In this document: piece after piece, positions 1-64,000 of the stretch
How positions within the stretch are numbered: the first letter of the stretch is position 1
How the letters are laid out: each line of letters starts with the position of its first letter
Origin: Solitalea longa
Lineage (GTDB): Bacteria; Bacteroidota; Bacteroidia; Sphingobacteriales; Sphingobacteriaceae
NCBI RefSeq assembly: GCF_002920915.1
Contig: NZ_PQVF01000012.1
Location: forward strand, 287-64,286
Length of the DNA: 64,000 nt
Direction: 5' to 3'
Translations under genes and position numbers: made by a program
The notes under the pieces: model-generated
What the model was told of the DNA's origin: nothing
Seen by the model: the letters and a program-made list of their open reading frames with translations, nothing else
The model's database searches: none

Positions 1-21
1 TACCAGCTGAGCTACGGAATC
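1..21 (-). tRNA. tRNA-Lys, 5' part only (cut by window edge)
   Basis: The first 21 bases are the reverse complement of the acceptor 5' strand, D-stem and D-loop of a tRNA. They are identical to the same part of the intact tRNA-Lys at 65-137. The anticodon lies outside the window, so the lysine identity is inferred from the identity of this segment and the tandem position. Confidence 0.75.
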
Positions 22-64
22 ATTGTTACCTTTATTTGAAACTGTGTAACTTTTCAGTTTTTAG

Positions 65-137
65 TGATCCCGCTGGGATTCGAACCCAGGACCCATACAT
101 TAAAAGTGTATTGCTCTACCAGCTGAGCTACGGAATC
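65..137 (-). tRNA. tRNA-Lys (anticodon TTT)
   Basis: The minus strand folds into a standard 73-nt cloverleaf. It has a 7-bp acceptor stem (GATTCCG with CGGGATC, one G-T pair), a GCTC/GAGC D-stem, a 5-bp anticodon stem ATACA/TGTAT around loop CTTTTAA, and a CTGGG/CCCAG T-stem around TTCGAAT. The anticodon TTT reads lysine codons. The discriminator base is A, and CCA is not encoded, which is normal in this phylum. It is the only complete tRNA in the window and sits between a cut copy and a decayed copy in the same orientation. Confidence 0.96.
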
Positions 138-147
138 TAATGTTTTT

Positions 148-213
148 GATTCTTTCTTTCCGCCAGGACCCTCCCGATAAATCGGGATGCTCTACCAGCT
201 GAGCTACGGAATC
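148..213 (-). pseudogene. decayed tRNA-Lys copy with replaced anticodon arm
   Basis: The 5' 26 nt (acceptor strand, D-arm) match the intact neighbour exactly. The 17-nt anticodon arm is then replaced by the perfect palindrome TCCCGATTTATCGGGA (172-187). A shared stretch GGGTCCTGG follows, and after it similarity ends, so there is no T-arm. A GAATC at 148-152 could still pair with the first five acceptor bases, but a normal cloverleaf cannot form. The palindrome resembles short intergenic palindromes common in Bacteroidota. I read this as a tRNA pseudogene. Confidence 0.75.
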
Positions 214-329
214 TTTTCCCTGTTTAAACCATCTCTAGGGCGGTCTGTTTTGGGACTGCAAATATACAGGCTTTGATTAGTTTTGCAAACTAAATATTCA
301 GCTTTTTTTAAATTAAAATTAACTGCCTG

Positions 330-1451
330 TTATTCAGGAAAAATAAATCGATATGTAGCATGAGTTTTAGATCGGGTTGCCCCCAATGCAGCATGAATAG
401 CCTGCATTTTAGTGTTAAAATCACCTACCCATGATAGTTCCGCTTCGGTATAATGATTTTGCGGCAAAACATAAAACTGAAGTTTTCGAAACAATGCAGA
501 TTCAAGGCCGTGTTTCTGATAAGCTTGTTTGGTTCCCATCACCACCACTCGAATTCGATCCATTTTACCTCTCCATTTATAGTAAACAAATTTTAGCTTA
601 CCCCAAAGGTTAAGCTTGCCGTTCAGGTGCTTAATTATTTGGTTGGCGTCTGGTAAACAAACAATGAATGAAGCTGGTTCATTATTAATGTAGGCAAACC
701 AAATCAACTGCTCATCCATTATGGGTTTCATTTTTTCAAAACTATCCAATAAGATCTCTTTCGAAATCGGAACAAAGTTTTCAAAATCCTGCCAGGCATC
801 ATTATAGATCTCCTCAAAATCGGCTGCAAACTTATCAAACTTGTTTACGGTTAAATATTCAAATGAATAGCCCGGCTTAGCAATTACCCAGTCTGCGATT
901 TTTTCTACCCGTGCAGGAAGAGCAATAGGTATCGTATTAGTGTATTGCTGATAAGCCTGTGTAAACCCGTATGACTCAAAAAACTTTTGATAGTAAGTAG
1001 GATTGTATTGCATACCAAATGAAGGATGCACAAATCCATCGATAAGTAAGCCCCAATAGGTATCGTTTTCGCCAAAGTTGATGGGGCCATCCATCGCTTT
1101 CATTCCACGTTGAGCAAGCCAATCTTTACAGGTATTAAATAGCAGGAATGCAGCTTCTTTATTGTCGATACATTCAAAAAATCCCATTCCTCCGGTTGGA
1201 TGCTCAGATTGATATGCTTTCTTCTGATTAATAAACGCTGCCACACGACCTATAAGATTACCATTGTTATCTTTTAAAACCCATCTGGTAGCTTCTCCGA
1301 AAGAGTGAAAATTATTGCGTTTAGGGTCAAAAATAGATTCAATATCACTATCGAGTGGTCTAACCCAAACAGGATCTTTCTTGTTAATAATTACTGCAAC
1401 TTCCAGAAATTCCTTTTTCGTTTTGGCGTCTTTAACCTCAATAATAGTCAT
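330..1451 (-). CDS. GNAT-family N-acetyltransferase-like protein (YghO type)
   Basis: A 373-residue cytoplasmic protein without signal peptide. It resembles the long GNAT-related family that includes E. coli YghO: an N-terminal region with the NKKDPVWVRPLDSDIE-like segment, a central conserved FGENDTYWGLLIDGF segment (around residues 126-140), and a C-terminal acetyltransferase-like half containing a KHGLESALF segment near residue 315. Acetyl-CoA binding is expected from the family; the substrate is unknown. The ATG at 1451 follows a -7 box (1469-1476) by a short leader. It is transcribed alone, divergently from the thioredoxin-fold gene. Confidence 0.75.
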   Translation of the reverse strand: MTIIEVKDAKTKKEFLEVAVIINKKDPVWVRPLDSDIESIFDPKRNNFHSFGEATRWVLKDNNGNLIGRVAAFINQKKAYQSEHPTGGMGFFECIDNKEAAFLLFNTCKDWLAQRGMKAMDGPINFGENDTYWGLLIDGFVHPSFGMQYNPTYYQKFFESYGFTQAYQQYTNTIPIALPARVEKIADWVIAKPGYSFEYLTVNKFDKFAADFEEIYNDAWQDFENFVPISKEILLDSFEKMKPIMDEQLIWFAYINNEPASFIVCLPDANQIIKHLNGKLNLWGKLKFVYYKWRGKMDRIRVVVMGTKQAYQKHGLESALFRKLQFYVLPQNHYTEAELSWVGDFNTKMQAIHAALGATRSKTHATYRFIFPE

Positions 1452-1468
1452 ATAAAAATTTTAGTGTC

Positions 1469-1476
1469 CAAAAATA
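1469..1476 (-). promoter_or_regulatory. Bacteroidota -7 promoter box for the YghO-like gene
   Basis: On the minus strand the sequence reads TATTTTTG, a full match to TAnnTTTG, and lies 17 nt before the ATG at 1451. No clear -33 TTTG is seen at the usual spacing. Confidence 0.5.
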
Positions 1477-1539
1477 TAAAATTGCTTGTGGCTTAGTTAA
1501 AAAAACAGAGATTTGTCGAAATAACCATTCAATAATCTT

Positions 1540-2061
1540 ATGATAATAGGCGACAAACTTCCGGCATTTAACCTTAAGGGAGTAGACGGAGAAATGAGCA
1601 ATCAGTATGCATATGCTGATAGATATGCGTTGTTGGTAGTATTTACGAATAATAGCTGCCCGGTAGCTGTAGCATATCGCAATCGGATTAAAAATATGCT
1701 TAAGCGTTATGAAGAGGATAATTTGGGTATCATTCGAATCAACTCGACAACAAAAAACAGTGAAGCTGAATCGTTGGAAGAGATGAAAAAAATGTATGAT
1801 GAATTAAAACTCCCTCATTTGTATTTAATGGACGAGGATCAAACGGTGGCTAAGGCATTTGGTGCTACTAAAGTTCCCGAAGCATTTTTATTTAACTCAA
1901 AAAGAGAGTTGGTTTATAAAGGTGCAATAGATGATAGTTGGGAAAATGAAAATATGGTTACCAGGGTCTACCTGGAAGATGCCATTGAATCAGCACTGGA
2001 CGGCATTGACGTAGATTATCCGGAAATCGATCCAATTGGGTGCGATATCATATTAAGTTAA
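1540..2061 (+). CDS. thioredoxin-fold protein, AhpC/TSA-like, single active-site Cys
   Basis: A 173-residue cytoplasmic protein of the thioredoxin/AhpC-TSA superfamily. The N-terminus (GDKLPAFNLKGVDG) and the strand LLVVFTNNSCPVAVAYRNR fit the 'thioredoxin family protein' group whose usual motif is CNHCPY. Here the first cysteine is Asn, so only Cys in NNSCP remains. A cis-Pro segment (TKVPEAFLF) and a C-terminal PIGCDI motif, typical of the group, follow. It may act as a one-cysteine peroxidase or thiol protein, possibly with the C-terminal cysteine as partner; this is inference. A terminator lies about 60 nt downstream. Confidence 0.8.
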   Translation: MIIGDKLPAFNLKGVDGEMSNQYAYADRYALLVVFTNNSCPVAVAYRNRIKNMLKRYEEDNLGIIRINSTTKNSEAESLEEMKKMYDELKLPHLYLMDEDQTVAKAFGATKVPEAFLFNSKRELVYKGAIDDSWENENMVTRVYLEDAIESALDGIDVDYPEIDPIGCDIILS

Positions 2062-2123
2062 ACGTTGGATATCAACTATAGCTTGACTTACTTGGGTTGC
2101 TAAGATTGGAGTTCCAGTATAAT

Positions 2124-2159
2124 AAAAAAGGTTGTCAGAATCATTTGGCAACCTTTTTT
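2124..2159 (+). terminator. Rho-independent terminator after the thioredoxin-fold gene
   Basis: An 11-bp perfect stem AAAAAAGGTTG / CAACCTTTTTT with a 14-nt loop ends in a run of T. The symmetrical A and T flanks would let it work on both strands. Confidence 0.85.
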
Positions 2160-2218
2160 GTTTAGCTAATCTATATAAAACCTAATTACCGGATGGTTTA
2201 GGTTTAAATTTCATAACT

Positions 2219-2256
2219 AAAAGAGCTTCAATCATTAAATAGATTGAAGCTCTTTT
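2219..2256 (-). terminator. terminator of lipoprotein gene A
   Basis: A 15-bp perfect stem, AAAAGAGCTTCAATC and its complement, with loop ATTAAATA lies 18 nt past the stop codon of the minus-strand gene ending at 2275. A near-identical hairpin with the same loop recurs at 4291-4328. Confidence 0.85.
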
Positions 2257-2274
2257 TAGATTATTGATTTTCCA

Positions 2275-4164
2275 TTAAAAAGTTATTGTTTTTCCGGATC
2301 CACCTGCCGCAATAAAGTCATTAATTGCTTTTAACTCTGCAGCTGTAAGTGTTGATGGCGCTGTTTTTCCTTGGTACGGAGCATTTACAAAAGGTTCATA
2401 ACTATATTTACAGCCTCCGTCACAATCAGATAACGATCCTGTATAACTGGTTTCTGTGCGGTCAATGGTAGTTAATTTTTCATTCCGAGCCACATATAAG
2501 GGTCCGAATTCAAATTTTTTTAGAATGTTATTACCTAAGATATACTCCCATCCTCCTCCTCCAAAAGTAAGTTGGGGATCTCTTATGTCTGCAACCCACA
2601 AACTTCCAATTATATTGGGTATTCCGGGCAGGATGCTCTTTGCATAAAAAACGGAGTTGTAACCAAGGGTTTTCTCGTTATAATAAAAATATACATAGAA
2701 AGATCCCTTTTTGCCTAAATCAGGTCCTCCTTGTATCAGACTCAAAGCAGAAGGCATTGCCAATGTATAGTCACCAGCATACCAACCCAAACCATCTTTG
2801 GGTTCATATTTCGCCGTAATTTTTTTTCGATTGGAGATACCCATTGCCGGGTAGCTGTATACAACATCAAAAGTAAAAGTATGTATATCTTTAACGTTAC
2901 CAGTAGCTGTAATTTTCAAGATATCTGCCACTGTGGTATAAGTTATTTTGATTTCAGGGTCAGAAACATTTTCAATTTTGATAAGATTGGCCGGGCTATT
3001 ACGAGTTTCCTCAGTTGGCGTTGTGGCTATACCGCTGGCAAGTTCAATCAATTTTGGATCACCCGAAAACCATGATTTAATTCTGTTTACGGCTTTAACC
3101 ACCCCATTATAGATGGATGTGGCTTTATTGGTAACCAACACAATATTTCTAAAAAATGCATTTGTGCTCTTTTCATCAGCAATTGAAACACCTTGATAGG
3201 CAGAGCTTACATTAAAAGAACGTTGAACACCTGTTTGAAAAACAAATTCAGGTTCTGCCGTAGTAACCGCTTCAGCCGTTTTTGTGTTGCTGTTTTGTCC
3301 GCTTAAGAGGATTTTAAGATTGATTACTTGCTTATTCTGTCCATTGTAAGCAAATAATACTTTCTTATAATCCAACGCTTTTTTGAAGGTGTAAAAAGAA
3401 GCTCCTAAGCCAGCAAGTCCCAGTACTTGTGTATAACCCGTAGGAGCAGCAATTGCCTCTGCAGAAAGGGCCAAAAGAGCCATCGACTCAGTTGCAAGCC
3501 CTACATAAGCAATAACCCCTGCACGATATTCCTGATCACTGTTGAATTTTGCAGGCACATCAATACCTAATCCATTGGTGCTTTTGGTATGAATTGCCTG
3601 TTCCGAAATATCAGGCATGTCAAAGTTTAATTTTTGAAGAACAAAAGCCAGTTCCTTCTTTTCTGTATCAGTTAAAGCTGCATATTTAGCCTTAAAAGTT
3701 TCTTTAAATACGGTTAAGGTATTGGCATCTTCAGTGCTTGAAACATCGGTAATGGCATCATCAAGTTGAGCCAAATAAGCATCTTTAACCTGGTCGGGAT
3801 TGGTAATAGGTGAATAAGCTGAAATAGTTAAGGTCGGTTTCTCCTTAGCTCCAACAATAGAAAAGTCTAAATTCAACTGACCTGAAGGAATAACGGGAAC
3901 TAAAAATGCAGCTGTTGTATCATCAATTTTAGTTAAGGTGACTTTTTTCTCCCCAATCAACATTTCCCATGATGATTTATCTTTTGGTAGTTCATAGTTT
4001 ACTTTTACCAGGTCTCCAGGAGTAACAGTGGTTTTATCAAGTACTAAAATGTTTTCTTTTGGTATTGCAGGGTCAGAATCTCCCTTTTTACATGCAATGG
4101 GTAAGAAAAGAATAAATATGATGACGAGAGAGCAAAGCTTGAATGAAAGTAAGTTTTTTTGCAT
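2275..4164 (-). CDS. large lipoprotein of unknown function, paralogue A
   Basis: A 629-residue predicted lipoprotein: a short basic/hydrophobic signal ends in the lipobox PIAC (Cys at about 25), followed by KKGDSD. Residues about 38-115 look like an IPT/Ig-like beta domain (ILVLDKTTVTPGDLVKVNY). A mostly helical middle follows, with two hydrophobic stretches near residues 215-260 that could be membrane-active or buried helices. A second Ig-like region (about 395-455) ends at KKITAK. The last ~170 residues (starting GLGWYAGDYTL) contain an aromatic/Gly-rich domain and an ELKAINDFIAAG tail. The first ~455 residues are closely similar to the adjacent gene at 4586-6280, while the C-termini are unrelated. 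The function is not recognised; an outer-membrane or periplasm-facing location is inferred. Confidence 0.8.
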   Translation of the reverse strand: MQKNLLSFKLCSLVIIFILFLPIACKKGDSDPAIPKENILVLDKTTVTPGDLVKVNYELPKDKSSWEMLIGEKKVTLTKIDDTTAAFLVPVIPSGQLNLDFSIVGAKEKPTLTISAYSPITNPDQVKDAYLAQLDDAITDVSSTEDANTLTVFKETFKAKYAALTDTEKKELAFVLQKLNFDMPDISEQAIHTKSTNGLGIDVPAKFNSDQEYRAGVIAYVGLATESMALLALSAEAIAAPTGYTQVLGLAGLGASFYTFKKALDYKKVLFAYNGQNKQVINLKILLSGQNSNTKTAEAVTTAEPEFVFQTGVQRSFNVSSAYQGVSIADEKSTNAFFRNIVLVTNKATSIYNGVVKAVNRIKSWFSGDPKLIELASGIATTPTEETRNSPANLIKIENVSDPEIKITYTTVADILKITATGNVKDIHTFTFDVVYSYPAMGISNRKKITAKYEPKDGLGWYAGDYTLAMPSALSLIQGGPDLGKKGSFYVYFYYNEKTLGYNSVFYAKSILPGIPNIIGSLWVADIRDPQLTFGGGGWEYILGNNILKKFEFGPLYVARNEKLTTIDRTETSYTGSLSDCDGGCKYSYEPFVNAPYQGKTAPSTLTAAELKAINDFIAAGGSGKTITF

Positions 4165-4227
4165 ATCAACAGGTTTATTTTTTAAGTATATCGAGTGGCT
4201 AAAATGGATACAAATATTTGATTACGA

Positions 4228-4247
4228 AATACCTGTTACTAGGTAAA
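4228..4247. promoter_or_regulatory. operator-like inverted repeat upstream of lipoprotein A
   Basis: The sequence AATACC-N8-GGTAAA lies about 65 nt before the start of the gene at 4164. An equivalent AATACC-N8-GGTATT lies at the same place before paralogue B (6346-6365). Shared spacing and position, with partly different bases between, suggest a conserved binding site. The binding protein is unknown. Confidence 0.35.
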
Positions 4248-4290
4248 TTGTAAAATATTTAAAATAGGACTGTTTAGTCAGTCTGTAAGA

Positions 4291-4328
4291 AAAAGAGCTT
4301 CGATCATTAAATAGATCGAAGCTCTTTT
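4291..4328 (-). terminator. orphan terminator beside the relic 3' end
   Basis: A 15-bp perfect stem AAAAGAGCTTCGATC with loop ATTAAATA. It is a near copy of the terminator of lipoprotein A (2219-2256) and sits just past the stop codon of the relic tail at 4354-4425. It therefore looks like the original terminator of paralogue B before its 3' end was replaced. Confidence 0.7.
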
Positions 4329-4353
4329 AAGATCATTAATTCATCTGTACCTA

Positions 4354-4425
4354 TTAAATAGTTATTGTAGTTAAACTTCCATTAGCAATAAAGTCATTAA
4401 TTGCATTTAACTCCACAACTTTTGA
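4354..4425 (-). pseudogene. relic C-terminal tail of a lipoprotein-A-like gene
   Basis: The minus strand encodes SKVVELNAINDFIANGSLT-TITI and then a stop. This lines up with the last ~24 residues of lipoprotein A (AAELKAINDFIAAGGSGKTITF). Upstream (higher coordinates) the frame is not continued into the neighbouring gene: paralogue B already ended at 4586, with its own terminator between. I interpret it as the left-over 3' end of paralogue B after domain replacement, or of a third lost copy. Confidence 0.7.
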
Positions 4426-4479
4426 GTCTGCTCGGGTTTTGGGGCATAATTAATGGTTGGTAGTATGAAGAAAAAGAAA

Positions 4480-4515
4480 AAGGGTGACCGGAACTTTGTT
4501 AGGCCGGTCACCCTT
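4480..4515 (-). terminator. terminator of lipoprotein gene B
   Basis: A perfect 12-bp stem, AAGGGTGACCGG and its complement, with a 12-nt loop. On the minus strand it is followed by a T-rich tract and lies about 70 nt past the stop at 4586. It is unlike the terminators of gene A and the relic, in line with a new 3' end for gene B. Confidence 0.8.
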
Positions 4516-4585
4516 CTTTATTTTGGTAGAGGGGTAATTTCTCGTCTCCTCTTTTCGACTATCAATTATTGATGAGTACTATTAA

Positions 4586-6280
4586 TTATTGTCTGGTATA
4601 GGTTTCTAAATAAGAACCATGATTATCCGTGAATCTCAACTTTAAGGTTGTACCTGAAAGTAGAATAACCTGGGCGGATTGCGGACTTCCAATTACGTTT
4701 ACCGATAAATTAAGCGTTCCGTTGTTTAAGGTATAAGTTCCCGAATATTCCGACTCGAGCTGGCAAGCACCATTAAATGGCTTATGAGACTTTCCAACAT
4801 ACGTGTTTTTTGAAGAGTTGAAACTTAACGTATTATTACCACTGCAAGGTGTGATAATGTCCGTTTGATTGCTTTCATCAACTTCAGAGATTAATTTCCA
4901 GGTTCCATTCAAAGAAGGATTATTTAATTTGGCGGTAATTTTTTTCCGTTTGCTAATACCCATTGCCGGGTAGCTGTAAACCACATCAAAGGTAAAGGTT
5001 TGATCTTCTTTAATAGTGCCTGTGGCTGTGATTGTTAAAATGTCTCCGTTCGCTGTTGTACTCAATTTAATGGCTGAATTGGAAACGTTCTCAATTTTAA
5101 TCAGATTGGCAGGGCTGTTTCTAATTTCAGAAGCTGGAGTAGCCGGTATTCCACTTGCAAGTTCAATCAATTTTGGATCTCCCGAAAACCATGATTTAAC
5201 CTTGTTTACCACTTTAACCACCCCATTATAGATGGAAGTTGCTTTATTGGTAACTAAAACTATTTTTCTAAAGAAAGCATTAGTACTCTTTTCATCAGCA
5301 ATTGAAACACCTTGGTAAGCTGAACTAACATTAAATGAACGTTGAACACCAGTTTCAAAAACAATTTCAGGGTCTGCAGTAGTAACTGCTTCAACCACTT
5401 TTGTACTGTTGTTTTGGCCACTTAAAAGGATTTTAAGATTGATTACCTCTTTGTTTTGGCCGTTATACAGGAATAATACCCGTTTATAATCCAGCGCTTT
5501 TTTGAATGTATAAAAAGTAGCCGCTAAGCCTGCGAGGCCTAATGCCTGTGTAAAACCTGTAGGGGCAGCAATTGCTTCAGCAGAAACGGTCAAAAGAGCT
5601 ATTGACTCGGTTACAAGTGCTACATAACCAATTACCCCTGCGCGATACTCCTGATCAGTATCGATTCTTGAAGGCACATCAATTAAATCGTTGGTGCTTT
5701 TACTATGAATTGCCTGTTCTGCAATATCAGGCATATCAAACTTTAATTTTTGAAGAACAAAAGCTAATTCCTTCTTTTCTGTATCAGTTAAAGCTGCATA
5801 TTTAGCCTTAAAAGTTTCTTTAAATACAGTTAAGGTATTGGCATCTTCAATGCTTGAAACATCGGCAATAGCATTGTCAAGTTCAGCTAAATAAGCATCT
5901 TTAACCTGTTCTGGATTGGAAATAGGTGAATATGCTGAAATAGTTAAGTCCGGTTTCTCCTTAGCTCCAACAATAGAAAAGTCTAAATTCAACTGACCTG
6001 AAGGAATAACGGGAACTAAAAATGCAGCTGTTGTATCGTCAATTTTAGTTAAGGTGACGTTCTTTGCTCCAATCAATATCTCCCATGATGATTTATCTTT
6101 TGGTAGTTCATAGTTTACAGTAACCAGATCTCCCGGGGTAACGGTGGTTTTATCAAGAACCAAAATGTTTTCTTTGGGAATTTCCGGGTCGGAATCGCCT
6201 TTTTTACATGCTATAGGTAAGAGGAAAGTAAATAGAAAAACGAGAGAGCTGAGCTTAAATGAAAGTAAGTTTTTTGTCAT
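4586..6280 (-). CDS. large chimeric lipoprotein, paralogue B, with lipocalin-like C-terminus
   Basis: A 564-residue predicted lipoprotein (lipobox PIAC, then KKGDSDP). Up to the segment KKITAK (about residue 455) it parallels paralogue A almost residue for residue: the Ig-like N-terminal domain, the long middle region and the second beta region. After that it switches to a ~105-residue domain beginning LNGTWKLISEVDES and containing YSGTYTLNNGTLNLS. This resembles the lipocalin-like domains often found in Bacteroidota lipoproteins. The function is unknown. The gene lies head-to-tail behind paralogue A, with similar upstream sequence, which points to a tandem duplication that included the promoter. 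Confidence 0.8.
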   Translation of the reverse strand: MTKNLLSFKLSSLVFLFTFLLPIACKKGDSDPEIPKENILVLDKTTVTPGDLVTVNYELPKDKSSWEILIGAKNVTLTKIDDTTAAFLVPVIPSGQLNLDFSIVGAKEKPDLTISAYSPISNPEQVKDAYLAELDNAIADVSSIEDANTLTVFKETFKAKYAALTDTEKKELAFVLQKLKFDMPDIAEQAIHSKSTNDLIDVPSRIDTDQEYRAGVIGYVALVTESIALLTVSAEAIAAPTGFTQALGLAGLAATFYTFKKALDYKRVLFLYNGQNKEVINLKILLSGQNNSTKVVEAVTTADPEIVFETGVQRSFNVSSAYQGVSIADEKSTNAFFRKIVLVTNKATSIYNGVVKVVNKVKSWFSGDPKLIELASGIPATPASEIRNSPANLIKIENVSNSAIKLSTTANGDILTITATGTIKEDQTFTFDVVYSYPAMGISKRKKITAKLNNPSLNGTWKLISEVDESNQTDIITPCSGNNTLSFNSSKNTYVGKSHKPFNGACQLESEYSGTYTLNNGTLNLSVNVIGSPQSAQVILLSGTTLKLRFTDNHGSYLETYTRQ

Positions 6281-6345
6281 ATTAACAGATTGGTTTATAA
6301 AAGTATATCCAAGGGGCGAAAATGCCTACAAATATTTAATTACGA

Positions 6346-6365
6346 AATACCCATAAGTAGGTATT
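6346..6365. promoter_or_regulatory. operator-like inverted repeat upstream of lipoprotein B
   Basis: AATACC-N8-GGTATT forms a perfect 6-bp inverted repeat about 65 nt before the ATG at 6280. It matches the arrangement before paralogue A (4228-4247). Between it and the gene both copies share TACAAATATTT, whose minus strand AAATATTTG is one base from the -7 consensus. Confidence 0.35.
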
Positions 6366-6472
6366 ATTGTAAAGGGGGTTATTAATAGAAAATTTGTGGT
6401 CAGGAGGATCAAAAAAGAGGGGAGCCCTTGTAAAAGGGGAAGAGTAATATTGGGGTTATTCCCTTTTAATTC

Positions 6473-6501
6473 AAAAGTCCCCAATTTTTTTGGGGACTTT
6501 T
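6473..6501 (-). terminator. terminator of the small acidic protein gene
   Basis: Stem AAAAGTCCCCA / TGGGGACTTTT (11 bp) with a 7-nt T-rich loop lies 18 nt past the stop of the minus-strand gene ending at 6519. Confidence 0.85.
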
Positions 6502-6518
6502 ATGTTTATGAAATAAGG

Positions 6519-6731
6519 TTAAAATCTGTCGTCGTCTTCAAACTCATCAATATCATCGAACGATCCGAAATCATCCATAGGCATTCCCATGTCATCATCA
6601 TCATCGTCATCTAAAAAACGATTTTTAACGTTTTTGGCATCTTTAGGATTAAGAGGCTTCATACTTTTCTTCGGATCCTCTGTTGCACTTTTGCCGCTGG
6701 TTTTTTTAATTGGTTTCTTTGGCGTTTTCAT
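6519..6731 (-). CDS. small bipartite basic/acidic protein of unknown function
   Basis: A 70-residue protein with a strongly basic first half (MKTPKKPIKKTSGK...) and a very acidic second half. The acidic half contains seven consecutive Asp followed by MGMPMDD and ends EFEDDDRF. No signal peptide, membrane segment or known domain is visible. The tidy terminator, the ATG start and a charge pattern unlikely to be accidental support a real gene. Proteins of this kind occur next to scpB in related organisms as far as I recall, but I assign no function. A nucleic-acid or partner-binding role is only a guess. Confidence 0.65.
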   Translation of the reverse strand: MKTPKKPIKKTSGKSATEDPKKSMKPLNPKDAKNVKNRFLDDDDDDDMGMPMDDFGSFDDIDEFEDDDRF

Positions 6732-6876
6732 TTACCTCTTCAAATTTAAATTTTCTACTAATAGATTCTTGGTTTAGATTTACTAGGTTATGGCTTATTT
6801 TTCTAGTTGTTTATTTCTTTAAATTCTATTTATGCAAAATTAAAAAGTTTTTAAATTCTAAAAAGCAGGTAAGAAA

Positions 6877-7443
6877 TTAATTTTCCACCTGTTCTCCAAT
6901 TTCGCTTCCGTTAGTGGCCTGTATATCTTTTAATTGCGGCAAATCATTCAATGAATTCAAGCTAAAGTAATCCATAAATAACTTGCTGGTGGTATATAGT
7001 AGCGGCCGACCCGGAGCATCACTTTTACCTGCAATGGTAATTAATTCTTTTTCCAGCAGTTTTTGTACACTGTAATCGCAATTTACTCCTCTAATTTGTT
7101 CAATTTCTGATTTGGTTATCGGCTGTTTGTAGGCAATAATAGCCAACGTTTCCATGGCGGCTGCCGATAATTTCTTTTTATTTCGATGTTGAATCAATGA
7201 GCTTACTGTTGGCGCAAACCTTTTTTTGGTCATAAACTGATAACCACCACTGAGTGCCACTAATTCAAAAAAATGTTCTTCTCCTTCGTATTTTTTGCTG
7301 ATGGATTCAATGGTCTCATCAACCAGGTCACTGTTAACCTCCTGTTCGCTCACATTGCTTAAGCAAGCAATGATTTCGGACGTAGTTATGCTTTGTTCCG
7401 AAGCAAATATCAGGGCTTCAATATGTTGTTGAATCATCTCCAT
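6877..7443 (-). CDS. scpB: segregation and condensation protein B (ScpB)
   Basis: A protein of 188 residues from the ATG at 7443 (MEMIQQHIEALIFASEQ). ScpB is the winged-helix subunit of the SMC-ScpA-ScpB condensin that compacts and segregates the chromosome. The first winged helix spans about residues 1-85. The second, about 95-165, holds the family segment AMETLAIIAYKQPITKSEIE and the RGVNCDYSVQKLLE region, followed by GRPLLYTTSKLFMDYF. A longer reading frame starts at a TTG at 7452, but that codon overlaps the -7 box, so the ATG is preferred. scpA is not in the window. Confidence 0.93.
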   Translation of the reverse strand: MEMIQQHIEALIFASEQSITTSEIIACLSNVSEQEVNSDLVDETIESISKKYEGEEHFFELVALSGGYQFMTKKRFAPTVSSLIQHRNKKKLSAAAMETLAIIAYKQPITKSEIEQIRGVNCDYSVQKLLEKELITIAGKSDAPGRPLLYTTSKLFMDYFSLNSLNDLPQLKDIQATNGSEIGEQVEN

Positions 7444-7449
7444 CTTTCG

Positions 7450-7457
7450 CAAAAATA
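7450..7457 (-). promoter_or_regulatory. -7 promoter box of scpB, possibly leaderless
   Basis: The minus strand reads TATTTTTG, then six bases, then ATG (7443). In Bacteroidota transcription starts roughly 5-7 nt after this box, so the mRNA would have almost no 5' leader. Confidence 0.5.
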
Positions 7458-7588
7458 GAATATCTCTTTATGCAGCAAAAAAAAATATTAAATTTTGATA
7501 ATGATTTGATTTTTAAACTGTTAGTTGGGTTGTTTGCCGGTTTGAGAAAAAATCAGATCATTTGCGGAGTGAAAATATGGAGCAATTG

Positions 7589-8341
7589 TTAAAATCGGTA
7601 GCCGATACTTAATGAATATCTGAAGCCAGCCGACCAGGATGAATTGCTGTCATTCGCTTTAAATTCCTTGTTTTTAGCCAGGTCTTTTAAAAACGGATAT
7701 CGCTCTGCCAAAGCCTGCATGTATTCCTGGGTTTTTTCATCAACATCAACATTCGTTAAGTCTCCGTTCATGTTTAGTTTCACCGAATAGTTAGATATTG
7801 ATGGTCCGATTAAGATCATATCAATTGCTATTCTACGTTTTATAACAAATTGATAACCTAGTAAACCTCCGAAATTGAGAATGTTAATTTTACTATCCAG
7901 AGTAACGTCAGTGGTTCCTCCATCTGTAGTTGTTAGTGAAGCTAATTTATTGCTCTTAAAAGCATAATATGAAACATATGGGCCAACATATACCCCACGA
8001 GGAGCCTCGTGGCGGTTCTCACTACCCAAGTAAAAACGATAGTCTCCTGCAATGGTATAACCACTTCTCGAATTACTTCTTTTCTCTACAATTGTAGAGT
8101 TAGCCCCATGTATTATATCAGGTAATTCTACATAACCAACCTGAACATTAAATGCTTCATTGGGGCCAACAATACGTTCATAAGAGAACAATGCCGCTTT
8201 ACCATAGATTAACTGAGAGCTTAAATTAAACTTAATAGTGTTTTTTAGTTGGGGCTTCAGCGAGTCGGTCGCCTGACCAAAACTCCTGGAAGAAATTGCT
8301 GTTAGAAAACATAACAAGTAATAGTAGTATCTGTATTTCAT
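7589..8341 (-). CDS. outer-membrane beta-barrel protein, DUF3575-like
   Basis: A 250-residue protein with a signal peptide (MKYRYYYYLLCFLTAISSRSFGQ, cleavage after about residue 23). The mature part consists of alternating amphipathic strands rich in Tyr/Gly/Phe and ends in YSLSIGYRF; a terminal aromatic is typical of BAM-inserted barrels. The pattern of 'YGKAALFSYER' followed by 'GVYVGPYVSYYAF' resembles DUF3575-type Bacteroidota barrels, though the assignment is only approximate. It is divergent from the OmpA-family gene at 8643, and the two may share the AT-rich spacer as a regulatory region. Confidence 0.75.
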   Translation of the reverse strand: MKYRYYYYLLCFLTAISSRSFGQATDSLKPQLKNTIKFNLSSQLIYGKAALFSYERIVGPNEAFNVQVGYVELPDIIHGANSTIVEKRSNSRSGYTIAGDYRFYLGSENRHEAPRGVYVGPYVSYYAFKSNKLASLTTTDGGTTDVTLDSKINILNFGGLLGYQFVIKRRIAIDMILIGPSISNYSVKLNMNGDLTNVDVDEKTQEYMQALAERYPFLKDLAKNKEFKANDSNSSWSAGFRYSLSIGYRF

Positions 8342-8642
8342 AGCAAAAGGGGGTTTACTTAAATTTACTATTTATAATCTACTTATCAGTTAATTTCTCA
8401 TTGCTATTTTGTTGGTAATTAAGGAGTTTTGTCTTTTTTTTAGAATTTATTGGGATATTCTATATTAATTAAAAGGAATAATTTTATGATATTAAGCAAT
8501 TGTTGTAAATATTTCTTTTCCAACAGTATTTTTATTTTCTTTGCCAAACAATTGATTAATAACTATTAATAAATAAATAATTATTGATCAGTGAATTAGC
8601 GGTAATTCAATTAAAAATTTAATTAACCTAACCCAATATTTA
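8342..8642. promoter_or_regulatory. AT-rich divergent promoter region with an inverted repeat
   Basis: This 301-bp gene-free spacer lies between divergently transcribed outer-membrane protein genes, so it must hold both promoters. It contains an inverted repeat TGATTAATAA (8553-8562) / TTATTGATCA (8581-8590), 9 of 10 bases paired, about 55 nt before the plus-strand start. TTTCTTTG at 8536-8543 is one base from the -7 consensus. No RNA gene or ORF of note is seen. Confidence 0.4.
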
Positions 8643-11105
8643 ATGAGGAAACTTTACTCACTTTTTTTATTCTTTTTAATTTTCTGCTCTACAATTTCCG
8701 TTTCCAAGGCTCAACAGTTTTTAAGTTTACGTGGAAGTAACTATGCCGGTATTTATAATGTTTATTATAACCCTGCCGAAATAGTTGACAGTCGTTATAC
8801 GTTCGATCTTAACCTTGTAAGCTTTTCCGGAAGTTTTACCAATGATTTTGGAACCTTAAATCGTAATTATTTCTTCGATAAAGGTTTTTTGAAATTGAAT
8901 GTTAAGGATGATATGGATCCTTACTTGTCATTTGCTGAGGATAGCAAAATGCGTTCAGGATTAGGCAATACTACTATTTTCGGTCCTTCGTTTATGTTCA
9001 CTTTTGGCAAAACGCGTCAGTATAGCTTCGGTTTATTTACCAAGGCAAATGCTTTTGTTAATGTTGATGGAGTAAGTGGTGAGTTTTCAACCCTGGCTAA
9101 GGACGATTTCAAAAATGATGCATTGCAGGGTAAGCCAATTGTACTGAATAATTTCCAAACATCAGCCATTGGTTATGGCGAGATCGGTGCAACTTTCGGT
9201 CGTGTGCTGTTTAATAAAGAGCAGAACTTTTTAAAAGGTGCTGTTTCTGTTAAATACGTTAGAGGATACGCTTCGGCTTATATCAACAGTAAGCAAATTT
9301 CTATGCAAGTAAATGATCCTGAAAACGGGATCGCTAAAATCACTACCGATTTAAGCATTGGTCATTCTAACAACTTCGATCCGAATACAGGCGATTTCCA
9401 AAGTGATAAAATTGGAGGTTCAGCATCTGCTGCCTTTGACTTGGGCTTGGTTTATGAGTTCCGTCCAAAGTATAGAAACTTCTATTACGAGATGGATCAG
9501 GTGAAAGATCGCGTTCGTCAGGATGTTAACAAATACATGTTCAAGGCTGCCATTTCAGTTACCGATATTGGTGGGCCGCTGAAATTTGAAAAGGGAAATT
9601 TTAGTCGTGATTATAAAATTAACAGGGATAATTATGATCTATCGGGCTTGCCTGATCCAACTGATTTAAAAGAATTTACCGATTATTTGGATGCTGATTT
9701 CGGTAACCAGGGAGCAAAAGTTAAAAACTATGAGTTTAACTTGCCTACTGCGTTAAATGCCAACTTCGATTATCATGTTTGGAGAGGTATTTACCTGAAT
9801 GCAAATGCTTATGTTCCAATGAACAACAAAAGCAAGGTCAGTGCACATTATGTGAATATGTACAGCTTTACTCCGCGTGTTGAAACCGGTAATTTCGGTG
9901 TTTATTTTCCGGTAACCTATTCAGGTCACCAGGATTTGAATATGGGCTTTACCCTGCGTTTGGGTACGTTCATAATCGGTACAAATACCATTGCACCTGT
10001 TTTTGGAAAAGAAGATATCAAAGCTGCTGATATACATTTCGGAGTTCGTATTCCGGTGACCAAAAAACATCCTAGAGACCGTGATAACGATTTGATCTCT
10101 GATAGAAAAGATAAATGTAAAAGGGTTCCAGGCGAAGTTCAGTTCTGGGGATGTCCTGATACGGATAAAGACGGAATTCAGGATAAAGAGGATAAATGCC
10201 CTGAAGTAGCCGGTAAAACAGAATTTGGAGGATGCCCTGATACTGATAATGATGGAATTCAGGATAGCGAGGATAAATGTCCAACTGTAGCTGGTAAAGC
10301 AGAATTCGGCGGATGTCCTGATACCGATAATGATGGTGTTGTAGATAGCGAAGATAAATGTCCTAACGTTGCCGGTAAAAAAGAGTTTGGCGGTTGCCCG
10401 GATACCGATAACGACGGTATTATTGATAGTGAGGACAAATGCCCTGAGTTAGCCGGTCCAAAAGAATTGGGTGGTTGCCCTGATACTGATGGTGATGGAA
10501 TCGTTGATCCACAGGATAAATGTCCTACCGAAAAAGGGTTACCTGAATTAAACGGTTGTCCGCAGAGAGATGCTGATGGTGACGGAGTGAAAGACGAAGT
10601 AGATGCTTGTCCTACAGTTGCAGGTCCGGTTGAAAACAAAGGTTGTCCTTACCCTGATACCGATGGTGACAGTGTTTTAGATAAGGACGATCAGTGCCCG
10701 AACACTCCTGGTGACCCGGCAAATCATGGCTGTCCGGTAATTGAAGAGGAAACCAAAAAGATTTTGGAAAAAGCCTTCGATAACCTTGAATTTACCACCG
10801 GTAAAGCCATCATTAAGAAAGTGTCATTCGCTTCTTTGACTGACCTTGCCTTAATTATGAAAGAAAACCCTGATTATATTCTGAAAATTGAAGGCCACAC
10901 TGACAATGTAGGTAAACGTGCAACGAATATGCTGTTGTCGAAAAACCGTGCAAATGCGGTTAAAAATTACCTTGTGAAAAAAGGTGTTGCTGCTAATCAA
11001 TTTAAAGTAAACTCTTTCGGTCCTGATAAACCAATTGCTGATAATGCTACAGCAGAAGGTCGTCAGCAAAACCGTCGTGTTGAAATGACGGTTATCTTCA
11101 AATAA
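8643..11105 (+). CDS. OmpA-family outer-membrane protein with DUF5723 barrel and TSP3 repeats
   Basis: An 820-residue protein with a signal peptide (cleavage near SVSKAQ, residue 24). Residues about 24-475 form a large beta-barrel-like region of the DUF5723 type. Residues about 478-700 are calcium-binding thrombospondin type 3 repeats (DTDNDGIQDSEDKCP). From about 715 to the end is an OmpA-like peptidoglycan-binding domain with EGHTDNVGKRATNMLLS, the LSKNRA helix and the terminal NRRVEMTVIF. The protein should sit in the outer membrane and anchor it to peptidoglycan. Similar proteins are abundant in Bacteroidota, some linked to gliding or surface structures, but nothing here shows that link. 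It is monocistronic, with a terminator at 11133. Confidence 0.9.
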   Translation: MRKLYSLFLFFLIFCSTISVSKAQQFLSLRGSNYAGIYNVYYNPAEIVDSRYTFDLNLVSFSGSFTNDFGTLNRNYFFDKGFLKLNVKDDMDPYLSFAEDSKMRSGLGNTTIFGPSFMFTFGKTRQYSFGLFTKANAFVNVDGVSGEFSTLAKDDFKNDALQGKPIVLNNFQTSAIGYGEIGATFGRVLFNKEQNFLKGAVSVKYVRGYASAYINSKQISMQVNDPENGIAKITTDLSIGHSNNFDPNTGDFQSDKIGGSASAAFDLGLVYEFRPKYRNFYYEMDQVKDRVRQDVNKYMFKAAISVTDIGGPLKFEKGNFSRDYKINRDNYDLSGLPDPTDLKEFTDYLDADFGNQGAKVKNYEFNLPTALNANFDYHVWRGIYLNANAYVPMNNKSKVSAHYVNMYSFTPRVETGNFGVYFPVTYSGHQDLNMGFTLRLGTFIIGTNTIAPVFGKEDIKAADIHFGVRIPVTKKHPRDRDNDLISDRKDKCKRVPGEVQFWGCPDTDKDGIQDKEDKCPEVAGKTEFGGCPDTDNDGIQDSEDKCPTVAGKAEFGGCPDTDNDGVVDSEDKCPNVAGKKEFGGCPDTDNDGIIDSEDKCPELAGPKELGGCPDTDGDGIVDPQDKCPTEKGLPELNGCPQRDADGDGVKDEVDACPTVAGPVENKGCPYPDTDGDSVLDKDDQCPNTPGDPANHGCPVIEEETKKILEKAFDNLEFTTGKAIIKKVSFASLTDLALIMKENPDYILKIEGHTDNVGKRATNMLLSKNRANAVKNYLVKKGVAANQFKVNSFGPDKPIADNATAEGRQQNRRVEMTVIFK
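10078..10740 (+). repeat. tandem TSP3 coding repeats in the OmpA-family gene
   Basis: Eight units of roughly 72-84 bp encode D-x-D-x-D-G-x-x-D-x-x-D-x-C-P...G-C-P. Each carries Asp residues for calcium and a pair of cysteines. Five central units are most alike (GGCPDTDNDG...), suggesting recent unit duplication. The long open antisense frame here (10259-10639) is a by-product of the repeat's base pattern. Confidence 0.85.
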
Positions 11106-11132
11106 AAAGAAAGACTTCCAATCTAATTATAA

Positions 11133-11176
11133 AAAGGCTCGCTGAGGGGAAACTCTTTTGCGAGCCTTTGTTTTTT
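11133..11176 (+). terminator. terminator of the OmpA-family gene
   Basis: Stem AAAGGCTCGC / GCGAGCCTTT (10 bp) is followed by GTTTTTT, 27 nt after the stop codon. Confidence 0.88.
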
Positions 11177-11183
11177 GGGAGTA

Positions 11184-11360
11184 CTTCGACTGCGCTCAGC
11201 ATGACAGGAATTGAAACGTCAGCTTGACAAGAACTAAAATATCAGCCTAAGCGTAGTCGAAGGCCTTCTTAGCGGGGGCCAAAGTAAAGAGGTCAGCCTG
11301 AGCGTAGTCGAAGGCTTGATCTGAATTAGTAGACAACGCTTCGACTCCGCTCAGCGTGAC
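11184..11360. repeat. cluster of four 22-bp intergenic repeats in both orientations
   Basis: The unit CTTCGACTSCGCTCAGCATGAC-like occurs at 11184-11205 and 11339-11360 on the plus strand, and inverted at 11242-11263 and 11292-11314 (GTCAGCCTGAGCGTAGTCGAAGG). A partial GTCAGCTTGAC lies at 11219. This matches a repeat family seen in many Bacteroidota intergenic regions. The 11106-11454 spacer otherwise holds only the terminator and the topB upstream region. Confidence 0.8.
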
Positions 11361-11454
11361 GAAACTGTAATGTGTTAATTAAAATGATTATTTAGCGCTT
11401 TTAAACGATATTTGTCGCCCTTTAAAAATTAAGCTGAGTGTAGTATAATTGAAT

Positions 11455-13566
11455 ATGAAAGTTTGCATAGCCGAAAAACCCAGTGTTGCCAAAGATATTG
11501 CCGAAGTAATAGGAGCCAAACAACGAAAGGATGGCTATTATGAAGGTAATGGATACCAGGTTACCTGGACTTTCGGTCACTTTTGCACGCTGAAAGAACC
11601 TCACGATTATACCGAGCGTTGGAAAGCCTGGCGTTTGGAAGATTTGCCGATGATCCCGCCAAGTTTCGGCATTAAGTTGATAGATAATGGCGGGGTACAG
11701 AAGCAGTTCAAGGTAATTGAAAATTTGGTTGCCGGTTGTGAAGAAGTGATCAACTGTGGTGATGCGGGCCAGGAAGGAGAACTGATCCAACGTTGGGTAT
11801 TATTGAAAGCCAAATGTAATGTACCGGTAAAACGCCTTTGGATCTCTTCATTAACCGAAGAAGCTATAAAAGAGGGCTTTAAGCAGTTAAAAGCAAGCGA
11901 ACAGTTCAATAATTTATATGCTGCGGGCAGTGCACGCGCCATTGGCGATTGGTTGCTGGGCATGAACGCCACGCGTTTGTTTACCAAAAAGTTCGGGCAG
12001 GGGAAAGTGGTCTTGTCTATCGGCAGGGTGCAAACTCCAACCTTGGCCATGATCGTTCAACGTCAGAAAGAGATCAATGCTTTCGTTTCTGAGGAATATT
12101 TCGAGCTGAAAACCATTTACCGCGATACGGAGTTTACCGCTACAATTGATCGTTTGCGATCATTAGAGAAAGCCGAAAAAGGCTTGGAGTATCTTAAGCA
12201 GCATTTGTTCGAAATTACCTCATTCGAGAAGAAAGAAGGAAAGGAGGGTAATCCTCGTTTGTTCGACCTGACCTCCTTGCAGGTGGAAGCGAACAAAAAA
12301 TACGGCTACTCGGCTGATGAAACGCTAAAATACATTCAGAATTTATACGAGAAAAAGTTTGTGACCTATCCAAGGGTTGATACCACTTATCTTTCGGAAG
12401 ACCTTCACCCTAAAATAGCCGGTATTATGGAGCAGCTGACGTATTACAGTCAGTTTACGGCGCCAATATTGGCTAAACCCATTCCGAAGCTGAAGACCGT
12501 TTTCGATGATAAAAAGGTGACCGATCACCACGCCATTATTCCTACGGGTGTATTGCCAGTGGGTTTGAGTACCGATGAAAAACGGGTGTACGATTTAATT
12601 ACCCGAAGGTTTATCGCTGCATTTTATCCCGAGTGTAAGGTATCGAACACAACGGTATTGGGGAAGGTTGGTCAGGTGGAATTTAAGGCTTCCGGGAAGC
12701 AGATCTTAGAACCCGGCTGGAAGGAACTCTACGCCAATGATAAAACCGAGAAGAAAGAAGGCGAGGAGGAAGAACGCATCATGCCGGTTTTTGAGGTAGG
12801 AGAGAGCGGTCCGCATGAGCCAAGGGTGCATCAGGGGAAAACCTCACCGCCTAAACCTTTTACCGAGGCTACTTTGCTGCGAGCCATGGAGACAGCCGGA
12901 AAACAGGTAGATGATGAAGAAGTGCGCGAATTGATGAAAGATAACGGTATTGGACGGCCATCAACCCGAGCCAATATCATTGAAACGCTTTTTAAGCGTA
13001 AATACATCGAAAAGAAAAAGAAGAACCTGTTTGCCACTCAAACGGGCATGGATCTGATCGATACTATCCAAAATGAACTGCTGAAAAGCGCCGAATTGAC
13101 CGGAGCTTGGGAGCGCAAACTTCGACTGATAGAAAAAGGCGAGTATGCTTCGGATACCTTTAAGCAGGAGCTCATTCAAATGGTGGTTGACTTAACCAAA
13201 GAGGTGAAAAGCAACATTGGCAAAGTGATCACCATTGTTACCGAAGCTCCTAAAACAGAAGAAAAACCTAAAAAAGAAGCGAAGCCCAAAGCGCCTAAAG
13301 AGGCCGTTGCTATTGAAGAACTGAAATGCCCCAAATGCAAAGAGCATGTGCTTAAAAAGGGAAATACCGCCTATGGCTGTGCCAATTTTAAGGTATGTGG
13401 CTTTAAGGTTCCGTTTGAAGTGTTTGGCAAAAAACTAAGCGACAAGCAACTCTCCGACCTGCTGAGCAAAGGTAAAACCGGTAAAATAAAATGTTTTAGT
13501 GTGGATGGTAAAGAGGTGGAAGGGAAGTTAGTGTTTGATGCTGGGTTTGAAGTAAAGGTGGAATAA
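11455..13566 (+). CDS. topB: type IA DNA topoisomerase, topoisomerase III
   Basis: A protein of 703 residues from the ATG at 11455 (the frame extends two codons up to a TTG). It relaxes and decatenates DNA by passing strands through a transient single-strand break. The N-terminal Toprim domain starts KVCIAEKPSVAKDIAEVIG and has the acidic motif DAGQEGE, where the usual second Asp is Gly. The catalytic tyrosine is Y305 in VTYPRVDTTYLS. The TARALGDWLLG-like segment (SARAIGDWLLGMNATR) and the HHAIIPTG region complete the family fold. A Lys/Pro/Glu-rich linker leads to a C-terminal four-cysteine zinc ribbon (C625, C628, C642, C648). No conjugation genes are nearby, so it is probably the chromosomal enzyme. 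Confidence 0.93.
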   Translation: MKVCIAEKPSVAKDIAEVIGAKQRKDGYYEGNGYQVTWTFGHFCTLKEPHDYTERWKAWRLEDLPMIPPSFGIKLIDNGGVQKQFKVIENLVAGCEEVINCGDAGQEGELIQRWVLLKAKCNVPVKRLWISSLTEEAIKEGFKQLKASEQFNNLYAAGSARAIGDWLLGMNATRLFTKKFGQGKVVLSIGRVQTPTLAMIVQRQKEINAFVSEEYFELKTIYRDTEFTATIDRLRSLEKAEKGLEYLKQHLFEITSFEKKEGKEGNPRLFDLTSLQVEANKKYGYSADETLKYIQNLYEKKFVTYPRVDTTYLSEDLHPKIAGIMEQLTYYSQFTAPILAKPIPKLKTVFDDKKVTDHHAIIPTGVLPVGLSTDEKRVYDLITRRFIAAFYPECKVSNTTVLGKVGQVEFKASGKQILEPGWKELYANDKTEKKEGEEEERIMPVFEVGESGPHEPRVHQGKTSPPKPFTEATLLRAMETAGKQVDDEEVRELMKDNGIGRPSTRANIIETLFKRKYIEKKKKNLFATQTGMDLIDTIQNELLKSAELTGAWERKLRLIEKGEYASDTFKQELIQMVVDLTKEVKSNIGKVITIVTEAPKTEEKPKKEAKPKAPKEAVAIEELKCPKCKEHVLKKGNTAYGCANFKVCGFKVPFEVFGKKLSDKQLSDLLSKGKTGKIKCFSVDGKEVEGKLVFDAGFEVKVE

Positions 13567-13752
13567 TAGAATTTTGATAGGGGATACATGGGGGGTAAAG
13601 CAGGGGAAAGAGCCTTTAAAGTACTGCTAACAACTTCCGAACTAGGTGTTATCCGATTCCACAGCACTTCATACGACAAGTTTCGCGAACATTTTAATGC
13701 ACTTGAGGTTCAGTTTGCGATAAAAAAGCTATTGAAGAAGCTCTATAAGGAT

Positions 13753-14199
13753 ATGAAAAACAAGAAGTATAGGTTTGTTTGTATTTTATTATTGGCGTTT
13801 TGTTTAAGTTCAGCTAGAGGTTTATCGCAAAGTCTTGATAGCGCCCGAGTATATGCTATTTCTATGCATAGACTATATAAGTATAGCATTAATAAAGCCT
13901 ACATTCCTATGGAGGCCGAGCCTATTGTATTAAAGGATTCAAATCAGCTTTATAAGTTGTATTCAACAATAATAGATTCCGTTATAACTGGTAAAGGGAA
14001 AAGTATAAAAAGTAATTATCCTTATGACCTTAGACTATACTTTGAGTTTTTTAAAGATGGTAAAGTCGTTAAAGAAATTGGATTTACTACTCCAAACCAA
14101 GCATTTATTAACCTGTGTCTTTATTCCTATGATAAGAAAAAGCTCAAGAGTTTAGATAAATATATATCTGGACTATATGATTCATTTGTTATTAAGTAG
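13753..14199 (+). CDS. secreted protein of unknown function
   Basis: A protein of 148 residues from the ATG at 13753, chosen because it starts a clear signal peptide (MKNKKYRFVCILLLAFCLSS, cleavage near GLSQ). The open frame continues up to 13588, but that would place 55 residues in front of the signal peptide. The mature protein has Lys/Tyr-rich alpha/beta character (YLRLYFEFFKDGKVVKEIGF-like strands) and no motif I recognise. A strong hairpin terminator begins 13 nt after the stop. The topB gene ends 186 nt upstream. Confidence 0.6.
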   Translation: MKNKKYRFVCILLLAFCLSSARGLSQSLDSARVYAISMHRLYKYSINKAYIPMEAEPIVLKDSNQLYKLYSTIIDSVITGKGKSIKSNYPYDLRLYFEFFKDGKVVKEIGFTTPNQAFINLCLYSYDKKKLKSLDKYISGLYDSFVIK

Positions 14200-14211
14200 C
14201 ATCTCATGATT

Positions 14212-14254
14212 CAGAACAGGATTGTAAATTGGATGTATTTACAATCCTGTTCTG
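14212..14254 (+). terminator. long perfect hairpin, terminator
   Basis: Eighteen base pairs without mismatch (arms 14212-14229 and 14237-14254, containing AACAGGATTGTAAAT) close a 7-nt loop, TGGATGT. Only a weak T tract (TTAATT) follows. The place right after a stop codon supports termination or 3'-end protection. Confidence 0.7.
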
Positions 14255-14396
14255 TTAATTGTCATGCAAAATTTAGGTTTGCTCACGCCATTGCAATTGA
14301 CAACTTTCGCCAATTTAGACCGATATTCATGTAGCTATTGGCGCGATCAACCTCTTTTTTGACTCTTTTATACCTTATTTATTGGTAGTTAAGCAG

Positions 14397-14404
14397 TAGG
14401 TTTG
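14397..14404 (+). promoter_or_regulatory. -7 promoter box before the PhnB-like gene
   Basis: TAGGTTTG is a full TAnnTTTG match 23 nt before the ATG at 14428. No clear -33 box is seen. The 14255-14396 stretch before it holds nothing recognisable. Confidence 0.5.
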
Positions 14405-14427
14405 AAACTTAAATCAATTTAATAACC

Positions 14428-14868
14428 ATGGCACTAATCAATCCTCACATTAACTTCAACGGAAATGCCGAAGAAGCATTCACCTTTTACAAATCAGTAT
14501 TTGGCGGAGAGTTTGCAAAAGTTATTCGTTTCAAAGACCTTGAAAGTCCTGAATTCCCTGTAGCAGAACACGAAAAAAATAAAATTATGCATATTGCTTT
14601 ACCTATCGGTAAAAGTAATATGTTGATGGCTAATGATGTTCCGGAAAGCATGGGAAAAACAAACGAAAATGAGAACAGAAGTAAAATTGTAATAATTACG
14701 GAAAGCAAAGAAGAAGCCGACCAATTATTTAATGGACTTTCAGTTGGAGGGCAAATAGAAGGGCCAATCGGTGATAGTCCATGGGGTTCATATTTTGGTT
14801 GTTTTAGAGACAAATACGGCATTGAATGGATTGTGGAATTTGACCCAAAATTTAACGGAAAAGTATAA
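14428..14868 (+). CDS. VOC-superfamily protein, PhnB-like
   Basis: A 146-residue cytoplasmic protein starting MALINPHINFNGNAEEAFTFYKSVFGGEF. This is the classic opening of PhnB-like glyoxalase/bleomycin-resistance fold proteins. The second half has the paired motif (GPIGDSPWGSYFGCFRDKYGIEW) ending in WIVEFDP. Such proteins usually dimerise and may bind a metal; substrates are mostly unknown. The gene begins a stretch of small genes (14428-15285) with an accessory look, lying after a -7 box at 14397. Confidence 0.88.
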   Translation: MALINPHINFNGNAEEAFTFYKSVFGGEFAKVIRFKDLESPEFPVAEHEKNKIMHIALPIGKSNMLMANDVPESMGKTNENENRSKIVIITESKEEADQLFNGLSVGGQIEGPIGDSPWGSYFGCFRDKYGIEWIVEFDPKFNGKV

Positions 14869-14925
14869 GCAGAAAACCCGAGTTGCTGGAAGAGCAAAGC
14901 CATACGACCAGTTCAAAACCATAGA

Positions 14926-15285
14926 ATGACGAAAGACAAAATTTTAGAAATTGGGATTGACGACAAGGAGCGACTTTTTATTAAGCCGGAAAAAGAACGC
15001 TTTACGTTAATCTATAGAACAGCAACCGAAGTTCACTGGGATAATAACGGACTTTTTCTTTATTCACCCAAACCTCAAGGTTGGTCATATTTTGATTGGT
15101 TTAGACACATTACAGGTGTTACAGAAACGGAATGCAACTATAAACTTTTACTCACCAATAAAACCTTGTGGACAAACATTTCAGATGAATTAAAACAACA
15201 AATAATTGAATATCAAAAACAGACATATAATAGCTCTTTGTCAAAAAAGTGCTGGATGTGGCTAAATAAACTTTTCAGTAATTAA
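14926..15285 (+). CDS. hypothetical protein
   Basis: A 119-residue protein without signal peptide or membrane segment. Its N-terminus (KILEIGIDDKERLFIKPE) suggests beta strands, with aromatic-rich HWDNNGLFLYSPKPQGW and SYFDWFRHITG in the middle and a helical C-terminus (ISDELKQQIIEYQKQ). I do not recognise the family. It follows the PhnB-like gene by 57 bp in the same direction, so co-transcription is possible. The codons are very AT-rich, in line with an accessory gene. Confidence 0.6.
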   Translation: MTKDKILEIGIDDKERLFIKPEKERFTLIYRTATEVHWDNNGLFLYSPKPQGWSYFDWFRHITGVTETECNYKLLLTNKTLWTNISDELKQQIIEYQKQTYNSSLSKKCWMWLNKLFSN

Positions 15286-15511
15286 AATTCGCCAAGTGAA
15301 GACTCAAGGGACTGGATTACTTTGGACATTGGATAAAAGACAGTTGAGTTATAATTAGTCTGAGTGTGCGAACTGCTAGAATCTAATAGTATATCTACTT
15401 CATTTAAAATGGATTAGTTATTTTTAAAGGAAACTTGAAACAGTGCATAAACTAGCGTTACGGGAAATGCCATTTGTCGTTAGCCCATTGTAATAACATT
15501 AATAAAGCACC

Positions 15512-16342
15512 ATGTATCAACAATTCTACGACCCACATCCAGCCTTGAAAGGATTTGTAAAAAACATCATGATGCACGAGGTGAAGTGGGAAGCAAAGGA
15601 AAACTCAAATACTTTTTCCATTCCCCCGCTTCCTGAACACAGCTTGGCCTTTTATATAAGAGATCTTGCGGTCTCAGAAAATGTGTCTACGAAAGTAAAG
15701 GAAACTCTTCCGCCTTCTATTATTGTTGGTCCCAATATCAATAGACATATTATTACAGCAGGACGTGATCATTTGATAATAACCGTAGCATTTCAGCCGG
15801 GAGGGCTGTATCGCTTTTTAGGTATACCCATGAATGAGCTTTTATGCAAGGATGCATTTGATGGGCTTGAATTACTTGGAAATGAAATAAACGAAGTAAC
15901 TGACCGGTTACGTGAGGCTGATTCTTTTGATAAAATGAAAATGATGGTTGAAAGCTTTCTGTTTAAATACCTGGGCAAATTAGAACCAACCTTACCCATT
16001 GATTATGTTTTTCCTCTGCTTATTAAACAACGTGGATTACTTAAAATAGATCAACTGGCATCTCTTTCCTGCTTAAGCACACGACAATTTGAAAGAGTAT
16101 TTCAGCAGCGTTTAGGATTACCTCCTAAGCATTTCTCTCGTTTAGTAAGATTTTCACAAGCCTGGATGGTAAAACAACAACAGCCCGGTATTAGCTGGCA
16201 AAAAGTTGCTTATGAATGTGGATATTTTGATCAGATGCACCTTATACGCGACTTCCAGGAATTTGCCGGGGCCAATCCCTCATCTATTGAATCGGAATTA
16301 TTGAAATCACAAGCAAAAGTTTTTAATGAATTCTTTTGCTAG
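15512..16342 (+). CDS. AraC-family transcriptional regulator
   Basis: A 276-residue protein. The first ~160 residues resemble the DUF6597-type N-terminal domain found in Bacteroidota AraC regulators, with YQQFYDPHPALKGFVKNI and later IIVGPNINRHIITAGRDH and FQPGGLYRFLGIP. The C-terminal ~100 residues carry two helix-turn-helix units (KIDQLASLSCLSTRQFERVF; SWQKVAYECGYFDQMHLIRD) that bind DNA. It lies just upstream of, and in the same direction as, the SnoaL-like and MFS genes and probably controls them; the inducer is unknown. Confidence 0.9.
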   Translation: MYQQFYDPHPALKGFVKNIMMHEVKWEAKENSNTFSIPPLPEHSLAFYIRDLAVSENVSTKVKETLPPSIIVGPNINRHIITAGRDHLIITVAFQPGGLYRFLGIPMNELLCKDAFDGLELLGNEINEVTDRLREADSFDKMKMMVESFLFKYLGKLEPTLPIDYVFPLLIKQRGLLKIDQLASLSCLSTRQFERVFQQRLGLPPKHFSRLVRFSQAWMVKQQQPGISWQKVAYECGYFDQMHLIRDFQEFAGANPSSIESELLKSQAKVFNEFFC

Positions 16343-16407
16343 AATGTCGCTTTTGTACTATGCTTTTGCTTTCTGACTGAGATATTTTTACAAGAAAATT
16401 ATCAGTT

Positions 16408-16917
16408 ATGAAAAAATTACTTTCAACAATCGTCTTCCTGTCAATAGGGGGATGCCTGCTTGCTCAAAATCGCAGCAATGATGAAGCAGCCATCAATGAA
16501 CAGGTTAATGCTATGATATATAGCTGGAACAATCACAATTATGATGATTTGAAAAACTATACTACTGATGACACCGATTGGGTAAATGTGGTAGGAATGT
16601 GGTGGAAAGGACGAAAAGAATCACAATATGCACATCAGATCTATCATAATACAATTTTTAAAACAACAATAATGGAGAAAAAGTCTGTGGCCATTCGTTT
16701 TGTGACTAAAGATGTGGCCATAGCCCACGTTGTGTTGCATATAAGTGGTGGCGACGTTCCGATGCCTGATGGGAAAAAACCGGAGCCGCAAGATGTGCTG
16801 GGAACAATTGTTTATGTACATCAAAACGGAAAATGGCTAATGACGGCAGGAGAAAATGTAATAATTGATAAAGGAGCACAACCGTTTGACCCAATAGTAC
16901 AAATGCAGAAAAACTAA
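16408..16917 (+). CDS. secreted SnoaL/DUF4440-like (NTF2-fold) protein
   Basis: A 169-residue protein with a signal sequence (MKKLLSTIVFLSIGGCLLAQ). It has both a signal-peptidase I site after LLAQ and a possible lipobox (IGGC). The mature part has the NTF2-like layout of the SgcJ/EcaC and DUF4440 group: helix INEQVNAMIYSWNNHNYDDLKNYTTDDTDWV, then VGMWWKGR and the strand pair SVAIRFVTKDVAIAHV / GTIVYVHQNGKWLMTAGENV. The substrate is unknown. It ends 14 bp before the MFS gene, so the two are probably one operon. Confidence 0.85.
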   Translation: MKKLLSTIVFLSIGGCLLAQNRSNDEAAINEQVNAMIYSWNNHNYDDLKNYTTDDTDWVNVVGMWWKGRKESQYAHQIYHNTIFKTTIMEKKSVAIRFVTKDVAIAHVVLHISGGDVPMPDGKKPEPQDVLGTIVYVHQNGKWLMTAGENVIIDKGAQPFDPIVQMQKN

Positions 16918-16931
16918 TAAAGCCTTGCAAT

Positions 16932-18164
16932 ATGAACGCAAATCGTTTATTCCGTTACGAAAATAAACTGCTCGTATTACTCAGCTTTACTTTCGGTTTT
17001 GTAATATTCGACCGTGCGGCCATAAATTTTTTAGTGCCATTTTTTGATAAAGAGCTTGGCTTAAGCAATACTCAAATCGGTTTACTGACTGCTCTACTGG
17101 CCCTGGCATGGGCAATCTCAGGATATCTATTGGGTACCCTATCCGACAAAACAGGTAAACGAAAACATTATCTTATCATAGCTGTAGCCATTTTTTCAAT
17201 TTGTTCATTTATCTCTGGCCTGGCCAAAAGTTTTGCCTTTTTATTGCTGGCTCGAATCATCATGGGTTTCGCTGAAGGCCCCGTGTTGCCACTTGCTCAA
17301 TCAATAATGGTTGACGTTTCCACAGAAAAACGCAAGGGTTTTAATATGGGTTTTATGCAAAGTTTCGGGGGAGGTTTGGTAATGATGGTGGCTCCAATGC
17401 TATTGGTTTCGCTTGCTACAAACTTTGGTTGGAGAAATGCATTTTATATTGCTGGGTTGCCAGGTTTGGTTTTGGCTACACTTGGTTTTTTCTATATAAA
17501 AGAAAAAAATGTAGTGGAGGTAAAAGAAAACAGCCATAAAGCATCTATTGCTGATTTATTGAAATACCGAAATGTATGGGTTACAGTCTTACTCAGTTGT
17601 TTCATGATGACATGGATGTTTGCTCAAGTAACCTTCTTGCCAAAATATTTAATTTCAATTAAACACTTTTCAGGAGAAGATATGGGTAAAATGATGGGAG
17701 CATTTGGATTGGGTGGACTCATCTGGGGAGTTGTAGTTCCCACTTTATCAGATAAGTTTGGAAGAAAAGTGATGGTCATTATCTCCTTTTTGTTTAGCGC
17801 GCTAATGCCGCTTTGTTTAATTTATTCCGAAAATGGATTCGCCGGTCTTTCGTCACTCTTATTATTGGGTAATTGCCTTTCGGGATGTTTCCCCATTGTG
17901 CTTGCCACCATACCATCTGAAACTATGCCCCGTCAATATATTGCTCAAACAATTGGACTTGTTGGGGGTATTGGTGAATTAGCGGGTGGTTTTGCGGCTC
18001 CTGCAATAGCAGGTTGGGCCGCTGACCAATTTGGCTTGCAAGCACCGTTTTTTATTGCATCTGCTGCCGCACTCTGTGCAGGCTTGACGGCATCCCTCTT
18101 ACAAGAAACAGCTCCTTCACTATTGAATAAAAAAAGTAATGATATTAAACCTGTAGTAGTATAA
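16932..18164 (+). CDS. MFS transporter
   Basis: A 410-residue integral membrane protein with about 12 hydrophobic helices in two halves. The conserved MFS loop between helices 2 and 3 reads GTLSDKTGKRKHYL (about residues 68-81), and the equivalent in the second half is PTLSDKFGRKVMV. RIIMGFAEGPVLPLAQS fits the helix 4 signature. The overall look is of the organic anion/sugar-acid MFS branch, but the substrate cannot be read. It probably forms an operon with the SnoaL-like gene under the AraC regulator. Confidence 0.9.
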   Translation: MNANRLFRYENKLLVLLSFTFGFVIFDRAAINFLVPFFDKELGLSNTQIGLLTALLALAWAISGYLLGTLSDKTGKRKHYLIIAVAIFSICSFISGLAKSFAFLLLARIIMGFAEGPVLPLAQSIMVDVSTEKRKGFNMGFMQSFGGGLVMMVAPMLLVSLATNFGWRNAFYIAGLPGLVLATLGFFYIKEKNVVEVKENSHKASIADLLKYRNVWVTVLLSCFMMTWMFAQVTFLPKYLISIKHFSGEDMGKMMGAFGLGGLIWGVVVPTLSDKFGRKVMVIISFLFSALMPLCLIYSENGFAGLSSLLLLGNCLSGCFPIVLATIPSETMPRQYIAQTIGLVGGIGELAGGFAAPAIAGWAADQFGLQAPFFIASAAALCAGLTASLLQETAPSLLNKKSNDIKPVVV

Positions 18165-18341
18165 TAATATAATCTAAAAGGGATTGATACAAATACAAAG
18201 CAAATGACCTTTTGATGTGGACCATTTCCTAAGTTAGTGCTACAACAAACATTAAGAGAATCCACACCTGACTTTCATAAACAAAGATGCTCAATCAGGA
18301 TTACATCTTTATTAACCTGCTTACCAATGCCTTCCCCGGGC

Positions 18342-21300
18342 TTATATTTTTAATGATTTTAACTGTTTTACTATTTTATCATTGATCTCGATAGCTTCTT
18401 CTATTCGTGATGTGCATAAATCAAGTTCTGTTTTTTGCCTGGCTGAAAGTTCGATATCTCTCAGCAATTCATATAAAGTGGTTGCCTGAAACAAGCCTAC
18501 AGGTGATTTAGCTTTATGTGCCTGCTGGAATACTTCTTCCCATTTGCCTAGCACAATGCTTTCTTTAATACGCTGTAAAAGAGGAGGAATTGTATCCGCA
18601 TAGATCAGGATCATGTCCCTGGTGTATTCATCATCCTCCATCGATTCGATCTGACTCAGGCAGAACAAGGCTCCGTGATCCTGATGTATTGTTTGGGCAG
18701 TTACTTCAACAACTTCAACAACCTCACTCTTAATTAAATATTTGGAAAGCATGTTATAGAAAACGCTAAATTCAAACGGTTTGGCTATATAATCATCCAT
18801 CCCCACTTCAATACAATTTTCGCGCTCGCCTTTCATGGCCTCGGCCGTCATAGCAATAATCGGAATGTCGGTCATTTTCAACTCTTTCCGGATATGTTGT
18901 GTGGCCGTAAATCCATCCATTTCAGGCATTTGACGGTCCATCAGGATCAAGTCAAACTGCTCACCTGTTTCAAGTACCTCAATAGCAATTTGTCCGTTAC
19001 CGGCAACAATTATTTCCCCTCCTGCATTTCTCACCAGGTTGATAACCAGCCTTTGATTGATCTCCTGGTCTTCGGCCAGCAGGATGCGTTTTCCTTTAAA
19101 TGTTTCAGGTGAAATATTTAATACACTGTTTTGTTTTTTAATCGAATCTTCATCACCAATTCCAAAAGGAAGTGTAAAGGTGAAAACAGACCCTTTGCCT
19201 GCTTCGCTTTGTAAAGACAAAGTCCCGTTTTGTAATTCTACCAATTGTCGGGTAATGGACAATCCCAGTCCTGTTCCTCCGTATTTGCGCGTTGTGTCTT
19301 GCTCTGCCTGCGTAAAGGGGGCAAAAACCCGTTTTTGTTGCTCTTCTGTCATGCCAATTCCGGTATCAGAAATAGCTACAAAAATTTCAACGCTATCATT
19401 ATCCGGTTTGCTTTGGATACCACAGTGAATGGATACTTTTCCCTTTGAGGTAAATTTCAGGGCATTGCCTATCAGGTTTACCAATATTTGACGAACCCTT
19501 ACAGGGTCGCCTGTCAGCACAGGAGGAACCTCGTTTTCGATCATCAACTCCAATTGAATGTCCTTTTTCAGGTTGGCCCTGAAGTTCGATTCAAGGCATA
19601 GTATTATATCGATCAGACTGAAGTTGATAGATTCAAAGGTCATTTTGCCTGCCTTGATCTTGGAAAGATCCAAAATGTCATTGATAATAACCAGCAAGGT
19701 GTCGGATGAAGTTTTTACAGCATCAGCAAATTCTTGCTGTTCATTTTTTAATGAAGTATTCAACAGCAAGCGGTTCATGCCAATAATCCCATTCAAAGGC
19801 GTACGGATTTCATGGCTCATGTTGGCCAGAAACTGTTCCTGTAGTTTTTCAGAAGCTTCGGCTTTTTCTTTGGCAATGAGCAGTTCAGTCTCTACTTTTT
19901 TCTGTTGGGTTATATCTTTCCCAAAGATGGTAATGGCAACCGCCTTATTGTCTTTTCTGACCACCCCAAAATTTAATAACAATTGCAAAAGTGTCGGACC
20001 GATCTCGTGCGTATATTCAATTTGATAGGGTCCTTCTGTTAAGGCTCGGTTATAGTATTGGAGCCAGGTACGTGTATATTCGGGTGATGATGGAAGGATG
20101 TCCTTTGTGGTAATCCCTGGTTGAATGTCTATTCCTTGTTCTTTGAAAAAATCTCTGAAGGTGCTATTGCATGTAATGAGGCTAAAGTCCGTTGCATCCA
20201 TTGTCCAAATGAAATCAGTAGTGCTCTCGAAAATGGCTTTTGTGAATTCAGAACTCGCCTCCGCCTGATCTTTAGCAATAACCAGTTCCTGTTCAATTTG
20301 CTTCTGTTCGCTAATATCGGTTAGCACCCCGTCCCAGTAGGTAATTCCATTGACCTGGGAGGGAGTAGTGCAAATTGAAACCCAGCGCATTTGTCCTTCC
20401 ATGTCAAACATCCTGGCAGTATGAACCAAAGGCGACATATTGGCAAGCGACTCTTGTTCCTTGCAAAAGAACGCTGCTAAATCATCCGTGTTAAACCTAC
20501 TGTAGAAGATGTTAATATCCTTCATGGCCTCCTGAGGGGTGCAACCACATAACCGTTTAATACCATCACTGATAAATGTGTAGTGTCGTTTGTTGTTATG
20601 GTCAAAAATCTTTTGAAAGACCAGTCCATTTGACAGATTATTGGCGATTTGCTTTGTTTGCATTTCGCTTTTTTCGGCCCTGTCTTTAGCCGCTAATAGT
20701 TCAGCTTCTGCCTGTTTCTGGTCAGTAATATCGACGATCACCCCGTCCCAATAAAACAAGCCGTTTGATCGGTAAGGAGTCGAGTTGACAGAAAGCCACC
20801 GGATGTTTCCATTTTTTCCAATCACCCGGTAAATATGTTTAAATGCTGACATGGTAGCCATCGCCTGCTGTTCAGCAGCAACAAGCGCAGCAACATCGTC
20901 GGGATGGGTGGTCCTCTCAATAAGGGTCGCATCGTTTATGGCTTCCTCTAGGGTACAATCGTACATTTCTTGCACCGCGCTGCTGGCAAAAGTGAATTGC
21001 CGCTTACCATCCTCCCGAAAAACCATGTTGTAGATCATCCCATGAGCAATGTTGTCGGCCACCTGGTGCAGTTTTGCTTCGCTTTGTTCGGCCTTTTCTT
21101 TTGCCGCTAACAGTTCAGATTCGACAAGTTTCTGTTTGGTAATGTCAGTTGCCACGCCGTCAAAGTGGAGTACGCCATCGATGTAGCGGGGGGATGAGTA
21201 AACCGAGGTCCAGCTAACTTTTCCGTCCTTATGAACCATTCTGAATGATTCATTGAATGGTAACATTTTTTCTATAGCCTCCGCTTCGATCTTTTGAAAT

Positions 21301-22919
21301 GTTTTCGCGTCATCCGGATGAACTTTGCTATAAAGAACGTTTGCATCTTCTAATAGTTCTTTTGCCGTGAAACCATACATTTTTTCAACAGCATCGCTCA
21401 CAAATTTGAACTGTCTTCTGCCTTCACCGTAAAGAGCCACTTGATACATCATCCCATTTTCCAGACTGTTGGCCAACTGGGAAATTTGCTGTTCGCTTTG
21501 TTCAGCCCTTTCTTTTGCCTTGATTAATTCTTCTTTTAACTTGATGTCGTTGGTCATGTCTGTTCCAACCCTGCCTATCCCCACTAAATTGCCTAAAGAA
21601 TCCCAAAGAGGGAATTTTAATAAAGCCAGATGGACACCCTGCTCTTGTTGAGAAGGATTTACTTTATATAAACGGGAACTTAGCACAAAATCTATTTTTT
21701 CATGGTTTTTAGCTTCTGCAAGTTCCTTCTCTACCTGAATGCTATCCACCGCTTCCTGAGAATAAAGCTCGCTGGGCAGTTTTCCCACCACGTCTGTACC
21801 AACAAAATCATTAAACCGCTTATTGGCCATTATATAACGCCCTTCCAAATCTTTTGCCCACATATAAGCGGTACTGTTGTCGAAAATGGTTTGGGCCAGC
21901 AGATTCTTCCTTTCTGCTTCTTTTTCCCTGCATATATTTTCTCCAATATGTAAGTAGTAGATTTCTCCGCCAATTCCTATTGTTGAGGACGACATTCGCA
22001 AATGGACTCTTTCCTTGTCAGTTCTAATAAAAATCAGCTCATCAACTAATACTCCTGAATTTTCTGACAGCCATCTTTGCCTTTCATTTTGTACGGGATA
22101 AGATTCGGGAGCTAAAAACTCGTAAGCGTACTTTGCCAGTATCTCTTCCTTAGTGTGGTCAATAGTAGCGGCGGCCTGCTTACTAACTAACTTAACATTC
22201 AGGTTTTTATCGGTAATCCACACATTTGCAGGAAGGTTCTCTATAAATTGGAAATAGTTCTCATTCTCGGCTTTGGCAACGGCTAACATCTGCCTGATTT
22301 TTTTACCATCCTTAATTTTAATAATGATAAAACAGGCACATACTAGAACAGCTAAAAAGAAGGCTAATGCAGAGTAATTAGCTTGGGTCCGGTATTCATT
22401 ATTTTCTCTTTGATAATATTGCAGCAAGCCAGACTGTTGTTCTAAAAAGGTGGTTATTTGCGAAGTCAAAAACTGTCTGTTTGCACCTGCTTTAACAAAT
22501 ATATCTTTCTTGGTGCTATCTGTTCGAAGCACATAACCACATTTGGATACTTCTTCCAGGTATGATTTTCTTAATAAAGCCGTTGCTACAATCGAATTAC
22601 AAAGCTGTTGCTCCCCATTCTTTTCAAGAAGTGATTCATTATTTTTTAAGACGCTAATCTCCCGGTCTATTTTTTGGTAGACATCGGTCAACTGTTTTGG
22701 TTGCACAGCATCCGGATTTAACAGCATTTCCCGACTTAAAAAAGTAGCCATCGTTAATTTTTCAGAGAGGGACCCAACCGTTTTTATTTTGCCTTGAATA
22801 GTATTAACCTGTTCACTGGTTTCTCTTTCTTTGTTTACAGCCCTGATATTAACCATAAGAATTGCCCCCAATAAAATGATCAGGGTTATTATTATAGTGA
22901 TGTTTATTTTCTTTTTCAT
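18342..22919 (-). CDS. hybrid sensor histidine kinase with six PAS domains, REC and HPt
   Basis: A protein of 1525 residues from the ATG at 22919 (the frame extends five codons to a TTG). Helix 1 (about 9-25) and helix 2 (about 180-202) enclose a ~155-residue helical extracytoplasmic sensor. Six PAS-like domains follow (about 215-1000); the third to fifth are close repeats of exactly 138 residues. They are separated by coiled linkers of the type AKERAEQSE. The HisKA phospho-acceptor is H1036 (NMSHEIRTPLNG); the ATPase has N-box NLIGNALKFT, DTGIGM and GGTGLGLS. The receiver Asp is D1328 (LMDRQMPEMDG), and a C-terminal HPt histidine (H1468, AHKAKSP) ends the relay. No cognate output regulator is adjacent. 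The stimulus is unknown. Confidence 0.94.
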   Translation of the reverse strand: MKKKINITIIITLIILLGAILMVNIRAVNKERETSEQVNTIQGKIKTVGSLSEKLTMATFLSREMLLNPDAVQPKQLTDVYQKIDREISVLKNNESLLEKNGEQQLCNSIVATALLRKSYLEEVSKCGYVLRTDSTKKDIFVKAGANRQFLTSQITTFLEQQSGLLQYYQRENNEYRTQANYSALAFFLAVLVCACFIIIKIKDGKKIRQMLAVAKAENENYFQFIENLPANVWITDKNLNVKLVSKQAAATIDHTKEEILAKYAYEFLAPESYPVQNERQRWLSENSGVLVDELIFIRTDKERVHLRMSSSTIGIGGEIYYLHIGENICREKEAERKNLLAQTIFDNSTAYMWAKDLEGRYIMANKRFNDFVGTDVVGKLPSELYSQEAVDSIQVEKELAEAKNHEKIDFVLSSRLYKVNPSQQEQGVHLALLKFPLWDSLGNLVGIGRVGTDMTNDIKLKEELIKAKERAEQSEQQISQLANSLENGMMYQVALYGEGRRQFKFVSDAVEKMYGFTAKELLEDANVLYSKVHPDDAKTFQKIEAEAIEKMLPFNESFRMVHKDGKVSWTSVYSSPRYIDGVLHFDGVATDITKQKLVESELLAAKEKAEQSEAKLHQVADNIAHGMIYNMVFREDGKRQFTFASSAVQEMYDCTLEEAINDATLIERTTHPDDVAALVAAEQQAMATMSAFKHIYRVIGKNGNIRWLSVNSTPYRSNGLFYWDGVIVDITDQKQAEAELLAAKDRAEKSEMQTKQIANNLSNGLVFQKIFDHNNKRHYTFISDGIKRLCGCTPQEAMKDINIFYSRFNTDDLAAFFCKEQESLANMSPLVHTARMFDMEGQMRWVSICTTPSQVNGITYWDGVLTDISEQKQIEQELVIAKDQAEASSEFTKAIFESTTDFIWTMDATDFSLITCNSTFRDFFKEQGIDIQPGITTKDILPSSPEYTRTWLQYYNRALTEGPYQIEYTHEIGPTLLQLLLNFGVVRKDNKAVAITIFGKDITQQKKVETELLIAKEKAEASEKLQEQFLANMSHEIRTPLNGIIGMNRLLLNTSLKNEQQEFADAVKTSSDTLLVIINDILDLSKIKAGKMTFESINFSLIDIILCLESNFRANLKKDIQLELMIENEVPPVLTGDPVRVRQILVNLIGNALKFTSKGKVSIHCGIQSKPDNDSVEIFVAISDTGIGMTEEQQKRVFAPFTQAEQDTTRKYGGTGLGLSITRQLVELQNGTLSLQSEAGKGSVFTFTLPFGIGDEDSIKKQNSVLNISPETFKGKRILLAEDQEINQRLVINLVRNAGGEIIVAGNGQIAIEVLETGEQFDLILMDRQMPEMDGFTATQHIRKELKMTDIPIIAMTAEAMKGERENCIEVGMDDYIAKPFEFSVFYNMLSKYLIKSEVVEVVEVTAQTIHQDHGALFCLSQIESMEDDEYTRDMILIYADTIPPLLQRIKESIVLGKWEEVFQQAHKAKSPVGLFQATTLYELLRDIELSARQKTELDLCTSRIEEAIEINDKIVKQLKSLKI

Positions 22920-22995
22920 TTGAGTTACATTCAATTCATCATTATGCTTACACTACAATCTGAAGTGACACTAAGTACTTAGGATAACAAGGCGA

Positions 22996-23418
22996 TTAAT
23001 GAGCGGTAGTCATTTCAATACTAATTTTAGAATCTTTAGTGATGATGAATTTGGCATCTTCATATTTAGGAGGTCCCATAAATCCTTTGGCATTATTGGA
23101 ACAGGCAACCGGCTCTTTGGGCATTCCGATGAAATTTTTGTCTAGCTTACCATTGTTATTAGCATCATGATAAACCAAAACACTATATTCTCCATTGGGA
23201 ATCCCTGTAAAAGTTACCGAGCCAGCATTTGATTTTATTGGAGATGAAATCGTTTTGCAGGCATTTTTTAGAAATCTTTCTTTAGAGTTGTACAGCTCAA
23301 CGGTTAGTTTTCCTGTATTGTTTTTTAAACTGGAAACCGAGACGGTTAAATTCGAATTTTGTGCTGATCCTATGCCGGAAAAAAATAATATTATTGGGAT
23401 AAAGAGTGTCAACATCAT
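22996..23418 (-). CDS. DUF2141 secreted protein
   Basis: A 140-residue protein with a signal peptide (MMLTLFIPIILFFSGIGSAQ). The mature part is the DUF2141 family: NTGKLTVELYNSKERFLK, the core IPNGEYSVLVYHDANNNGKLDKNF, then GMPKEPVACSNNAKGFMGPPKYEDAKF. The family has a transthyretin/Ig-like fold and is periplasmic or surface-located, with no known activity. The gene lies 76 bp upstream of the histidine kinase in the same direction, so it could be co-transcribed with it; no terminator separates them. Confidence 0.88.
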   Translation of the reverse strand: MMLTLFIPIILFFSGIGSAQNSNLTVSVSSLKNNTGKLTVELYNSKERFLKNACKTISSPIKSNAGSVTFTGIPNGEYSVLVYHDANNNGKLDKNFIGMPKEPVACSNNAKGFMGPPKYEDAKFIITKDSKISIEMTTAH

Positions 23419-23742
23419 TATTGTTTTAAATTGAACTTTACCAAAACATAAACTGAGGTAATCGGAAATGACCTCCTTTGCTGTTTTTAATTCAGAAAAA
23501 TAGCCTGCAATTCTACGGAAATCAATCAGTTAAAAGACTGATATAAATCAATTTATGAGTAAGGAGTTTGAGATAGCCCTCAATCTTTGCGAGTTTGTAA
23601 CGCGTGCGAAATACTGATAAGTGCCAGTAATGGTAGTAACTTTATTAACATGGAACCTTTCAATGATAAAACACTGATTTTTGCAAAGGACTATTTTAGC
23701 GGTGCAGACAATGATCTTGTCTTTTCTAATTCATCAACAAAA
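23419..23742. other. gene-free spacer upstream of the serine hydrolase
   Basis: This 324-bp stretch lies between divergent genes and should hold both promoters. An open frame joins the hydrolase from 23587, but the signal peptide argues against its use. A short hairpin ATCAGTT-AAA-GACTGAT lies near 23524-23541. No full -7 box, RNA gene or repeat is seen. Confidence 0.4.
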
Positions 23743-24825
23743 ATGAAGTGCTTGCTAACCATTTTGTTTTTTGCCATTTCAACTCACTGTTTTGGGCAAA
23801 CTACTGTTCATTTTGCTGATTCTATTCGAAATTACTACCACATTCCTGAATTGTCGTATGCGGTAATTGATAGTAAATCGACAATAGAAATTGCAGCCTT
23901 GGGAAAACATTCCATCAATCTTCCGGATACCGCTACTTTAAATGATCGGTTCCATCTTGGTTCAAATACCAAGGCAATGACTGCTTTTATTATTGCTAAA
24001 TATGTAGAAAGCGGCAAAATGAGTTGGGCAACCCGGTTCTTTGACCTTTTTCCTGATTGGAAGGAAAAAAGCGATTCCGGCTATGCAACTATTACCTTAC
24101 AAGACCTGCTTTCTCACAAAGCCGGAATTGCACCACTCCAAGGGGAAGAAGGAGATCCCGAAATTCCAGATTTTAAAGGAACACCCCAGGAAAGAAGAAA
24201 ACTATTTGGACAGTTTGTATTGACATTAGCACCTGCCAAACTCGATGACCAACATTCGTTTATTTATTCAAATGCAGGTTATACTTTGGCTACCCTGATG
24301 TTGGAAAAAACAAGTGGCAAAAGTTGGGAGGAGTTGGTTGATCAGGTTTTTAATAAAGATCTGAAATTGGCGGTCCAATTTTCCTGGCCAGAAAACCAAC
24401 AACACAAAGATACCTGGGGACATCGTTTTGAAAATGGAACGCTTATTCCCGTACCCTCTACAATTGATTTTCACTTAGATTATACCGAACCTGCCGGAGA
24501 TTTGAACATTCAGCTAAAAAACTATATCAAATTTATTCAACTCAATTTACAAGGACTTAACGGTCAGAATAATTACTTAAAAGCCGAAACCTATCAGTTT
24601 ATCCACAAAGGGGTTAAAAACTATGCGTTAGGATGGTATAATATTTACGAAGGCAATAAAGAGTTTTCTACTCACGGTGGAACCGTAGGAACTTACTATA
24701 CCCTTGTTCAAATTGACAGAATAAAAGGGAAGGCTTATATAATTTTCACCAATTCTTTTAATCAGGATACACAACAAGGCGTTAAAGTTCTAATGAGAAA
24801 GCTGAAAGAAAATTATGGCAGTTAA
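23743..24825 (+). CDS. secreted serine hydrolase, beta-lactamase/DD-peptidase fold
   Basis: A protein of 360 residues from the ATG at 23743, which opens a clear signal peptide (MKCLLTILFFAISTHCFGQ). The class C beta-lactamase-like fold is shown by the SxxK motif S74-N-T-K77 (HLGSNTKAM), the YxN motif in IYSNAGYTLATLMLE, and the third motif HGGTVGTYY near the end. DLLSHKAGI is the usual conserved segment after SxxK. Members cleave esters or peptides; the natural substrate is unknown, and this alone does not imply antibiotic resistance. A longer frame to 23587 is open but less likely. Confidence 0.88.
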   Translation: MKCLLTILFFAISTHCFGQTTVHFADSIRNYYHIPELSYAVIDSKSTIEIAALGKHSINLPDTATLNDRFHLGSNTKAMTAFIIAKYVESGKMSWATRFFDLFPDWKEKSDSGYATITLQDLLSHKAGIAPLQGEEGDPEIPDFKGTPQERRKLFGQFVLTLAPAKLDDQHSFIYSNAGYTLATLMLEKTSGKSWEELVDQVFNKDLKLAVQFSWPENQQHKDTWGHRFENGTLIPVPSTIDFHLDYTEPAGDLNIQLKNYIKFIQLNLQGLNGQNNYLKAETYQFIHKGVKNYALGWYNIYEGNKEFSTHGGTVGTYYTLVQIDRIKGKAYIIFTNSFNQDTQQGVKVLMRKLKENYGS

Positions 24826-24958
24826 TAAAGATTAGGTTAATTGTCTTATAAACTCATGTTCTCAATAGCCCAATCGTCCGAAATAACATTATTACACTTA
24901 AAGCTCTGGGCTAACTAAAATATATTTTCTATCATTGGGCCCAATTTTACTGTAATCA

Positions 24959-26044
24959 ATGAGCGAAGTATTATTAAACCCTCCTGTAAAAACTAAACAA
25001 CATTTTAAAATTCTCGACGGATTAAGAGGTGTAGCGGCCTTGGCTGTGGTGATCTTCCATTTTATGGAATGGGTTTTCACTGACTACACTAAAAATTTCA
25101 TCGGTCATGGTTTTCTTGCTGTTGATTTTTTCTTCTGCTTATCCGGGTTTGTAATCGCCTACGCGTATGATGATCGCATGGAGAATATGGGAGTTAGGGA
25201 ATTCTTCAAATCGAGGTTTATTCGATTACATCCCCTTGTTATTTTGGGGACAGTATTGGGTGTGATTGGATTTTTTTTCGATCCCTTCGCTGCATATCCA
25301 GCTTTCGGTTTCGGGAAGTTTATTTTGCTGGTTCTTTGCTCTGTTTTTCTTATCCCGCTTCCAATTATGGAGGAGCGGTTTTTCAACCTGTTCTCTTTCA
25401 ATGCACCTGCATGGTCATTGTTTTGGGAATACATTGCTAATATTTTTTATGCTTTTGTTTTATACAAAATTGGTCGTCGCTCACTAATTGCCTTAACAAT
25501 AGTTGCAGGATTAGGCATATGCTTTATCAGCTATCGAGCAGGAAACCTGATGGGAGGATGGGGAAGAGATAGCTTTTGGGATGGAGGTGTTCGTGTTGCC
25601 TACTCTTTTTTAGCCGGACTTTTGATTTACCGATCACAATGGATCATTAAAAACAAAATTGGCTTTACGGGTTTGGCTATTTTATTATCCATGGCTTTCG
25701 TAATGCCCTCGTTTAAATGGAACTGGTTATCAGAAACAATGGTTGTGCTTTTTTATTTTCCATTGCTGGTTTCTCTAGGGGCCGGAACCTTTTTATCAGC
25801 ACAGGTTGAAAAGGTTTGTGAGTTTTCCGGAAAAATTTCCTATCCCCTGTATATGACCCATTATGCAGCCATATGGATCTTTGGGAATTATTACACGAGT
25901 AAAAAACCTCCTATGACCGACTTGCCTCTTATCATCATAAGCGGAACCATATTATTAATTTTGATAGCCTATGTGGTTATGGTGGTTTATGATGTACCTG
26001 TAAGGAAATACTTAACGAAGATAACTCGGAATAGAAACGTCTGA
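24959..26044 (+). CDS. membrane-bound acyltransferase (acyltransferase 3 family)
   Basis: A 361-residue polytopic membrane protein. It begins with the family signature ILDGLRGVAALAVVIFHF, where the His is the expected catalytic residue, then GFLAVDFFFCLSGFVIAYAY and FFKSRFIRLHPL. About ten hydrophobic helices follow, ending with the SYPLYMTHYAAIWIF segment. Such enzymes O-acylate sugars or lipids at the cytoplasmic membrane. It stands alone, 133 bp after the serine hydrolase in the same direction; no sugar-biosynthesis genes are near, so the acceptor is unknown. Confidence 0.9.
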   Translation: MSEVLLNPPVKTKQHFKILDGLRGVAALAVVIFHFMEWVFTDYTKNFIGHGFLAVDFFFCLSGFVIAYAYDDRMENMGVREFFKSRFIRLHPLVILGTVLGVIGFFFDPFAAYPAFGFGKFILLVLCSVFLIPLPIMEERFFNLFSFNAPAWSLFWEYIANIFYAFVLYKIGRRSLIALTIVAGLGICFISYRAGNLMGGWGRDSFWDGGVRVAYSFLAGLLIYRSQWIIKNKIGFTGLAILLSMAFVMPSFKWNWLSETMVVLFYFPLLVSLGAGTFLSAQVEKVCEFSGKISYPLYMTHYAAIWIFGNYYTSKKPPMTDLPLIIISGTILLILIAYVVMVVYDVPVRKYLTKITRNRNV

Positions 26045-26094
26045 ATAGATAAGAATTCGGATAACTTGGAGTATTTCCAGCCTACTATTTAACG

Positions 26095-26397
26095 TTAAGA
26101 TGCGAACACCTCATAATGCTGCACATTTACTTCAAATCCTAAAAGGAAATCATTGTCTTCGGGATAATACTTGGCTTTTTCGAACTCTTCCCCTGCAAAT
26201 AATTTGATGGTTTCCAGATTTTCCCAATAGGTGATCAGCATAAAATGGCCTTCATCATTTTTTAACGACCGTAAAAAAGACAGCCTGATAAACCCGGGTG
26301 TTTTACGGTAGTCGGGTATAGCCACTTCCTTGAGGAACTCAGTGTAGGCGTCAAACTTTTCAGCCTTGGTTTTGCCATGCCATATTCTTGCTATCAT
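26095..26397 (-). CDS. antibiotic biosynthesis monooxygenase (ABM) domain protein
   Basis: A protein of 100 residues starting MIARIWHGKTKAEKFDAYTEFL. An upstream in-frame ATG at 26421 would add eight residues, but family members start at this point. The dimeric alpha/beta-barrel layout is seen: strand, helix, FIRLSFLRSL strand, HFMLITYWENLETIKLFAG, ending in VQHYEVFAS. Members include heme-degrading and quinone monooxygenases, but many have unknown substrates; no diagnostic residue is seen here. Confidence 0.83.
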   Translation of the reverse strand: MIARIWHGKTKAEKFDAYTEFLKEVAIPDYRKTPGFIRLSFLRSLKNDEGHFMLITYWENLETIKLFAGEEFEKAKYYPEDNDFLLGFEVNVQHYEVFAS

Positions 26398-26552
26398 AAT
26401 TGTTTTATTAGAGATTTTCACCTCAATTTACAAAAAGCAATTTTCAGCTGGTCCATGGCTTGCCGAAGTTTATGATTGAAATTGACTTGAAAGTGCATAA
26501 AGTGATTAATAACTGAAAATGTTATCTTACACACTATACCTAATTTACAACT

Positions 26553-27848
26553 ATGAATAAAATATCGTTTACAATTATTTTACTCCTTACATCCTGCACT
26601 ACATTATTTGGACAAGCAAAAATTAAGGCTATCAAAGCAGGAAAATTAGTTGATGTTATAAATGGGAGGGTCCTCAGTAATCAGATTATTTTAATCGACA
26701 ACAATAAAATAACGGAAATAGGTGCATCGGTTGTTATTCCACAAAATGCCGAGGTAATTGACCTGAGTAATGCCACCGTTCTACCAGGCTTAATTGATTG
26801 CCATACTCATTTATCAAGTGAGCCCAGTGAAGATTATTATGCGGATCTTTTCAGGAGTACCACCATTGATATGGCAGTAAAAGCACATATTTATACCGAA
26901 CGGACATTACTTGCAGGATTTACCACTTGTCGTGATTTAGGTTCTGGTGATTTAGTGGATGTGTCGTTACGTAACGCTATTAATGCAGGAACTATTGAAG
27001 GTCCTAAGATGTTGGTTGCCAGCTTTATGATAGGATCAACAGGAGGGCATAGTGATTTTACCGGTTTTAATCCCAACATCAGTTTTGTAGGAAATAAAGA
27101 TTTTACCGGAGTAGCTGATGGGGTGGATGAAATTAGAAAACGTGTGCGCAACAATGTTAAGTGGGGAGCTGATGTAATTAAATTTTGTGCCACAGCAGGT
27201 GTGTTAAGTGAAGAAGAAAGCGTAGGTGCTCCGCAATACAGTTTCGAAGAAATGAAAGCCTTGGTGGATGAAGCACATATGTGGGGTAAAAGAGTAGCTG
27301 CGCATGCACATGGTACGGAAGGAATAAAACGTGCTGTAATGGCAGGAGTTAATTCTATTGAACATTGCAGTATAATAGATGATGCAACCATAAACCTCAT
27401 GAAAGAGAAAGGAACTTATATGGTGCCCACCATGTATGCTTTGGATTACATCATCAACAACTTCGCACAAAAAGGATTTCCCGAGAAAATAATAAACAAA
27501 GCAAAAAGTATTGCTAAGCAAAAAGAAGAAGGCTTGGTAAAAGCAGTTAAGGCTGGAGTGAAAATCGCCTATGGTACCGATGCGGCTGTTATGCCTCATG
27601 GATTAAATGCAAAAGATTTTGGTTACCTGGTAAAAGCCGGAATGACCCCAATGCAGGCTATACAAACAGCTACCGTTAATGCAGCAGATTTACTGGATAT
27701 AACGGCAAAAACAGGCTCCATAAGTGTAGGGAAATACGCTGATATAATAGCTGTAATTGGCGATCCGTTAGCTGATGTAACCCTTCTTGAAAAAGTAAAA
27801 TTTGTAATGAAGGATGGTGTTGTTTACAAAAATGAAACAACTAAATAG
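26553..27848 (+). CDS. secreted amidohydrolase (imidazolonepropionase/prolidase-like)
   Basis: A 431-residue protein with an export signal; LTSC at residues 12-15 is a possible lipobox, and TLFGQ offers an ordinary cleavage site. The amidohydrolase superfamily TIM barrel shows the metal motif H84-T-H86 (LIDCHTHLSSE), the carboxylated-Lys region (WGADVIKFCATAG), HAHGTEGIKRAVMAG, SIEHCS and the Asp motif YGTDAA. A C-terminal GKYADIIAVIGDPLADV closes the composite beta-domain. The subfamily includes metal-dependent dipeptidases and similar hydrolases; an exported peptidase or amidase is the likeliest role. It is followed by a DUF885 gene on the same strand. Confidence 0.9.
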   Translation: MNKISFTIILLLTSCTTLFGQAKIKAIKAGKLVDVINGRVLSNQIILIDNNKITEIGASVVIPQNAEVIDLSNATVLPGLIDCHTHLSSEPSEDYYADLFRSTTIDMAVKAHIYTERTLLAGFTTCRDLGSGDLVDVSLRNAINAGTIEGPKMLVASFMIGSTGGHSDFTGFNPNISFVGNKDFTGVADGVDEIRKRVRNNVKWGADVIKFCATAGVLSEEESVGAPQYSFEEMKALVDEAHMWGKRVAAHAHGTEGIKRAVMAGVNSIEHCSIIDDATINLMKEKGTYMVPTMYALDYIINNFAQKGFPEKIINKAKSIAKQKEEGLVKAVKAGVKIAYGTDAAVMPHGLNAKDFGYLVKAGMTPMQAIQTATVNAADLLDITAKTGSISVGKYADIIAVIGDPLADVTLLEKVKFVMKDGVVYKNETTK

Positions 27849-27970
27849 TTTTTCACTTTGCTATCTTTTCTTAAGTAGGTTTCCTAATCTTTGAGGGTTG
27901 GGTAAGGATTTCTATATTCCTTAAGCAAGAAAATTAAGTATTTTGCCTAAGATGCAAAAGTTTTATATTC

Positions 27971-29290
27971 ATGTCAGTTAGGTTGATTTTAATTATACTG
28001 TTTTTTATAAAAGCAATTAATTCATCTGCACAGTATGGAAAGCAAGATTCAAACAATTCAGAGATTGAGTTGAATAGTATTGCTCAAAACTATGTACGCC
28101 TGGCATTGACCATTGGACAATATGATCCTAAATTCATCGATTATTATGTGGGCCCTGAATCCCTGAAACCCGCATCAATCAAAAGAGATGTATTCCCTAA
28201 AGACAGCCTGCTACAAACTATTGATAAACTTCAGGTCGAGTTGAAAGGAGTTATTACCGTTACTTCAGAGAGTGAATCAACAAATAGGATATTGTGGATG
28301 CAAAATCAGCTAGTTGCATTTAAGCGGAAGGTGCTTTTTCAGAGTGGTGAAAGACAACCATATGATCAGGAATCAGTGGAGCTGTATGGTGTAAAAGTAC
28401 CGGGGAAAACTGAAGATGATTACAAAAAGCTCATGATGCACCTTGACGAACTACTTCCTGGTTCAGGACCGGTTGTGGATCGTTACCAGAAATTTACCAA
28501 TGCATTTTTGATTCCACGCGAAAAGATTGATACAGCCATGATAACAATCCTTAAGGAGGCGCGGGCTAGAACAATTAACAGAGTTTCATTACCGCCGGGA
28601 GAAATGTTAAGGTTAACTTATGTTCCCGGTGGAAATAATGTATGCATGTATCAGGGTAATAATATTAGTAATATATCATTTAACGATAATGCCCCCGTTC
28701 AACTTGCTTCTCTTTTTAATACGGCCTGTCATGAGGGTTATCCTGGGCATCATGCAAATTTTGTTAAACTTGATGAAAATCTTTACCGAAAAAGAGGATG
28801 GATAGAATACAGTGTTTTTGCACTGCATAGTCGCGATCGTTTCATTGCCGAAGCATTGGGTGTGATGGCTGTTGAAATGATTTTTCCTTATCAGGAAAAG
28901 GTCAATTATTCTAATGATGTTTTGGTTAAGTTGGTTGGTATTAAGGATTCTCGCCTCGATTTGTATTTTACCGTATGGGATATCAAAGAGCAGCTTCGAG
29001 AATCTTTAGTAGACGCTGCACGTGAAGTAGCTGATGGTAGGATGGATAAAGAAACAGCGATGCGTTGGATACATAACTACGCACTTGTTGACTCAAGTAG
29101 GGCGGAACTCTACTACAACGGCCTATTAGTGGGTTTCAGAACTTCATTGGTCTGCTATTACTATGGAGCCCAACTTGTAAGAGACTACATGTTGGCAAAA
29201 GCCGGAAATGATGAGAAAAGGCGTTGGGAGATTTTTGATTGGCTGCTGAGTAATAAAATTTGCCCTAATGATCTTAAAATAATAGATTGA
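27971..29290 (+). CDS. DUF885 family protein, putative metallopeptidase
   Basis: A 439-residue protein with a signal peptide (MSVRLILIILFFIKAINSSAQ). DUF885 proteins carry a gluzincin-like motif HExxPGHH; here it is H254-E255-G-Y-P-G-H-H (TACHEGYPGHH), with a later glutamate in the FIAEALGVMAVEM segment as the likely third ligand. The family's usual length is near 550-600, so this is a shorter version. It probably degrades peptides outside the cytoplasm, and it follows the exported amidohydrolase by 122 bp. Confidence 0.82.
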   Translation: MSVRLILIILFFIKAINSSAQYGKQDSNNSEIELNSIAQNYVRLALTIGQYDPKFIDYYVGPESLKPASIKRDVFPKDSLLQTIDKLQVELKGVITVTSESESTNRILWMQNQLVAFKRKVLFQSGERQPYDQESVELYGVKVPGKTEDDYKKLMMHLDELLPGSGPVVDRYQKFTNAFLIPREKIDTAMITILKEARARTINRVSLPPGEMLRLTYVPGGNNVCMYQGNNISNISFNDNAPVQLASLFNTACHEGYPGHHANFVKLDENLYRKRGWIEYSVFALHSRDRFIAEALGVMAVEMIFPYQEKVNYSNDVLVKLVGIKDSRLDLYFTVWDIKEQLRESLVDAAREVADGRMDKETAMRWIHNYALVDSSRAELYYNGLLVGFRTSLVCYYYGAQLVRDYMLAKAGNDEKRRWEIFDWLLSNKICPNDLKIID

Positions 29291-29569
29291 AAGAAGAAAG
29301 TTGATTCGTACTACCTCCTATGCCAATTTTTGCATCAGGCGGATTGATGTTGTAAACTTGAAGCGGATGCTGCTTATTAAGCTTTAGAAATCAATTGGTT
29401 CGATAGCTATAAGGGTTGTTTTTTTTTAGACTTAACCGAAGTCAACCCTGAAAGTCTTGGATGTAATGCAAAAAAATACACATCAAACCGAGACTTTATT
29501 TAATCCTGAATTTTTTGTTTAAATTATTTATTCACAAACACATACGTTATACTGTAATAATAGTTCAAT

Positions 29570-30379
29570 ATGGATAAGATAAATAATTACTCGACAAGAT
29601 TTATTGATTGGCTCACTGTCTTCGGCCCCAAAGTTATTGGTGCATTATTAGTCTTTATTATCGGGCTTTACTTGATCAACATGGTGGCACGATTGGTTTC
29701 TACAGGATTAAGGAAACGTGGAATCGATGTATCTCTCCAATCTTTTTTAGGAAGTTTGGTAAGTATTGGATTGAAAATATTGCTCCTTATTACCGTTGCC
29801 GGTATGATAGGTATTCAAACCACTTCTTTTGTTGCGGTAATTGGTGCGTTAGGTTTGGCTGTTGGTTTGGCATTGCAGGGATCGCTGGCAAATTTTGCAG
29901 GTGGAGTTTTAATATTGGTTTTTAAACCTTTTAAAGTAGGGGATTTTATTGAATCAGGAGGGCAAACGGGAAATGTGCTGGAAATCCAAATTTTCAATAC
30001 TATTTTACTTACGCCTGAGAACAAAACAGTAATACTTGCGAATGGAGCAGTATCAAACGGTACCATAATTAACTATAGCCGACATGGGAATTTGCGGGTG
30101 GACATTACAATGGCGGTAGCGCCCGATAACGATATTGAAAAGGTACGTACCGTTGCATTGCAGGCAATTGAGGCAAATAAATTTGTTTTAAAGGAACCTG
30201 CTCCATCGGTAAATGTAATTAAAGTAGGTGATGGGATGATAACCCTTGCAATTCGTCCTTATGCTGCATCTTCTGAATACTGGGATGCATTTTTTACAGT
30301 GCAGGAAGATGTGAAAAATGCATGGGATAAAAATGATGTTGCCGGACCGATCCCAACCAGGGTTATTATAAATAAATAA
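29570..30379 (+). CDS. small-conductance mechanosensitive channel (MscS)
   Basis: A 269-residue inner-membrane protein with three N-terminal helices (about 18-38, 58-80 and 83-110). The third is the pore helix GALGLAVGLALQGSLANFAGG, the MscS signature. The beta domain KPFKVGDFIESGGQTGNVLEIQIFNTIL and the alpha/beta C-terminus follow. It opens under membrane tension to release solutes at hypo-osmotic shock. The 29291-29569 spacer before it shows nothing recognisable. The VOC gene follows at only 11 bp, suggesting one transcript. Confidence 0.95.
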   Translation: MDKINNYSTRFIDWLTVFGPKVIGALLVFIIGLYLINMVARLVSTGLRKRGIDVSLQSFLGSLVSIGLKILLLITVAGMIGIQTTSFVAVIGALGLAVGLALQGSLANFAGGVLILVFKPFKVGDFIESGGQTGNVLEIQIFNTILLTPENKTVILANGAVSNGTIINYSRHGNLRVDITMAVAPDNDIEKVRTVALQAIEANKFVLKEPAPSVNVIKVGDGMITLAIRPYAASSEYWDAFFTVQEDVKNAWDKNDVAGPIPTRVIINK

Positions 30380-30390
30380 CCCGACTAACA

Positions 30391-30798
30391 ATGAAGCACA
30401 AAATAACAGGAATGGCCCCTCTGCTAATGGTTTACGATATGCAAACCTCCCTGGCATTCTACTGCAATGTGCTGGGTTTTAATTTGATCGAATCGGCAGG
30501 ACCCCAAGATGATATTGGTTGGGTATTACTTCGATTAAATGATATTGAATTAATGCTGAATACTCAATACGAAAAGACTGACCGACCAGATAATCAGGAG
30601 TTACTTCGGAATGATCACCATGGCGATGTGTGCCTCTATTTTGCATGCAATGATATTGATGGATTGTATCAGTCGCTTAAAAGTAAGGACATAGCCTTAA
30701 AAGAACCTTATATTACCGGTTACGGCTGGCAAGCTCTTGATTTAACTGATCCCGATGGTTTTAAGTTATCGTTTCATAAACCCATGCATACGTTTTAA
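30391..30798 (+). CDS. VOC-superfamily (glyoxalase/bleomycin-resistance) protein
   Basis: A 135-residue cytoplasmic protein with two beta-alpha-beta-beta-beta modules: MAPLLMVYDMQTSLAFYCNVLGF, then VCLYFACNDIDGLYQSLKS, ending YGWQALDLTDPDGFKLSFHKP. It is a general VOC protein; no substrate can be named. It lies 11 bp after mscS and ends at a strong bidirectional terminator. Confidence 0.88.
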   Translation: MKHKITGMAPLLMVYDMQTSLAFYCNVLGFNLIESAGPQDDIGWVLLRLNDIELMLNTQYEKTDRPDNQELLRNDHHGDVCLYFACNDIDGLYQSLKSKDIALKEPYITGYGWQALDLTDPDGFKLSFHKPMHTF

Positions 30799-30800
30799 AT

Positions 30801-30832
30801 AAAAGGCTTCAGATTTTAATCTGAAGCCTTTT
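30801..30832. terminator. bidirectional terminator between VOC and sulfatase genes
   Basis: A 15-bp perfect stem AAAAGGCTTCAGATT with its complement lies between two convergent genes, with A and T tracts on both sides. Confidence 0.85.
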
Positions 30833-30892
30833 TCTTCTATTTAATTCCAACAACTCAAATAAAATATTTCTTAATAAGACTGAAATTCATTG

Positions 30893-32281
30893 TTATTTGG
30901 TTATCACTGCTTCAATATTACTTTTAACAGGTACAAGGGTGGATTGATGTTTTGAAACAATATCCTGAATATGAGCAACAATATCAGGTTTCTTATCAAT
31001 GATATTATTCGTTTCAGATGGGTCAATTGCAAGATTGAACAACTCCAACTTTTCAAATTTTTCTAGTTTTTCAGGATATCCAATAGGGTTATTCTTGTAA
31101 TAATACAACTTGTAATCGCCTACTCTAACCGCAAACAGCTTAGTGCCATGATAGAAAAACATTTCATTTCTTGGATTGCTATTTTCGCCTTTTAATACAG
31201 GAGACAAATCATAACCATCTGTTTTTAGATCTTTAGGAAGCGATACATGAGCAAGACTGCCAATTGTAGCCAATAGATCCAAAGTACTTCCAATCTTAAC
31301 CTCTACTTTAGGTTTCAGGTTTTTGGGAGACCAAATGATAAAAGGCACACGGGTTCCTCCCTCATAACTTGTTCCTTTTGCTCCAAATAACGTTCCTGAT
31401 GATCCTCCGTGATCTTTGAATAATTTCCAAGGTCCATTGTCTGAGGTAAAGATCACATACGTGTTTTCATCTAAACCTTGCTCTTTAAGCGTTTTTATAA
31501 TTTGACCTACACTCCAATCCAATTCCTCAATTACGTCTCCATACTTCCCACCTTTACTTTTACCCACAAATTCTTTTGATGTAAAAAGAGGAATATGCGG
31601 CATCGTATGAGCTAAATATAAAAAGAAGGGTTTGTCTTTGTTTTTCTTAATAAATGCAACGGATTCTTCAGTATATCGCTTTGTAATTGTTTCCTGATTG
31701 GCAGGTTGTTCAATAACTTCTTTGTTTCTGATCAGCGGTACATTGAAGTCTTTAAAATCCGGTTTAAAATAATTTTCGAATTCATATTTTTCAACACGAT
31801 CCATGTCATTTGAATAGGGGATTCCAAAATAATAATCAAATCCATTATTAAGCGCAGTATAAGGTTCTAAATGTCCCAAATGCCATTTGCCAATTGCTGC
31901 TGTTTGATAGGATGCGGTCTTTAATAATTCGGCAATGGTAGTTTCAGATTCTGGTAATCCTCCGGATGAATTAGGGAACAAAACGCGTCGGGTATCGCTT
32001 TCCATACCGATTCTAACAGGAAGCCTTCCGGTCATTAATGCAGCTCTGGAAGGGGTACAAACATTGGCTGCAACATAAAAATTTGTCCATTTTTGGCCTT
32101 CGCTTGCTAATTTATCCAAGTTTGGGGTCAAAATTGAAGGATTTCCATAGGTGCCTAAATCTCCATATCCTAAATCATCCGTAAAAATTACTATAAAATT
32201 AGGTTTGCTGGTTTTTTTTTGGCTGTGCACTGAATTTATTATTAGTAAAAATGCACTTAAAAGAACAACTATTTTTTTCAT
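30893..32281 (-). CDS. exported arylsulfatase (sulfatase family)
   Basis: A protein of 462 residues from the ATG at 32281, which begins a signal peptide (MKKIVVLLSAFLLIINSVHSQ). The open frame continues 32 codons further up but is not needed. The alkaline-phosphatase-like fold has the metal motif FTDDLGYGDLG and the sulfatase signature C75-T-P-S-R, whose cysteine must become formylglycine. HTMPHIPLF, FTSDNGPW and the C-terminal KLYYYKN are also typical. It hydrolyses sulfate esters in the periplasm. No formylglycine-generating enzyme, SusC/SusD pair or glycosidase is adjacent, so the substrate is unknown. Confidence 0.92.
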   Translation of the reverse strand: MKKIVVLLSAFLLIINSVHSQKKTSKPNFIVIFTDDLGYGDLGTYGNPSILTPNLDKLASEGQKWTNFYVAANVCTPSRAALMTGRLPVRIGMESDTRRVLFPNSSGGLPESETTIAELLKTASYQTAAIGKWHLGHLEPYTALNNGFDYYFGIPYSNDMDRVEKYEFENYFKPDFKDFNVPLIRNKEVIEQPANQETITKRYTEESVAFIKKNKDKPFFLYLAHTMPHIPLFTSKEFVGKSKGGKYGDVIEELDWSVGQIIKTLKEQGLDENTYVIFTSDNGPWKLFKDHGGSSGTLFGAKGTSYEGGTRVPFIIWSPKNLKPKVEVKIGSTLDLLATIGSLAHVSLPKDLKTDGYDLSPVLKGENSNPRNEMFFYHGTKLFAVRVGDYKLYYYKNNPIGYPEKLEKFEKLELFNLAIDPSETNNIIDKKPDIVAHIQDIVSKHQSTLVPVKSNIEAVITK

Positions 32282-32692
32282 AAATATTCTGTTTAAAATT
32301 TTGCTTCTGAGGGATTTTCCTTGTATTCGAAAAATACTAATGGGGGATAAGTAGAAAAGGGTTAATAGCAACTGCACATTCGACTAAGAGTGCCGAATGA
32401 AAAAGATTTGCTTGGTAAAAAAGAAGTGTTTTTGATTGTTTTCAAACTATTAGTATTAATAATTTATATTAAGCTGTAAACTCTATTATTCCTATAGGCA
32501 ATATAGATTAAAATTTAATTAACCGCCAATAAAAATTATTTTTTTAAAATATTAATACTAAAATACTTAAACCCATAACACATTCCAGGCTGGATACCTT
32601 TAAGTTTAAATTTGTAAATGTTTGGAAATTGCAGCAAGAACGGCAGTTAAAGATGCGTGATCGTACATACAATGATTTGCCAAAGAACTAAT
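32282..32692. other. gene-free spacer upstream of the sulfatase
   Basis: About 410 bp without a convincing gene. It contains the sulfatase upstream region with an inverted repeat CATTCG (32377-32382) / CGAATG (32394-32399), nested with GCAC / GTGC, and a very AT-rich block (32440-32600). The rest shows no RNA fold or repeat. The next feature is a terminator at 32693. Confidence 0.4.
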
Positions 32693-32721
32693 AAAATGGC
32701 CCTGTTAATGCGGGCCATTTT
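32693..32721 (-). terminator. terminator of the small acetyltransferase gene
   Basis: Stem AAAATGGCCC / GGGCCATTTT (10 bp) with a 9-nt loop lies 15 nt past the stop codon at 32737. Confidence 0.8.
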
Positions 32722-32736
32722 TATGTTTTTGAAGTT

Positions 32737-33030
32737 CTATTGAACATTATATCCTTCAGCTAAAATTCGTTTCCACTCCGGATGTCTTTTGAGATAAGAA
32801 GCCACAAAGGGGCAAAGCGGAACCAGTTGCTTGCCCTCTTCTTCAATCATTTTAAGCACAGTTTCCACGAGTTTCTTTGCAACGCCTTTCCCTTCCAGTT
32901 CAGGAGCCACTTCGGTATGGGTAAGGTAAACACTGTTTCCGGATAACATATATTCTATAAAAGCTTTATGACCTTCTACTACGGTTTCGTAGTGCTTTTC
33001 AGTTCTGATCACATTTAATGCTGTTTCCAT
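32737..33030 (-). CDS. small GNAT acetyltransferase (YjdJ/GCN5-like)
   Basis: A protein of 97 residues from METALNVIRTEKH at 33030; the frame is open to 33084 but the added residues are Cys-rich and unlike the family. It is the short GNAT type with VYLTHTEVAPELEGKGVAKKLVETVL (acetyl-CoA loop EGKGVAKKL) and the characteristic LVPLCPFVASYLKRHPEW. Members of this group have been linked to acetylation of small amines or proteins; the substrate is not known. Confidence 0.88.
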   Translation of the reverse strand: METALNVIRTEKHYETVVEGHKAFIEYMLSGNSVYLTHTEVAPELEGKGVAKKLVETVLKMIEEEGKQLVPLCPFVASYLKRHPEWKRILAEGYNVQ

Positions 33031-33150
33031 TCTGTGAAGATTTAAACAAAAGATACATCTTTTCTTAACCCCAGCAAAGAACAAAAAAGGGCAGTCGATT
33101 TGGCAAATGCTAAAGGACGGTAGATTTTACTTTTATTAATCATATAAAAA

Positions 33151-33178
33151 AACTCCCCTTTAATTTAAAAGGGGAGTT
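33151..33178 (-). terminator. terminator of mqnC
   Basis: An 11-bp stem AACTCCCCTTT / AAAGGGGAGTT, flanked by A and T runs, lies 26 nt past the mqnC stop codon. Confidence 0.85.
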
Positions 33179-33203
33179 GATATTTTGTGATGTTAAAAGC
33201 TAA

Positions 33204-34328
33204 TTAATAACTGATTACCTGGTCTTCCAGGTGTTCAGGCAATGCTCTGAACTCATATTGCTGATTGCGCAACTGAGGGGTAAAGCCGGCTTCCCTTATT
33301 GCCTCTTGAATACCGCTTGCCGTAAATCGATGAGGCGCACCTGCCGCCGAAACAACATTCTCTTCAATCATAATCGATCCGAAATCATTAGCACCCGCTT
33401 GTAAACACAGCTGGCCAACCTGTTTACCCACAGTAAGCCATGAGGCCTGAATGTTTTTAACATTCGGCAGCATAATGCGGCTTAAAGCAATCATACGCAG
33501 GTATTCATCACCGGTAACGGTATTTCTTACGTTTCGTATGCGGCGTAAAAGGGTTCCATCATCCTGAAACGGCCATGGAATAAAGGCTAAAAATCCTTTT
33601 GCATCTGCAGGTTTTTCTGATTGAACTTCGCGTAGCCAAACTAAATGCTCAAATCGTTCTTCCAAAGTTTCAACGTGGCCAAACATCATTGTAGCAGAAG
33701 TTGTTAAATGCAATTGATGCGCTGCCCGCATTACATCCAGCCATTCGCGGCCGCTGCATTTTCCTTTCGAAATCAATCGGCGTACCCGGTCATTTAAAAT
33801 TTCAGCACCTGCACCAGGTAGCGAATCCAAGCCAGCCTCTTTCAATGCCGATAAAACTTCGGTATGCGAAAGTTTATCAAGTTTAGCAATGTGTGCAATT
33901 TCCGGTGGACCTAAAGCATGCAGTTTTAAAGTTGGATATAATCTTTTTAGTTCTTTGAAAAGATCAACATAATAACTTAAACCCAGGTCAGGGTGGTGAC
34001 CGCCTTGTAATAATAATTGCTCGCCACCGTATCTAAAGGTTTCTTCAATTTTAACCTTATAGGTCTCTATATCGGTAATGTAACTTTCCTCATGGCCTGG
34101 GCGACGGAAGAAATTACAGAATTTACAATTGGCTATACAAACGTTGGTGGTATTTAAGTTTCTGTCGATGATCCAAGTGACCAGGTTATCCGGCTTTTGA
34201 ATCATTCTTAACTGATGACCAACGTGCATTAACTGGGCCGTTGATGCGTTTTTAAACAGGAATAATCCTTCATCAGCGGTTAAAAATTCAAAATTGAGGG
34301 CCTTTTCTAATAATTTTTCGGTATTCAT
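33204..34328 (-). CDS. mqnC: cyclic dehypoxanthine futalosine synthase (MqnC)
   Basis: A 374-residue radical-SAM enzyme of the futalosine route to menaquinone. It cyclises dehypoxanthine futalosine. The cluster-binding motif is C64-x3-C68-x2-C71 (CIANCKFC), preceded by the MqnC-type TWIIDRNLNTTNVC. Further family segments are LLLQGGHHPDLGLSYY, LDSLPGAGAEIL, TTSATMMFGHVETLEER and GFLAFIPWPFQ. The IDRN and LPGAGAEIL segments favour MqnC over the related MqnE and CofH. It is monocistronic with its own promoter and terminator; the other mqn genes are elsewhere. Confidence 0.92.
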   Translation of the reverse strand: MNTEKLLEKALNFEFLTADEGLFLFKNASTAQLMHVGHQLRMIQKPDNLVTWIIDRNLNTTNVCIANCKFCNFFRRPGHEESYITDIETYKVKIEETFRYGGEQLLLQGGHHPDLGLSYYVDLFKELKRLYPTLKLHALGPPEIAHIAKLDKLSHTEVLSALKEAGLDSLPGAGAEILNDRVRRLISKGKCSGREWLDVMRAAHQLHLTTSATMMFGHVETLEERFEHLVWLREVQSEKPADAKGFLAFIPWPFQDDGTLLRRIRNVRNTVTGDEYLRMIALSRIMLPNVKNIQASWLTVGKQVGQLCLQAGANDFGSIMIEENVVSAAGAPHRFTASGIQEAIREAGFTPQLRNQQYEFRALPEHLEDQVISY

Positions 34329-34372
34329 TTTACGGATACTAACTCCTAAAAGGGGTACGAACTAAAGATCGA

Positions 34373-34380
34373 CAAATATA
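34373..34380 (-). promoter_or_regulatory. -7 promoter box of mqnC
   Basis: The minus strand reads TATATTTG, 44 nt before the mqnC ATG. The leader contains AGGAGTT (34341-34347), one of few Shine-Dalgarno-like sequences in the window. Confidence 0.55.
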
Positions 34381-34551
34381 AACCTTAGCTTACTAATGAA
34401 AGAATGATTGAATGAATGAATGCAGAATATTGCGTCTGTTAAATATCATATTTTTAAATTGACAATCGTTATCAATTAGAAAAGCAGGTGCAATTAGCAG
34501 TGAACACTTTGCTCTTCTAGTTGACTATTATTGATTATCGATTAACTTATT

Positions 34552-34559
34552 TATTTTTG
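34552..34559 (+). promoter_or_regulatory. -7 promoter box of the M16 pair
   Basis: TATTTTTG, a full consensus match, lies 24 nt before the ATG at 34584. This also argues against the longer open frame that starts upstream at 34521. Confidence 0.5.
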
Positions 34560-34583
34560 TCACCCCGGTTTAACAAAATCCTG

Positions 34584-35822
34584 ATGATAAATTTCGAACG
34601 ATTTACTTTAGATAACGGACTGCGTGTGTTGGTACATGAAGATCCGGCAACTCCAATGGCTGTTTTAAATGTGCTTTATGATGTGGGTGCGCGTGATGAG
34701 GATGAGCATAAAACAGGCTTTGCCCATTTGTTTGAGCACCTTATGTTTGGCGGTTCTATTAATATTCCGTCTTATGATGAGCCTTTGCAAAGGGTAGGAG
34801 GTGAGAATAATGCATTTACTACTAACGACATAACAAACTATTATATCCAGGTTCCGGCGGTAAATCTTGAAACTGCTTTTTGGTTGGAATCGGACCGTAT
34901 GCTTAGCCTTGCCTTTTCCGAAAAAAGCCTGGAAGTGCAACGCAATGTAGTGTGCGAAGAGTTTAAACAGCGTTACCTGAACCAGCCTTATGGTGATGTT
35001 TGGCTGAATCTTCGCCCATTGGCATTTAAAACCCATCCCTATAAATGGGCAACAATAGGCAAGGAATTGTCTCATATCGAAAATGCTACTCTGGAAGATG
35101 TAAAAGACTTTTTTGCCAAGCATTATAACCCTCAAAACGCTATTTTGGTTGTTGCCGGAAAAGTGAAACTTGAGGAGGTGAAGCAATTGGCCGAAAAATG
35201 GTTTGGGCCCATTCCTTCCGGACAAAAATACGATCGCAATCTGCCTCAAGAACAGTTGCAAACCGAGGCTCGCACACAAACTATACAAGCAAAAGTTCCA
35301 CTTAATGCTATTTACAAGGCCTTTCATATTGGCGACCGCAATCAAAAGGAATTTTATGCCACCGACTTGATCTCCGATTTACTTTCACGTGGTGATTCTT
35401 CCCGTTTATATCGGTCATTAGTAAAGGAGCAACAGTTGTTTAGCGAAATTAATGCTTATGTTTCAGGTGATATGGACCCGGGCCTGTTTATTGTTGAAGG
35501 TAAATTGGTGAATGGCGTTGAAATGGAACAGGCCGAAGCTGCTATAGAATCGGAATTGAACCGGTTAAAAAATGAACAACTTCAAGCTGATGAATTAACC
35601 AAGGTGAAAAATAAGATTGAATCAACCATGGTGTTCTCTGAACTAAATCTGCTCGACAGGGCCATGAACCTCGCTTATTTTGAACTGTTGGGTGATGCCA
35701 ATAACTATAATTTCGAAAGAGAGAAATACCAGGCAGTTACAGCTTCTCAAATTCAGGAACAGGCCAATAAAATTTTTAGCAGCAGCAATTGTTCTACCTT
35801 ATATTATTTAAGTCAGAATTAA
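34584..35822 (+). CDS. M16 family zinc peptidase, catalytic member
   Basis: A protein of 412 residues from MINFERFTLDNGLRV at 34584. The inverted zinc motif HxxEH is H48-L-F-E-H52 (GFAHLFEHLMFGG), and the downstream glutamate lies in QRNVVCEEFKQRY. No signal peptide is seen from this start, so the cytoplasm is the simplest location. M16 peptidases form clam-shell chambers from an active and an inactive half; the next gene encodes the probable inactive partner 27 bp downstream. Peptide degradation or processing is expected. Confidence 0.92.
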   Translation: MINFERFTLDNGLRVLVHEDPATPMAVLNVLYDVGARDEDEHKTGFAHLFEHLMFGGSINIPSYDEPLQRVGGENNAFTTNDITNYYIQVPAVNLETAFWLESDRMLSLAFSEKSLEVQRNVVCEEFKQRYLNQPYGDVWLNLRPLAFKTHPYKWATIGKELSHIENATLEDVKDFFAKHYNPQNAILVVAGKVKLEEVKQLAEKWFGPIPSGQKYDRNLPQEQLQTEARTQTIQAKVPLNAIYKAFHIGDRNQKEFYATDLISDLLSRGDSSRLYRSLVKEQQLFSEINAYVSGDMDPGLFIVEGKLVNGVEMEQAEAAIESELNRLKNEQLQADELTKVKNKIESTMVFSELNLLDRAMNLAYFELLGDANNYNFEREKYQAVTASQIQEQANKIFSSSNCSTLYYLSQN

Positions 35823-35849
35823 TAGTACCTAAAACCATCATTGAGTAAA

Positions 35850-37130
35850 ATGATATTAGATAGAAAATCAGAGCCGCAGTTTAAGGCTATTTCAAACATA
35901 AAACTTATTAAACCCGAAGTTGATAAGCTGAAAAACGGTATCAGCTTATATTTTATTGATGCTTCTGAAGCGGATTTAGTACGGGTGGAATTTATTTTTT
36001 CGAATACCCAGTGGAGCATTGATCAACCTTTGGTAATTGGAGCCACCAATTCGATGTTAAATGAGGGAACCCCTCATTATACAGCCTCTCAGTTAGCTGA
36101 TAAAATTGATTTTTATGGTGCTTTCTTTCAGCATGAGGCCGGCTTCGACCATTCAAGCGTTACGCTTTACAGCTTAAACAAGCACTTGAAAAGTACCCTT
36201 CCAATTATAAAGGAGATCATTACCGAAGCTTGTTTTCCCGAACAGGAGCTTGCCACCTATGTTCAAAACAGCAAGCAAAAATTACAAGTCAATCAACAAA
36301 AAAATGATTTCCTGGCACGTAAAAAGTTCAACCAGGTTCTTTTCGGAGATCACTCTTACTATGGATATAATGTTCAGGCTGAGGATTACGATAAATTAAG
36401 CCGCGAACAATTACTGGGGGTGCGCCGCAAACAGTATACAGCAAATAACTGCACTATCATTGTTTCAGGGAAAGTAAAGGCCGAAGAACGTCAACTGATT
36501 ACCGAACTATTTGGTAACGAAGACTGGCTTTCAGAAGAATTATTAAAAGTTGATCAACCTCTTCTTAAACCTTCATCAACGGCTAAGCACCTTGTAGAAC
36601 GGCCGGATGCGTTGCAATCGGCTATTCGCCTGGGGAAGCCATTGTTTAATAAAACCCATCCTGATTTCCAATCGATGCAGGTATTGAATACCGTTTTTGG
36701 TGGATATTTTGGTTCGCGTTTGATGTCGAATATCAGGGAAGATAAGGGGTACACTTATGGAATTGGTTCGGCTATCGTTTCACTTAAAGATGCCGGATAT
36801 TTCTTTGTGGCCACGGAGGTTGGAGCAGATGTTTGTTCCAATGCCTTAACCGAAATCTATAAAGAGATTGATATATTAAAGAATAATCCTATTCCTGAAG
36901 AAGAACTGAGCCTTGTTCGAAATTATATGCTTGGCTCTTTCCTAGGAAGTTTGGAAAATGCCTTTTCGCATGCCGATAAGTTCAAGGGCATTTTATTCTA
37001 TGGCCTCGATTACGATTATTACGATAATTTCTTCGAAACAGTTAAAACGGTAACACCGCAGCATCTGCAAGAATTAGCCAATAAATACCTTGCCGATGAT
37101 TTTCTGGAAGTTGTGGTAGGTAAGAAGTAA
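35850..37130 (+). CDS. M16 family protein, inactive partner subunit
   Basis: A protein of 426 residues from the ATG at 35850 (a TTG nine bases upstream is also in frame). It has the M16 fold: DKLKNGISLYFID near the start, GFDHSSVTLYSLNKHL, and the C-terminal FGGYFGSRLMSNIREDKGYTYGIGS, where the R/Y pair in the second domain is kept. The HxxEH motif is absent: the equivalent stretch reads EGTPHYTASQLADKIDFYG. This split of active and inactive subunits mirrors mitochondrial processing peptidase and bacterial two-subunit M16 enzymes. Confidence 0.9.
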   Translation: MILDRKSEPQFKAISNIKLIKPEVDKLKNGISLYFIDASEADLVRVEFIFSNTQWSIDQPLVIGATNSMLNEGTPHYTASQLADKIDFYGAFFQHEAGFDHSSVTLYSLNKHLKSTLPIIKEIITEACFPEQELATYVQNSKQKLQVNQQKNDFLARKKFNQVLFGDHSYYGYNVQAEDYDKLSREQLLGVRRKQYTANNCTIIVSGKVKAEERQLITELFGNEDWLSEELLKVDQPLLKPSSTAKHLVERPDALQSAIRLGKPLFNKTHPDFQSMQVLNTVFGGYFGSRLMSNIREDKGYTYGIGSAIVSLKDAGYFFVATEVGADVCSNALTEIYKEIDILKNNPIPEEELSLVRNYMLGSFLGSLENAFSHADKFKGILFYGLDYDYYDNFFETVKTVTPQHLQELANKYLADDFLEVVVGKK

Positions 37131-37131
37131 A

Positions 37132-37266
37132 CCAGTCGACAGTAAGCAGTCAACAGTTCTCAGTCGCCGGTCCACAGTCCCTAGTACTTTGTCTCAAGTT
37201 TGTAAGATGAGATAAACAGATAATACTGGGGACTGTCGACTGCAGACTGACAACCTACTGCCGACT
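37132..37266. repeat. imperfect long inverted repeat built of CAGTC-type units
   Basis: The arms 37132-37187 and 37224-37266 are imperfect reverse complements. Each is composed of AGTCGACAGT, CAGTC and ACAGTCCC units, separated by a unique 36-bp stretch. Short CAGTCGGCAGTC-like repeats are common between Bacteroidota genes. Placed after the M16 pair, it may act in termination or mRNA stability. Confidence 0.65.
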
Positions 37267-37361
37267 ATGTATTGCATGCTGAACACGGCCATTATTTCGT
37301 CATAAAAGAACCAAATGCAAAGAATCTTTAATTAAGGGTTTCGCATACCGGAAATTTTCTT

Positions 37362-37369
37362 TACCTTTG
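37362..37369 (+). promoter_or_regulatory. -7 promoter box of guaB
   Basis: TACCTTTG matches TAnnTTTG. The expected start of transcription falls at about 37374-37377, giving a leader of only about 27 nt. Confidence 0.6.
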
Positions 37370-37372
37370 CCC

Positions 37373-37402
37373 GGCAAATAATAACTCCTAAAATTATTTG
37401 CC
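37373..37402 (+). promoter_or_regulatory. hairpin leader abutting the guaB start codon
   Basis: GGCAAATAA (37373-37381) and TTATTTGCC (37394-37402) form a perfect 9-bp stem with a 12-nt loop, TAACTCCTAAAA. The stem's last base directly precedes the ATG at 37403 and begins near the predicted transcript start. It could hide the ribosome entry region, expose only the loop, or serve as a 5' stabiliser. Its role is unknown. Confidence 0.5.
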
Positions 37403-38875
37403 ATGCATTTAGACCCATCAAAATTTGTTCTCGACGGCCTTACTTACGATGACGTGTTGCTGATTCCAGCGTACTCAGAAGTTTTACCACGTGAAGTTAA
37501 CACCCAATCTAATCTAACAAGAAACATTAAGATCAACGTTCCAATCATCTCTGCTGCGATGGATACCGTTACCGATGCTGAGTTGGCTATTGCCATTGCT
37601 CAAGCGGGTGGTTTAGGTATGATCCACAAAAACATGAGCATTGAAAAGCAAGCTGCTGCTGTTCGTAAAGTAAAACGTTCAGAAAGTGGTATGATTCAGG
37701 ATCCTGTTACCTTAACTGTAGATGCTAAATTGAGTGATGCTTTACGTTTAATGAAAGAGAACAAGATCGGTGGTATTCCAATTATCAATGGCAACAATAA
37801 ACTGCTTGGCATTTTAACCAATCGCGATCTGCGTTTCCAGAAAGATGTTTCTCTGCCGGTTAGTGAAGTAATGACTACACAAAATCTTATTACTGCTCCG
37901 GAAGGAACAGATTTGATGAAAGCAGAAGAAATCCTACAAAAACATAAAATTGAAAAATTACCGGTAGTTAAAGCCGATGGTACGCTTGCTGGTTTAATTA
38001 CCTTTAAGGATATCCAAAAGTTCAAAGCTTATCCAATTGCATGTAAAGACGAACATGGTCGCTTACGTGTTGGTGCTGCTGTAGGTGTAACTGCCGACAC
38101 TATTGAACGTGTTACTGCATTAGTTAACGCTGGTGTTGATGTAATTACAGTAGATACAGCTCACGGCCATTCCAAAGGAGTTATTGAGATGGTGAAAAAA
38201 GTGAAAACCACTTTCCCTAAACTAGAAGTAATTGCTGGTAACATTGCTACAGCTGAAGCTGCTTTAGCTCTTAAAGATGCTGGTGTTGACGGTGTTAAAG
38301 TAGGTATCGGGCCTGGTTCAATTTGTACCACACGTATTATTGCCGGTGTTGGAGTACCACAGTTAACGGCTGTTTTTGAGGTAGCTAAAGCCTTAAAAGG
38401 TACAGGTGTTCCTGTTATTGCCGATGGCGGTATTAAGCAAACTGGTGATATTGTTAAGGCAATTGCTGCGGGAGCGAGTTCAATTATGGCGGGTTCGTTA
38501 TTTGCAGGAGTTGAAGAATCACCAGGTGAAACCATCATTTTTGAAGGTCGTAAGTTTAAATCATATCGTGGAATGGGTTCTGTTGAAGCAATGGAGCAAG
38601 GTTCAAAAGACCGCTATTTTCAGGATGTTGAAGATGATATCAAAAAATTAGTACCTGAAGGTATTGTGGGTCGTGTTCCTTATAAAGGCACATTGGCTGA
38701 GGTGATGTATCAGTATATCGGTGGATTAAAAGCCGGTATGGGTTACTGCGGTGCTCGTACAATTGAAGATCTGCAGGAAGCTAAATTTGTACGTATTACC
38801 GCTGCAGGTATGCGCGAAAGCCACCCGCACGATATTACTATCACTAAAGAAGCTCCAAATTATTCTACTAAATAA
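37403..38875 (+). CDS. guaB: inosine-5'-monophosphate dehydrogenase
   Basis: A 490-residue cytoplasmic enzyme that oxidises IMP to XMP with NAD+, the committed step to GMP. The catalytic barrel is interrupted by a CBS-domain pair (about residues 95-205, e.g. [25 protein letters not shown] and [19 protein letters not shown]). The active-site loop is GPGSIC308TTRI; the flap region reads [19 protein letters not shown], and [10 protein letters not shown] follows. The length is typical of the bacterial enzyme. It is monocistronic, with the -7 box, hairpin leader and terminator described separately. Confidence 0.97.
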
Positions 38876-38885
38876 AGAGTTTTAA

Positions 38886-38931
38886 AAACCACAGAGTTAC
38901 ACAGCGATCGCAAATGTGAACTCTGTGGTTT
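38886..38931 (+). terminator. terminator of guaB
   Basis: Stem AAACCACAGAGTT / AACTCTGTGGTTT (13 bp, perfect) with a 20-nt loop, ending in TATTTT, 10 nt after the stop codon. Confidence 0.85.
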
Positions 38932-38989
38932 ATTTTAACAATCAATTAATCACAGGGAACTTCGTGCAACTCCTCCGCCTAAGTCTTTA

Positions 38990-39529
38990 TTAGTTGAGAA
39001 ACTTTCCCTCTACCACAAAACTGCTTTCCTTTAATAACTTCGATTGTTGCTTTCTTTCGATTTTATAAAATTTATTCGGAATATATTCTAATTTTTCCAC
39101 TAACTCATAAAGCTCATTGTCAGTAGTGTTTAAAATTGAAATGGATTTAATAGTTCCATCAGGATGTTTTATAATGCTTATTTCACGGGTTTTTAAGGTG
39201 GTATCAATGGCTTTGTAAACTTCAGAAGTGTCGGATTTATTCACCAGGTAACTTTTATTCCATGCAGGTTTGTTAATATTCGAATTAATAAAGACACTCA
39301 GTTCTGATCGCCAAATCGTATCCTGAATAACTTTAGATTCAGTTTTTCCGTTGCTATTTACAGTTTTGCTGATCTTCGGATGTTCAATGTTCAGGCGATT
39401 CACTTCGCTTTCAAAATAGGCCTTGATATTAAAGTAAGGGCTATTAGCGGTATTTTGATGTTTCGGTGAGTTTATACAAGAAACAGCAGATAGAAGTACT
39501 ACTAAAAAGGAAAAAGAAAGTTTATTCAT
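38990..39529 (-). CDS. small lipoprotein of unknown function
   Basis: A 179-residue predicted lipoprotein: MNKLSFSFLVVLLSAVSC ends in a good lipobox (Cys18), then INSPKHQNT. The mature part is predicted alpha/beta with PYFNIKAYFESEVNRLN, KVIQDTIWRSELSVFINSNINKPAWNKSY and YIPNKFYKIERKQQSKLL segments. I recall similar unnamed lipoproteins in Bacteroidota but no function. The first part looks like a helix followed by strands. It lies downstream of the DUF6345-type gene on the same strand, but a strong terminator separates them. Confidence 0.75.
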   Translation of the reverse strand: MNKLSFSFLVVLLSAVSCINSPKHQNTANSPYFNIKAYFESEVNRLNIEHPKISKTVNSNGKTESKVIQDTIWRSELSVFINSNINKPAWNKSYLVNKSDTSEVYKAIDTTLKTREISIIKHPDGTIKSISILNTTDNELYELVEKLEYIPNKFYKIERKQQSKLLKESSFVVEGKFLN

Positions 39530-39543
39530 GCAATAAAAATAAG

Positions 39544-39573
39544 AAGCGGTTGACGAAATTTCGTCAACCGCTT
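39544..39573 (-). terminator. perfect 30-bp palindrome, terminator of the DUF6345-type gene
   Basis: AAGCGGTTGACGAAA and its exact complement with no spacer form a 15-bp stem, between the stop at 39596 and the next start at 39529. It begins 23 nt after the stop; T runs are weak. Confidence 0.75.
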
Positions 39574-39595
39574 TAAAATGTTTAAAAATGAGCTA

Positions 39596-41197
39596 TTACC
39601 CCATAACAGGTACTCTTATTTTATAACGTTTACTAAAATTGCTATCTAAATCAACCTCCACATCTTTTTGGTGAACCACTAATCCAAGGCTTCCTGAAAA
39701 GTCATAACCAATTTTTTCACGAAGAACGCGATAATTTGCTGATGATGGAATTCCATTTGAAGAGCTCCGGTTTACAATCCGTTTTACTGATTCATTGAAT
39801 TTTTGTTCGGTTTTTATCTCTGAAGTTTTTCCATTTGCAGGAGGAGCATCGATTATTGAACGTGGTTTATCTGTTTCACCGATAATTTTTTTACATGTAT
39901 TGTAAATATTTGTGATTTTACCATCATTATCAATGCTAATAGCAATCAAACCATGATCAGAGTTAACGCTTTCAACTCCTTTATGGCATTGTCTGAACTG
40001 AATAATGGTTTCTATTGCAGAAGCTTTTTCCATTGTTCCGCTGCCATTTAAAGTGCCACCAGAGGTAAGAACATGGCGAGTGTTACCTAGTTTTAATTCT
40101 ATTTCACCATTGAAACCTAAATCGCCAATTGCCCGTTCGGCAATACTTATTGCCTTTTTTTCATTTATCAATTCCTGATTATTTAAGTTTGCTTTGCCAA
40201 AATGAATATTTAAAGCACCCTCATTATTTACATGAAGTTTAATATCCTTTGAATCTATAAGTTTATTGCCTTTTTCATCAAATTGAATAAGTTGTGCTTT
40301 TGTTTTTGGAACACCGATTTGGTTAGCGATTTTTGCGATCCGCTCATCATTAAAAAGTTCTCGGTCAATAATTATGGCCTTTTTTTCCTTGGGTAGTTTT
40401 AACTCGGATGTTAATGACCTGGTAGGTAAGGTCCCTATCCATTGCCATTGATACCAACCCTTAGTTACAGGAGTTCTTGAGAAGTACCGCTCTGTATTTA
40501 ACCGATTGATCGCTTCCGAAGCATTTGCTCCGGCAGCCATTACAACTGGTACTTGGTTATGACTAATTCGCCAGCTGGCATCTAAAAATGCCCGGGCAAA
40601 AGTTTTACCTTGCTTCCATCCATCCCAAAAATATTGACCATACTCAGGGGCATCAATACTAGTGGTTTCATATCCAAAGAGCATTCGCAGTCCTCCCTGG
40701 TTTGGAGACCACCAGGTTCTCACGGGATTGTCAGGTCCTGAAACTCTTAATGAAAAACAAGTTGACCAGAATAAGTAACGAAGTTCCTCATTAGCAAAGG
40801 CCATCCTATTGGAAAATGCCCAATCTCTGTTGTCCCACAGTCCACCTAATGGTAATTGGAATACTCCATTGCCATCCATTCCTCCATGGCCTGAATGGTA
40901 AAATACCATTACAGAGTCCATTCCATAAGTGTCTTGCCAATTGTCATAAGTTTCTTCATACTCCCAAACTCTTACCCCCGAATCTTTGAACCAAAAATTG
41001 GCAGGTTGAAAAGAGGTTGGATAGTCCAAAAAACCTTGAGCATCCTCATGCGTGTAAGTAAGTCCACTTACATTTGAAAAGGTTTCAAGACTGTTGGCGC
41101 CATAGTAATCAGCACTGCCAGCTACTATAGCTTTTAATCCTTTTTGAGTAGTTACTTTTTGAAAAGGATTCGCTTTGATTAATCTTTTGAATTTCAT
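39596..41197 (-). CDS. DUF6345-like protein with caspase-like His/Cys motifs
   Basis: A 533-residue protein without a recognisable signal peptide. Residues about 20-260 look like the DUF6345 family: AGSADYYGANSLETFS, then the strand SVMVFYH101SGH104GGMDGN, later LRYLFWSTC147FSLRV, and further GGLRMLFGYETTS and WDGWKQGKTFARAFLDASW. A strand ending in HSGHG and a later strand ending in a Cys is the layout of clan CD cysteine peptidases (caspases, gingipains, CHAT), so H104/C147 is a plausible dyad; that reading is inference. The C-terminal ~270 residues are Lys/Asn-rich alpha/beta with no known domain. It has its own terminator and no obvious partner gene. Confidence 0.7.
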   Translation of the reverse strand: MKFKRLIKANPFQKVTTQKGLKAIVAGSADYYGANSLETFSNVSGLTYTHEDAQGFLDYPTSFQPANFWFKDSGVRVWEYEETYDNWQDTYGMDSVMVFYHSGHGGMDGNGVFQLPLGGLWDNRDWAFSNRMAFANEELRYLFWSTCFSLRVSGPDNPVRTWWSPNQGGLRMLFGYETTSIDAPEYGQYFWDGWKQGKTFARAFLDASWRISHNQVPVVMAAGANASEAINRLNTERYFSRTPVTKGWYQWQWIGTLPTRSLTSELKLPKEKKAIIIDRELFNDERIAKIANQIGVPKTKAQLIQFDEKGNKLIDSKDIKLHVNNEGALNIHFGKANLNNQELINEKKAISIAERAIGDLGFNGEIELKLGNTRHVLTSGGTLNGSGTMEKASAIETIIQFRQCHKGVESVNSDHGLIAISIDNDGKITNIYNTCKKIIGETDKPRSIIDAPPANGKTSEIKTEQKFNESVKRIVNRSSSNGIPSSANYRVLREKIGYDFSGSLGLVVHQKDVEVDLDSNFSKRYKIRVPVMG

Positions 41198-41371
41198 AAG
41201 TGTAGGATTTAATTGATTATTAAGAGTGTTTTTCAGGTAAATAGAATCATGGGTAGATTTTTAGTAATGACCTGATGGTCAGATTGTTATGATGAAGTTA
41301 TTGTTTAATATTCTTTTCTGCAATACTGCTTTACAAAATGAGTAGTTATACTCATTCAGTTAGGGTCAAAA

Positions 41372-41409
41372 AAAAACAGGTTATCAATCTATTTTGATAA
41401 CCTGTTTTT
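41372..41409 (-). terminator. terminator of gpmI
   Basis: A perfect 16-bp stem AAAAACAGGTTATCAA with a 6-nt loop lies 18 nt past the gpmI stop codon. Long A and T tracts flank both sides. Confidence 0.88.
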
Positions 41410-41427
41410 AAAAAAGAATTAATGTAC

Positions 41428-42951
41428 TTATACCAATTCAAAGCCAGTCATTTCTGCTGACTTTTGAATATTCATCATTTTTAAAATGGTAGGAGCAATA
41501 TCACCAAGTTTACCATTTTTAACCGAAGTAACATCCTTGTCTATTACAATGCATGGCACCAGGTTAGTTGTATGTGCCGTATTCGGAGTTCCATCATCAT
41601 TGATCATATAATCGGCATTTCCATGGTCGGCAATGATGATGAATGAATAGCCGTTTTCGATACCTGTTTCCACTACTGATTTAAGACAACTGTCTACGGT
41701 TTCAGCAGCTTTAATTGCGGCACTGAAAACACCTGTATGGCCAACCATATCGGTATTGGCAAAGTTTAAGCAAATAAAATCTGGCCATTTACTTTGTAAC
41801 TCCGGCAAAATTGCATCCCTGATATCAAAGGCGCTCATCTCAGGTTTCAAATCGTAAGTGGCCACTTTAGGCGAAGGGCATAATAAGCGTTTTTCACCTT
41901 CAAATGGAGCCTCACGGCCTCCTGAGAAGAAGAATGTAACGTGAGGATATTTCTCGGTTTCAGCAATGCGAATTTGGGTTTTACCAGCATTTTGAAGTAC
42001 CTCTCCTAAAGTCATTGCCAGGTCATCCTTAGTAAAGATCACTTTAACATCATTAAAGGTCTCGTCATAAGTAGTCATGGTCACATAAAATAGCTTAAGC
42101 TTTTTCATGTCTTGTTCAGGGAAATCTTCCTGCGTAAGTGCTTTGGTAATTTCGCGGCCACGATCGGTACGGAAATTAAAGCAAATAACTACATCACCTT
42201 CTTTTATGGTAGCTACCGGCTGTCCATTGGCATCAACTTTAACAACAGGTTTTAGGAATTCATCCGTAACATCTTCGGCATACGAATGTTCAATGGCTTG
42301 TTCAATATTGTTTACCGCTTTGCCTGCACCCTTAACCATTACATCGTAAGCAAGTTTAACACGCTCCCAGCGATTATCTCTGTCCATTGCATAGTAACGC
42401 CCCACTGCCGATGCCACAACTCCTGTACTTTGGGAAATATGCTGCTCAAGTTCTTTCATAAAGCCTAAGCCGCTTTTCGGATCGGTATCTCTTCCATCTA
42501 AAAAGGCATGAACAAATACATTCGGCAACTGCTGCTCAGCTGCAGCTGATAACAATCCTTTTAAATGGTTGATATGTGAGTGTACGCCCCCATCTGATAC
42601 TAATCCTATAAAATGAACACTTTTGTTCTCTTTTTTAGCATAATTGAAAGCATCAACTAAAACGGGATTTTTGTCAATTTCGCGCTCTCGAACTGCTTTA
42701 TTGATGCGTACAAGTTCCTGATAAACAACTCGTCCGGCTCCTAAGTTCATATGGCCAACTTCCGAGTTGCCCATCTGCCCCTCAGGTAATCCAACCGCTT
42801 CACCTGAAGCTTCGAGTTTTGAGTTCGGATACTTATTTACGATTTCATCAAAAAAAGGAGTGTTTGCTTTGTAGATGGCATTTGAGTCATCCTGGCGACC
42901 GTAGCCCCATCCATCCAGGATGATGAGGGCAATTTTTTTACTATTTTCCAC
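41428..42951 (-). CDS. gpmI: 2,3-bisphosphoglycerate-independent phosphoglycerate mutase
   Basis: A protein of 507 residues from the GTG at 42951 (VENSKKIALIILDGWGYG). The frame runs eight codons further to a TTG, but that would overlap the -7 box. It converts 3-phosphoglycerate to 2-phosphoglycerate with two Mn ions. The nucleophile is S63 in MGNSEVGHMNLG; metal-binding segments are LIILDGWGYG, HAFLDGRDTDP, FANTDMVGHTG and IIADHGNAD. It is the glycolytic enzyme of this organism as far as the window shows. It is a single gene with its own promoter and terminator, and a very short or absent leader. Confidence 0.96.
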   Translation of the reverse strand: MENSKKIALIILDGWGYGRQDDSNAIYKANTPFFDEIVNKYPNSKLEASGEAVGLPEGQMGNSEVGHMNLGAGRVVYQELVRINKAVREREIDKNPVLVDAFNYAKKENKSVHFIGLVSDGGVHSHINHLKGLLSAAAEQQLPNVFVHAFLDGRDTDPKSGLGFMKELEQHISQSTGVVASAVGRYYAMDRDNRWERVKLAYDVMVKGAGKAVNNIEQAIEHSYAEDVTDEFLKPVVKVDANGQPVATIKEGDVVICFNFRTDRGREITKALTQEDFPEQDMKKLKLFYVTMTTYDETFNDVKVIFTKDDLAMTLGEVLQNAGKTQIRIAETEKYPHVTFFFSGGREAPFEGEKRLLCPSPKVATYDLKPEMSAFDIRDAILPELQSKWPDFICLNFANTDMVGHTGVFSAAIKAAETVDSCLKSVVETGIENGYSFIIIADHGNADYMINDDGTPNTAHTTNLVPCIVIDKDVTSVKNGKLGDIAPTILKMMNIQKSAEMTGFELV

Positions 42952-42955
42952 AATA

Positions 42956-42963
42956 CAAATATA
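42956..42963 (-). promoter_or_regulatory. -7 promoter box of gpmI, four bases before the start codon
   Basis: The minus strand reads TATATTTG-TATT-GTG. With transcription starting about 5-7 nt after the box, the message would begin at or beside the GTG. Confidence 0.5.
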
Positions 42964-43071
42964 TTTTTTTAACAATAAAAGTCTCTAAAAATTAAAGAAA
43001 ACTCTCTGTTTTAACGCAATTTGGCACTATTTGTGTATTAAAAGGGCTTGAAAAAATAATTTAATAAGATC

Positions 43072-43464
43072 GTGAGTAAAATACTTTTAATAGTATCATT
43101 AATATTTTTTGCCCTTCCGGGAGGAAAACACCAGGATGATACCATTGAAGTGATCACTAAATCGATTGAAACGGCCAACACCAAAGAAATCTCTAAATAC
43201 CTCAATTCCTCAGTAATTCTTTCCATTTTAGATGATGAAAATGTGTATAGCAAAACACAGTCGGAAATGATATTGAGAAGTTTTTTTGTTAAATATCCCC
43301 CCGTTCAGGTAAAGCTTAAACATACCGGTTCCTCACCCGAAGGTATGCAATATGCAATCTGTTCTTACCGTACCTCATCCAGTACATATCGTCTGTTTTT
43401 TTATATGAAACAGACCGGTACCAACACCCTCATTAACGAGCTCAGAGTAGAGTCAGATAAATGA
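43072..43464 (+). CDS. DUF4783 domain protein
   Basis: A 130-residue protein from a GTG start at 43072. A short hydrophobic N-terminus (KILLIVSLIFFALPGG) suggests export. The rest has the NTF2-like cystatin-type pattern of DUF4783: DTIEVITKSIETANTKEISKYLNSSVILSIL, then SEMILRSFFVKYPPVQVKLKHTG and YRLFFYMKQTGTNTLINELRV. No activity is known. In related genomes DUF4783 genes usually sit beside nadC, as here (55 bp), so the two are probably co-transcribed. Confidence 0.85.
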   Translation: MSKILLIVSLIFFALPGGKHQDDTIEVITKSIETANTKEISKYLNSSVILSILDDENVYSKTQSEMILRSFFVKYPPVQVKLKHTGSSPEGMQYAICSYRTSSSTYRLFFYMKQTGTNTLINELRVESDK

Positions 43465-43519
43465 GTTTTCCTCAGTTTTGCCAACATTTTTTTATCTTGC
43501 CGCATTAAATTGTGACGTT

Positions 43520-44362
43520 TTGGAAAAAGAACTTGTTAAACAGTTTATTATTAGTTCATTGGCTGAAGATGTTGGAGATGGTGACCATACTTCCCTTTCA
43601 AGTATTCCGCAGGGAACCCAAGGAAAAGCCCGCTTACTTATAAAAGAAAATGGAATTTTAGCTGGGGTAGATCTGGCGAAAGATATTTTTGCTACGGTTG
43701 ATCCTGAACTTAAGCTCGAAATTTTTATTATTGACGGAACTTTAGTTAAAGTTGGCGATGTTGCGCTAACTGTTTTCGGAAGTGTGCATTCAATTTTAAA
43801 AGCAGAGCGTTTGGTTTTAAACACCATGCAACGGATGAGTGGTATTGCAACTGTAACCAATTTGGTTGTTAAGCAGCTTGAAGGAACTTCAACGAAAGTG
43901 TTGGATACCCGTAAAACCACACCCGGAATTCGTTTTCTGGAGAAATGGGCGGTTCTAATTGGGGGCGGTGTTAATCATCGCTTTGGATTATATGATATGA
44001 TCCTCATTAAAGATAATCATGTTGATTACGCCGGAGGGATTAAAAACGCGATCGTTAACGCGCATAATTATCTGAAACAAACGGGAAAAAATCTTCAAAT
44101 TGAAATTGAAACACGTAATTTAGACGAGGTTAAACAGGTGATCGATGTTGGTGGAATTGACAGGATTATGCTTGATAATTTCAGTTTCGAAAATCTGCGA
44201 CAAGCCGTTAAATTGATTAATGGTCAGTTTGTTACGGAAGCTTCGGGAGGAATAACGCTTGAAAATGCGCATGATTATGCTCTTTGTGGAGTAAATTATA
44301 TATCTATGGGAGCCTTAACTCATTCGGTGAAAAGTCTTGATATGAGCCTTAAGGCAATGTAG
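43520..44362 (+). CDS. nadC: nicotinate-nucleotide pyrophosphorylase (carboxylating)
   Basis: A protein of 280 residues from the TTG at 43520 (LEKELVKQFIISSLAEDVGDGDHTS). Family members begin at this point, although the frame is open to another TTG at 43478. It converts quinolinate and PRPP to nicotinate mononucleotide in de novo NAD synthesis. Conserved segments are EDVGDGDHTS, LNTMQRMSGIAT, VLDTRKTTPGIR, KWAVLIGGGVNHR, ILIKDNH, EIETRNLDEV, IMLDNF and SGGITLENA. nadA and nadB are not in the window. Confidence 0.95.
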   Translation: MEKELVKQFIISSLAEDVGDGDHTSLSSIPQGTQGKARLLIKENGILAGVDLAKDIFATVDPELKLEIFIIDGTLVKVGDVALTVFGSVHSILKAERLVLNTMQRMSGIATVTNLVVKQLEGTSTKVLDTRKTTPGIRFLEKWAVLIGGGVNHRFGLYDMILIKDNHVDYAGGIKNAIVNAHNYLKQTGKNLQIEIETRNLDEVKQVIDVGGIDRIMLDNFSFENLRQAVKLINGQFVTEASGGITLENAHDYALCGVNYISMGALTHSVKSLDMSLKAM

Positions 44363-44428
44363 TTCAAATTGTCGCTCTCAACGTTTTTGAATATTTTTAA
44401 TAAAGTTTTTGAATAGAAAACGATTCTG

Positions 44429-45070
44429 ATGATATCAACTCAATCGTTAATTGCTCTCTTTTTAGCCTATTTACTTGGTTCTATTCCTACTGCTGTTTGG
44501 ATAGGCAAGATTTTTTATGGGATTGATGTTCGTGAGTATGGTAGCGGAAACGCGGGAACCACTAACACCTTTCGGATTCTCGGCAAAAAAGCGGGAATTC
44601 CGGTGATGTTAATCGACGTTTTTAAAGGTTGGTTGGCGTGCTATCTTGCGCATTGGTTTTCAAACTATCCCCCTGAATCCATTCAGTTTGCCAATTTTCA
44701 GCTTTCTTTAGGCATTATTGCCATTGTAGGGCATATCTTTCCTGTATTTGCCGGTTTTAGAGGTGGTAAGGGAATTGCCACACTCTTCGGAATGGTGTTG
44801 GCTATCCATTTGCAAGCCGCATTATGTTGTTGCGTTATTTTCCTGGTGATACTAATTTTTAGCCATTATGTGTCATTAGGCTCTATGATTGCCAGTTTCT
44901 CCTATCCTGTTTTAATGATTTTTGCTTTTCATGTTGGCAATAAGTCCGTAATTTTGTTCGGTGTTTGTGTGGCGGTATTAGTTTTGGTAACTCACCAAAA
45001 AAATATTGAACGATTATTGAAGGGAAAAGAAAGTAAATCTTACCTGTTTAAGAAAAAAGTACAGAATTAA
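44429..45070 (+). CDS. plsY: glycerol-3-phosphate acyltransferase PlsY
   Basis: A 213-residue inner-membrane protein with about five hydrophobic helices. PlsY transfers acyl groups from acyl-phosphate to glycerol-3-phosphate, the first step of phospholipid synthesis. The three family motifs are visible: GSIPTAVWIGK followed by YGSGNAGTTNTFRILG, then GHIFPVFAGFRGGKGIAT, and VTHQKNIERLLKG near the end. It lies 66 bp after nadC and 6 bp before the M48 peptidase gene, so the latter is surely on the same transcript. Confidence 0.95.
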   Translation: MISTQSLIALFLAYLLGSIPTAVWIGKIFYGIDVREYGSGNAGTTNTFRILGKKAGIPVMLIDVFKGWLACYLAHWFSNYPPESIQFANFQLSLGIIAIVGHIFPVFAGFRGGKGIATLFGMVLAIHLQAALCCCVIFLVILIFSHYVSLGSMIASFSYPVLMIFAFHVGNKSVILFGVCVAVLVLVTHQKNIERLLKGKESKSYLFKKKVQN

Positions 45071-45076
45071 TTTACT

Positions 45077-45877
45077 ATGAAGTTAAAAGTTATCGCTCTT
45101 GTAGTGGCTATTGCCCTATTGGAAGCCTGTTCACAAGTTCCGTTGACAGGCAGAAGTCAGTTAAGTCTTGTTGATGAAGGTCAAATGCTTTCATTGGCTC
45201 AATCCAGCTATACTGATTTCCTGAAAGAAAACAAGGTAGTATCATCAACCAATAAAGATGCTGCTTATGTTAAAAAGGTTGGAAATAACTTGATTGAGGC
45301 GGTTAAAACCTTTATGAATCAAAAAGGATATGGTGATCAGATAAAAGACTACAAATGGGAGGTAAACCTGGTAGAAAGCAAAGAGCTTAATGCCTGGTGT
45401 ATGCCGGGAGGTAAAATTGTAGTTTATACTGGTATTTTGCCGGTAGCTAAAGACGAAGCCGGTTTAGCAACCGTTATGGGCCATGAAATAGCGCATGCGA
45501 TTGCCCGTCATGGTGCAGAACGTATGTCGCAACAAATGGCTATGGAATACGGAGCTGCAATCGGATCAGCGGCAACTTCTAAAAATGCCCAATACCAGTC
45601 TGTATTTAATCAATTGTATGGTGTAGGGGCTCCGATTGTTATGTTGAAATATGGCCGAAATCAGGAGTCGGAAGCTGACCGTTTGGGACTTACCTTTATG
45701 GCTATTGCTGGTTATGACCCTAATAAAGCAATTGATTTCTGGCAACGGATGTCAACTTCATCTCAGGGTCAGCAAAAACCACCTGAGTGGTTAAGCACAC
45801 ACCCTAGCGACGAAACTCGTATTGCCGGTATTCAGAAATATCTTCCAGAAGCTTTGGAATATTATAAGAAGAAGTAA
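45077..45877 (+). CDS. M48 family metallopeptidase, lipoprotein (Oma1/LoiP-like)
   Basis: A 266-residue lipoprotein; the lipobox LLEAC ends at Cys18, followed by SQVPLTGRSQL, a segment common to this group. The zinc motif is H136-E-I-A-H140 (VMGHEIAHAIARHGAER), with the third ligand Glu in NQESEADRLGL. Before it lies NAWCMPGGKIVVYTGIL. These are periplasmic, membrane-anchored peptidases related to LoiP/YcaL and Oma1, thought to take part in envelope protein quality control. Start only 6 bp after plsY; terminator follows. Confidence 0.93.
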   Translation: MKLKVIALVVAIALLEACSQVPLTGRSQLSLVDEGQMLSLAQSSYTDFLKENKVVSSTNKDAAYVKKVGNNLIEAVKTFMNQKGYGDQIKDYKWEVNLVESKELNAWCMPGGKIVVYTGILPVAKDEAGLATVMGHEIAHAIARHGAERMSQQMAMEYGAAIGSAATSKNAQYQSVFNQLYGVGAPIVMLKYGRNQESEADRLGLTFMAIAGYDPNKAIDFWQRMSTSSQGQQKPPEWLSTHPSDETRIAGIQKYLPEALEYYKKK

Positions 45878-45893
45878 AAGGATTAACAATATT

Positions 45894-45943
45894 AAATAAA
45901 ATAAAAGGCCTGAAATGTACATTTCAGGCCTTTTATTTTATTT
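45894..45943. terminator. bidirectional terminator, perfect 50-bp palindrome
   Basis: Arms of 25 bp meet without a spacer (centre at GTAC, 45917-45920). The core is AAAAGGCCTGAAATGTAC with A-rich outer arms. It sits between two convergent genes and touches the pabB stop codon, serving both. Confidence 0.9.
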
Positions 45944-47230
45944 CTATTCAGAATAAAGTGAAACCCCTAATGTTTCTAAAATGGCTTTAGCTTTTAACAG
46001 GCATTCGTTGTATTCTTTTTCGGCGACAGATTGATAAGTAATTGCACCACCCACCTGAAAAGACAAATACTTGCTTTGCTGATCATAGAGTATACTACGG
46101 ATCACTACGTTAAAATCAAAATTACCGAAAGGAGTAATATAGCCTAAGGCTCCTGAATATACTCCTCGATTACTTTCTTCCAAGTCTTCAATAATTTCCA
46201 TCGCCCGTATCTTCGGAGCGCCGGTCATTGAGCCCATTGGGAAGCAATATTTTATAGCATCGGTAAAATGGAGTTTGTGATTTAGTGTAGCTGAAACCGT
46301 TGAGATCATTTGATGCACCTGTTTAAAGGAATAGATTCCAAAGAGCTCATCCACTTTTACTGAAGCAGGTTCGGCACAACGTGTAAGGTCATTTCTAACT
46401 AAATCAACAATCATAACATTTTCGGCCTGTTCTTTTAGATCATTCTTTAAAGCTGTTTTAAGCCTCTCATTTTCCTCAGGGTTGTTACTGGTTGGGGCCG
46501 TGCCTTTAATTGGCTGAGAATAGATCTTTTGCTCTTTTTTGACCAAAAAACGTTCGGGGGAGGCACAGAGTATAAACTTTTGATTCAATTTGAAGAATGA
46601 AGAGAATGGCATCGGAGACCTTTTGTTCAATTTCATCCAAGTATCGATCGGATCAATACTTGCCTCTTCGGCATAAAATTCCTGGCAAAAATTAAGCTCG
46701 TAGATATCTCCTCTTAAAATGTGCTCCTTAATTTTCTCCACTTTAGCCAAATAAGTTTGCTTATTTATTCGTGGGGTTATTGAGGAGTTTGAAAAGGTAG
46801 TTAATGGTTTACTTTCAATGTTATTGATCGTTTGCCAAAGCTTTTCTTCCGAAATTGTATTGTCGTTTGAAATGAACTCAACTGAATTTCCTTTTATCCG
46901 TATGATAAATGTAGGCGCAAAAAAATAAGCTAAAGGAAAATTCAGGTGGTCTGGATTTTCCGACCGGAGGTCTTCAAGTTGATTTTTTAAATCGTATGAA
47001 AAGAATCCAAATAACCATTGAGGGTGTGACTGATGAAACTTTTTAAGTGTCGTGAAATAAGGTTCAGTACCGGCAGTCAGGTCTTCTTTACTACCGGCAG
47101 CAATTATGCAGTCGTACGAGCCATAAGCATCTTTATAGTTATTCGAATCGAGATAGCAACAGGCATTAAAAGAAGAAGCCCAATAAAGGGCTTTCTCTTT
47201 GAATAGATTTATGTTTTCGGTTTTAAACAA
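45944..47230 (-). CDS. pabB: aminodeoxychorismate synthase component I
   Basis: A 428-residue enzyme of the chorismate-binding family. It aminates chorismate to 4-amino-4-deoxychorismate for folate. Characteristic segments are GDIYELNFCQEF, the PIKGTAPTS motif typical of PabB/TrpE, VDLVRNDLTRCAEPASV, MISTVSATL, PMGSMTGAPKIRAMEII and SVAEKEYNECLLKAKAIL. The product is close to PabB rather than TrpE. The start is uncertain: the frame begins with TTG at 47230 and no ATG is near. No glutaminase subunit or lyase gene is adjacent. purA lies 45 bp upstream on the same strand, so the two are probably co-transcribed. Confidence 0.88.
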   Translation of the reverse strand: MFKTENINLFKEKALYWASSFNACCYLDSNNYKDAYGSYDCIIAAGSKEDLTAGTEPYFTTLKKFHQSHPQWLFGFFSYDLKNQLEDLRSENPDHLNFPLAYFFAPTFIIRIKGNSVEFISNDNTISEEKLWQTINNIESKPLTTFSNSSITPRINKQTYLAKVEKIKEHILRGDIYELNFCQEFYAEEASIDPIDTWMKLNKRSPMPFSSFFKLNQKFILCASPERFLVKKEQKIYSQPIKGTAPTSNNPEENERLKTALKNDLKEQAENVMIVDLVRNDLTRCAEPASVKVDELFGIYSFKQVHQMISTVSATLNHKLHFTDAIKYCFPMGSMTGAPKIRAMEIIEDLEESNRGVYSGALGYITPFGNFDFNVVIRSILYDQQSKYLSFQVGGAITYQSVAEKEYNECLLKAKAILETLGVSLYSE

Positions 47231-47275
47231 AATCAGAAATATAAATGAATTGAACTTTTTGAGTTTTACTCACTA

Positions 47276-48553
47276 TTACTTCAAAATCAAGGTCTGAACA
47301 CGATCAGGTCCCACTGATAAATATTTAATAGGAACTTCAAGTTCTTTCTCCAAATAATCGATATATGCTTTTAGCTTAGCAGGAATTTGCTCAGGCTTAG
47401 TAATACCTGTTAAGTCTTCATGCCATCCATCTAACTCTTTTAAAACAGGAACGGCTTCAACTGTATTGATATCATACGGCATATAGTCAATTCTTTCACC
47501 GTTATAATCATAATGCGTACAAACGTAGATCTTTTCAAATCCGCTTAATACATCCGCTTTTGTCATTACCAATTCAGTAGCACCATTCAACATGATAGCA
47601 TACTTAAGAGCAGGCAGATCAATCCAGCCTGTACGACGGGCACGGCCTGTAGTAGCGCCAAATTCGTGACCGATACGACGTAATTCTTCGCCAGTTTCGT
47701 TATTTAACTCAGTAGGGAAGGGACCTCCGCCAACACGAGTACAGTAGGCTTTGAAAATACCGATAACTTCACCAATACGGTTAGGAGCAACGCCAAGTCC
47801 GGTACATGCTCCGGCTGTGGTAGTATTTGAAGAAGTTACATAAGGATATGAACCAAAGTCTACATCTAACATTGTTCCCTGCGCACCTTCAGCCAGTACT
47901 TTCTTACCTGATTTCAGGTAATTGTTTACCAAATGCTCCACATCAACCTGAGGGATTTGTTTTAACAGTTCTAATGCATCAAAAAATTTAGCTTCACGTT
48001 CTGCTAAATCAGAATAGTCAAATTTATACTGATCTAAAATGCCTAAATGTTGAGCTTTTATACGTTGATATTTTTGGTCGAAATCTTCCAGCATTGTATC
48101 GCCAACGCGTAAGCCTTTGCGTCCAATTTTATCGGTATAAGTTGGGCCGATACCTTTTAAAGTAGAACCGATTTTCTTATCACCCATATTGCTTTCATAA
48201 GCAGCATCAAGCAATTGGTGAGTAGGTAAAATTAAATGTGCTTTACGGGCGATCATTAATTTTCCGGTTTTAATCGGGTCGTAGCCGTTAGCTTGTAAAT
48301 TTTCAATTTCGCGTTTGATGATAATCGGATCGATTACCACGCCATTACCAATCAGGTTTAGGGTGTTTGGATTGAAAACTCCCGAAGGGATGGTATTTAA
48401 AACATATTTTTTACCATCAAACTCCAGTGTATGGCCGGCATTTGGTCCGCCTTGAAAACGGGCGATCAAATCATATTCAGGGCTCAACACGTCTACAATT
48501 TTACCTTTGCCTTCGTCGCCCCATTGCAGGCCTAATAACACATCTACGCGCAT
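47276..48553 (-). CDS. purA: adenylosuccinate synthase
   Basis: A 425-residue enzyme joining IMP and aspartate with GTP to adenylosuccinate, the first step to AMP. The P-loop is [14 protein letters not shown] at the N-terminus; then [82 protein letters not shown], and the nucleotide loop [11 protein letters not shown] at the end. The length is typical. It lies downstream of the fur-type gene with a hairpin between, and 45 bp upstream of pabB. Confidence 0.97.
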   Translation of the reverse strand: [425 protein letters not shown]

Positions 48554-48598
48554 AGTTGTACGAAAATTTATTAACAGTTACTGTTGTGATATAATAGG

Positions 48599-48647
48599 AA
48601 AACCGATCAGACGTACTTTGGTACGGTACTGATCAGCCGTTTTTATT
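48599..48647 (-). terminator. imperfect hairpin between fur and purA, likely terminator
   Basis: AAAACCGATCAG and CTGATCAGCCGTTTTT pair around an inner GTAC/GTAC helix with an internal loop. Read on the minus strand it follows the fur-type stop codon by about 20 nt and ends in AAAACC/GGTTTT. It may also form part of the purA leader. Confidence 0.55.
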
Positions 48648-48667
48648 TAAGTGTTTTGAAAATCAGA

Positions 48668-49153
48668 TCAAGCGGTTTTGTTTGCGTATGATTCACACTG
48701 GCCGCCATCACGTAAACGGGTACAGGCGCCATAAAGATTTAACGAGTGATGCTTGATCTCAAATTTTAATAAGTCACCCATCATTGCCTGAATTTGCTGA
48801 ACACGAGGATCACAAAACTCAACAACCTTACCGCAATCCAAACAAATAATATGGTCGTGTTGACGATAGCCATACGATTTTTCGAACTGAGCCATGTTTT
48901 TTCCGAACTGATGTTTAGTCACCAGGTCACATGAAACTAAAAGTTCCAAGGTATTGTAAACTGTAGCACGACTCACCCTGTATTTTTTGTTTTTCATGTG
49001 GATATACAATGACTCCACATCAAAGTGATCATTACGGGAATAGATCTCTTCTAATATTGCAAATCGCTCCGGTGTTTTACGAAGGCTGTTTTTTTCTAGA
49101 TAACCTTCAAATATCTTGCGAACGGTTTGCGTTGTTTCAGCTGTTGATGGCAT
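48668..49153 (-). CDS. Fur-family metal-responsive transcriptional regulator
   Basis: A 161-residue protein. The winged helix (about 15-95) reads [32 protein letters not shown] and [20 protein letters not shown]. The metal/dimer domain holds [21 protein letters not shown] and a C-terminal [10 protein letters not shown]. These give two cysteine pairs for structural zinc and His residues for the regulatory metal. The likely role is iron (Fur) regulation; Zur or PerR cannot be excluded. A possible target lies in this window, the palindrome before the TonB receptor at 55043. Confidence 0.9.
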
Positions 49154-49173
49154 AATACTTTTTAAAAGCAGGT

Positions 49174-49181
49174 CAAAAATA
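49174..49181 (-). promoter_or_regulatory. -7 promoter box of the Fur-family gene
   Basis: The minus strand reads TATTTTTG, 20 nt before the ATG at 49153. No -33 TTTG is seen at the standard distance. Confidence 0.5.
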
Positions 49182-49271
49182 TCGTATTTATCCGATTTAT
49201 ATCAATTTTTTATTAATAAATCGCTAAAACAGATTGAAATACAGTTTTATATTTAAACAAAGCAAAGCCAG

Positions 49272-51485
49272 TTAAGATTGCATATGATCAAATCTGTAAG
49301 CACTCAAAACGCCTTTTGCATCGCTTAATTGTTTAATAAGATTGTTCAGGTGATCAGTGTCATGAACATACAGCATTATTGAACCCTCAAAAATACCGTC
49401 ATGACTATCTACCGTAATCGAACGAATATTTACTTTAAAATCGCTTGAAATAACCTTGGTTATATTGTTAATTACTCCCACATCATCAATTCCCCGAATT
49501 CGAATGCCTGCTAAGAATGCAATTTCTTGTTGGTTGGTCCAGCGGGCTTTTACAATACGGTATCCGAATTTCGACATTAATTTTACTGCATTCGGACAAT
49601 TGGTTCGGTGGATCTTAATTCCATCGCTTACCGTTACAAAGCCAAAAACGTCATCTCCAGGAATAGGATTACAACATGGTGCTAGCTTATAATCCAGCTT
49701 GGTCATGTCGTCGCCGATCACAAGAGTGTCGTCAACCTTTTTCTTAATGGTTTTAACATAATTGTCGAGCGATTGAGGTTCAATCTTTTCAACCGGTTTG
49801 TTTTCCGGAATTCGTTCCGAATCAAGGAACTCCTTTAAATCATTTTGATCGAACTTGCCGATCGCTGTTTTATAATAAAGATCCTGAATGCTTTGGATGC
49901 GATTATGGTTGGCAATTTTATGCAACATGTCGTGGTTGAAAGGAATCTTTAGCGACTTCATTTTTCGCTCTAAAATTTCCTTACCATCCTCGGCCACTCT
50001 TCTTTTCTCTTCTTTTAATTGCGATTTTATTTTCGACTTGGCTTTGGCTGTGATAACGATATTAAGCCAGTCTTCTTTTGGAGATTGCTTTTGAGAAGTC
50101 AGAATTTCAACCTGGTCGCCATTTTGAATTTTGTAACTAAGCGGTACTAATTTGTGGTTTACCTTGGCACCGATACATTTACTTCCAACATCTGTATGGA
50201 TATCAAATGCGAAATCAAGGGCTGTGGCTCCGTTTGGAAGTTTTATAAGCGATCCCTTCGGAGTAAATGCAAATATCTCATCCGAAAAAAGGTTCATTTT
50301 AAAATCATCCAAAAAGTCGAGTGCATTTGAATCAGGACTGTTCAGTGTTTCTCTCACTTTCTTAATCCATTGATCCAAACCGCTTTCGTTTGAAGATTCT
50401 TTATATTTCCAATGGGCGGCAAAACCTTTTTCAGCAATTTCATTCATCCGCTGAGTACGGATCTGAATTTCTACCCAGCGTCCTTTAGGGCCCATAACGG
50501 TTGTATGCAATGATTCGTAGCCGTTACTTTTAGGGCTCGATATCCAGTCTTTTAATCGATCGGGGTTGGGAAGGTATAAATCAGTTATGACCGAGTAGGC
50601 TTTCCAGCAATCGGCTTTTTCCGATTCTGGAGAACTATCTAAAATAACACGGATGGCAAACAGGTCATAAACTTCTTCAAAAGGAACGCCTTTGGTTCGC
50701 ATTTTATTCCAAATAGAATGAATGGATTTTGGGCGGCCCATAACTTCGGCAGTTAACCCTTGCTCCAGTAATGCATTTTGAATAGGTTCGATGAACTCTT
50801 TAATGTATTTGCTCCGCTCGGTTTTTCGTTCGGCTAATCGTTGGGCAATGAACTTGTAGGTGGCCGTTTCGGTAAACTTCATCGCCAGATCTTCAAGTTC
50901 TGATTTTATAGCGTACAAGCCTAAACGGTGGGCCAACGGTGCATATAGATAAATTGTTTCAGAAGAAATTTTTAACTGCTTATCACGAGGCATATGCTCC
51001 ATTGTACGCATATTGTGCAAGCGGTCGGCCAATTTGATCAGGATCACGCGAACATCATCGGCCAGTGTAAGCAGCATCTTCCTGAAATTTTCTGCCTGAA
51101 TAGAACTGGTATTGTCAAAAACTCCCGAAATTTTGGTAAGGCCATCGATGATGGAAGCAACCTTTTTGCCGAACTCACGCTCTATATCTTCAAGTGTTAA
51201 GTGAGTATCTTCAACCGTATCATGAAGTAGTGCACAAACAATGGAGGTAGTTCCTAGGCCAATTTCCTCTGCACAAATTTGTGCAACAGCAATAGGATGA
51301 TAGATATAAGGTTCGCCGGATTTTCGGCGCATATCCTTATGACTATCAAGCGACATGTCGAATGCTTTTCGGATCAGTCGTTTATCACCCTTTTGCATGG
51401 TGGGCTTGCAGGCTCTCAAAAGCGCCCGGTAGCGCTTTATTATCTCGTTCTTTTCAGCTTGTAGGTCTATTACCAATTCCTTCAT
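49272..51485 (-). CDS. bifunctional (p)ppGpp synthetase/hydrolase, RelA/SpoT family
   Basis: A 737-residue stringent-response enzyme. The HD hydrolase domain (about 45-200) keeps its metal residues: H63 (YIYHPIAV) and H88-D89 (CALLHDTVEDT). The synthetase domain (about 250-375) has RPKSIHSIWNKM, the KDWISSPKSNGYESLHTTV loop and EIQIRTQRMNEIAEKGFAAHWKYK. TGS follows (EIFAFTPKGSLIKLPNGATALDFAF, about 405-465), then a zinc-finger-like region (APCCNPIPGD, HRTNCPNA) and a C-terminal ACT domain. Both activities look intact, as expected for the single long RSH enzyme of Bacteroidota. It is the first gene of the block fur-purA-pabB but is followed by 118 bp of spacer. Confidence 0.95.
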   Translation of the reverse strand: MKELVIDLQAEKNEIIKRYRALLRACKPTMQKGDKRLIRKAFDMSLDSHKDMRRKSGEPYIYHPIAVAQICAEEIGLGTTSIVCALLHDTVEDTHLTLEDIEREFGKKVASIIDGLTKISGVFDNTSSIQAENFRKMLLTLADDVRVILIKLADRLHNMRTMEHMPRDKQLKISSETIYLYAPLAHRLGLYAIKSELEDLAMKFTETATYKFIAQRLAERKTERSKYIKEFIEPIQNALLEQGLTAEVMGRPKSIHSIWNKMRTKGVPFEEVYDLFAIRVILDSSPESEKADCWKAYSVITDLYLPNPDRLKDWISSPKSNGYESLHTTVMGPKGRWVEIQIRTQRMNEIAEKGFAAHWKYKESSNESGLDQWIKKVRETLNSPDSNALDFLDDFKMNLFSDEIFAFTPKGSLIKLPNGATALDFAFDIHTDVGSKCIGAKVNHKLVPLSYKIQNGDQVEILTSQKQSPKEDWLNIVITAKAKSKIKSQLKEEKRRVAEDGKEILERKMKSLKIPFNHDMLHKIANHNRIQSIQDLYYKTAIGKFDQNDLKEFLDSERIPENKPVEKIEPQSLDNYVKTIKKKVDDTLVIGDDMTKLDYKLAPCCNPIPGDDVFGFVTVSDGIKIHRTNCPNAVKLMSKFGYRIVKARWTNQQEIAFLAGIRIRGIDDVGVINNITKVISSDFKVNIRSITVDSHDGIFEGSIMLYVHDTDHLNNLIKQLSDAKGVLSAYRFDHMQS

Positions 51486-51620
51486 AAATCAGTCAGCCTG
51501 TTGTGGAGTTAGCAAAATAAATTAATCGTTATAAGTGTGGTTAGCACTTTTTATAAACGGAGTAGGTTGTTTAGGGTCCGTAAAGTTATTGTTTTTTTCT
51601 TAAAGTTTGGTGGTTTTATC

Positions 51621-51640
51621 GGCCTTCGGTTACGAAGGCC
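51621..51640. other. isolated 8-bp stem-loop in the rel/DUF4294 spacer
   Basis: GGCCTTCG-GTTA-CGAAGGCC is a perfect stem with a tetraloop, in a 296-bp spacer (51486-51781) between divergent genes and away from any gene end. It could be a small RNA element, part of a 5' leader, or a short repeat. The rest of the spacer is AT-rich with no other structure. Confidence 0.4.
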
Positions 51641-51759
51641 AAGGGTATAAATATTCTTTTTAAATAAAATTAAAATTGAAAATTTTTATTTGTTGTATGA
51701 ACTTGTTACTTTTTTGATCGTTTAAGAAAGGTAAAATTGTGTAATGAATGCATTAGCAT

Positions 51760-51767
51760 TAAATTTG
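51760..51767 (+). promoter_or_regulatory. -7 promoter box of the DUF4294-gpx run
   Basis: TAAATTTG is a full consensus match, 14 nt before the ATG at 51782. This supports that start over the longer frame opening at 51737, which would lie upstream of the box. Confidence 0.55.
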
Positions 51768-51781
51768 CAAACATTGTGGCT

Positions 51782-52441
51782 ATGATAAATCCATTGAAAA
51801 TAACGGTGTTGTGTGCGTTGCTGTTTGTCGCTTCGGGGGTGAAAGCGCAGCACCAATGGATTAAGGGAAAATACGATACTATTGTGGTGCAGGCCTATGT
51901 TTATCAGGGCGATACGATTCCTCACATTTGGTTAAAAGAAGTAATGGTAAGCGATTACCGTATTTGGAAAAGTGACCGTCAGCGCGATAAATATAACAAG
52001 CTTAAACGTGATGTATTGAAGGTGTTGCCTTATGCCAAATACGCCGGTTATCGCTACCGTCAGCTAGAATACCAGTTGCTTGCGGCAAAAAATGATGCCG
52101 AACGTAAGCAAATGGTTAAGCAATGCGAAGATGAAATAAAGCGGAACTTTGAACGCGACATCCGCAATATGACCATTAAACAAGGAGCTATTCTGATAAA
52201 ATTAATAGATCGTGAAACAGGACGTACCAGTTATGTGTTATTAAAAGACTTGAAAAATGGATTAACCGCTTTCTTCTGGCAATCGATAGCTAGTGTTTTT
52301 GGGAATAGTTTGAAAGAACATTACGATCCGGTAGAAGATTATGAGATTGAAAATATCATTCAATCAGTAGGTGATCCCGACTATATGCAAGCGTATAATG
52401 AATACTACAAATATCTATCATCACAAGGTATCAAATATTAA
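51782..52441 (+). CDS. DUF4294 domain exported protein
   Basis: A protein of 219 residues from the ATG at 51782, which opens a signal peptide (MINPLKITVLCALLFVASGVKAQ). The DUF4294 core follows: DTIPHIWLKEVMV, DRQRDKYNKLKRDVLKVLPYAKYAGYRYRQLE, then EIKRNFERDIRNMTIKQGAILIKLIDRETGRTSYVLLKDLKNGLTAFFWQSIASVFG. The family is confined to Bacteroidota as far as I know, and its function is unknown. Its 3' end overlaps the start of the glutathione peroxidase gene by 44 bp. Confidence 0.85.
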   Translation: MINPLKITVLCALLFVASGVKAQHQWIKGKYDTIVVQAYVYQGDTIPHIWLKEVMVSDYRIWKSDRQRDKYNKLKRDVLKVLPYAKYAGYRYRQLEYQLLAAKNDAERKQMVKQCEDEIKRNFERDIRNMTIKQGAILIKLIDRETGRTSYVLLKDLKNGLTAFFWQSIASVFGNSLKEHYDPVEDYEIENIIQSVGDPDYMQAYNEYYKYLSSQGIKY

Positions 52442-52892
52442 AGGCGAAGAAGTTTCGCTGGAGCAATTTAAAGGTAAGGTGCTTTTAATTGTAAATACCG
52501 CTACTGAATGTGGTTTAACGCCCCAACTGCGCGATCTTGAGCAATTGCATGAAGAGTTTAAGGGACAGGAGTTTGAGATCTTAGGGTTTCCTTCCAATGA
52601 TTTTGGTGAGCAGGAGCCACGGTCCGAAAATGAGATCCAGGAGTTTTGCATGGTCAATTATGGAGTCTCATTTCCCATGTTTTCTAAGATTCATGTAAAG
52701 GGAGAGAATGCCCATCCATTTTATAAATTTCTTTCAGAAAAGAAACAAAATGGCAAGGTTAATTCTAAACCGCTATGGAATTTTCACAAATACCTTATCG
52801 ACAAAAATGGTTACGTAGTTGATTATTTTCTGCCGGTTACCAAACCGCTGAATTCACGAGTAAAAAGAAAAATAAAGGCATTGCTTGAATAA
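52398..52892 (+). CDS. glutathione peroxidase-type thiol peroxidase
   Basis: A protein of 164 residues from MNTTNIYHHKVSNIKGEEV at 52398, which lies within the end of the DUF4294 gene in another frame. The thioredoxin-like fold has the active site NTATEC38GLTPQ (cysteine, not selenocysteine), GFPSNDFGEQEP with the catalytic Gln, and WNFHKYLID with the Trp/Asn. It reduces hydroperoxides, in most bacteria with thioredoxin rather than glutathione. The product acts in the cytoplasm, as no signal is present. The next gene makes part of bacillithiol, which hints at a thiol-redox grouping. Confidence 0.93.
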   Translation: MNTTNIYHHKVSNIKGEEVSLEQFKGKVLLIVNTATECGLTPQLRDLEQLHEEFKGQEFEILGFPSNDFGEQEPRSENEIQEFCMVNYGVSFPMFSKIHVKGENAHPFYKFLSEKKQNGKVNSKPLWNFHKYLIDKNGYVVDYFLPVTKPLNSRVKRKIKALLE

Positions 52893-52970
52893 GGCAGTGC
52901 TCTCAGGTCAAGAACTCTAAGTTGTGACCATTTTTAATCAAAAACCTAGATCAAAATCTTTAATTAACAG

Positions 52971-53696
52971 ATGAAACTTGATATTCTGGTATTCGCTGCG
53001 CATCCCGACGATGCTGAATTATGTTGTGCAGGCACTATTGCCTTGCATGTGAAGATGGGCAAAAAAGTTGGCGTAATTGATTTAACACGAGGGGAACTGG
53101 GTACTCGCGGTACAGCTGAAACCAGAGCAGCAGAAGCCAAAGACTCATCAGCAATTTTAGGTTTGAGTGTTCGTGAAAATTTGGGTTTTGCAGATGGTTT
53201 CTTTGTTAATGATAAAGCCCATCAATTGGAAATAATTAAAATGATCCGGGAATATCGACCGGAGATCATTTTGGCAAATGCGTTAGCCGACCGCCATCCT
53301 GATCATGGGCGAGGTGGGCAATTGGTTCGCGATGCTGTTTTTTATTCAGGTTTGAGAAAGATCAGCACTTCCACTAAAGGAGAAATTCAGCATGAATGGA
53401 GACCTAAAACAGTATTTCACTATATGCAAGACCGCTTGTTCGTACCTGATCTGGTAGTAGGTTTTGGTCAGCCTGAAATGGATATAAAAATTGCCTCATT
53501 AAAAGCGTTCAAAACCCAATTCTTTAATCCCGATGACAAATCGAGCGATCCTCAAACTTATATTTCTACACCAGCGTTTTTCGAAACGGTAACAGGCCGG
53601 GCAAGGGAACTGGGAAAACCTATTGGTGCCGCTTACGGAGAAGGTTTTGAAGTGGAGAAAATGCTCGGTGTAAATGATTTGTTTAACCTTTTATAA
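52971..53696 (+). CDS. bshB1: bacillithiol biosynthesis deacetylase BshB1
   Basis: A 241-residue zinc-dependent deacetylase of the PIG-L/LmbE family. It removes acetyl from GlcNAc-malate on the way to bacillithiol. The metal motif AAHPDDAELCCAGT is near the N-terminus, GELGTRGTAETRAAEAKDSSAILG follows, and NALADRHPDHGRGGQLVRDAVF supplies the later His. The TRGELGTRG segment is diagnostic of BshB1. bshA and bshC are outside the window. It lies 78 bp after the peroxidase gene in the same direction. Confidence 0.94.
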   Translation: MKLDILVFAAHPDDAELCCAGTIALHVKMGKKVGVIDLTRGELGTRGTAETRAAEAKDSSAILGLSVRENLGFADGFFVNDKAHQLEIIKMIREYRPEIILANALADRHPDHGRGGQLVRDAVFYSGLRKISTSTKGEIQHEWRPKTVFHYMQDRLFVPDLVVGFGQPEMDIKIASLKAFKTQFFNPDDKSSDPQTYISTPAFFETVTGRARELGKPIGAAYGEGFEVEKMLGVNDLFNLL

Positions 53697-53785
53697 GTCA
53701 ACTTAAGAAACCTGAATCATACATCTATATAATTATCACTTAAAATGTTGTAAATTTCTGTAAAGCATATTTTATAGAAATTCAC

Positions 53786-54910
53786 ATGGATTTTAAGCGC
53801 TCTCTCTTCCTCATTTTACTGTTAAATTCATTCATTTCCAACGCGCAACCAGTTATTTATCCCTATAAAATAAAAGGACATATTGATGGCGTTGGAGATA
53901 GTAAAGCTTACCTTTTCTTTTATGATAAAAACAGGGGGCTTAGAATTGATTCGACTGATACACAAGGTGGCGACTTTGTGTTCTCAAGCGTAGTTGCAGA
54001 GCCCGTAATGGCTTATTTGCTAACTAAATCAGCCTATTATTCATCCAACTATAAAAAACAAACCCCCTTACGGTTTTTTATTGAAAATGGTTATACCATT
54101 GAGATCTATGGCAGGTATGGCCAGCTTGATAAGGCACAAGTTCAAGGAGGAGAGATCAATGCTGATTATGCACGTTATCAGAATTCAACCCAAATTATTA
54201 ATGGTAAAATAAGCATTATTAACACTCAATTGAAAACAGCCGAAGCTGATGACAGAACTCAGCTTTTGAATGATTTGAGCGCCGCAAATAGTAAGTTGAT
54301 TGAACAAACTGTTCAGTTTATAAAAAAAAACCCTGATGATTTATTAAGTGCCTGGTTAACAGGGAACGTTGTTGCAGAACACTTTCCTTTAGCAAGGGTG
54401 GAAGAATGTTACTATGCATTGAGTGCAGAGGTAAAACAAACAAGCTGGGGGAAAAAACTTTCGGCTCAGTTTTTCTCTGATAAAACAATGCATAAAGGAA
54501 GCAAAGCGCCGGATTTTAGCAAAAAAGGAGTTGATGGAAAAGATGTTTATTTAAGTGGCTACCGTGGAAAATATGTGCTGCTTAATTTTTGGTCTTCCTG
54601 GTGCGAGCCTTGTCGCTCCAATAACGCCCAGTTGAATAAATTGAATGAAGAATATAAGGATAAGAATTTTCAGGTCATCAACATTTCATTAGACAGCGAT
54701 TTGGATCAATGGGTAAAAGCAATCAGGGCTGATCAGTTGAAAGGAGTAAACCTGAACGCATTTTTTAAAGATAAGGAGGGAAAGTTGGCGGTTAGTTACA
54801 ATGTACGTTCATTACCTGAACAGATCCTTATTAGTCCCGAAGGCAATATTATCGAAAGGTTTACGGCAACAGAGAAAACCCGAAACAAGCTCAATTCATT
54901 GCTTAAATGA
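53786..54910 (+). CDS. TlpA-like thiol-disulfide reductase with DUF4369 N-domain
   Basis: A 374-residue exported protein (signal MDFKRSLFLILLLNSFISNAQ). The N-terminal ~100 residues form a DUF4369 beta domain (YKIKGHIDGVGDSKAYLFFYD); then a helical segment (about 130-230), and a thioredoxin domain from about 245 with the CxxC motif C273-E-P-C276 (NFWSSWCEPCRSNN) and a cis-Pro region VRSLPEQILI. Such Bacteroidota proteins act in the periplasm in disulfide reduction. It is followed, after 130 bp, by the TonB receptor with a separate promoter. Confidence 0.9.
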   Translation: MDFKRSLFLILLLNSFISNAQPVIYPYKIKGHIDGVGDSKAYLFFYDKNRGLRIDSTDTQGGDFVFSSVVAEPVMAYLLTKSAYYSSNYKKQTPLRFFIENGYTIEIYGRYGQLDKAQVQGGEINADYARYQNSTQIINGKISIINTQLKTAEADDRTQLLNDLSAANSKLIEQTVQFIKKNPDDLLSAWLTGNVVAEHFPLARVEECYYALSAEVKQTSWGKKLSAQFFSDKTMHKGSKAPDFSKKGVDGKDVYLSGYRGKYVLLNFWSSWCEPCRSNNAQLNKLNEEYKDKNFQVINISLDSDLDQWVKAIRADQLKGVNLNAFFKDKEGKLAVSYNVRSLPEQILISPEGNIIERFTATEKTRNKLNSLLK

Positions 54911-54975
54911 ATAATTGCAGCATTAATTATCCCTCATTTATCAACTTAAAATTACTTTAAACTTTTAATTAAATT

Positions 54976-54996
54976 TATTTAGAATAATTAAAAATA
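54976..54996 (+). promoter_or_regulatory. AT-rich 21-bp palindrome before the TonB receptor, possible Fur box
   Basis: The 21-bp element starting TATTTAGAAT and ending TTAAAAATA is symmetric about base 54986 with 8 of 10 pairs matching. Its size and AT-rich 10-1-10 form resemble Fur sites, and it lies just upstream of the -7 box. The gene order (siderophore receptor, PepSY protein) makes iron control plausible. This is inference. Confidence 0.4.
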
Positions 54997-55001
54997 GCAT
55001 T

Positions 55002-55009
55002 TATATTTG
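55002..55009 (+). promoter_or_regulatory. -7 promoter box of the TonB receptor operon
   Basis: TATATTTG is a full match, 33 nt before the ATG at 55043. The open frame starting at the TTG inside this box (55007) is therefore unlikely to be translated. Confidence 0.6.
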
Positions 55010-55042
55010 CGTTCATTATTTTTAATCATTCCAAATAAAAAC

Positions 55043-57433
55043 ATGAAATCATCTATACTTAAATTACTCTTTATCTTATTTGCGTTAGCTAGTCCTTTAT
55101 CAATATTTGCACAGTCAAATTTTGGTGCTGTAAAAGGCGTAGTGAAAACATCAGATGGTAAACCTGCCGAATTTGTAAGTGTTGCCATAAAAGGATCAAC
55201 TAAAGGATCCACTACCAATGAAAAGGGGCAGTTTGAAATTAAAAGGCTTCAGGCAGGTGATTACACAATTATTGTTTCATCCCTAGGTACCGAAAGTCAG
55301 GAAAGAAGCATTTCAATTAAGTTGGGTGTTGTTTCGACGCAAGATTTTGTATTAAAAGAAAATGCTAATGCTTTAAGTGAAGTAGTAGTTACCGGTAATA
55401 AAAATAAATACAAGGTTAATAACCCATCTTCTTCATTACGAGTTGAAACTCCCCTTGCAGAACTTCCGCAGAACGTTCAGGTGGTTACGAGTAAAGTAAT
55501 TAAAGACCAGCAAATTTTTGATATGCTTGAAGGGGTTACCCGCAACGTAAGTGGTGCTATTAAACTTGAGCATTGGGATAATTATGCCCTTATTAACATG
55601 CGTGGTTCACAGATAGCAGCATTTCGTAACGGAATGAATGTGCAAATGCCATGGGGCCCGCTTACCGAAGATATGAGCATGGTTGAAAACATTGAGTTTG
55701 TGAAAGGTCCTGCCGGGTTTATGATGTCATTAGGTGAGCCAAGTGGCTTTTATAATGTAGTGACTAAAAAGCCTACAGGTGTTAATAAAGGAGAAGTTGC
55801 GTTTACCCTGGGAAGTTTTAACACTTATCGAGCTACCGTTGATTTAGATGGCAAGTTGACCAAAAGAGGGAAGCTTCAGTACCGTTTAAATGTAATGGGC
55901 CAGCAAAAGGAGTCGTTTCGTAAGTTTGATTATAACGACCGTTATACCGTTGCCCCGGTATTAAAATATGAGTTCAATGATAACACTTCGATTACCGCAG
56001 AGTATACTTATCAATATTCAAAAATGGCAATGATCGGGGCCGCATATGTTTTCTCACCAAATGGTTACGGAGACCTACCTCGCAACTTTACAACTGCAGA
56101 AAAGAATCTTGCTCCGTCGTCAATTAATGACCATAGTAGTTTTTTAACTCTTAATCATAAGTTTAGCTCTAACTGGAAATTCACGACCCAACTGGCTTAT
56201 TTTGATTTTAGCCAGGAAGGTAGCTCAATGTGGCCAAGCAATTTACTGGAAAACGGAGATTTATCTCGTGGTGTAAGTATTTGGGATGCGAAAGGTACCA
56301 ATACGCTAGGACAGGTATTTGTTAATGGTGATGTGAAAACGGCAAATATTATCCACCGTATTATTGGGGGTGTTGATTTAGGCCGGAAACATTATTTGGC
56401 CGACTGGAGCCAGGGATTTGCTTTAGACGGTTCTCAAACCTTTAATATTTATAACCCTGTTTATGGAACCGTTCCTGAACTTCCTGCATTTGATCGTTCA
56501 AAACCATTGAAAGATCGTGCCGGAGATGATGAGTTACAAAAATACCTTGGGCTTTACGCTCAAGATGAAGTGAGCTTGTTTGATAATGCAGTGCGAGTTA
56601 CTGTAGCTGGTCGTTATACATTTGTTAGACAAGATTTAGTAGACTGGAGAGGTGAGAATAGCACCAATGATGGCAAATTTACACCTCGTATTGGTGTAAG
56701 TGGATCTATTAACAAAACCACAACACTGTATGGATTATATGATCAGGCCTTTGTTCCGCAAGTTGGTAAACTTACCGAAGGTGGTGCAGTAACTCCTTAT
56801 ACAGGAGATAATATTGAGTTTGGTGTTAAAAAAGACTGGTTTGGTGGCCGTTGGAATACCACTGCAGCTATTTATAGAATCACTAAAAATGGTGTTGGAC
56901 AAGCTGATCCGCAATCAGCCGATCCAAATAATCCAACTTATATCCAACTTGGAGAAACTCAGGCAAAAGGTATTGAACTTGATATCAAAGGAGAGCTTGC
57001 TCGCGGTTTAAACCTTGTATTCAACTACGCTTATACTAACAATAAAATTACAGAAGATACAAATCCAGCTTTGAAAGGTGAACTTATCCCCGGATATGCT
57101 AAACACTTAACCAATGGTTGGTTATCATACCGCTTTAACAATGGTTTATTAAAGGGCTTTGGAGCATCTGCTGGTTATCAGTGGCAAATTGATCGATCTA
57201 CCTGGAATTGGGGAGCTGTAGACACTAAGGGACTACCAGATTATTTTAGATTAGATGGAGCCTTGTCATGGCAAAACAGCAAGTTTAAGGTTGATTTAAA
57301 TGTGAACAACCTGCTTAATACTTATTTGTATACTGGTTCTGCTTATGATGTAAACTATGACGGAAAAACCGAATATTCATGGCAGTCAGAACCAGGCACA
57401 AACTTTCGTTTAGGTGTAGCTTACAAATTTTAA
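55043..57433 (+). CDS. TonB-dependent siderophore receptor
   Basis: A protein of 796 residues from the ATG at 55043, with signal peptide MKSSILKLLFILFALASPL...FAQ. A carboxypeptidase-like regulatory domain (about 25-105; GVVKTSDGKPAEFVSVAIKG) comes first. The plug (about 135-245) follows with ETPLAELPQNVQVVTSKVIKDQQ, INMRGSQ and MVENIEFVKGPAGFMMS. The 22-strand barrel runs to the terminal RLGVAYKF. The plug sequence is of the FhuE/FoxA ferric-siderophore type. It imports iron-siderophore complexes with TonB energy. The PepSY gene follows at 9 bp. Confidence 0.93.
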   Translation: MKSSILKLLFILFALASPLSIFAQSNFGAVKGVVKTSDGKPAEFVSVAIKGSTKGSTTNEKGQFEIKRLQAGDYTIIVSSLGTESQERSISIKLGVVSTQDFVLKENANALSEVVVTGNKNKYKVNNPSSSLRVETPLAELPQNVQVVTSKVIKDQQIFDMLEGVTRNVSGAIKLEHWDNYALINMRGSQIAAFRNGMNVQMPWGPLTEDMSMVENIEFVKGPAGFMMSLGEPSGFYNVVTKKPTGVNKGEVAFTLGSFNTYRATVDLDGKLTKRGKLQYRLNVMGQQKESFRKFDYNDRYTVAPVLKYEFNDNTSITAEYTYQYSKMAMIGAAYVFSPNGYGDLPRNFTTAEKNLAPSSINDHSSFLTLNHKFSSNWKFTTQLAYFDFSQEGSSMWPSNLLENGDLSRGVSIWDAKGTNTLGQVFVNGDVKTANIIHRIIGGVDLGRKHYLADWSQGFALDGSQTFNIYNPVYGTVPELPAFDRSKPLKDRAGDDELQKYLGLYAQDEVSLFDNAVRVTVAGRYTFVRQDLVDWRGENSTNDGKFTPRIGVSGSINKTTTLYGLYDQAFVPQVGKLTEGGAVTPYTGDNIEFGVKKDWFGGRWNTTAAIYRITKNGVGQADPQSADPNNPTYIQLGETQAKGIELDIKGELARGLNLVFNYAYTNNKITEDTNPALKGELIPGYAKHLTNGWLSYRFNNGLLKGFGASAGYQWQIDRSTWNWGAVDTKGLPDYFRLDGALSWQNSKFKVDLNVNNLLNTYLYTGSAYDVNYDGKTEYSWQSEPGTNFRLGVAYKF

Positions 57434-57442
57434 CAGCCACTA

Positions 57443-58600
57443 ATGACATTTAAAAAACTGATTGGAAAACTTCACTTATGGCTCGGTTTAACATCCGGGC
57501 TGTTAGTGTTATTTCTTGGTGTCACTGGATGTATTTTAGCTTTTCAGCGTGAAATTGAAAATACTGTTCAATCTTACCGTTATGTTGCAGCTGAAAACAA
57601 ACCCATGCTGCCTCCATCTGCCATTCAAGTAATTGCAGAGAAGGCATTGCCGGGAAAGCATCCTCACAGTGTAACTTACCAAAGCAAAGCTGATGCGGTT
57701 CAGGTGGCGTTTTATAATGCTGATCCCGAGTATTATTATATCGCTTATATCAATCCTTATTCAGGTGAAGTGTTGAAGGTAAAGGATATGAATAGCGATT
57801 TTTTCAGGATCGTTATTATGGGGCATTATTATCTGTGGTTGCCACCGGCAATAGGTCAACCGATAGTAGCTTCTGCAACATTGGTTTTCCTGATCATGAT
57901 GATCAGCGGATTGATTTTGTGGTGGCCCAAAAGCAAAGCAGCAAGCAAGCAACGATTCTCTATAAAATGGAATGCGAAATGGCGGAGGGTTAATTATGAC
58001 CTTCATAATGTTTTGGGTTTTTATATGACCTGGGTTACTATTTTTATTGCCATAACCGGATTAGTTTGGGGATTCCAATGGTTTGCTAAAGGGCTTTACT
58101 GGACAACCTCCGGAGGTAAGAGCATGGTTGATTTTTATGAGCCATTATCAACCAAAGAAAAACAAGCGCTATTCGAAGGTCCTGCCGTTGATAAATTATG
58201 GAATAAAATGAATACAGAACATCCAAATGCAGCAGTGATGGATGTGCATTTTCCAAGTAGTGATTCTACGGCTATAGAGGTGGCGATAAATCCCGAAAGA
58301 GATACCTATTGGAAGGCTGATTATCGTTATTTCGATCAATATACCTTGCAAGAGGTTTCTGTTAAACATCTTTATGGTCGTTTTCAGGAAACTTCGGTGG
58401 CTGATAAGATTGCCAGAATGAATTACGATGTGCACGTGGGGGCCATTTTGGGATTGGCCGGTAAGATTATGGCATTTTGTGGCTCCTTGATAGCGGCAAG
58501 CTTGCCGGTTACAGGTTTCATGATTTGGCGTGGCAGAAGAAAGAAAGAATCAATGGTGAACAGAAAGGAAGGACGCTTTTCGAGTGAGGTTGAGTTCTAG
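57443..58600 (+). CDS. PepSY-associated membrane protein, iron-siderophore partner
   Basis: A 385-residue protein with about four transmembrane helices (near 12-33, 135-157, 192-212 and 335-358) and two periplasmic PepSY-like regions. Segments IGKLHLWLGLTSGLLVLFLGVTGCILAFQREIE, YDLHNVLGFYMTWV and MNYDVHVGAILGLAGK fit the PepSY-TM family. The conserved His residues on helices suggest heme or redox function; some members reduce ferric siderophores. Nine bases separate it from the receptor gene, so it is surely in the same operon. Its probable role is release or reduction of imported iron, which is inference from context. Confidence 0.9.
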   Translation: MTFKKLIGKLHLWLGLTSGLLVLFLGVTGCILAFQREIENTVQSYRYVAAENKPMLPPSAIQVIAEKALPGKHPHSVTYQSKADAVQVAFYNADPEYYYIAYINPYSGEVLKVKDMNSDFFRIVIMGHYYLWLPPAIGQPIVASATLVFLIMMISGLILWWPKSKAASKQRFSIKWNAKWRRVNYDLHNVLGFYMTWVTIFIAITGLVWGFQWFAKGLYWTTSGGKSMVDFYEPLSTKEKQALFEGPAVDKLWNKMNTEHPNAAVMDVHFPSSDSTAIEVAINPERDTYWKADYRYFDQYTLQEVSVKHLYGRFQETSVADKIARMNYDVHVGAILGLAGKIMAFCGSLIAASLPVTGFMIWRGRRKKESMVNRKEGRFSSEVEF

Positions 58601-58633
58601 GAAAAGAGTTTAAATTAAGTGATATCTTCAATA

Positions 58634-58669
58634 AAAATCCCGTCGAGGTTAAACACAAGACGGGATTTT
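58634..58669. terminator. bidirectional terminator between PepSY and lat genes
   Basis: An 11-bp stem AAAATCCCGTC / GACGGGATTTT with a 14-nt loop. It serves the convergent PepSY-TM and lysine aminotransferase genes, whose stops lie 34 nt before and 11 nt after. Confidence 0.88.
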
Positions 58670-58680
58670 GTATTTTGCTG

Positions 58681-60012
58681 TTAAAGGTCCTTAAGAATGG
58701 TTCTTACGGTTTCCATTCCCTCGTCAATATGTTTATGTTCCATCATTAAGGCCGGGCGGAAGCGTATTGTTTTTTCGCCGCATCCTAAGAACATTGTATT
58801 ATATTCCATTCCTTTTTTAATGAACTTATCCCGCATTTCTTTAGTAGGGAAATCGAAAGCGTTCATCAAACCACGCCCCCTAACATTGCTAACTTTATCA
58901 GAATGCTCAGCGATGTTAAATAAATTTTCATGTAGATAATTACCCACCACTACTGAGTTTTCGAGCAGATGATCTTCTTCAATAATTTGTAAAACCTTGG
59001 TTGAACGAACCATGTCGGCTAAACTGCCACCCCAGGTAGAGTTAATGCGCGATGGGACCTTGAATACATTCGTTTCAATTTCATCCACTTTGCCTCCGGC
59101 TAAAATACCGCAAACCTGCATTTTCTTACCAAAAGCTAAAACATCGGGTCGCGCATCTTCTCCGAAATGTTCGTGGGCCCAAAACTTTCCGGTTAAACCA
59201 ACTCCTGTTTGAACTTCATCATAAATTAATAAAGCGTCGTTCTCATTGCATAGTTCCCTCAGCTGTACTAAAAATTCGGTACGGAAATGATTATCACCAC
59301 CTTCGGATTGGATTGGCTCTATAATTATGGCGCAAATGTCATCAGGATTATCAATAAATGCCTGTTTAATTTGATTAACCGCCAGCGTTTCTTTTTCAAT
59401 TACCAGGTCATGTTTATCGTCACTGAAAGGGAAACTCAATTTAGGGTTAACAATACGCGGCCAGTTAAATTGAGCAAACCATTTGGTTTTATCGGGCAAA
59501 GTATTGGTTAAACTTAAGGTATAGCCCGAGCGCCCGTGGAACGATTGTTCAAAATGAATTACTTTAAAACCCTTTTCAACACGGTGTCCTTTTATAAAGT
59601 TTTTCTGAACTTTCCAGTCCATGGCGGTTTTTATAGCGTTTTCAACTGCTAAAGTGCCACCTGAAATGAAGAAAGCATGAGGCAGGTAAGAAGGAATTCC
59701 TACTCTTCCAAACGTTTCCACGAATTCGGCATATTGCTGTGTATAAACATCGGAGTTAGAAGGATTGATGAGAGCGGTCATCAGGAGATTCTTTTTAAAC
59801 TCTTCGTCGTTCACCATCTTAGGATGATTGTATCCTAAAGGTACAGAGGCGAAACAGGTAAAGAAATCAAGAAAGGTGCGGTTATACCGCGAATCGTAGA
59901 TGTAACATCCCTGGCTTTTCTCCAGATCAAAAATCATATCGAACCCATCGGCCAAGATGTGCTTGCCTAAGGTTTCATGAACGTCGGTAGGGGCGATCTT
60001 TAAGTTATACAT
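58681..60012 (-). CDS. lat: L-lysine 6-aminotransferase
   Basis: A 443-residue PLP enzyme of aminotransferase class III. It moves the epsilon-amino group of lysine to 2-oxoglutarate, opening lysine catabolism. The N-terminal DVHETLGKHILADGFDMIFDLEKSQG is diagnostic of Lat; FISGGTLAVENAIKTAMDWK, HFEQSFHGRSGYTLSLTNT, IIIEPIQSEGGDNHF and IYDEVQTGVGLTGKFWAHEH follow. The PLP lysine lies in LAFGKKMQVCG (K296 or K297). The dehydrogenase for the next step is not in the window. Confidence 0.95.
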   Translation of the reverse strand: MYNLKIAPTDVHETLGKHILADGFDMIFDLEKSQGCYIYDSRYNRTFLDFFTCFASVPLGYNHPKMVNDEEFKKNLLMTALINPSNSDVYTQQYAEFVETFGRVGIPSYLPHAFFISGGTLAVENAIKTAMDWKVQKNFIKGHRVEKGFKVIHFEQSFHGRSGYTLSLTNTLPDKTKWFAQFNWPRIVNPKLSFPFSDDKHDLVIEKETLAVNQIKQAFIDNPDDICAIIIEPIQSEGGDNHFRTEFLVQLRELCNENDALLIYDEVQTGVGLTGKFWAHEHFGEDARPDVLAFGKKMQVCGILAGGKVDEIETNVFKVPSRINSTWGGSLADMVRSTKVLQIIEEDHLLENSVVVGNYLHENLFNIAEHSDKVSNVRGRGLMNAFDFPTKEMRDKFIKKGMEYNTMFLGCGEKTIRFRPALMMEHKHIDEGMETVRTILKDL

Positions 60013-60038
60013 AAGTAATTGGATGATTGGTATTTAAC

Positions 60039-60070
60039 CAAATCTAAAAAACAAAAAGAAAACCCCCAAA
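60039..60070 (-). promoter_or_regulatory. complete -33/-7 promoter of lat
   Basis: On the minus strand TTTG (60070-60067) is followed by 20 nt and then TAGATTTG (60046-60039). This is the best full match to the Bacteroidota consensus in the window. A leader of about 20 nt precedes the ATG at 60012. Confidence 0.65.
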
Positions 60071-60248
60071 TATTGTTTTTTTAAAGGTTTTTGAACCGAA
60101 ATAAAAATCGGTTTAAAATGTTTAAAGTATGTTTTTGAACCAAAATGAATTGTAGTCCAACAAAAAATTGTGGGTAGAATGGAAAGAAAGAGTCATGAAT
60201 CAGGAGAAAAGAATCATGATTGTAAGCAATTTGACTTGCTGCCGAAGG

Positions 60249-61145
60249 TTACAACTGTTCGGTGGCGGACTGTTCATTGAGTCCCAGTAAGCCTGTTAAA
60301 CCACCGGTATGTATGGTTAAAATATTAGATCCGGGTTTGAAATAATCTTTTTTTATCAGATCGAATAATGCGTACATCATTTTACCGGTATAAACATGAT
60401 CGAGCAGTAAACCGGTTTTATTAAACTTAAAGAGCCAGTTCAGATAATCCATATTTGTTTTGGCATAACCACCCTGATGATAATCGAGATGCAATTTGTA
60501 ATGATGCTCTGTACCGATTAAGTTTTGAATATCGGTATGTAAAAATCCGGCACCCTTTAAAACGGCTATTCCTTCAATCTGAGTAGATAAATTTCGATGG
60601 CTGGCACCCATAGCAATTCCTGCCAGTGTTGTTCCGGTTCCACAGGCCAAAAAAAGATGATCATAATGGTCGGTCAGTTCGTCCAATAATTCGGCACATC
60701 CCGGCAATGCAAGGTTTCCGGCTCCGCCTTCATCAATAAAATACGCATCTGAATCAGTACCAAAATACTGATCATATAACAACTCCTTATCTCGGTAAGC
60801 ATCCCTGGAAACAAAAATGAAATTCATACCAAACTGGCTGCAGAGAAAAAGCTGATGATTAAGCTTTCGGGGTTCGTCACCGCGTACAATTCCGGAGGTT
60901 TTAAATCCGAACATTGCTCCTGCACAAGCCAATGCTAACAAATGGTTAGAGTAGGGGCCGCCAAAGCTTATTAAATGCCTTTTGTTAGTCGTATGGGCAT
61001 CTGCTATTACATATTTCAGTTTACGCCATTTATTGCCCGAAATAAAAGGATGGATGAGGTCGTCGCGTTTAATGAATACCTTAAGCTGTTTCTTTTTAAA
61101 CAATTCATTTTGGATCTCTTCAACCGGACTATAAATGGGCAGCAT
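60249..61145 (-). CDS. PLP enzyme, ACC deaminase / D-cysteine desulfhydrase family
   Basis: A protein of 298 residues from MLPIYSPVEEIQNELF at 61145; the frame extends 12 codons up, into a stretch of repeat-like sequence. It belongs to fold type II PLP enzymes: the PLP lysine segment is HPFISGNKWRKLKYV, then LISFGGPYSNHLLALACAGAMFG, DEGGAGNLALPGC and the phosphate loop LACGTGTTLAGIAMG, ending LTIHTGGLTGLLGL. Its activity could be 1-aminocyclopropane-1-carboxylate deamination or, more likely in this group, D-cysteine or related beta-elimination. The two cannot be told apart here. Confidence 0.87.
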   Translation of the reverse strand: MLPIYSPVEEIQNELFKKKQLKVFIKRDDLIHPFISGNKWRKLKYVIADAHTTNKRHLISFGGPYSNHLLALACAGAMFGFKTSGIVRGDEPRKLNHQLFLCSQFGMNFIFVSRDAYRDKELLYDQYFGTDSDAYFIDEGGAGNLALPGCAELLDELTDHYDHLFLACGTGTTLAGIAMGASHRNLSTQIEGIAVLKGAGFLHTDIQNLIGTEHHYKLHLDYHQGGYAKTNMDYLNWLFKFNKTGLLLDHVYTGKMMYALFDLIKKDYFKPGSNILTIHTGGLTGLLGLNEQSATEQL

Positions 61146-61224
61146 GAATATAAAGTTGGAAGTACGAAGGTAGAAGTCCAAAGTTAGAAGTGCGAATTTA
61201 GATTTGGGATTTTAGAATAAAAAA

Positions 61225-61258
61225 GAAGTACAATTGAGTAAACTCCCAATTGTACTTC
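61225..61258 (-). terminator. terminator of the DUF6588 gene
   Basis: A perfect 12-bp stem GAAGTACAATTG / CAATTGTACTTC with a 10-nt loop, preceded on the plus strand by AAAAAA (a T run on the minus strand), 38 nt past the stop at 61297. The short stretch 61146-61200 beside it has repeated AGAAGT-type units of a common Bacteroidota intergenic repeat. Confidence 0.82.
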
Positions 61259-61296
61259 CTAAATCTAAACTCTAAAATTTAAATTCTAACTTATCT

Positions 61297-62379
61297 TTAT
61301 TTCCAGTCTAGGTTTAAACCGAAACCTGCATTGGCAGTTGGGTATTTAGCCAAGGTTCCACTGGCATGAACAGTAAACACCGCAAACTTTAAACGGAATC
61401 CGCCTGTTAAATTGGCTCCATTACTGTCGTTATTGCTAAAACCTATTGGGTTAACCAAAATTTCGTAGGTTGGTGTTCCTGCAGCGTTCACAGCTGTGGT
61501 AACCGGGTATTTGCCATACATTCCTACTTCTGATTTTGTACTTTGATAACCAACAGCTCCGAATACGGTTAATACAGAGATCTTTTTAGAGATGATCGCA
61601 TTTGCCATAAAGCCTTTACTGGTAAATTCAATGCGTTGGTCAGCTGATGAGGCATCAAAGCTTTGTGATTTTGGCAATGCTCCTGCATCAGGGTTAAGTT
61701 CTAACTCTTTTTTGTATTTCAAGTTGGTAAATCCAGCCATTACGCTTAAGTCGAACGGAAGCATTTTAATAACCGGTATCCATTGCTTAATGTCATGTTT
61801 AAGTCCGAAACCTATTAAATTCACCGTACCGGCATTACCCATGTTAACAGTTGGTATAAATCGTACAGCTACCTCGGTTCCCTTTATTAAACCTACTGAT
61901 ACCTGAGCCATTGGGGCTGGGGCAAAGCTAATACCTGCTCCTTGTGGTAAATTGAATTGTGATAAAACTACATCGTTTCCTGAAACAGGGTGCTTACCCA
62001 TTAGAGAAACCATTGGGCCTTCATTGCTTTTGCCCATTGCGGTTGGCGAAGTACTGTTCTCTGGACTAAATTTAATATTGGGAGATAAGCCGAGTTCATT
62101 AAGATTGAACGAACGACCGCTTGAAGGAACGAAACTAACACTTGGTGTAATGGTGATGTCAAACCTTCCTAAACCATGAGTTTTGGCAGTTTGAAACCAA
62201 CCGCTATTTAAGCCGGTTCCAAAGCCTTTTAAGAAAGGATTCAGATATGCTTGCGCAAGTTTCCCAGCATCATCCTTAGCCTTAATAATATTTACCACAT
62301 CATCTTGGGCAAAGGCATTTAAACCGAAGAAAAGGATAGTTAGGATTGCGGAAAAATGTTTTGTAAAGGTTTTATACAT
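61297..62379 (-). CDS. DUF6588 family outer-membrane protein
   Basis: A 360-residue exported protein (signal MYKTFTKHFSAILTILFFGLNAFAQ). The mature part starts AYLNPFLKGFGTGLNSGWFQTAKTHGLGRFDITITPSVSFVP, the hallmark of DUF6588. It continues with alternating strands and ends GTLAKYPTANAGFGLNLDWK, as for a beta-barrel with a terminal aromatic. The function is unknown; outer-membrane location is inferred from signal and strand pattern. It has its own promoter and terminator. Confidence 0.88.
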   Translation of the reverse strand: MYKTFTKHFSAILTILFFGLNAFAQDDVVNIIKAKDDAGKLAQAYLNPFLKGFGTGLNSGWFQTAKTHGLGRFDITITPSVSFVPSSGRSFNLNELGLSPNIKFSPENSTSPTAMGKSNEGPMVSLMGKHPVSGNDVVLSQFNLPQGAGISFAPAPMAQVSVGLIKGTEVAVRFIPTVNMGNAGTVNLIGFGLKHDIKQWIPVIKMLPFDLSVMAGFTNLKYKKELELNPDAGALPKSQSFDASSADQRIEFTSKGFMANAIISKKISVLTVFGAVGYQSTKSEVGMYGKYPVTTAVNAAGTPTYEILVNPIGFSNNDSNGANLTGGFRLKFAVFTVHASGTLAKYPTANAGFGLNLDWK

Positions 62380-62415
62380 ACTACTTTTTGTTTTGGTTTG
62401 CTATTTATTGGTCCT

Positions 62416-62423
62416 CAAAACTA
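62416..62423 (-). promoter_or_regulatory. -7 promoter box of the DUF6588 gene
   Basis: The minus strand reads TAGTTTTG, a full TAnnTTTG match, 36 nt before the ATG at 62379. Confidence 0.5.
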
Positions 62424-62507
62424 AACTTTTAGGCTTTGGTTTAAAGAAGAATTAATTAACAATTGGGTAAAATATTTTCTTGAATAAGTATAATAATTAT
62501 TAAAAGT

Positions 62508-62515
62508 TATCTTTG
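62508..62515 (+). promoter_or_regulatory. -7 promoter box before the secreted protein gene at 62567
   Basis: TATCTTTG is a full consensus match 51 nt before the ATG at 62567. Confidence 0.5.
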
Positions 62516-62566
62516 GATCTAATTTTTTAACCATTATAACTTTAAATTAAATTTCTGTTTATTAAC

Positions 62567-63175
62567 ATGAAAAAAATTACATTAATCATCTGCACAATTT
62601 GCTGTGCAGTGTTAGCTGCTAGTGCTCAAAAAATTAAATTACAATCTGGGGACATTAAAACATTAAAGGGAACAACCGAATTTAATGTTAAATACATTTA
62701 TGAAAATATTACCGTTGGTAAGCTTACGGAGCAGGCTTATATTGAGAAGAAAGTATCGGAATATAACAAAGATCAGCAGGGAAGAGGTGATTCATGGAAG
62801 AAATCATGGATCGCAGATCGTCCGGCAAGATATGAGCCTAAGTTTGAAGAGCTGATGAATAAAAGACTTAGCGCGCAGGGTATCCGTTTATCAGAAAATT
62901 CAAATTCAAAATATACACTGGTCTTTAAAACAATTTTCATTGAACCTGGATTTAATGTGGGTGTTTGGCGTGAAAATGCTTCTATTAATGCGATAATTGA
63001 TATTGTAGAAACAGCTAATCCATCTAACATTATTGCAACCATTACACTTGATAAGGCACCAGGAAAAGTGTTTGGTGGTTACGATTATGATACAGGTCTT
63101 CGCATTCAAGAGGCCTATGCTAAAGCAGGAAAAGAATTAGCCGAATTTTTAATTGATGAAGGACTTAAAAAATAG
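62567..63175 (+). CDS. secreted protein of unknown function
   Basis: A 202-residue protein with a signal peptide (MKKITLIICTICCAVLAASAQ). The mature part begins KIKLQSGDIKTLKGTTEFNVKYIYENITVGK and has DRPARYEPKFEELMNKRLSAQGIRLSENS, KYTLVFKTIFIEPGFNVGVWRENASINAIIDIVET and GYDYDTGLRIQEAYAKAGKELAEFL. The last parts resemble proteins of the DUF4136 or lipoprotein type that bind the envelope, with a mixed alpha/beta fold, but I cannot name the family. It has its own -7 box and terminator. Confidence 0.75.
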   Translation: MKKITLIICTICCAVLAASAQKIKLQSGDIKTLKGTTEFNVKYIYENITVGKLTEQAYIEKKVSEYNKDQQGRGDSWKKSWIADRPARYEPKFEELMNKRLSAQGIRLSENSNSKYTLVFKTIFIEPGFNVGVWRENASINAIIDIVETANPSNIIATITLDKAPGKVFGGYDYDTGLRIQEAYAKAGKELAEFLIDEGLKK

Positions 63176-63200
63176 TTCTTCTTTTTAATGATAAATGAGG

Positions 63201-63230
63201 GCCCGTGTTTAATCTGCACGGGCTTTCTTT
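63201..63230 (+). terminator. terminator after the secreted protein gene
   Basis: Stem GCCCGTG / CACGGGC with a 9-nt loop is followed by TTTCTTTTTT, 25 nt after the stop codon. Confidence 0.85.
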
Positions 63231-63244
63231 TTTCTATTTTAATT

Positions 63245-63252
63245 TATCTTTG
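63245..63252 (+). promoter_or_regulatory. -7 promoter box of rluD, four bases before the start codon
   Basis: TATCTTTG-CCCC-ATG. The transcript would start at or next to the ATG at 63257, as also seen for gpmI. Confidence 0.55.
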
Positions 63253-63256
63253 CCCC

Positions 63257-64000
63257 ATGTTGGAAAACGAAGAGTACAACGAGGAAGAATTTAATGAGCC
63301 GGAGGGTGCCGGCGATCTTTATGAGCATTTCAGGATAGTGGTTGACAAAGGTCAGTCACTGTTGCGTATTGATAAGTTTTTGATGTTTCGAATGGAAAAT
63401 GCATCACGAAACCGTATTCAAAATGCAATAGATGTGGGAAATGTACTGGTGAATGATAAAGTGATCAAAGCCAGTTATAAGGTTAAACCACTGGATGTGA
63501 TCTCCATCGTGATGCCTCACCCACCACGAGATACTGAAGTTTATCCGGAAGATCTACCAATTGAAATTGTTTACGAAGATGGTGACCTTTTGGTGGTGAA
63601 TAAGGCTGCCGGCATGGTGGTTCACCCCGGTTATGGAAATTACAATGGAACATTGGTAAATGCCTTAGTATTTCATTTTCAACAGCTGCCAACTTTACCA
63701 GGAAATGATGGGCGTCCGGGACTGGTTCACCGTATCGATAAGGATACTTCTGGCTTACTATTAATCTCAAAAAACGAACGTTCCATGACTTATTTGGCTC
63801 GCCAGTTTTTTGATCATTCCATTACCCGTAAATATTTAGCCCTTGTTTGGGGAGATTTGGCAGAAGATGGTACGGTTACCGGTTATATTGGTCGCAGTGT
63901 TAAGGATCGTCGTGTACAAGATGTTTTTGATTCAGAAGAGAAAGGGAAATGGAGTGTTACTCATTACCGGGTTTTGGAACGATTGAATTATGTAACATTG
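63257..64000 (+). CDS. rluD: RluA-family 23S rRNA pseudouridine synthase, 3' end outside window
   Basis: The first 248 codons are present and the frame is open at the window end. An acidic N-terminus (MLENEEYNEEEFNEPEG) leads to an S4 RNA-binding domain (about 32-85; LLRIDKFLMFRMENASRNRIQ) and the synthase domain with VVNKAAGMVVHPGYGN. The catalytic aspartate is D161 in LVHRIDKDTSGLL. The S4 domain and VHPG segment fit the RluC/RluD group, which modifies the large ribosomal subunit RNA; RluD is the likeliest name. A shorter alternative start is possible, since the -7 box is only four bases upstream. Confidence 0.9.
   Translation, partial: MLENEEYNEEEFNEPEGAGDLYEHFRIVVDKGQSLLRIDKFLMFRMENASRNRIQNAIDVGNVLVNDKVIKASYKVKPLDVISIVMPHPPRDTEVYPEDLPIEIVYEDGDLLVVNKAAGMVVHPGYGNYNGTLVNALVFHFQQLPTLPGNDGRPGLVHRIDKDTSGLLLISKNERSMTYLARQFFDHSITRKYLALVWGDLAEDGTVTGYIGRSVKDRRVQDVFDSEEKGKWSVTHYRVLERLNYVTL

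What the first reader, a model, noticed from the sequence alone, without database searches (positions are those of the whole stretch)
2275..6280. Tandem lipoprotein paralogues with an abrupt C-terminal domain swap
The two adjacent genes share about 455 residues, often near identical, including signal and lipobox, and then diverge completely right after KKITAK. One carries an aromatic/Gly-rich tail, the other a lipocalin-like domain. The upstream regions are also similar. This suggests a recent tandem duplication followed by replacement of the exposed C-terminal module, a way to diversify a surface lipoprotein. The long shared core, with hydrophobic stretches in the middle, is not a family I recognise.
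Basis: partly seen in the sequence, partly recalled or inferred. Interest (0 to 1): 0.68.

Follow-up and report, generated by a model that had tools for sequence, protein, structure and literature searches.

The report
Lipoprotein scaffold with swappable tails
Two neighbouring genes in a Solitalea bacterium encode predicted lipid-anchored proteins with nearly the same body but unrelated ends, and relatives in other bacteria show that this protein family has exchanged its ends more than once at the same joint.

Summary
Both genes lie on the minus strand: B (6280-4586, 564 aa) and A (4164-2275, 629 aa). They share 83% DNA identity over 1,453 bp and 84% protein identity over the core; after KKITAK the tails align no better than shuffles. 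B's tail is Lipocalin_4 (E 1e-11); A's has no family. Sister species Solitalea agri carries A, B and a third copy A' in tandem. Core dS is 0.12-0.22 between orthologues, 0.65 between A and B, so both forms predate the species split. Nineteen codons of A' survive between B and A. Two congeners lack the genes at this place. The core recurs in other families of the class (12 of 395 genomes) with other tails. A second pair shows the same break (66% core, unrelated tails), and similar tails sit on distant cores; one clade is rejected for three of four tail groups tested. Best reading: an undescribed lipoprotein scaffold with an exchangeable C-terminal, probably ligand-binding, module. Function is inferred; the AlphaFold core model was poor.

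The parts
4586..6280 (-). Gene B: 564-aa lipoprotein, core + Lipocalin_4 tail
   Evidence: ORF; Pfam
4928..6280 (-). Core of B (451 aa, ends at KKITAK)
4586..4927 (-). Tail of B: lipocalin-like domain (113 aa + stop)
   Evidence: PF13648 45.6 bits, cut-off 22.4
2275..4164 (-). Gene A: 629-aa lipoprotein, core + A-type tail
   Evidence: ORF; 0 Pfam and 0 NCBIfam families at E up to 1
2809..4164 (-). Core of A (452 aa): signal peptide and lipobox Cys25, Ig-like (TIG-like) about 40-118, helical about 120-376, Ig-like about 390-452
   Evidence: Cys25 invariant in 13 of 13 rows and 14 of 14; layout from a low-confidence AlphaFold model and sub-threshold TIG matches in relatives
3343..3537 (-). Hydrophobic helical stretch of A (residues about 210-274)
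   Evidence: predicted helices 210-238 and 243-274, low confidence; best 19-residue hydropathy 1.68 at residue 215
2275..2808 (-). Tail of A: A-type domain (177 aa + stop)
   Evidence: free-standing relatives in 3 genomes of another genus; on a distant core in L121, E 7.6e-11 with Z set to 100000
6281..6373 (-). Upstream region of B shared with A
   Evidence: start of the 1,453-bp match
4165..4254 (-). Upstream region of A shared with B
   Evidence: start of the 1,453-bp match
4354..4413 (-). Relic: last 19 codons and stop of a lost third copy (A'); joined to B's downstream flank at a shared GAGTTAA
4478..4515 (-). Inverted repeat with T run after B (terminator-like)
   Evidence: read directly in the sequence; loop of 12, not listed by the scan, which allows 3-8
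4291..4328 (-). Inverted repeat with T run after the relic, matching the one after A
   Evidence: read directly in the sequence; not listed by the scan

Best explanation
A and B are two members of an undescribed family of Bacteroidota lipoproteins built as a conserved scaffold with an exchangeable end. The scaffold is a lipobox, a TIG/Ig-like domain, a helical domain with a long hydrophobic stretch, and a second Ig-like domain. After the second Ig-like domain comes a fixed joint (KKITAK here), behind which a module of about 100-250 residues is plugged in: lipocalin-like, A-type, Big_1 plus a further domain, Fib_succ_major, and others. SHOWN by sequence: the shared core, the joint, unrelated tails on close cores in two separate pairs, similar tails on distant cores, dN/dS well under 1 in both genes, and rearrangement of the tandem array after the two Solitalea species split. 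INFERRED: the domain layout (weak model), anchoring in the outer membrane, display of the tail, ligand binding by the tail, and the benefit (two or three copies with different tails widen the range of ligands). Likely genetic route, also inferred: tandem copies give homology for recombination and conversion in the core, and joins at short homologies (as the 7-bp join at the relic) can put a foreign module behind the joint.
For: Break and tail classes. Second pair L027/L120: core 66%, last 60 core residues 87%, tail score reached by 148 of 500 shuffles. Similar tails on distant cores: L122 with L070 (core 25%, tail 43%), L121 with the Solitalea A-type (core 23-26%, tail 27-33%), L027 with L080 (core without signal, tail 40%). 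One clade rejected: A-type incl. L121 p 7e-5; L122+L029+L070+L071 p 3e-15; L027+L080 p 6e-4 (groups formed from tail scores). dN/dS of the A and B orthologue pairs 0.11-0.29 in core and tail. Orthologues and third copy in S. agri. No copies at the same place in two congeners. Binding-module inference: Lipocalin_4 and Fib_succ_major (E 3.9e-36 and 3.5e-37 in L126 and L124); the latter is reported at the C-terminus of a predicted lipoprotein that is a putative target of a diversity-generating retroelement (PMC4159848, passages seen).
Against: No ligand, localisation or expression data. The core's fold is unresolved (pLDDT 48, pTM 0.27). L124+L126 (Fib_succ_major) do not reject one clade (p 0.316), so that group is no evidence of exchange; the Big_1 group was not tested. 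Eight of 26 tails are singletons whose difference may be divergence rather than exchange. Some pairs show core and tail diverging together (L029/L070/L071; most pairs of the Big_1 group L021/L023/L026/L028). Within Solitalea the order of events is unresolved, and identity thins out towards the break.
Confidence: 0.6

Rival explanations
1. Old paralogues with different tails whose cores were made alike by gene conversion. The tail difference is ancient; the 84% core similarity reflects homogenisation that fades near the heterologous tails.
For: Identity of A to B is 95% and 93% at columns 360-600 and falls to 75% and 69% near the break; both forms predate the species split.
Against: The 60 core residues at the break are still 73% identical, so the two 3' core ends share a fairly near ancestor anyway; A and A' share tail type as well as core.
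Confidence: 0.22
2. Polymorphic effector: the hydrophobic helical region inserts into a neighbour's membrane or delivers the tail, and the tail is a toxin or a targeting domain. The Amoebophilus APD1/APD2 effectors (lipobox, constant N-terminus, variable C-terminus) are a precedent.
For: Constant N-terminus with variable C-terminus; free-standing A-type ORFs without an evident signal peptide; hydrophobic stretch with best 19-mer 1.23-2.16 in 25 of 25 family ORFs tested, without a control set; APD1/APD2 as described in PMC3482391 (passages seen).
Against: No toxin family among the Pfam and NCBIfam hits and no defence family beyond a weak Csm3 match (E 0.035, PADLOC); no ORF of 80 aa or more follows A before the convergent redoxin gene; free-standing tail ORFs have no core gene within 1.5 kb (by eye); lipocalin and Fib_succ_major are not known as toxins (recalled).
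Confidence: 0.1
3. One reading: a recent tandem duplication in this lineage followed by replacement of the tail.
For: Tandem order, long shared core, abrupt break.
Against: Both forms occur in S. agri at 94.3% and 93.5% core DNA identity; A-B dS 0.65 against 0.12-0.22 for orthologues.
Confidence: 0.04
4. No exchange at all: both tails are one calycin-like barrel that diverged beyond recognition while the core was held by selection.
For: The A-tail model is weakly barrel-like (NHBA-C3 Z 5.5, YedD Z 5.4, TbpB 4.8, nitrophorin 4.2).
Against: Such Z values are within the range the tool gives for common arrangements and the model is weak (pLDDT 60); orthologue tails evolve only 1.5 to 3.7 times faster in dN than the cores; the A-type domain is recognisable on a core from another family of the class.
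Confidence: 0.04

Closest known systems
Amoebophilus APD1/APD2 effectors (PMC3482391, passages seen)
   Same: Bacteroidetes; signal peptide and lipobox, conserved N-terminal domain, extremely polymorphic C-termini probably deployed in parallel.
   Different: Their tails are effector domains predicted to act on a eukaryotic host; the named tails here are lipocalin-like, Big_1 and Fib_succ_major. Homology of the constant parts was not tested.
Polymorphic toxins (same paper)
   Same: C-terminal module replaced by recombination, with free-standing copies of the module elsewhere.
   Different: No toxin family and no immunity gene was seen here.
Lipoproteins with C-terminal Fib_succ_major as putative retroelement targets (PMC4159848, passages seen)
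   Same: Predicted lipoprotein with a C-terminal Fib_succ_major domain; two members of this core family (L124, L126) carry that domain at the C-terminus.
   Different: There the other domain is Mfa2 and the variety comes from mutagenic retrohoming; here whole modules differ. A retroelement was not searched for.
Surface lipoproteins of the TbpB/NHBA kind (recalled)
   Same: Lipid anchor and a C-terminal small barrel; weak fold resemblance of the A tail.
   Different: No sequence match in the PDB search of the A tail; the fold resemblance is within noise.

Membership tests
Lipocalin_4 (PF13648) | score above the curated cut-off, tail of B | tested here: met
   45.6 bits against 22.4, profile 1-89 of 89
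Lipocalin_4 (PF13648) | score above the curated cut-off, tail of A | tested here: not met
   0 families at E up to 1
Signal-peptidase-II lipoprotein | hydrophobic leader followed by an invariant Cys | tested here: met
   Cys25 invariant in 13 of 13 rows and 14 of 14; no signal-peptide predictor was available
Signal-peptidase-II lipoprotein | lipidation and surface exposure | not testable with these tools
   needs fractionation or protease shaving
Polymorphic toxin | constant N-terminus with exchangeable C-terminal module | tested here: met
Polymorphic toxin | C-terminal toxin domain | tested here: not met
   no toxin family among the hits; an unnamed toxin fold is not excluded
Polymorphic toxin | adjacent immunity gene | tested here: inconclusive
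   none evident: B is followed by A, A by a convergent redoxin gene (ORFs of 80 aa or more); neighbours of 13 other members were listed but not searched against families
Polymorphic toxin | free-standing module cassettes | tested here: met
   A-type ORFs of 181-185 aa in 3 of 399 genomes, none with a core gene within 1.5 kb
Retroelement-diversified lipoprotein | nearby reverse transcriptase and template repeat | not tested
   not searched
TbpB/NHBA-type barrel lipoprotein | C-terminal eight-stranded barrel fold | tested here: inconclusive
   best Z 5.5 on a model of pLDDT 60
IPT/TIG domain (PF01833) | score above the curated cut-off, N-terminal part of the core | tested here: inconclusive
   below the cut-off of 20.9 in the four members with a match: B 12.5, A' 14.8, L121 16.5, L027 17.5

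The most novel reading that the evidence does not exclude
A Bacteroidota system in which a membrane-active lipoprotein scaffold (its hydrophobic helices insert into a target membrane) is aimed by interchangeable C-terminal recognition modules taken from free-standing domains, with tandem copies carrying different modules at once: a contact-dependent antagonism or capture device without immunity genes.
Probability: 0.1. Interest if true: 0.75.

Novelty: new variant of a known kind. Interest (0 to 1): 0.5.

Why it matters
It points to an unnamed lipoprotein family in which module exchange can be followed at three depths: between tandem copies in one genome, between sister species, and across families of a class. 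If the tails bind ligands, it is a natural plug-in display scaffold, and the fixed joint tells where to cut when the A-type module, which matches no family in the libraries searched, is studied alone.

Tried and rejected
Rejected: 'recent' duplication. Rejected: my first reading of the relic at 4413-4354 as the old tail of B (notebook); comparison with S. agri shows it is the end of the third copy A'. Not settled: whether A' was deleted behind B or B was moved onto A'; the GAGTTAA join fits both. S. agri has the order A'-A-B, the window B-relic-A.

Led nowhere: AlphaFold of full A (pLDDT 48); PDB sequence searches of the A tail (0 hits at E up to 1) and of the A1 profile (3 chains, best E 0.065); PHROGs (one hit for the core, E 0.004, function unknown); PADLOC (one weak Csm3 match to B, E 0.035); viral contigs (11 stretches matched a pattern, none encodes a relative); plasmids (no match); phages and E. 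coli collections were not searched. A donor of B's lipocalin tail was not found: 10 of 351 genomes matched, 2 of them Solitalea, best of the rest 37% identity, E 4e-4. Foldseek with the A-tail model gave no match at E 0.001 or better (best 0.18). Paper searches: looked for a description of such proteins or of Solitalea, for Fib_succ_major; only the top 4-15 rows of each were listed (none), and none was about this family. This covers an open-licence library only.

Caps and rows left out. Genome searches score only a few candidates per genome (4), so their counts are lower bounds. The 26 rows come from ORFs of 300 aa or more in 22 chosen loci plus the two window genes, kept at profile E 1e-5. 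Dropped: L026:9678-10589 (no helical core). Not given: L030 (broken into three frames), L031 (short), and L073-L079 and L081-L089, whose matches were weak or absent; three of these (L077, L082, L085) match into the helical part and may be true members. The weaker loci L112-L115 were not examined further. L118 was added by hand: HMMER's bias filter rejects it; with filters off it scores 62 bits with bias 22. Tail groups were formed by single linkage at tail z over 7. Parsimony on the tree: 8 changes for the 6 groups with two or more rows (minimum 5), 16 for all 14 groups (minimum 13); no shuffle control was run for these. In one search the core of L028 was cut too late (at 698) and included tail; the tree was rebuilt with corrected cuts. 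The p values rest on the faulty cut and are marked by call; the A'+B test was run only there.
Full report
WHAT IS THERE. Two genes on the minus strand, B (6280-4586) then A (4164-2275), lie between scpB (7452-6877; name by eye) and a convergent redoxin-like gene (1540-2061). Their DNA matches at 83.2% over 1,453 bp, from about 90 nt upstream of each ATG to the codons of KKITAK; the two tails share no DNA match. Cores are 84% identical over 451 residues. The last 60 core residues score 40 sd above the shuffle mean; the tails score 35, reached by 76 of 500 shuffles. B's tail is Lipocalin_4, 45.6 bits. A's tail and the core reach no Pfam or NCBIfam cut-off. The own genome holds these two close copies and one distant member on contig C32; the latter was not found in the other three Solitalea genomes.

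RELATIVES AT THE SAME PLACE. Of 4 genomes of the genus, the window's own included, 2 have close copies; one of the others has two short N-terminal matches elsewhere (E 2e-7 and 7e-7), which I take to be TIG-like parts only. G001 is Solitalea agri MAHUQ-68 (named record L038), hence the genus of the window. It has three tandem copies: A' (629 aa), A (627 aa), B (564 aa; 575 from an upstream TTG in the ORF list). Window B matches S. agri B at 93.9% over 1,969 bp, and window 4413-2219 matches S. agri from the end of A' through A at 91.6% over 2,198 bp. The window therefore keeps only the last 19 codons and stop of A' (4413-4354), joined to B's downstream flank at GAGTTAA. The order differs: A'-A-B in S. 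agri, B-relic-A in the window. In the other two congeners scpB and redoxin are present with no copy between them; one of these (G002) has another gene of 264 aa there.

AGE. Core DNA identity (with 100 nt upstream) is 93.5% (A/A) and 94.3% (B/B) between species, 83.1% A/B within the window. Core dS is 0.22 and 0.12 for orthologues, 0.65 for A/B, 0.49 for A'/B, 0.72 for A/A'; dN/dS is 0.11-0.29 in the orthologue pairs, tails included. Both genes thus look maintained by selection, and the tail difference predates the species split. Identity of A to B is 95% and 93% at columns 360-600, falls to 75% and 69% at columns 1200-1440, and is 85% in the last 20 columns. A' has an A-type tail (49-51% to A) but a core nearer to B (85.7-86.1%) than to A (82.1-83.6%). 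Tests reject neither A+A' nor A'+B as one clade (p 0.346 and 0.222; A+A' p 0.52), so the direction of the exchange is open.

THE CORE FAMILY. The core was found in 13 of 399 genomes of the family with the single protein and in 12 of 395 of the class with a core-only profile; 50 of 400 of the order matched a profile that included tails, many of them by short N-terminal or Big_1-like stretches only. Several hits in each count are short. Cys25 and Pro90 are invariant in 13 of 13 rows and 14 of 14. The best hydrophobic 19-mer is 1.23-2.16 in 25 of 25 family ORFs tested (22 of them at 1.6 or more), starting at residues 214-310 in 24 and at 318 in L126; the core-less L026:9678-10589 has 0.95; L118 was not tested and there was no control set. 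By eye, no partner gene recurs next to 13 members of other genomes.

TAILS. Named tails: Lipocalin_4 in B, just under the cut-off in L080 (21.6 against 22.4) and weak in L021; Big_1 above the cut-off in L021 and L023 and just under it in L026 and L028; Fib_succ_major in L124 and L126. L025's tail looks DUF1566-like by eye (recalled, no hit). Of ten tails or tail-like proteins scanned alone, L080 alone gave a Lipocalin_4 match. All 325 pairs of 26 rows were compared; those with tail z over 7 or core z over 12 were printed. Near cores with unrelated tails: A/B, and L027/L120 (66% core, tail z 0.5), from genomes of different families, breaking at the homologous place; also L122 against L027 and L120 (core 37-40%). 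Distant cores with similar tails: L122/L070 (25% and 43%), L122/L071 (23% and 41%), L121/Solitalea A-type (23-26% and 27-33%), L124/L126 (24% and 57%), L027/L080 (no core signal, 40%). Holding each such group together as one clade is rejected for the A-type (p 7e-5), the L122 group (p 3e-15) and L027+L080 (p 6e-4), not for L124+L126 (p 0.316); the Big_1 group was not tested. The A-type domain also stands alone as 181-185-aa ORFs without an evident signal peptide in 3 of 399 genomes, all of one other genus. Pairs that diverge together exist too: L029/L070/L071, and pairs of the Big_1 group.

HOW IT PROBABLY WORKS. Shown: lipobox Cys, fixed joint, exchange of modules, dN/dS under 1. Inferred: outer-membrane anchoring, outward display, ligand binding by the tail. 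The inference rests on what the named tails are: lipocalin-like domains usually bind small ligands (recalled), and Fib_succ_major is reported at the C-terminus of a predicted lipoprotein that is a putative retroelement target (PMC4159848, passages). The role of the hydrophobic helices is open: buried in the fold, or membrane-inserting. AlphaFold did not settle it. The A-tail model (pLDDT 60, pTM 0.67) is weakly like small barrels of lipoproteins (Z 5.5 at best), within the noise the tool warns of; Foldseek had no match at E 0.001 or better.

COMPARISON. The design is like the Amoebophilus APD1/APD2 effectors and polymorphic toxins (PMC3482391, passages), but no toxin domain or immunity gene was seen, so I do not file it there. 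The paper searches listed nothing about this family.

VERDICT.

Noticed in passing
window 61-2163 (tRNA-Lys, acyltransferase-like gene, redoxin): This block is inverted in Solitalea agri (L020 13799-15934) relative to the window and to the two congeners without the array (L092, L093).
   Followed up: partly
window 1-24 and 188-216: Partial matches to the tRNA-Lys gene at 64-137 (the first may be a gene cut by the window's start); S. agri has two complete tRNA-Lys genes here.
   Followed up: partly
L118 262-2223 (contig C32 of the window's genome): A distant third member of the core family, 653 aa, not found in the other three Solitalea genomes; its tail is unassigned. Membership rests on 62 bits with a high bias correction.
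   Followed up: partly
L030 6560-8829: A family member split over three reading frames (a broken gene); by eye its tail resembles that of L028.
   Followed up: no
L026 9678-10589: A 303-aa lipoprotein two genes downstream of a full member, resembling the family profile in the signal peptide and in its C-terminal half but without the helical core.
   Followed up: no
L034 1423-1980, L035 1474-2031, L036 1441-1986: Free-standing A-type domain proteins without an evident signal peptide in three genomes of one genus; function unknown.
   Followed up: partly
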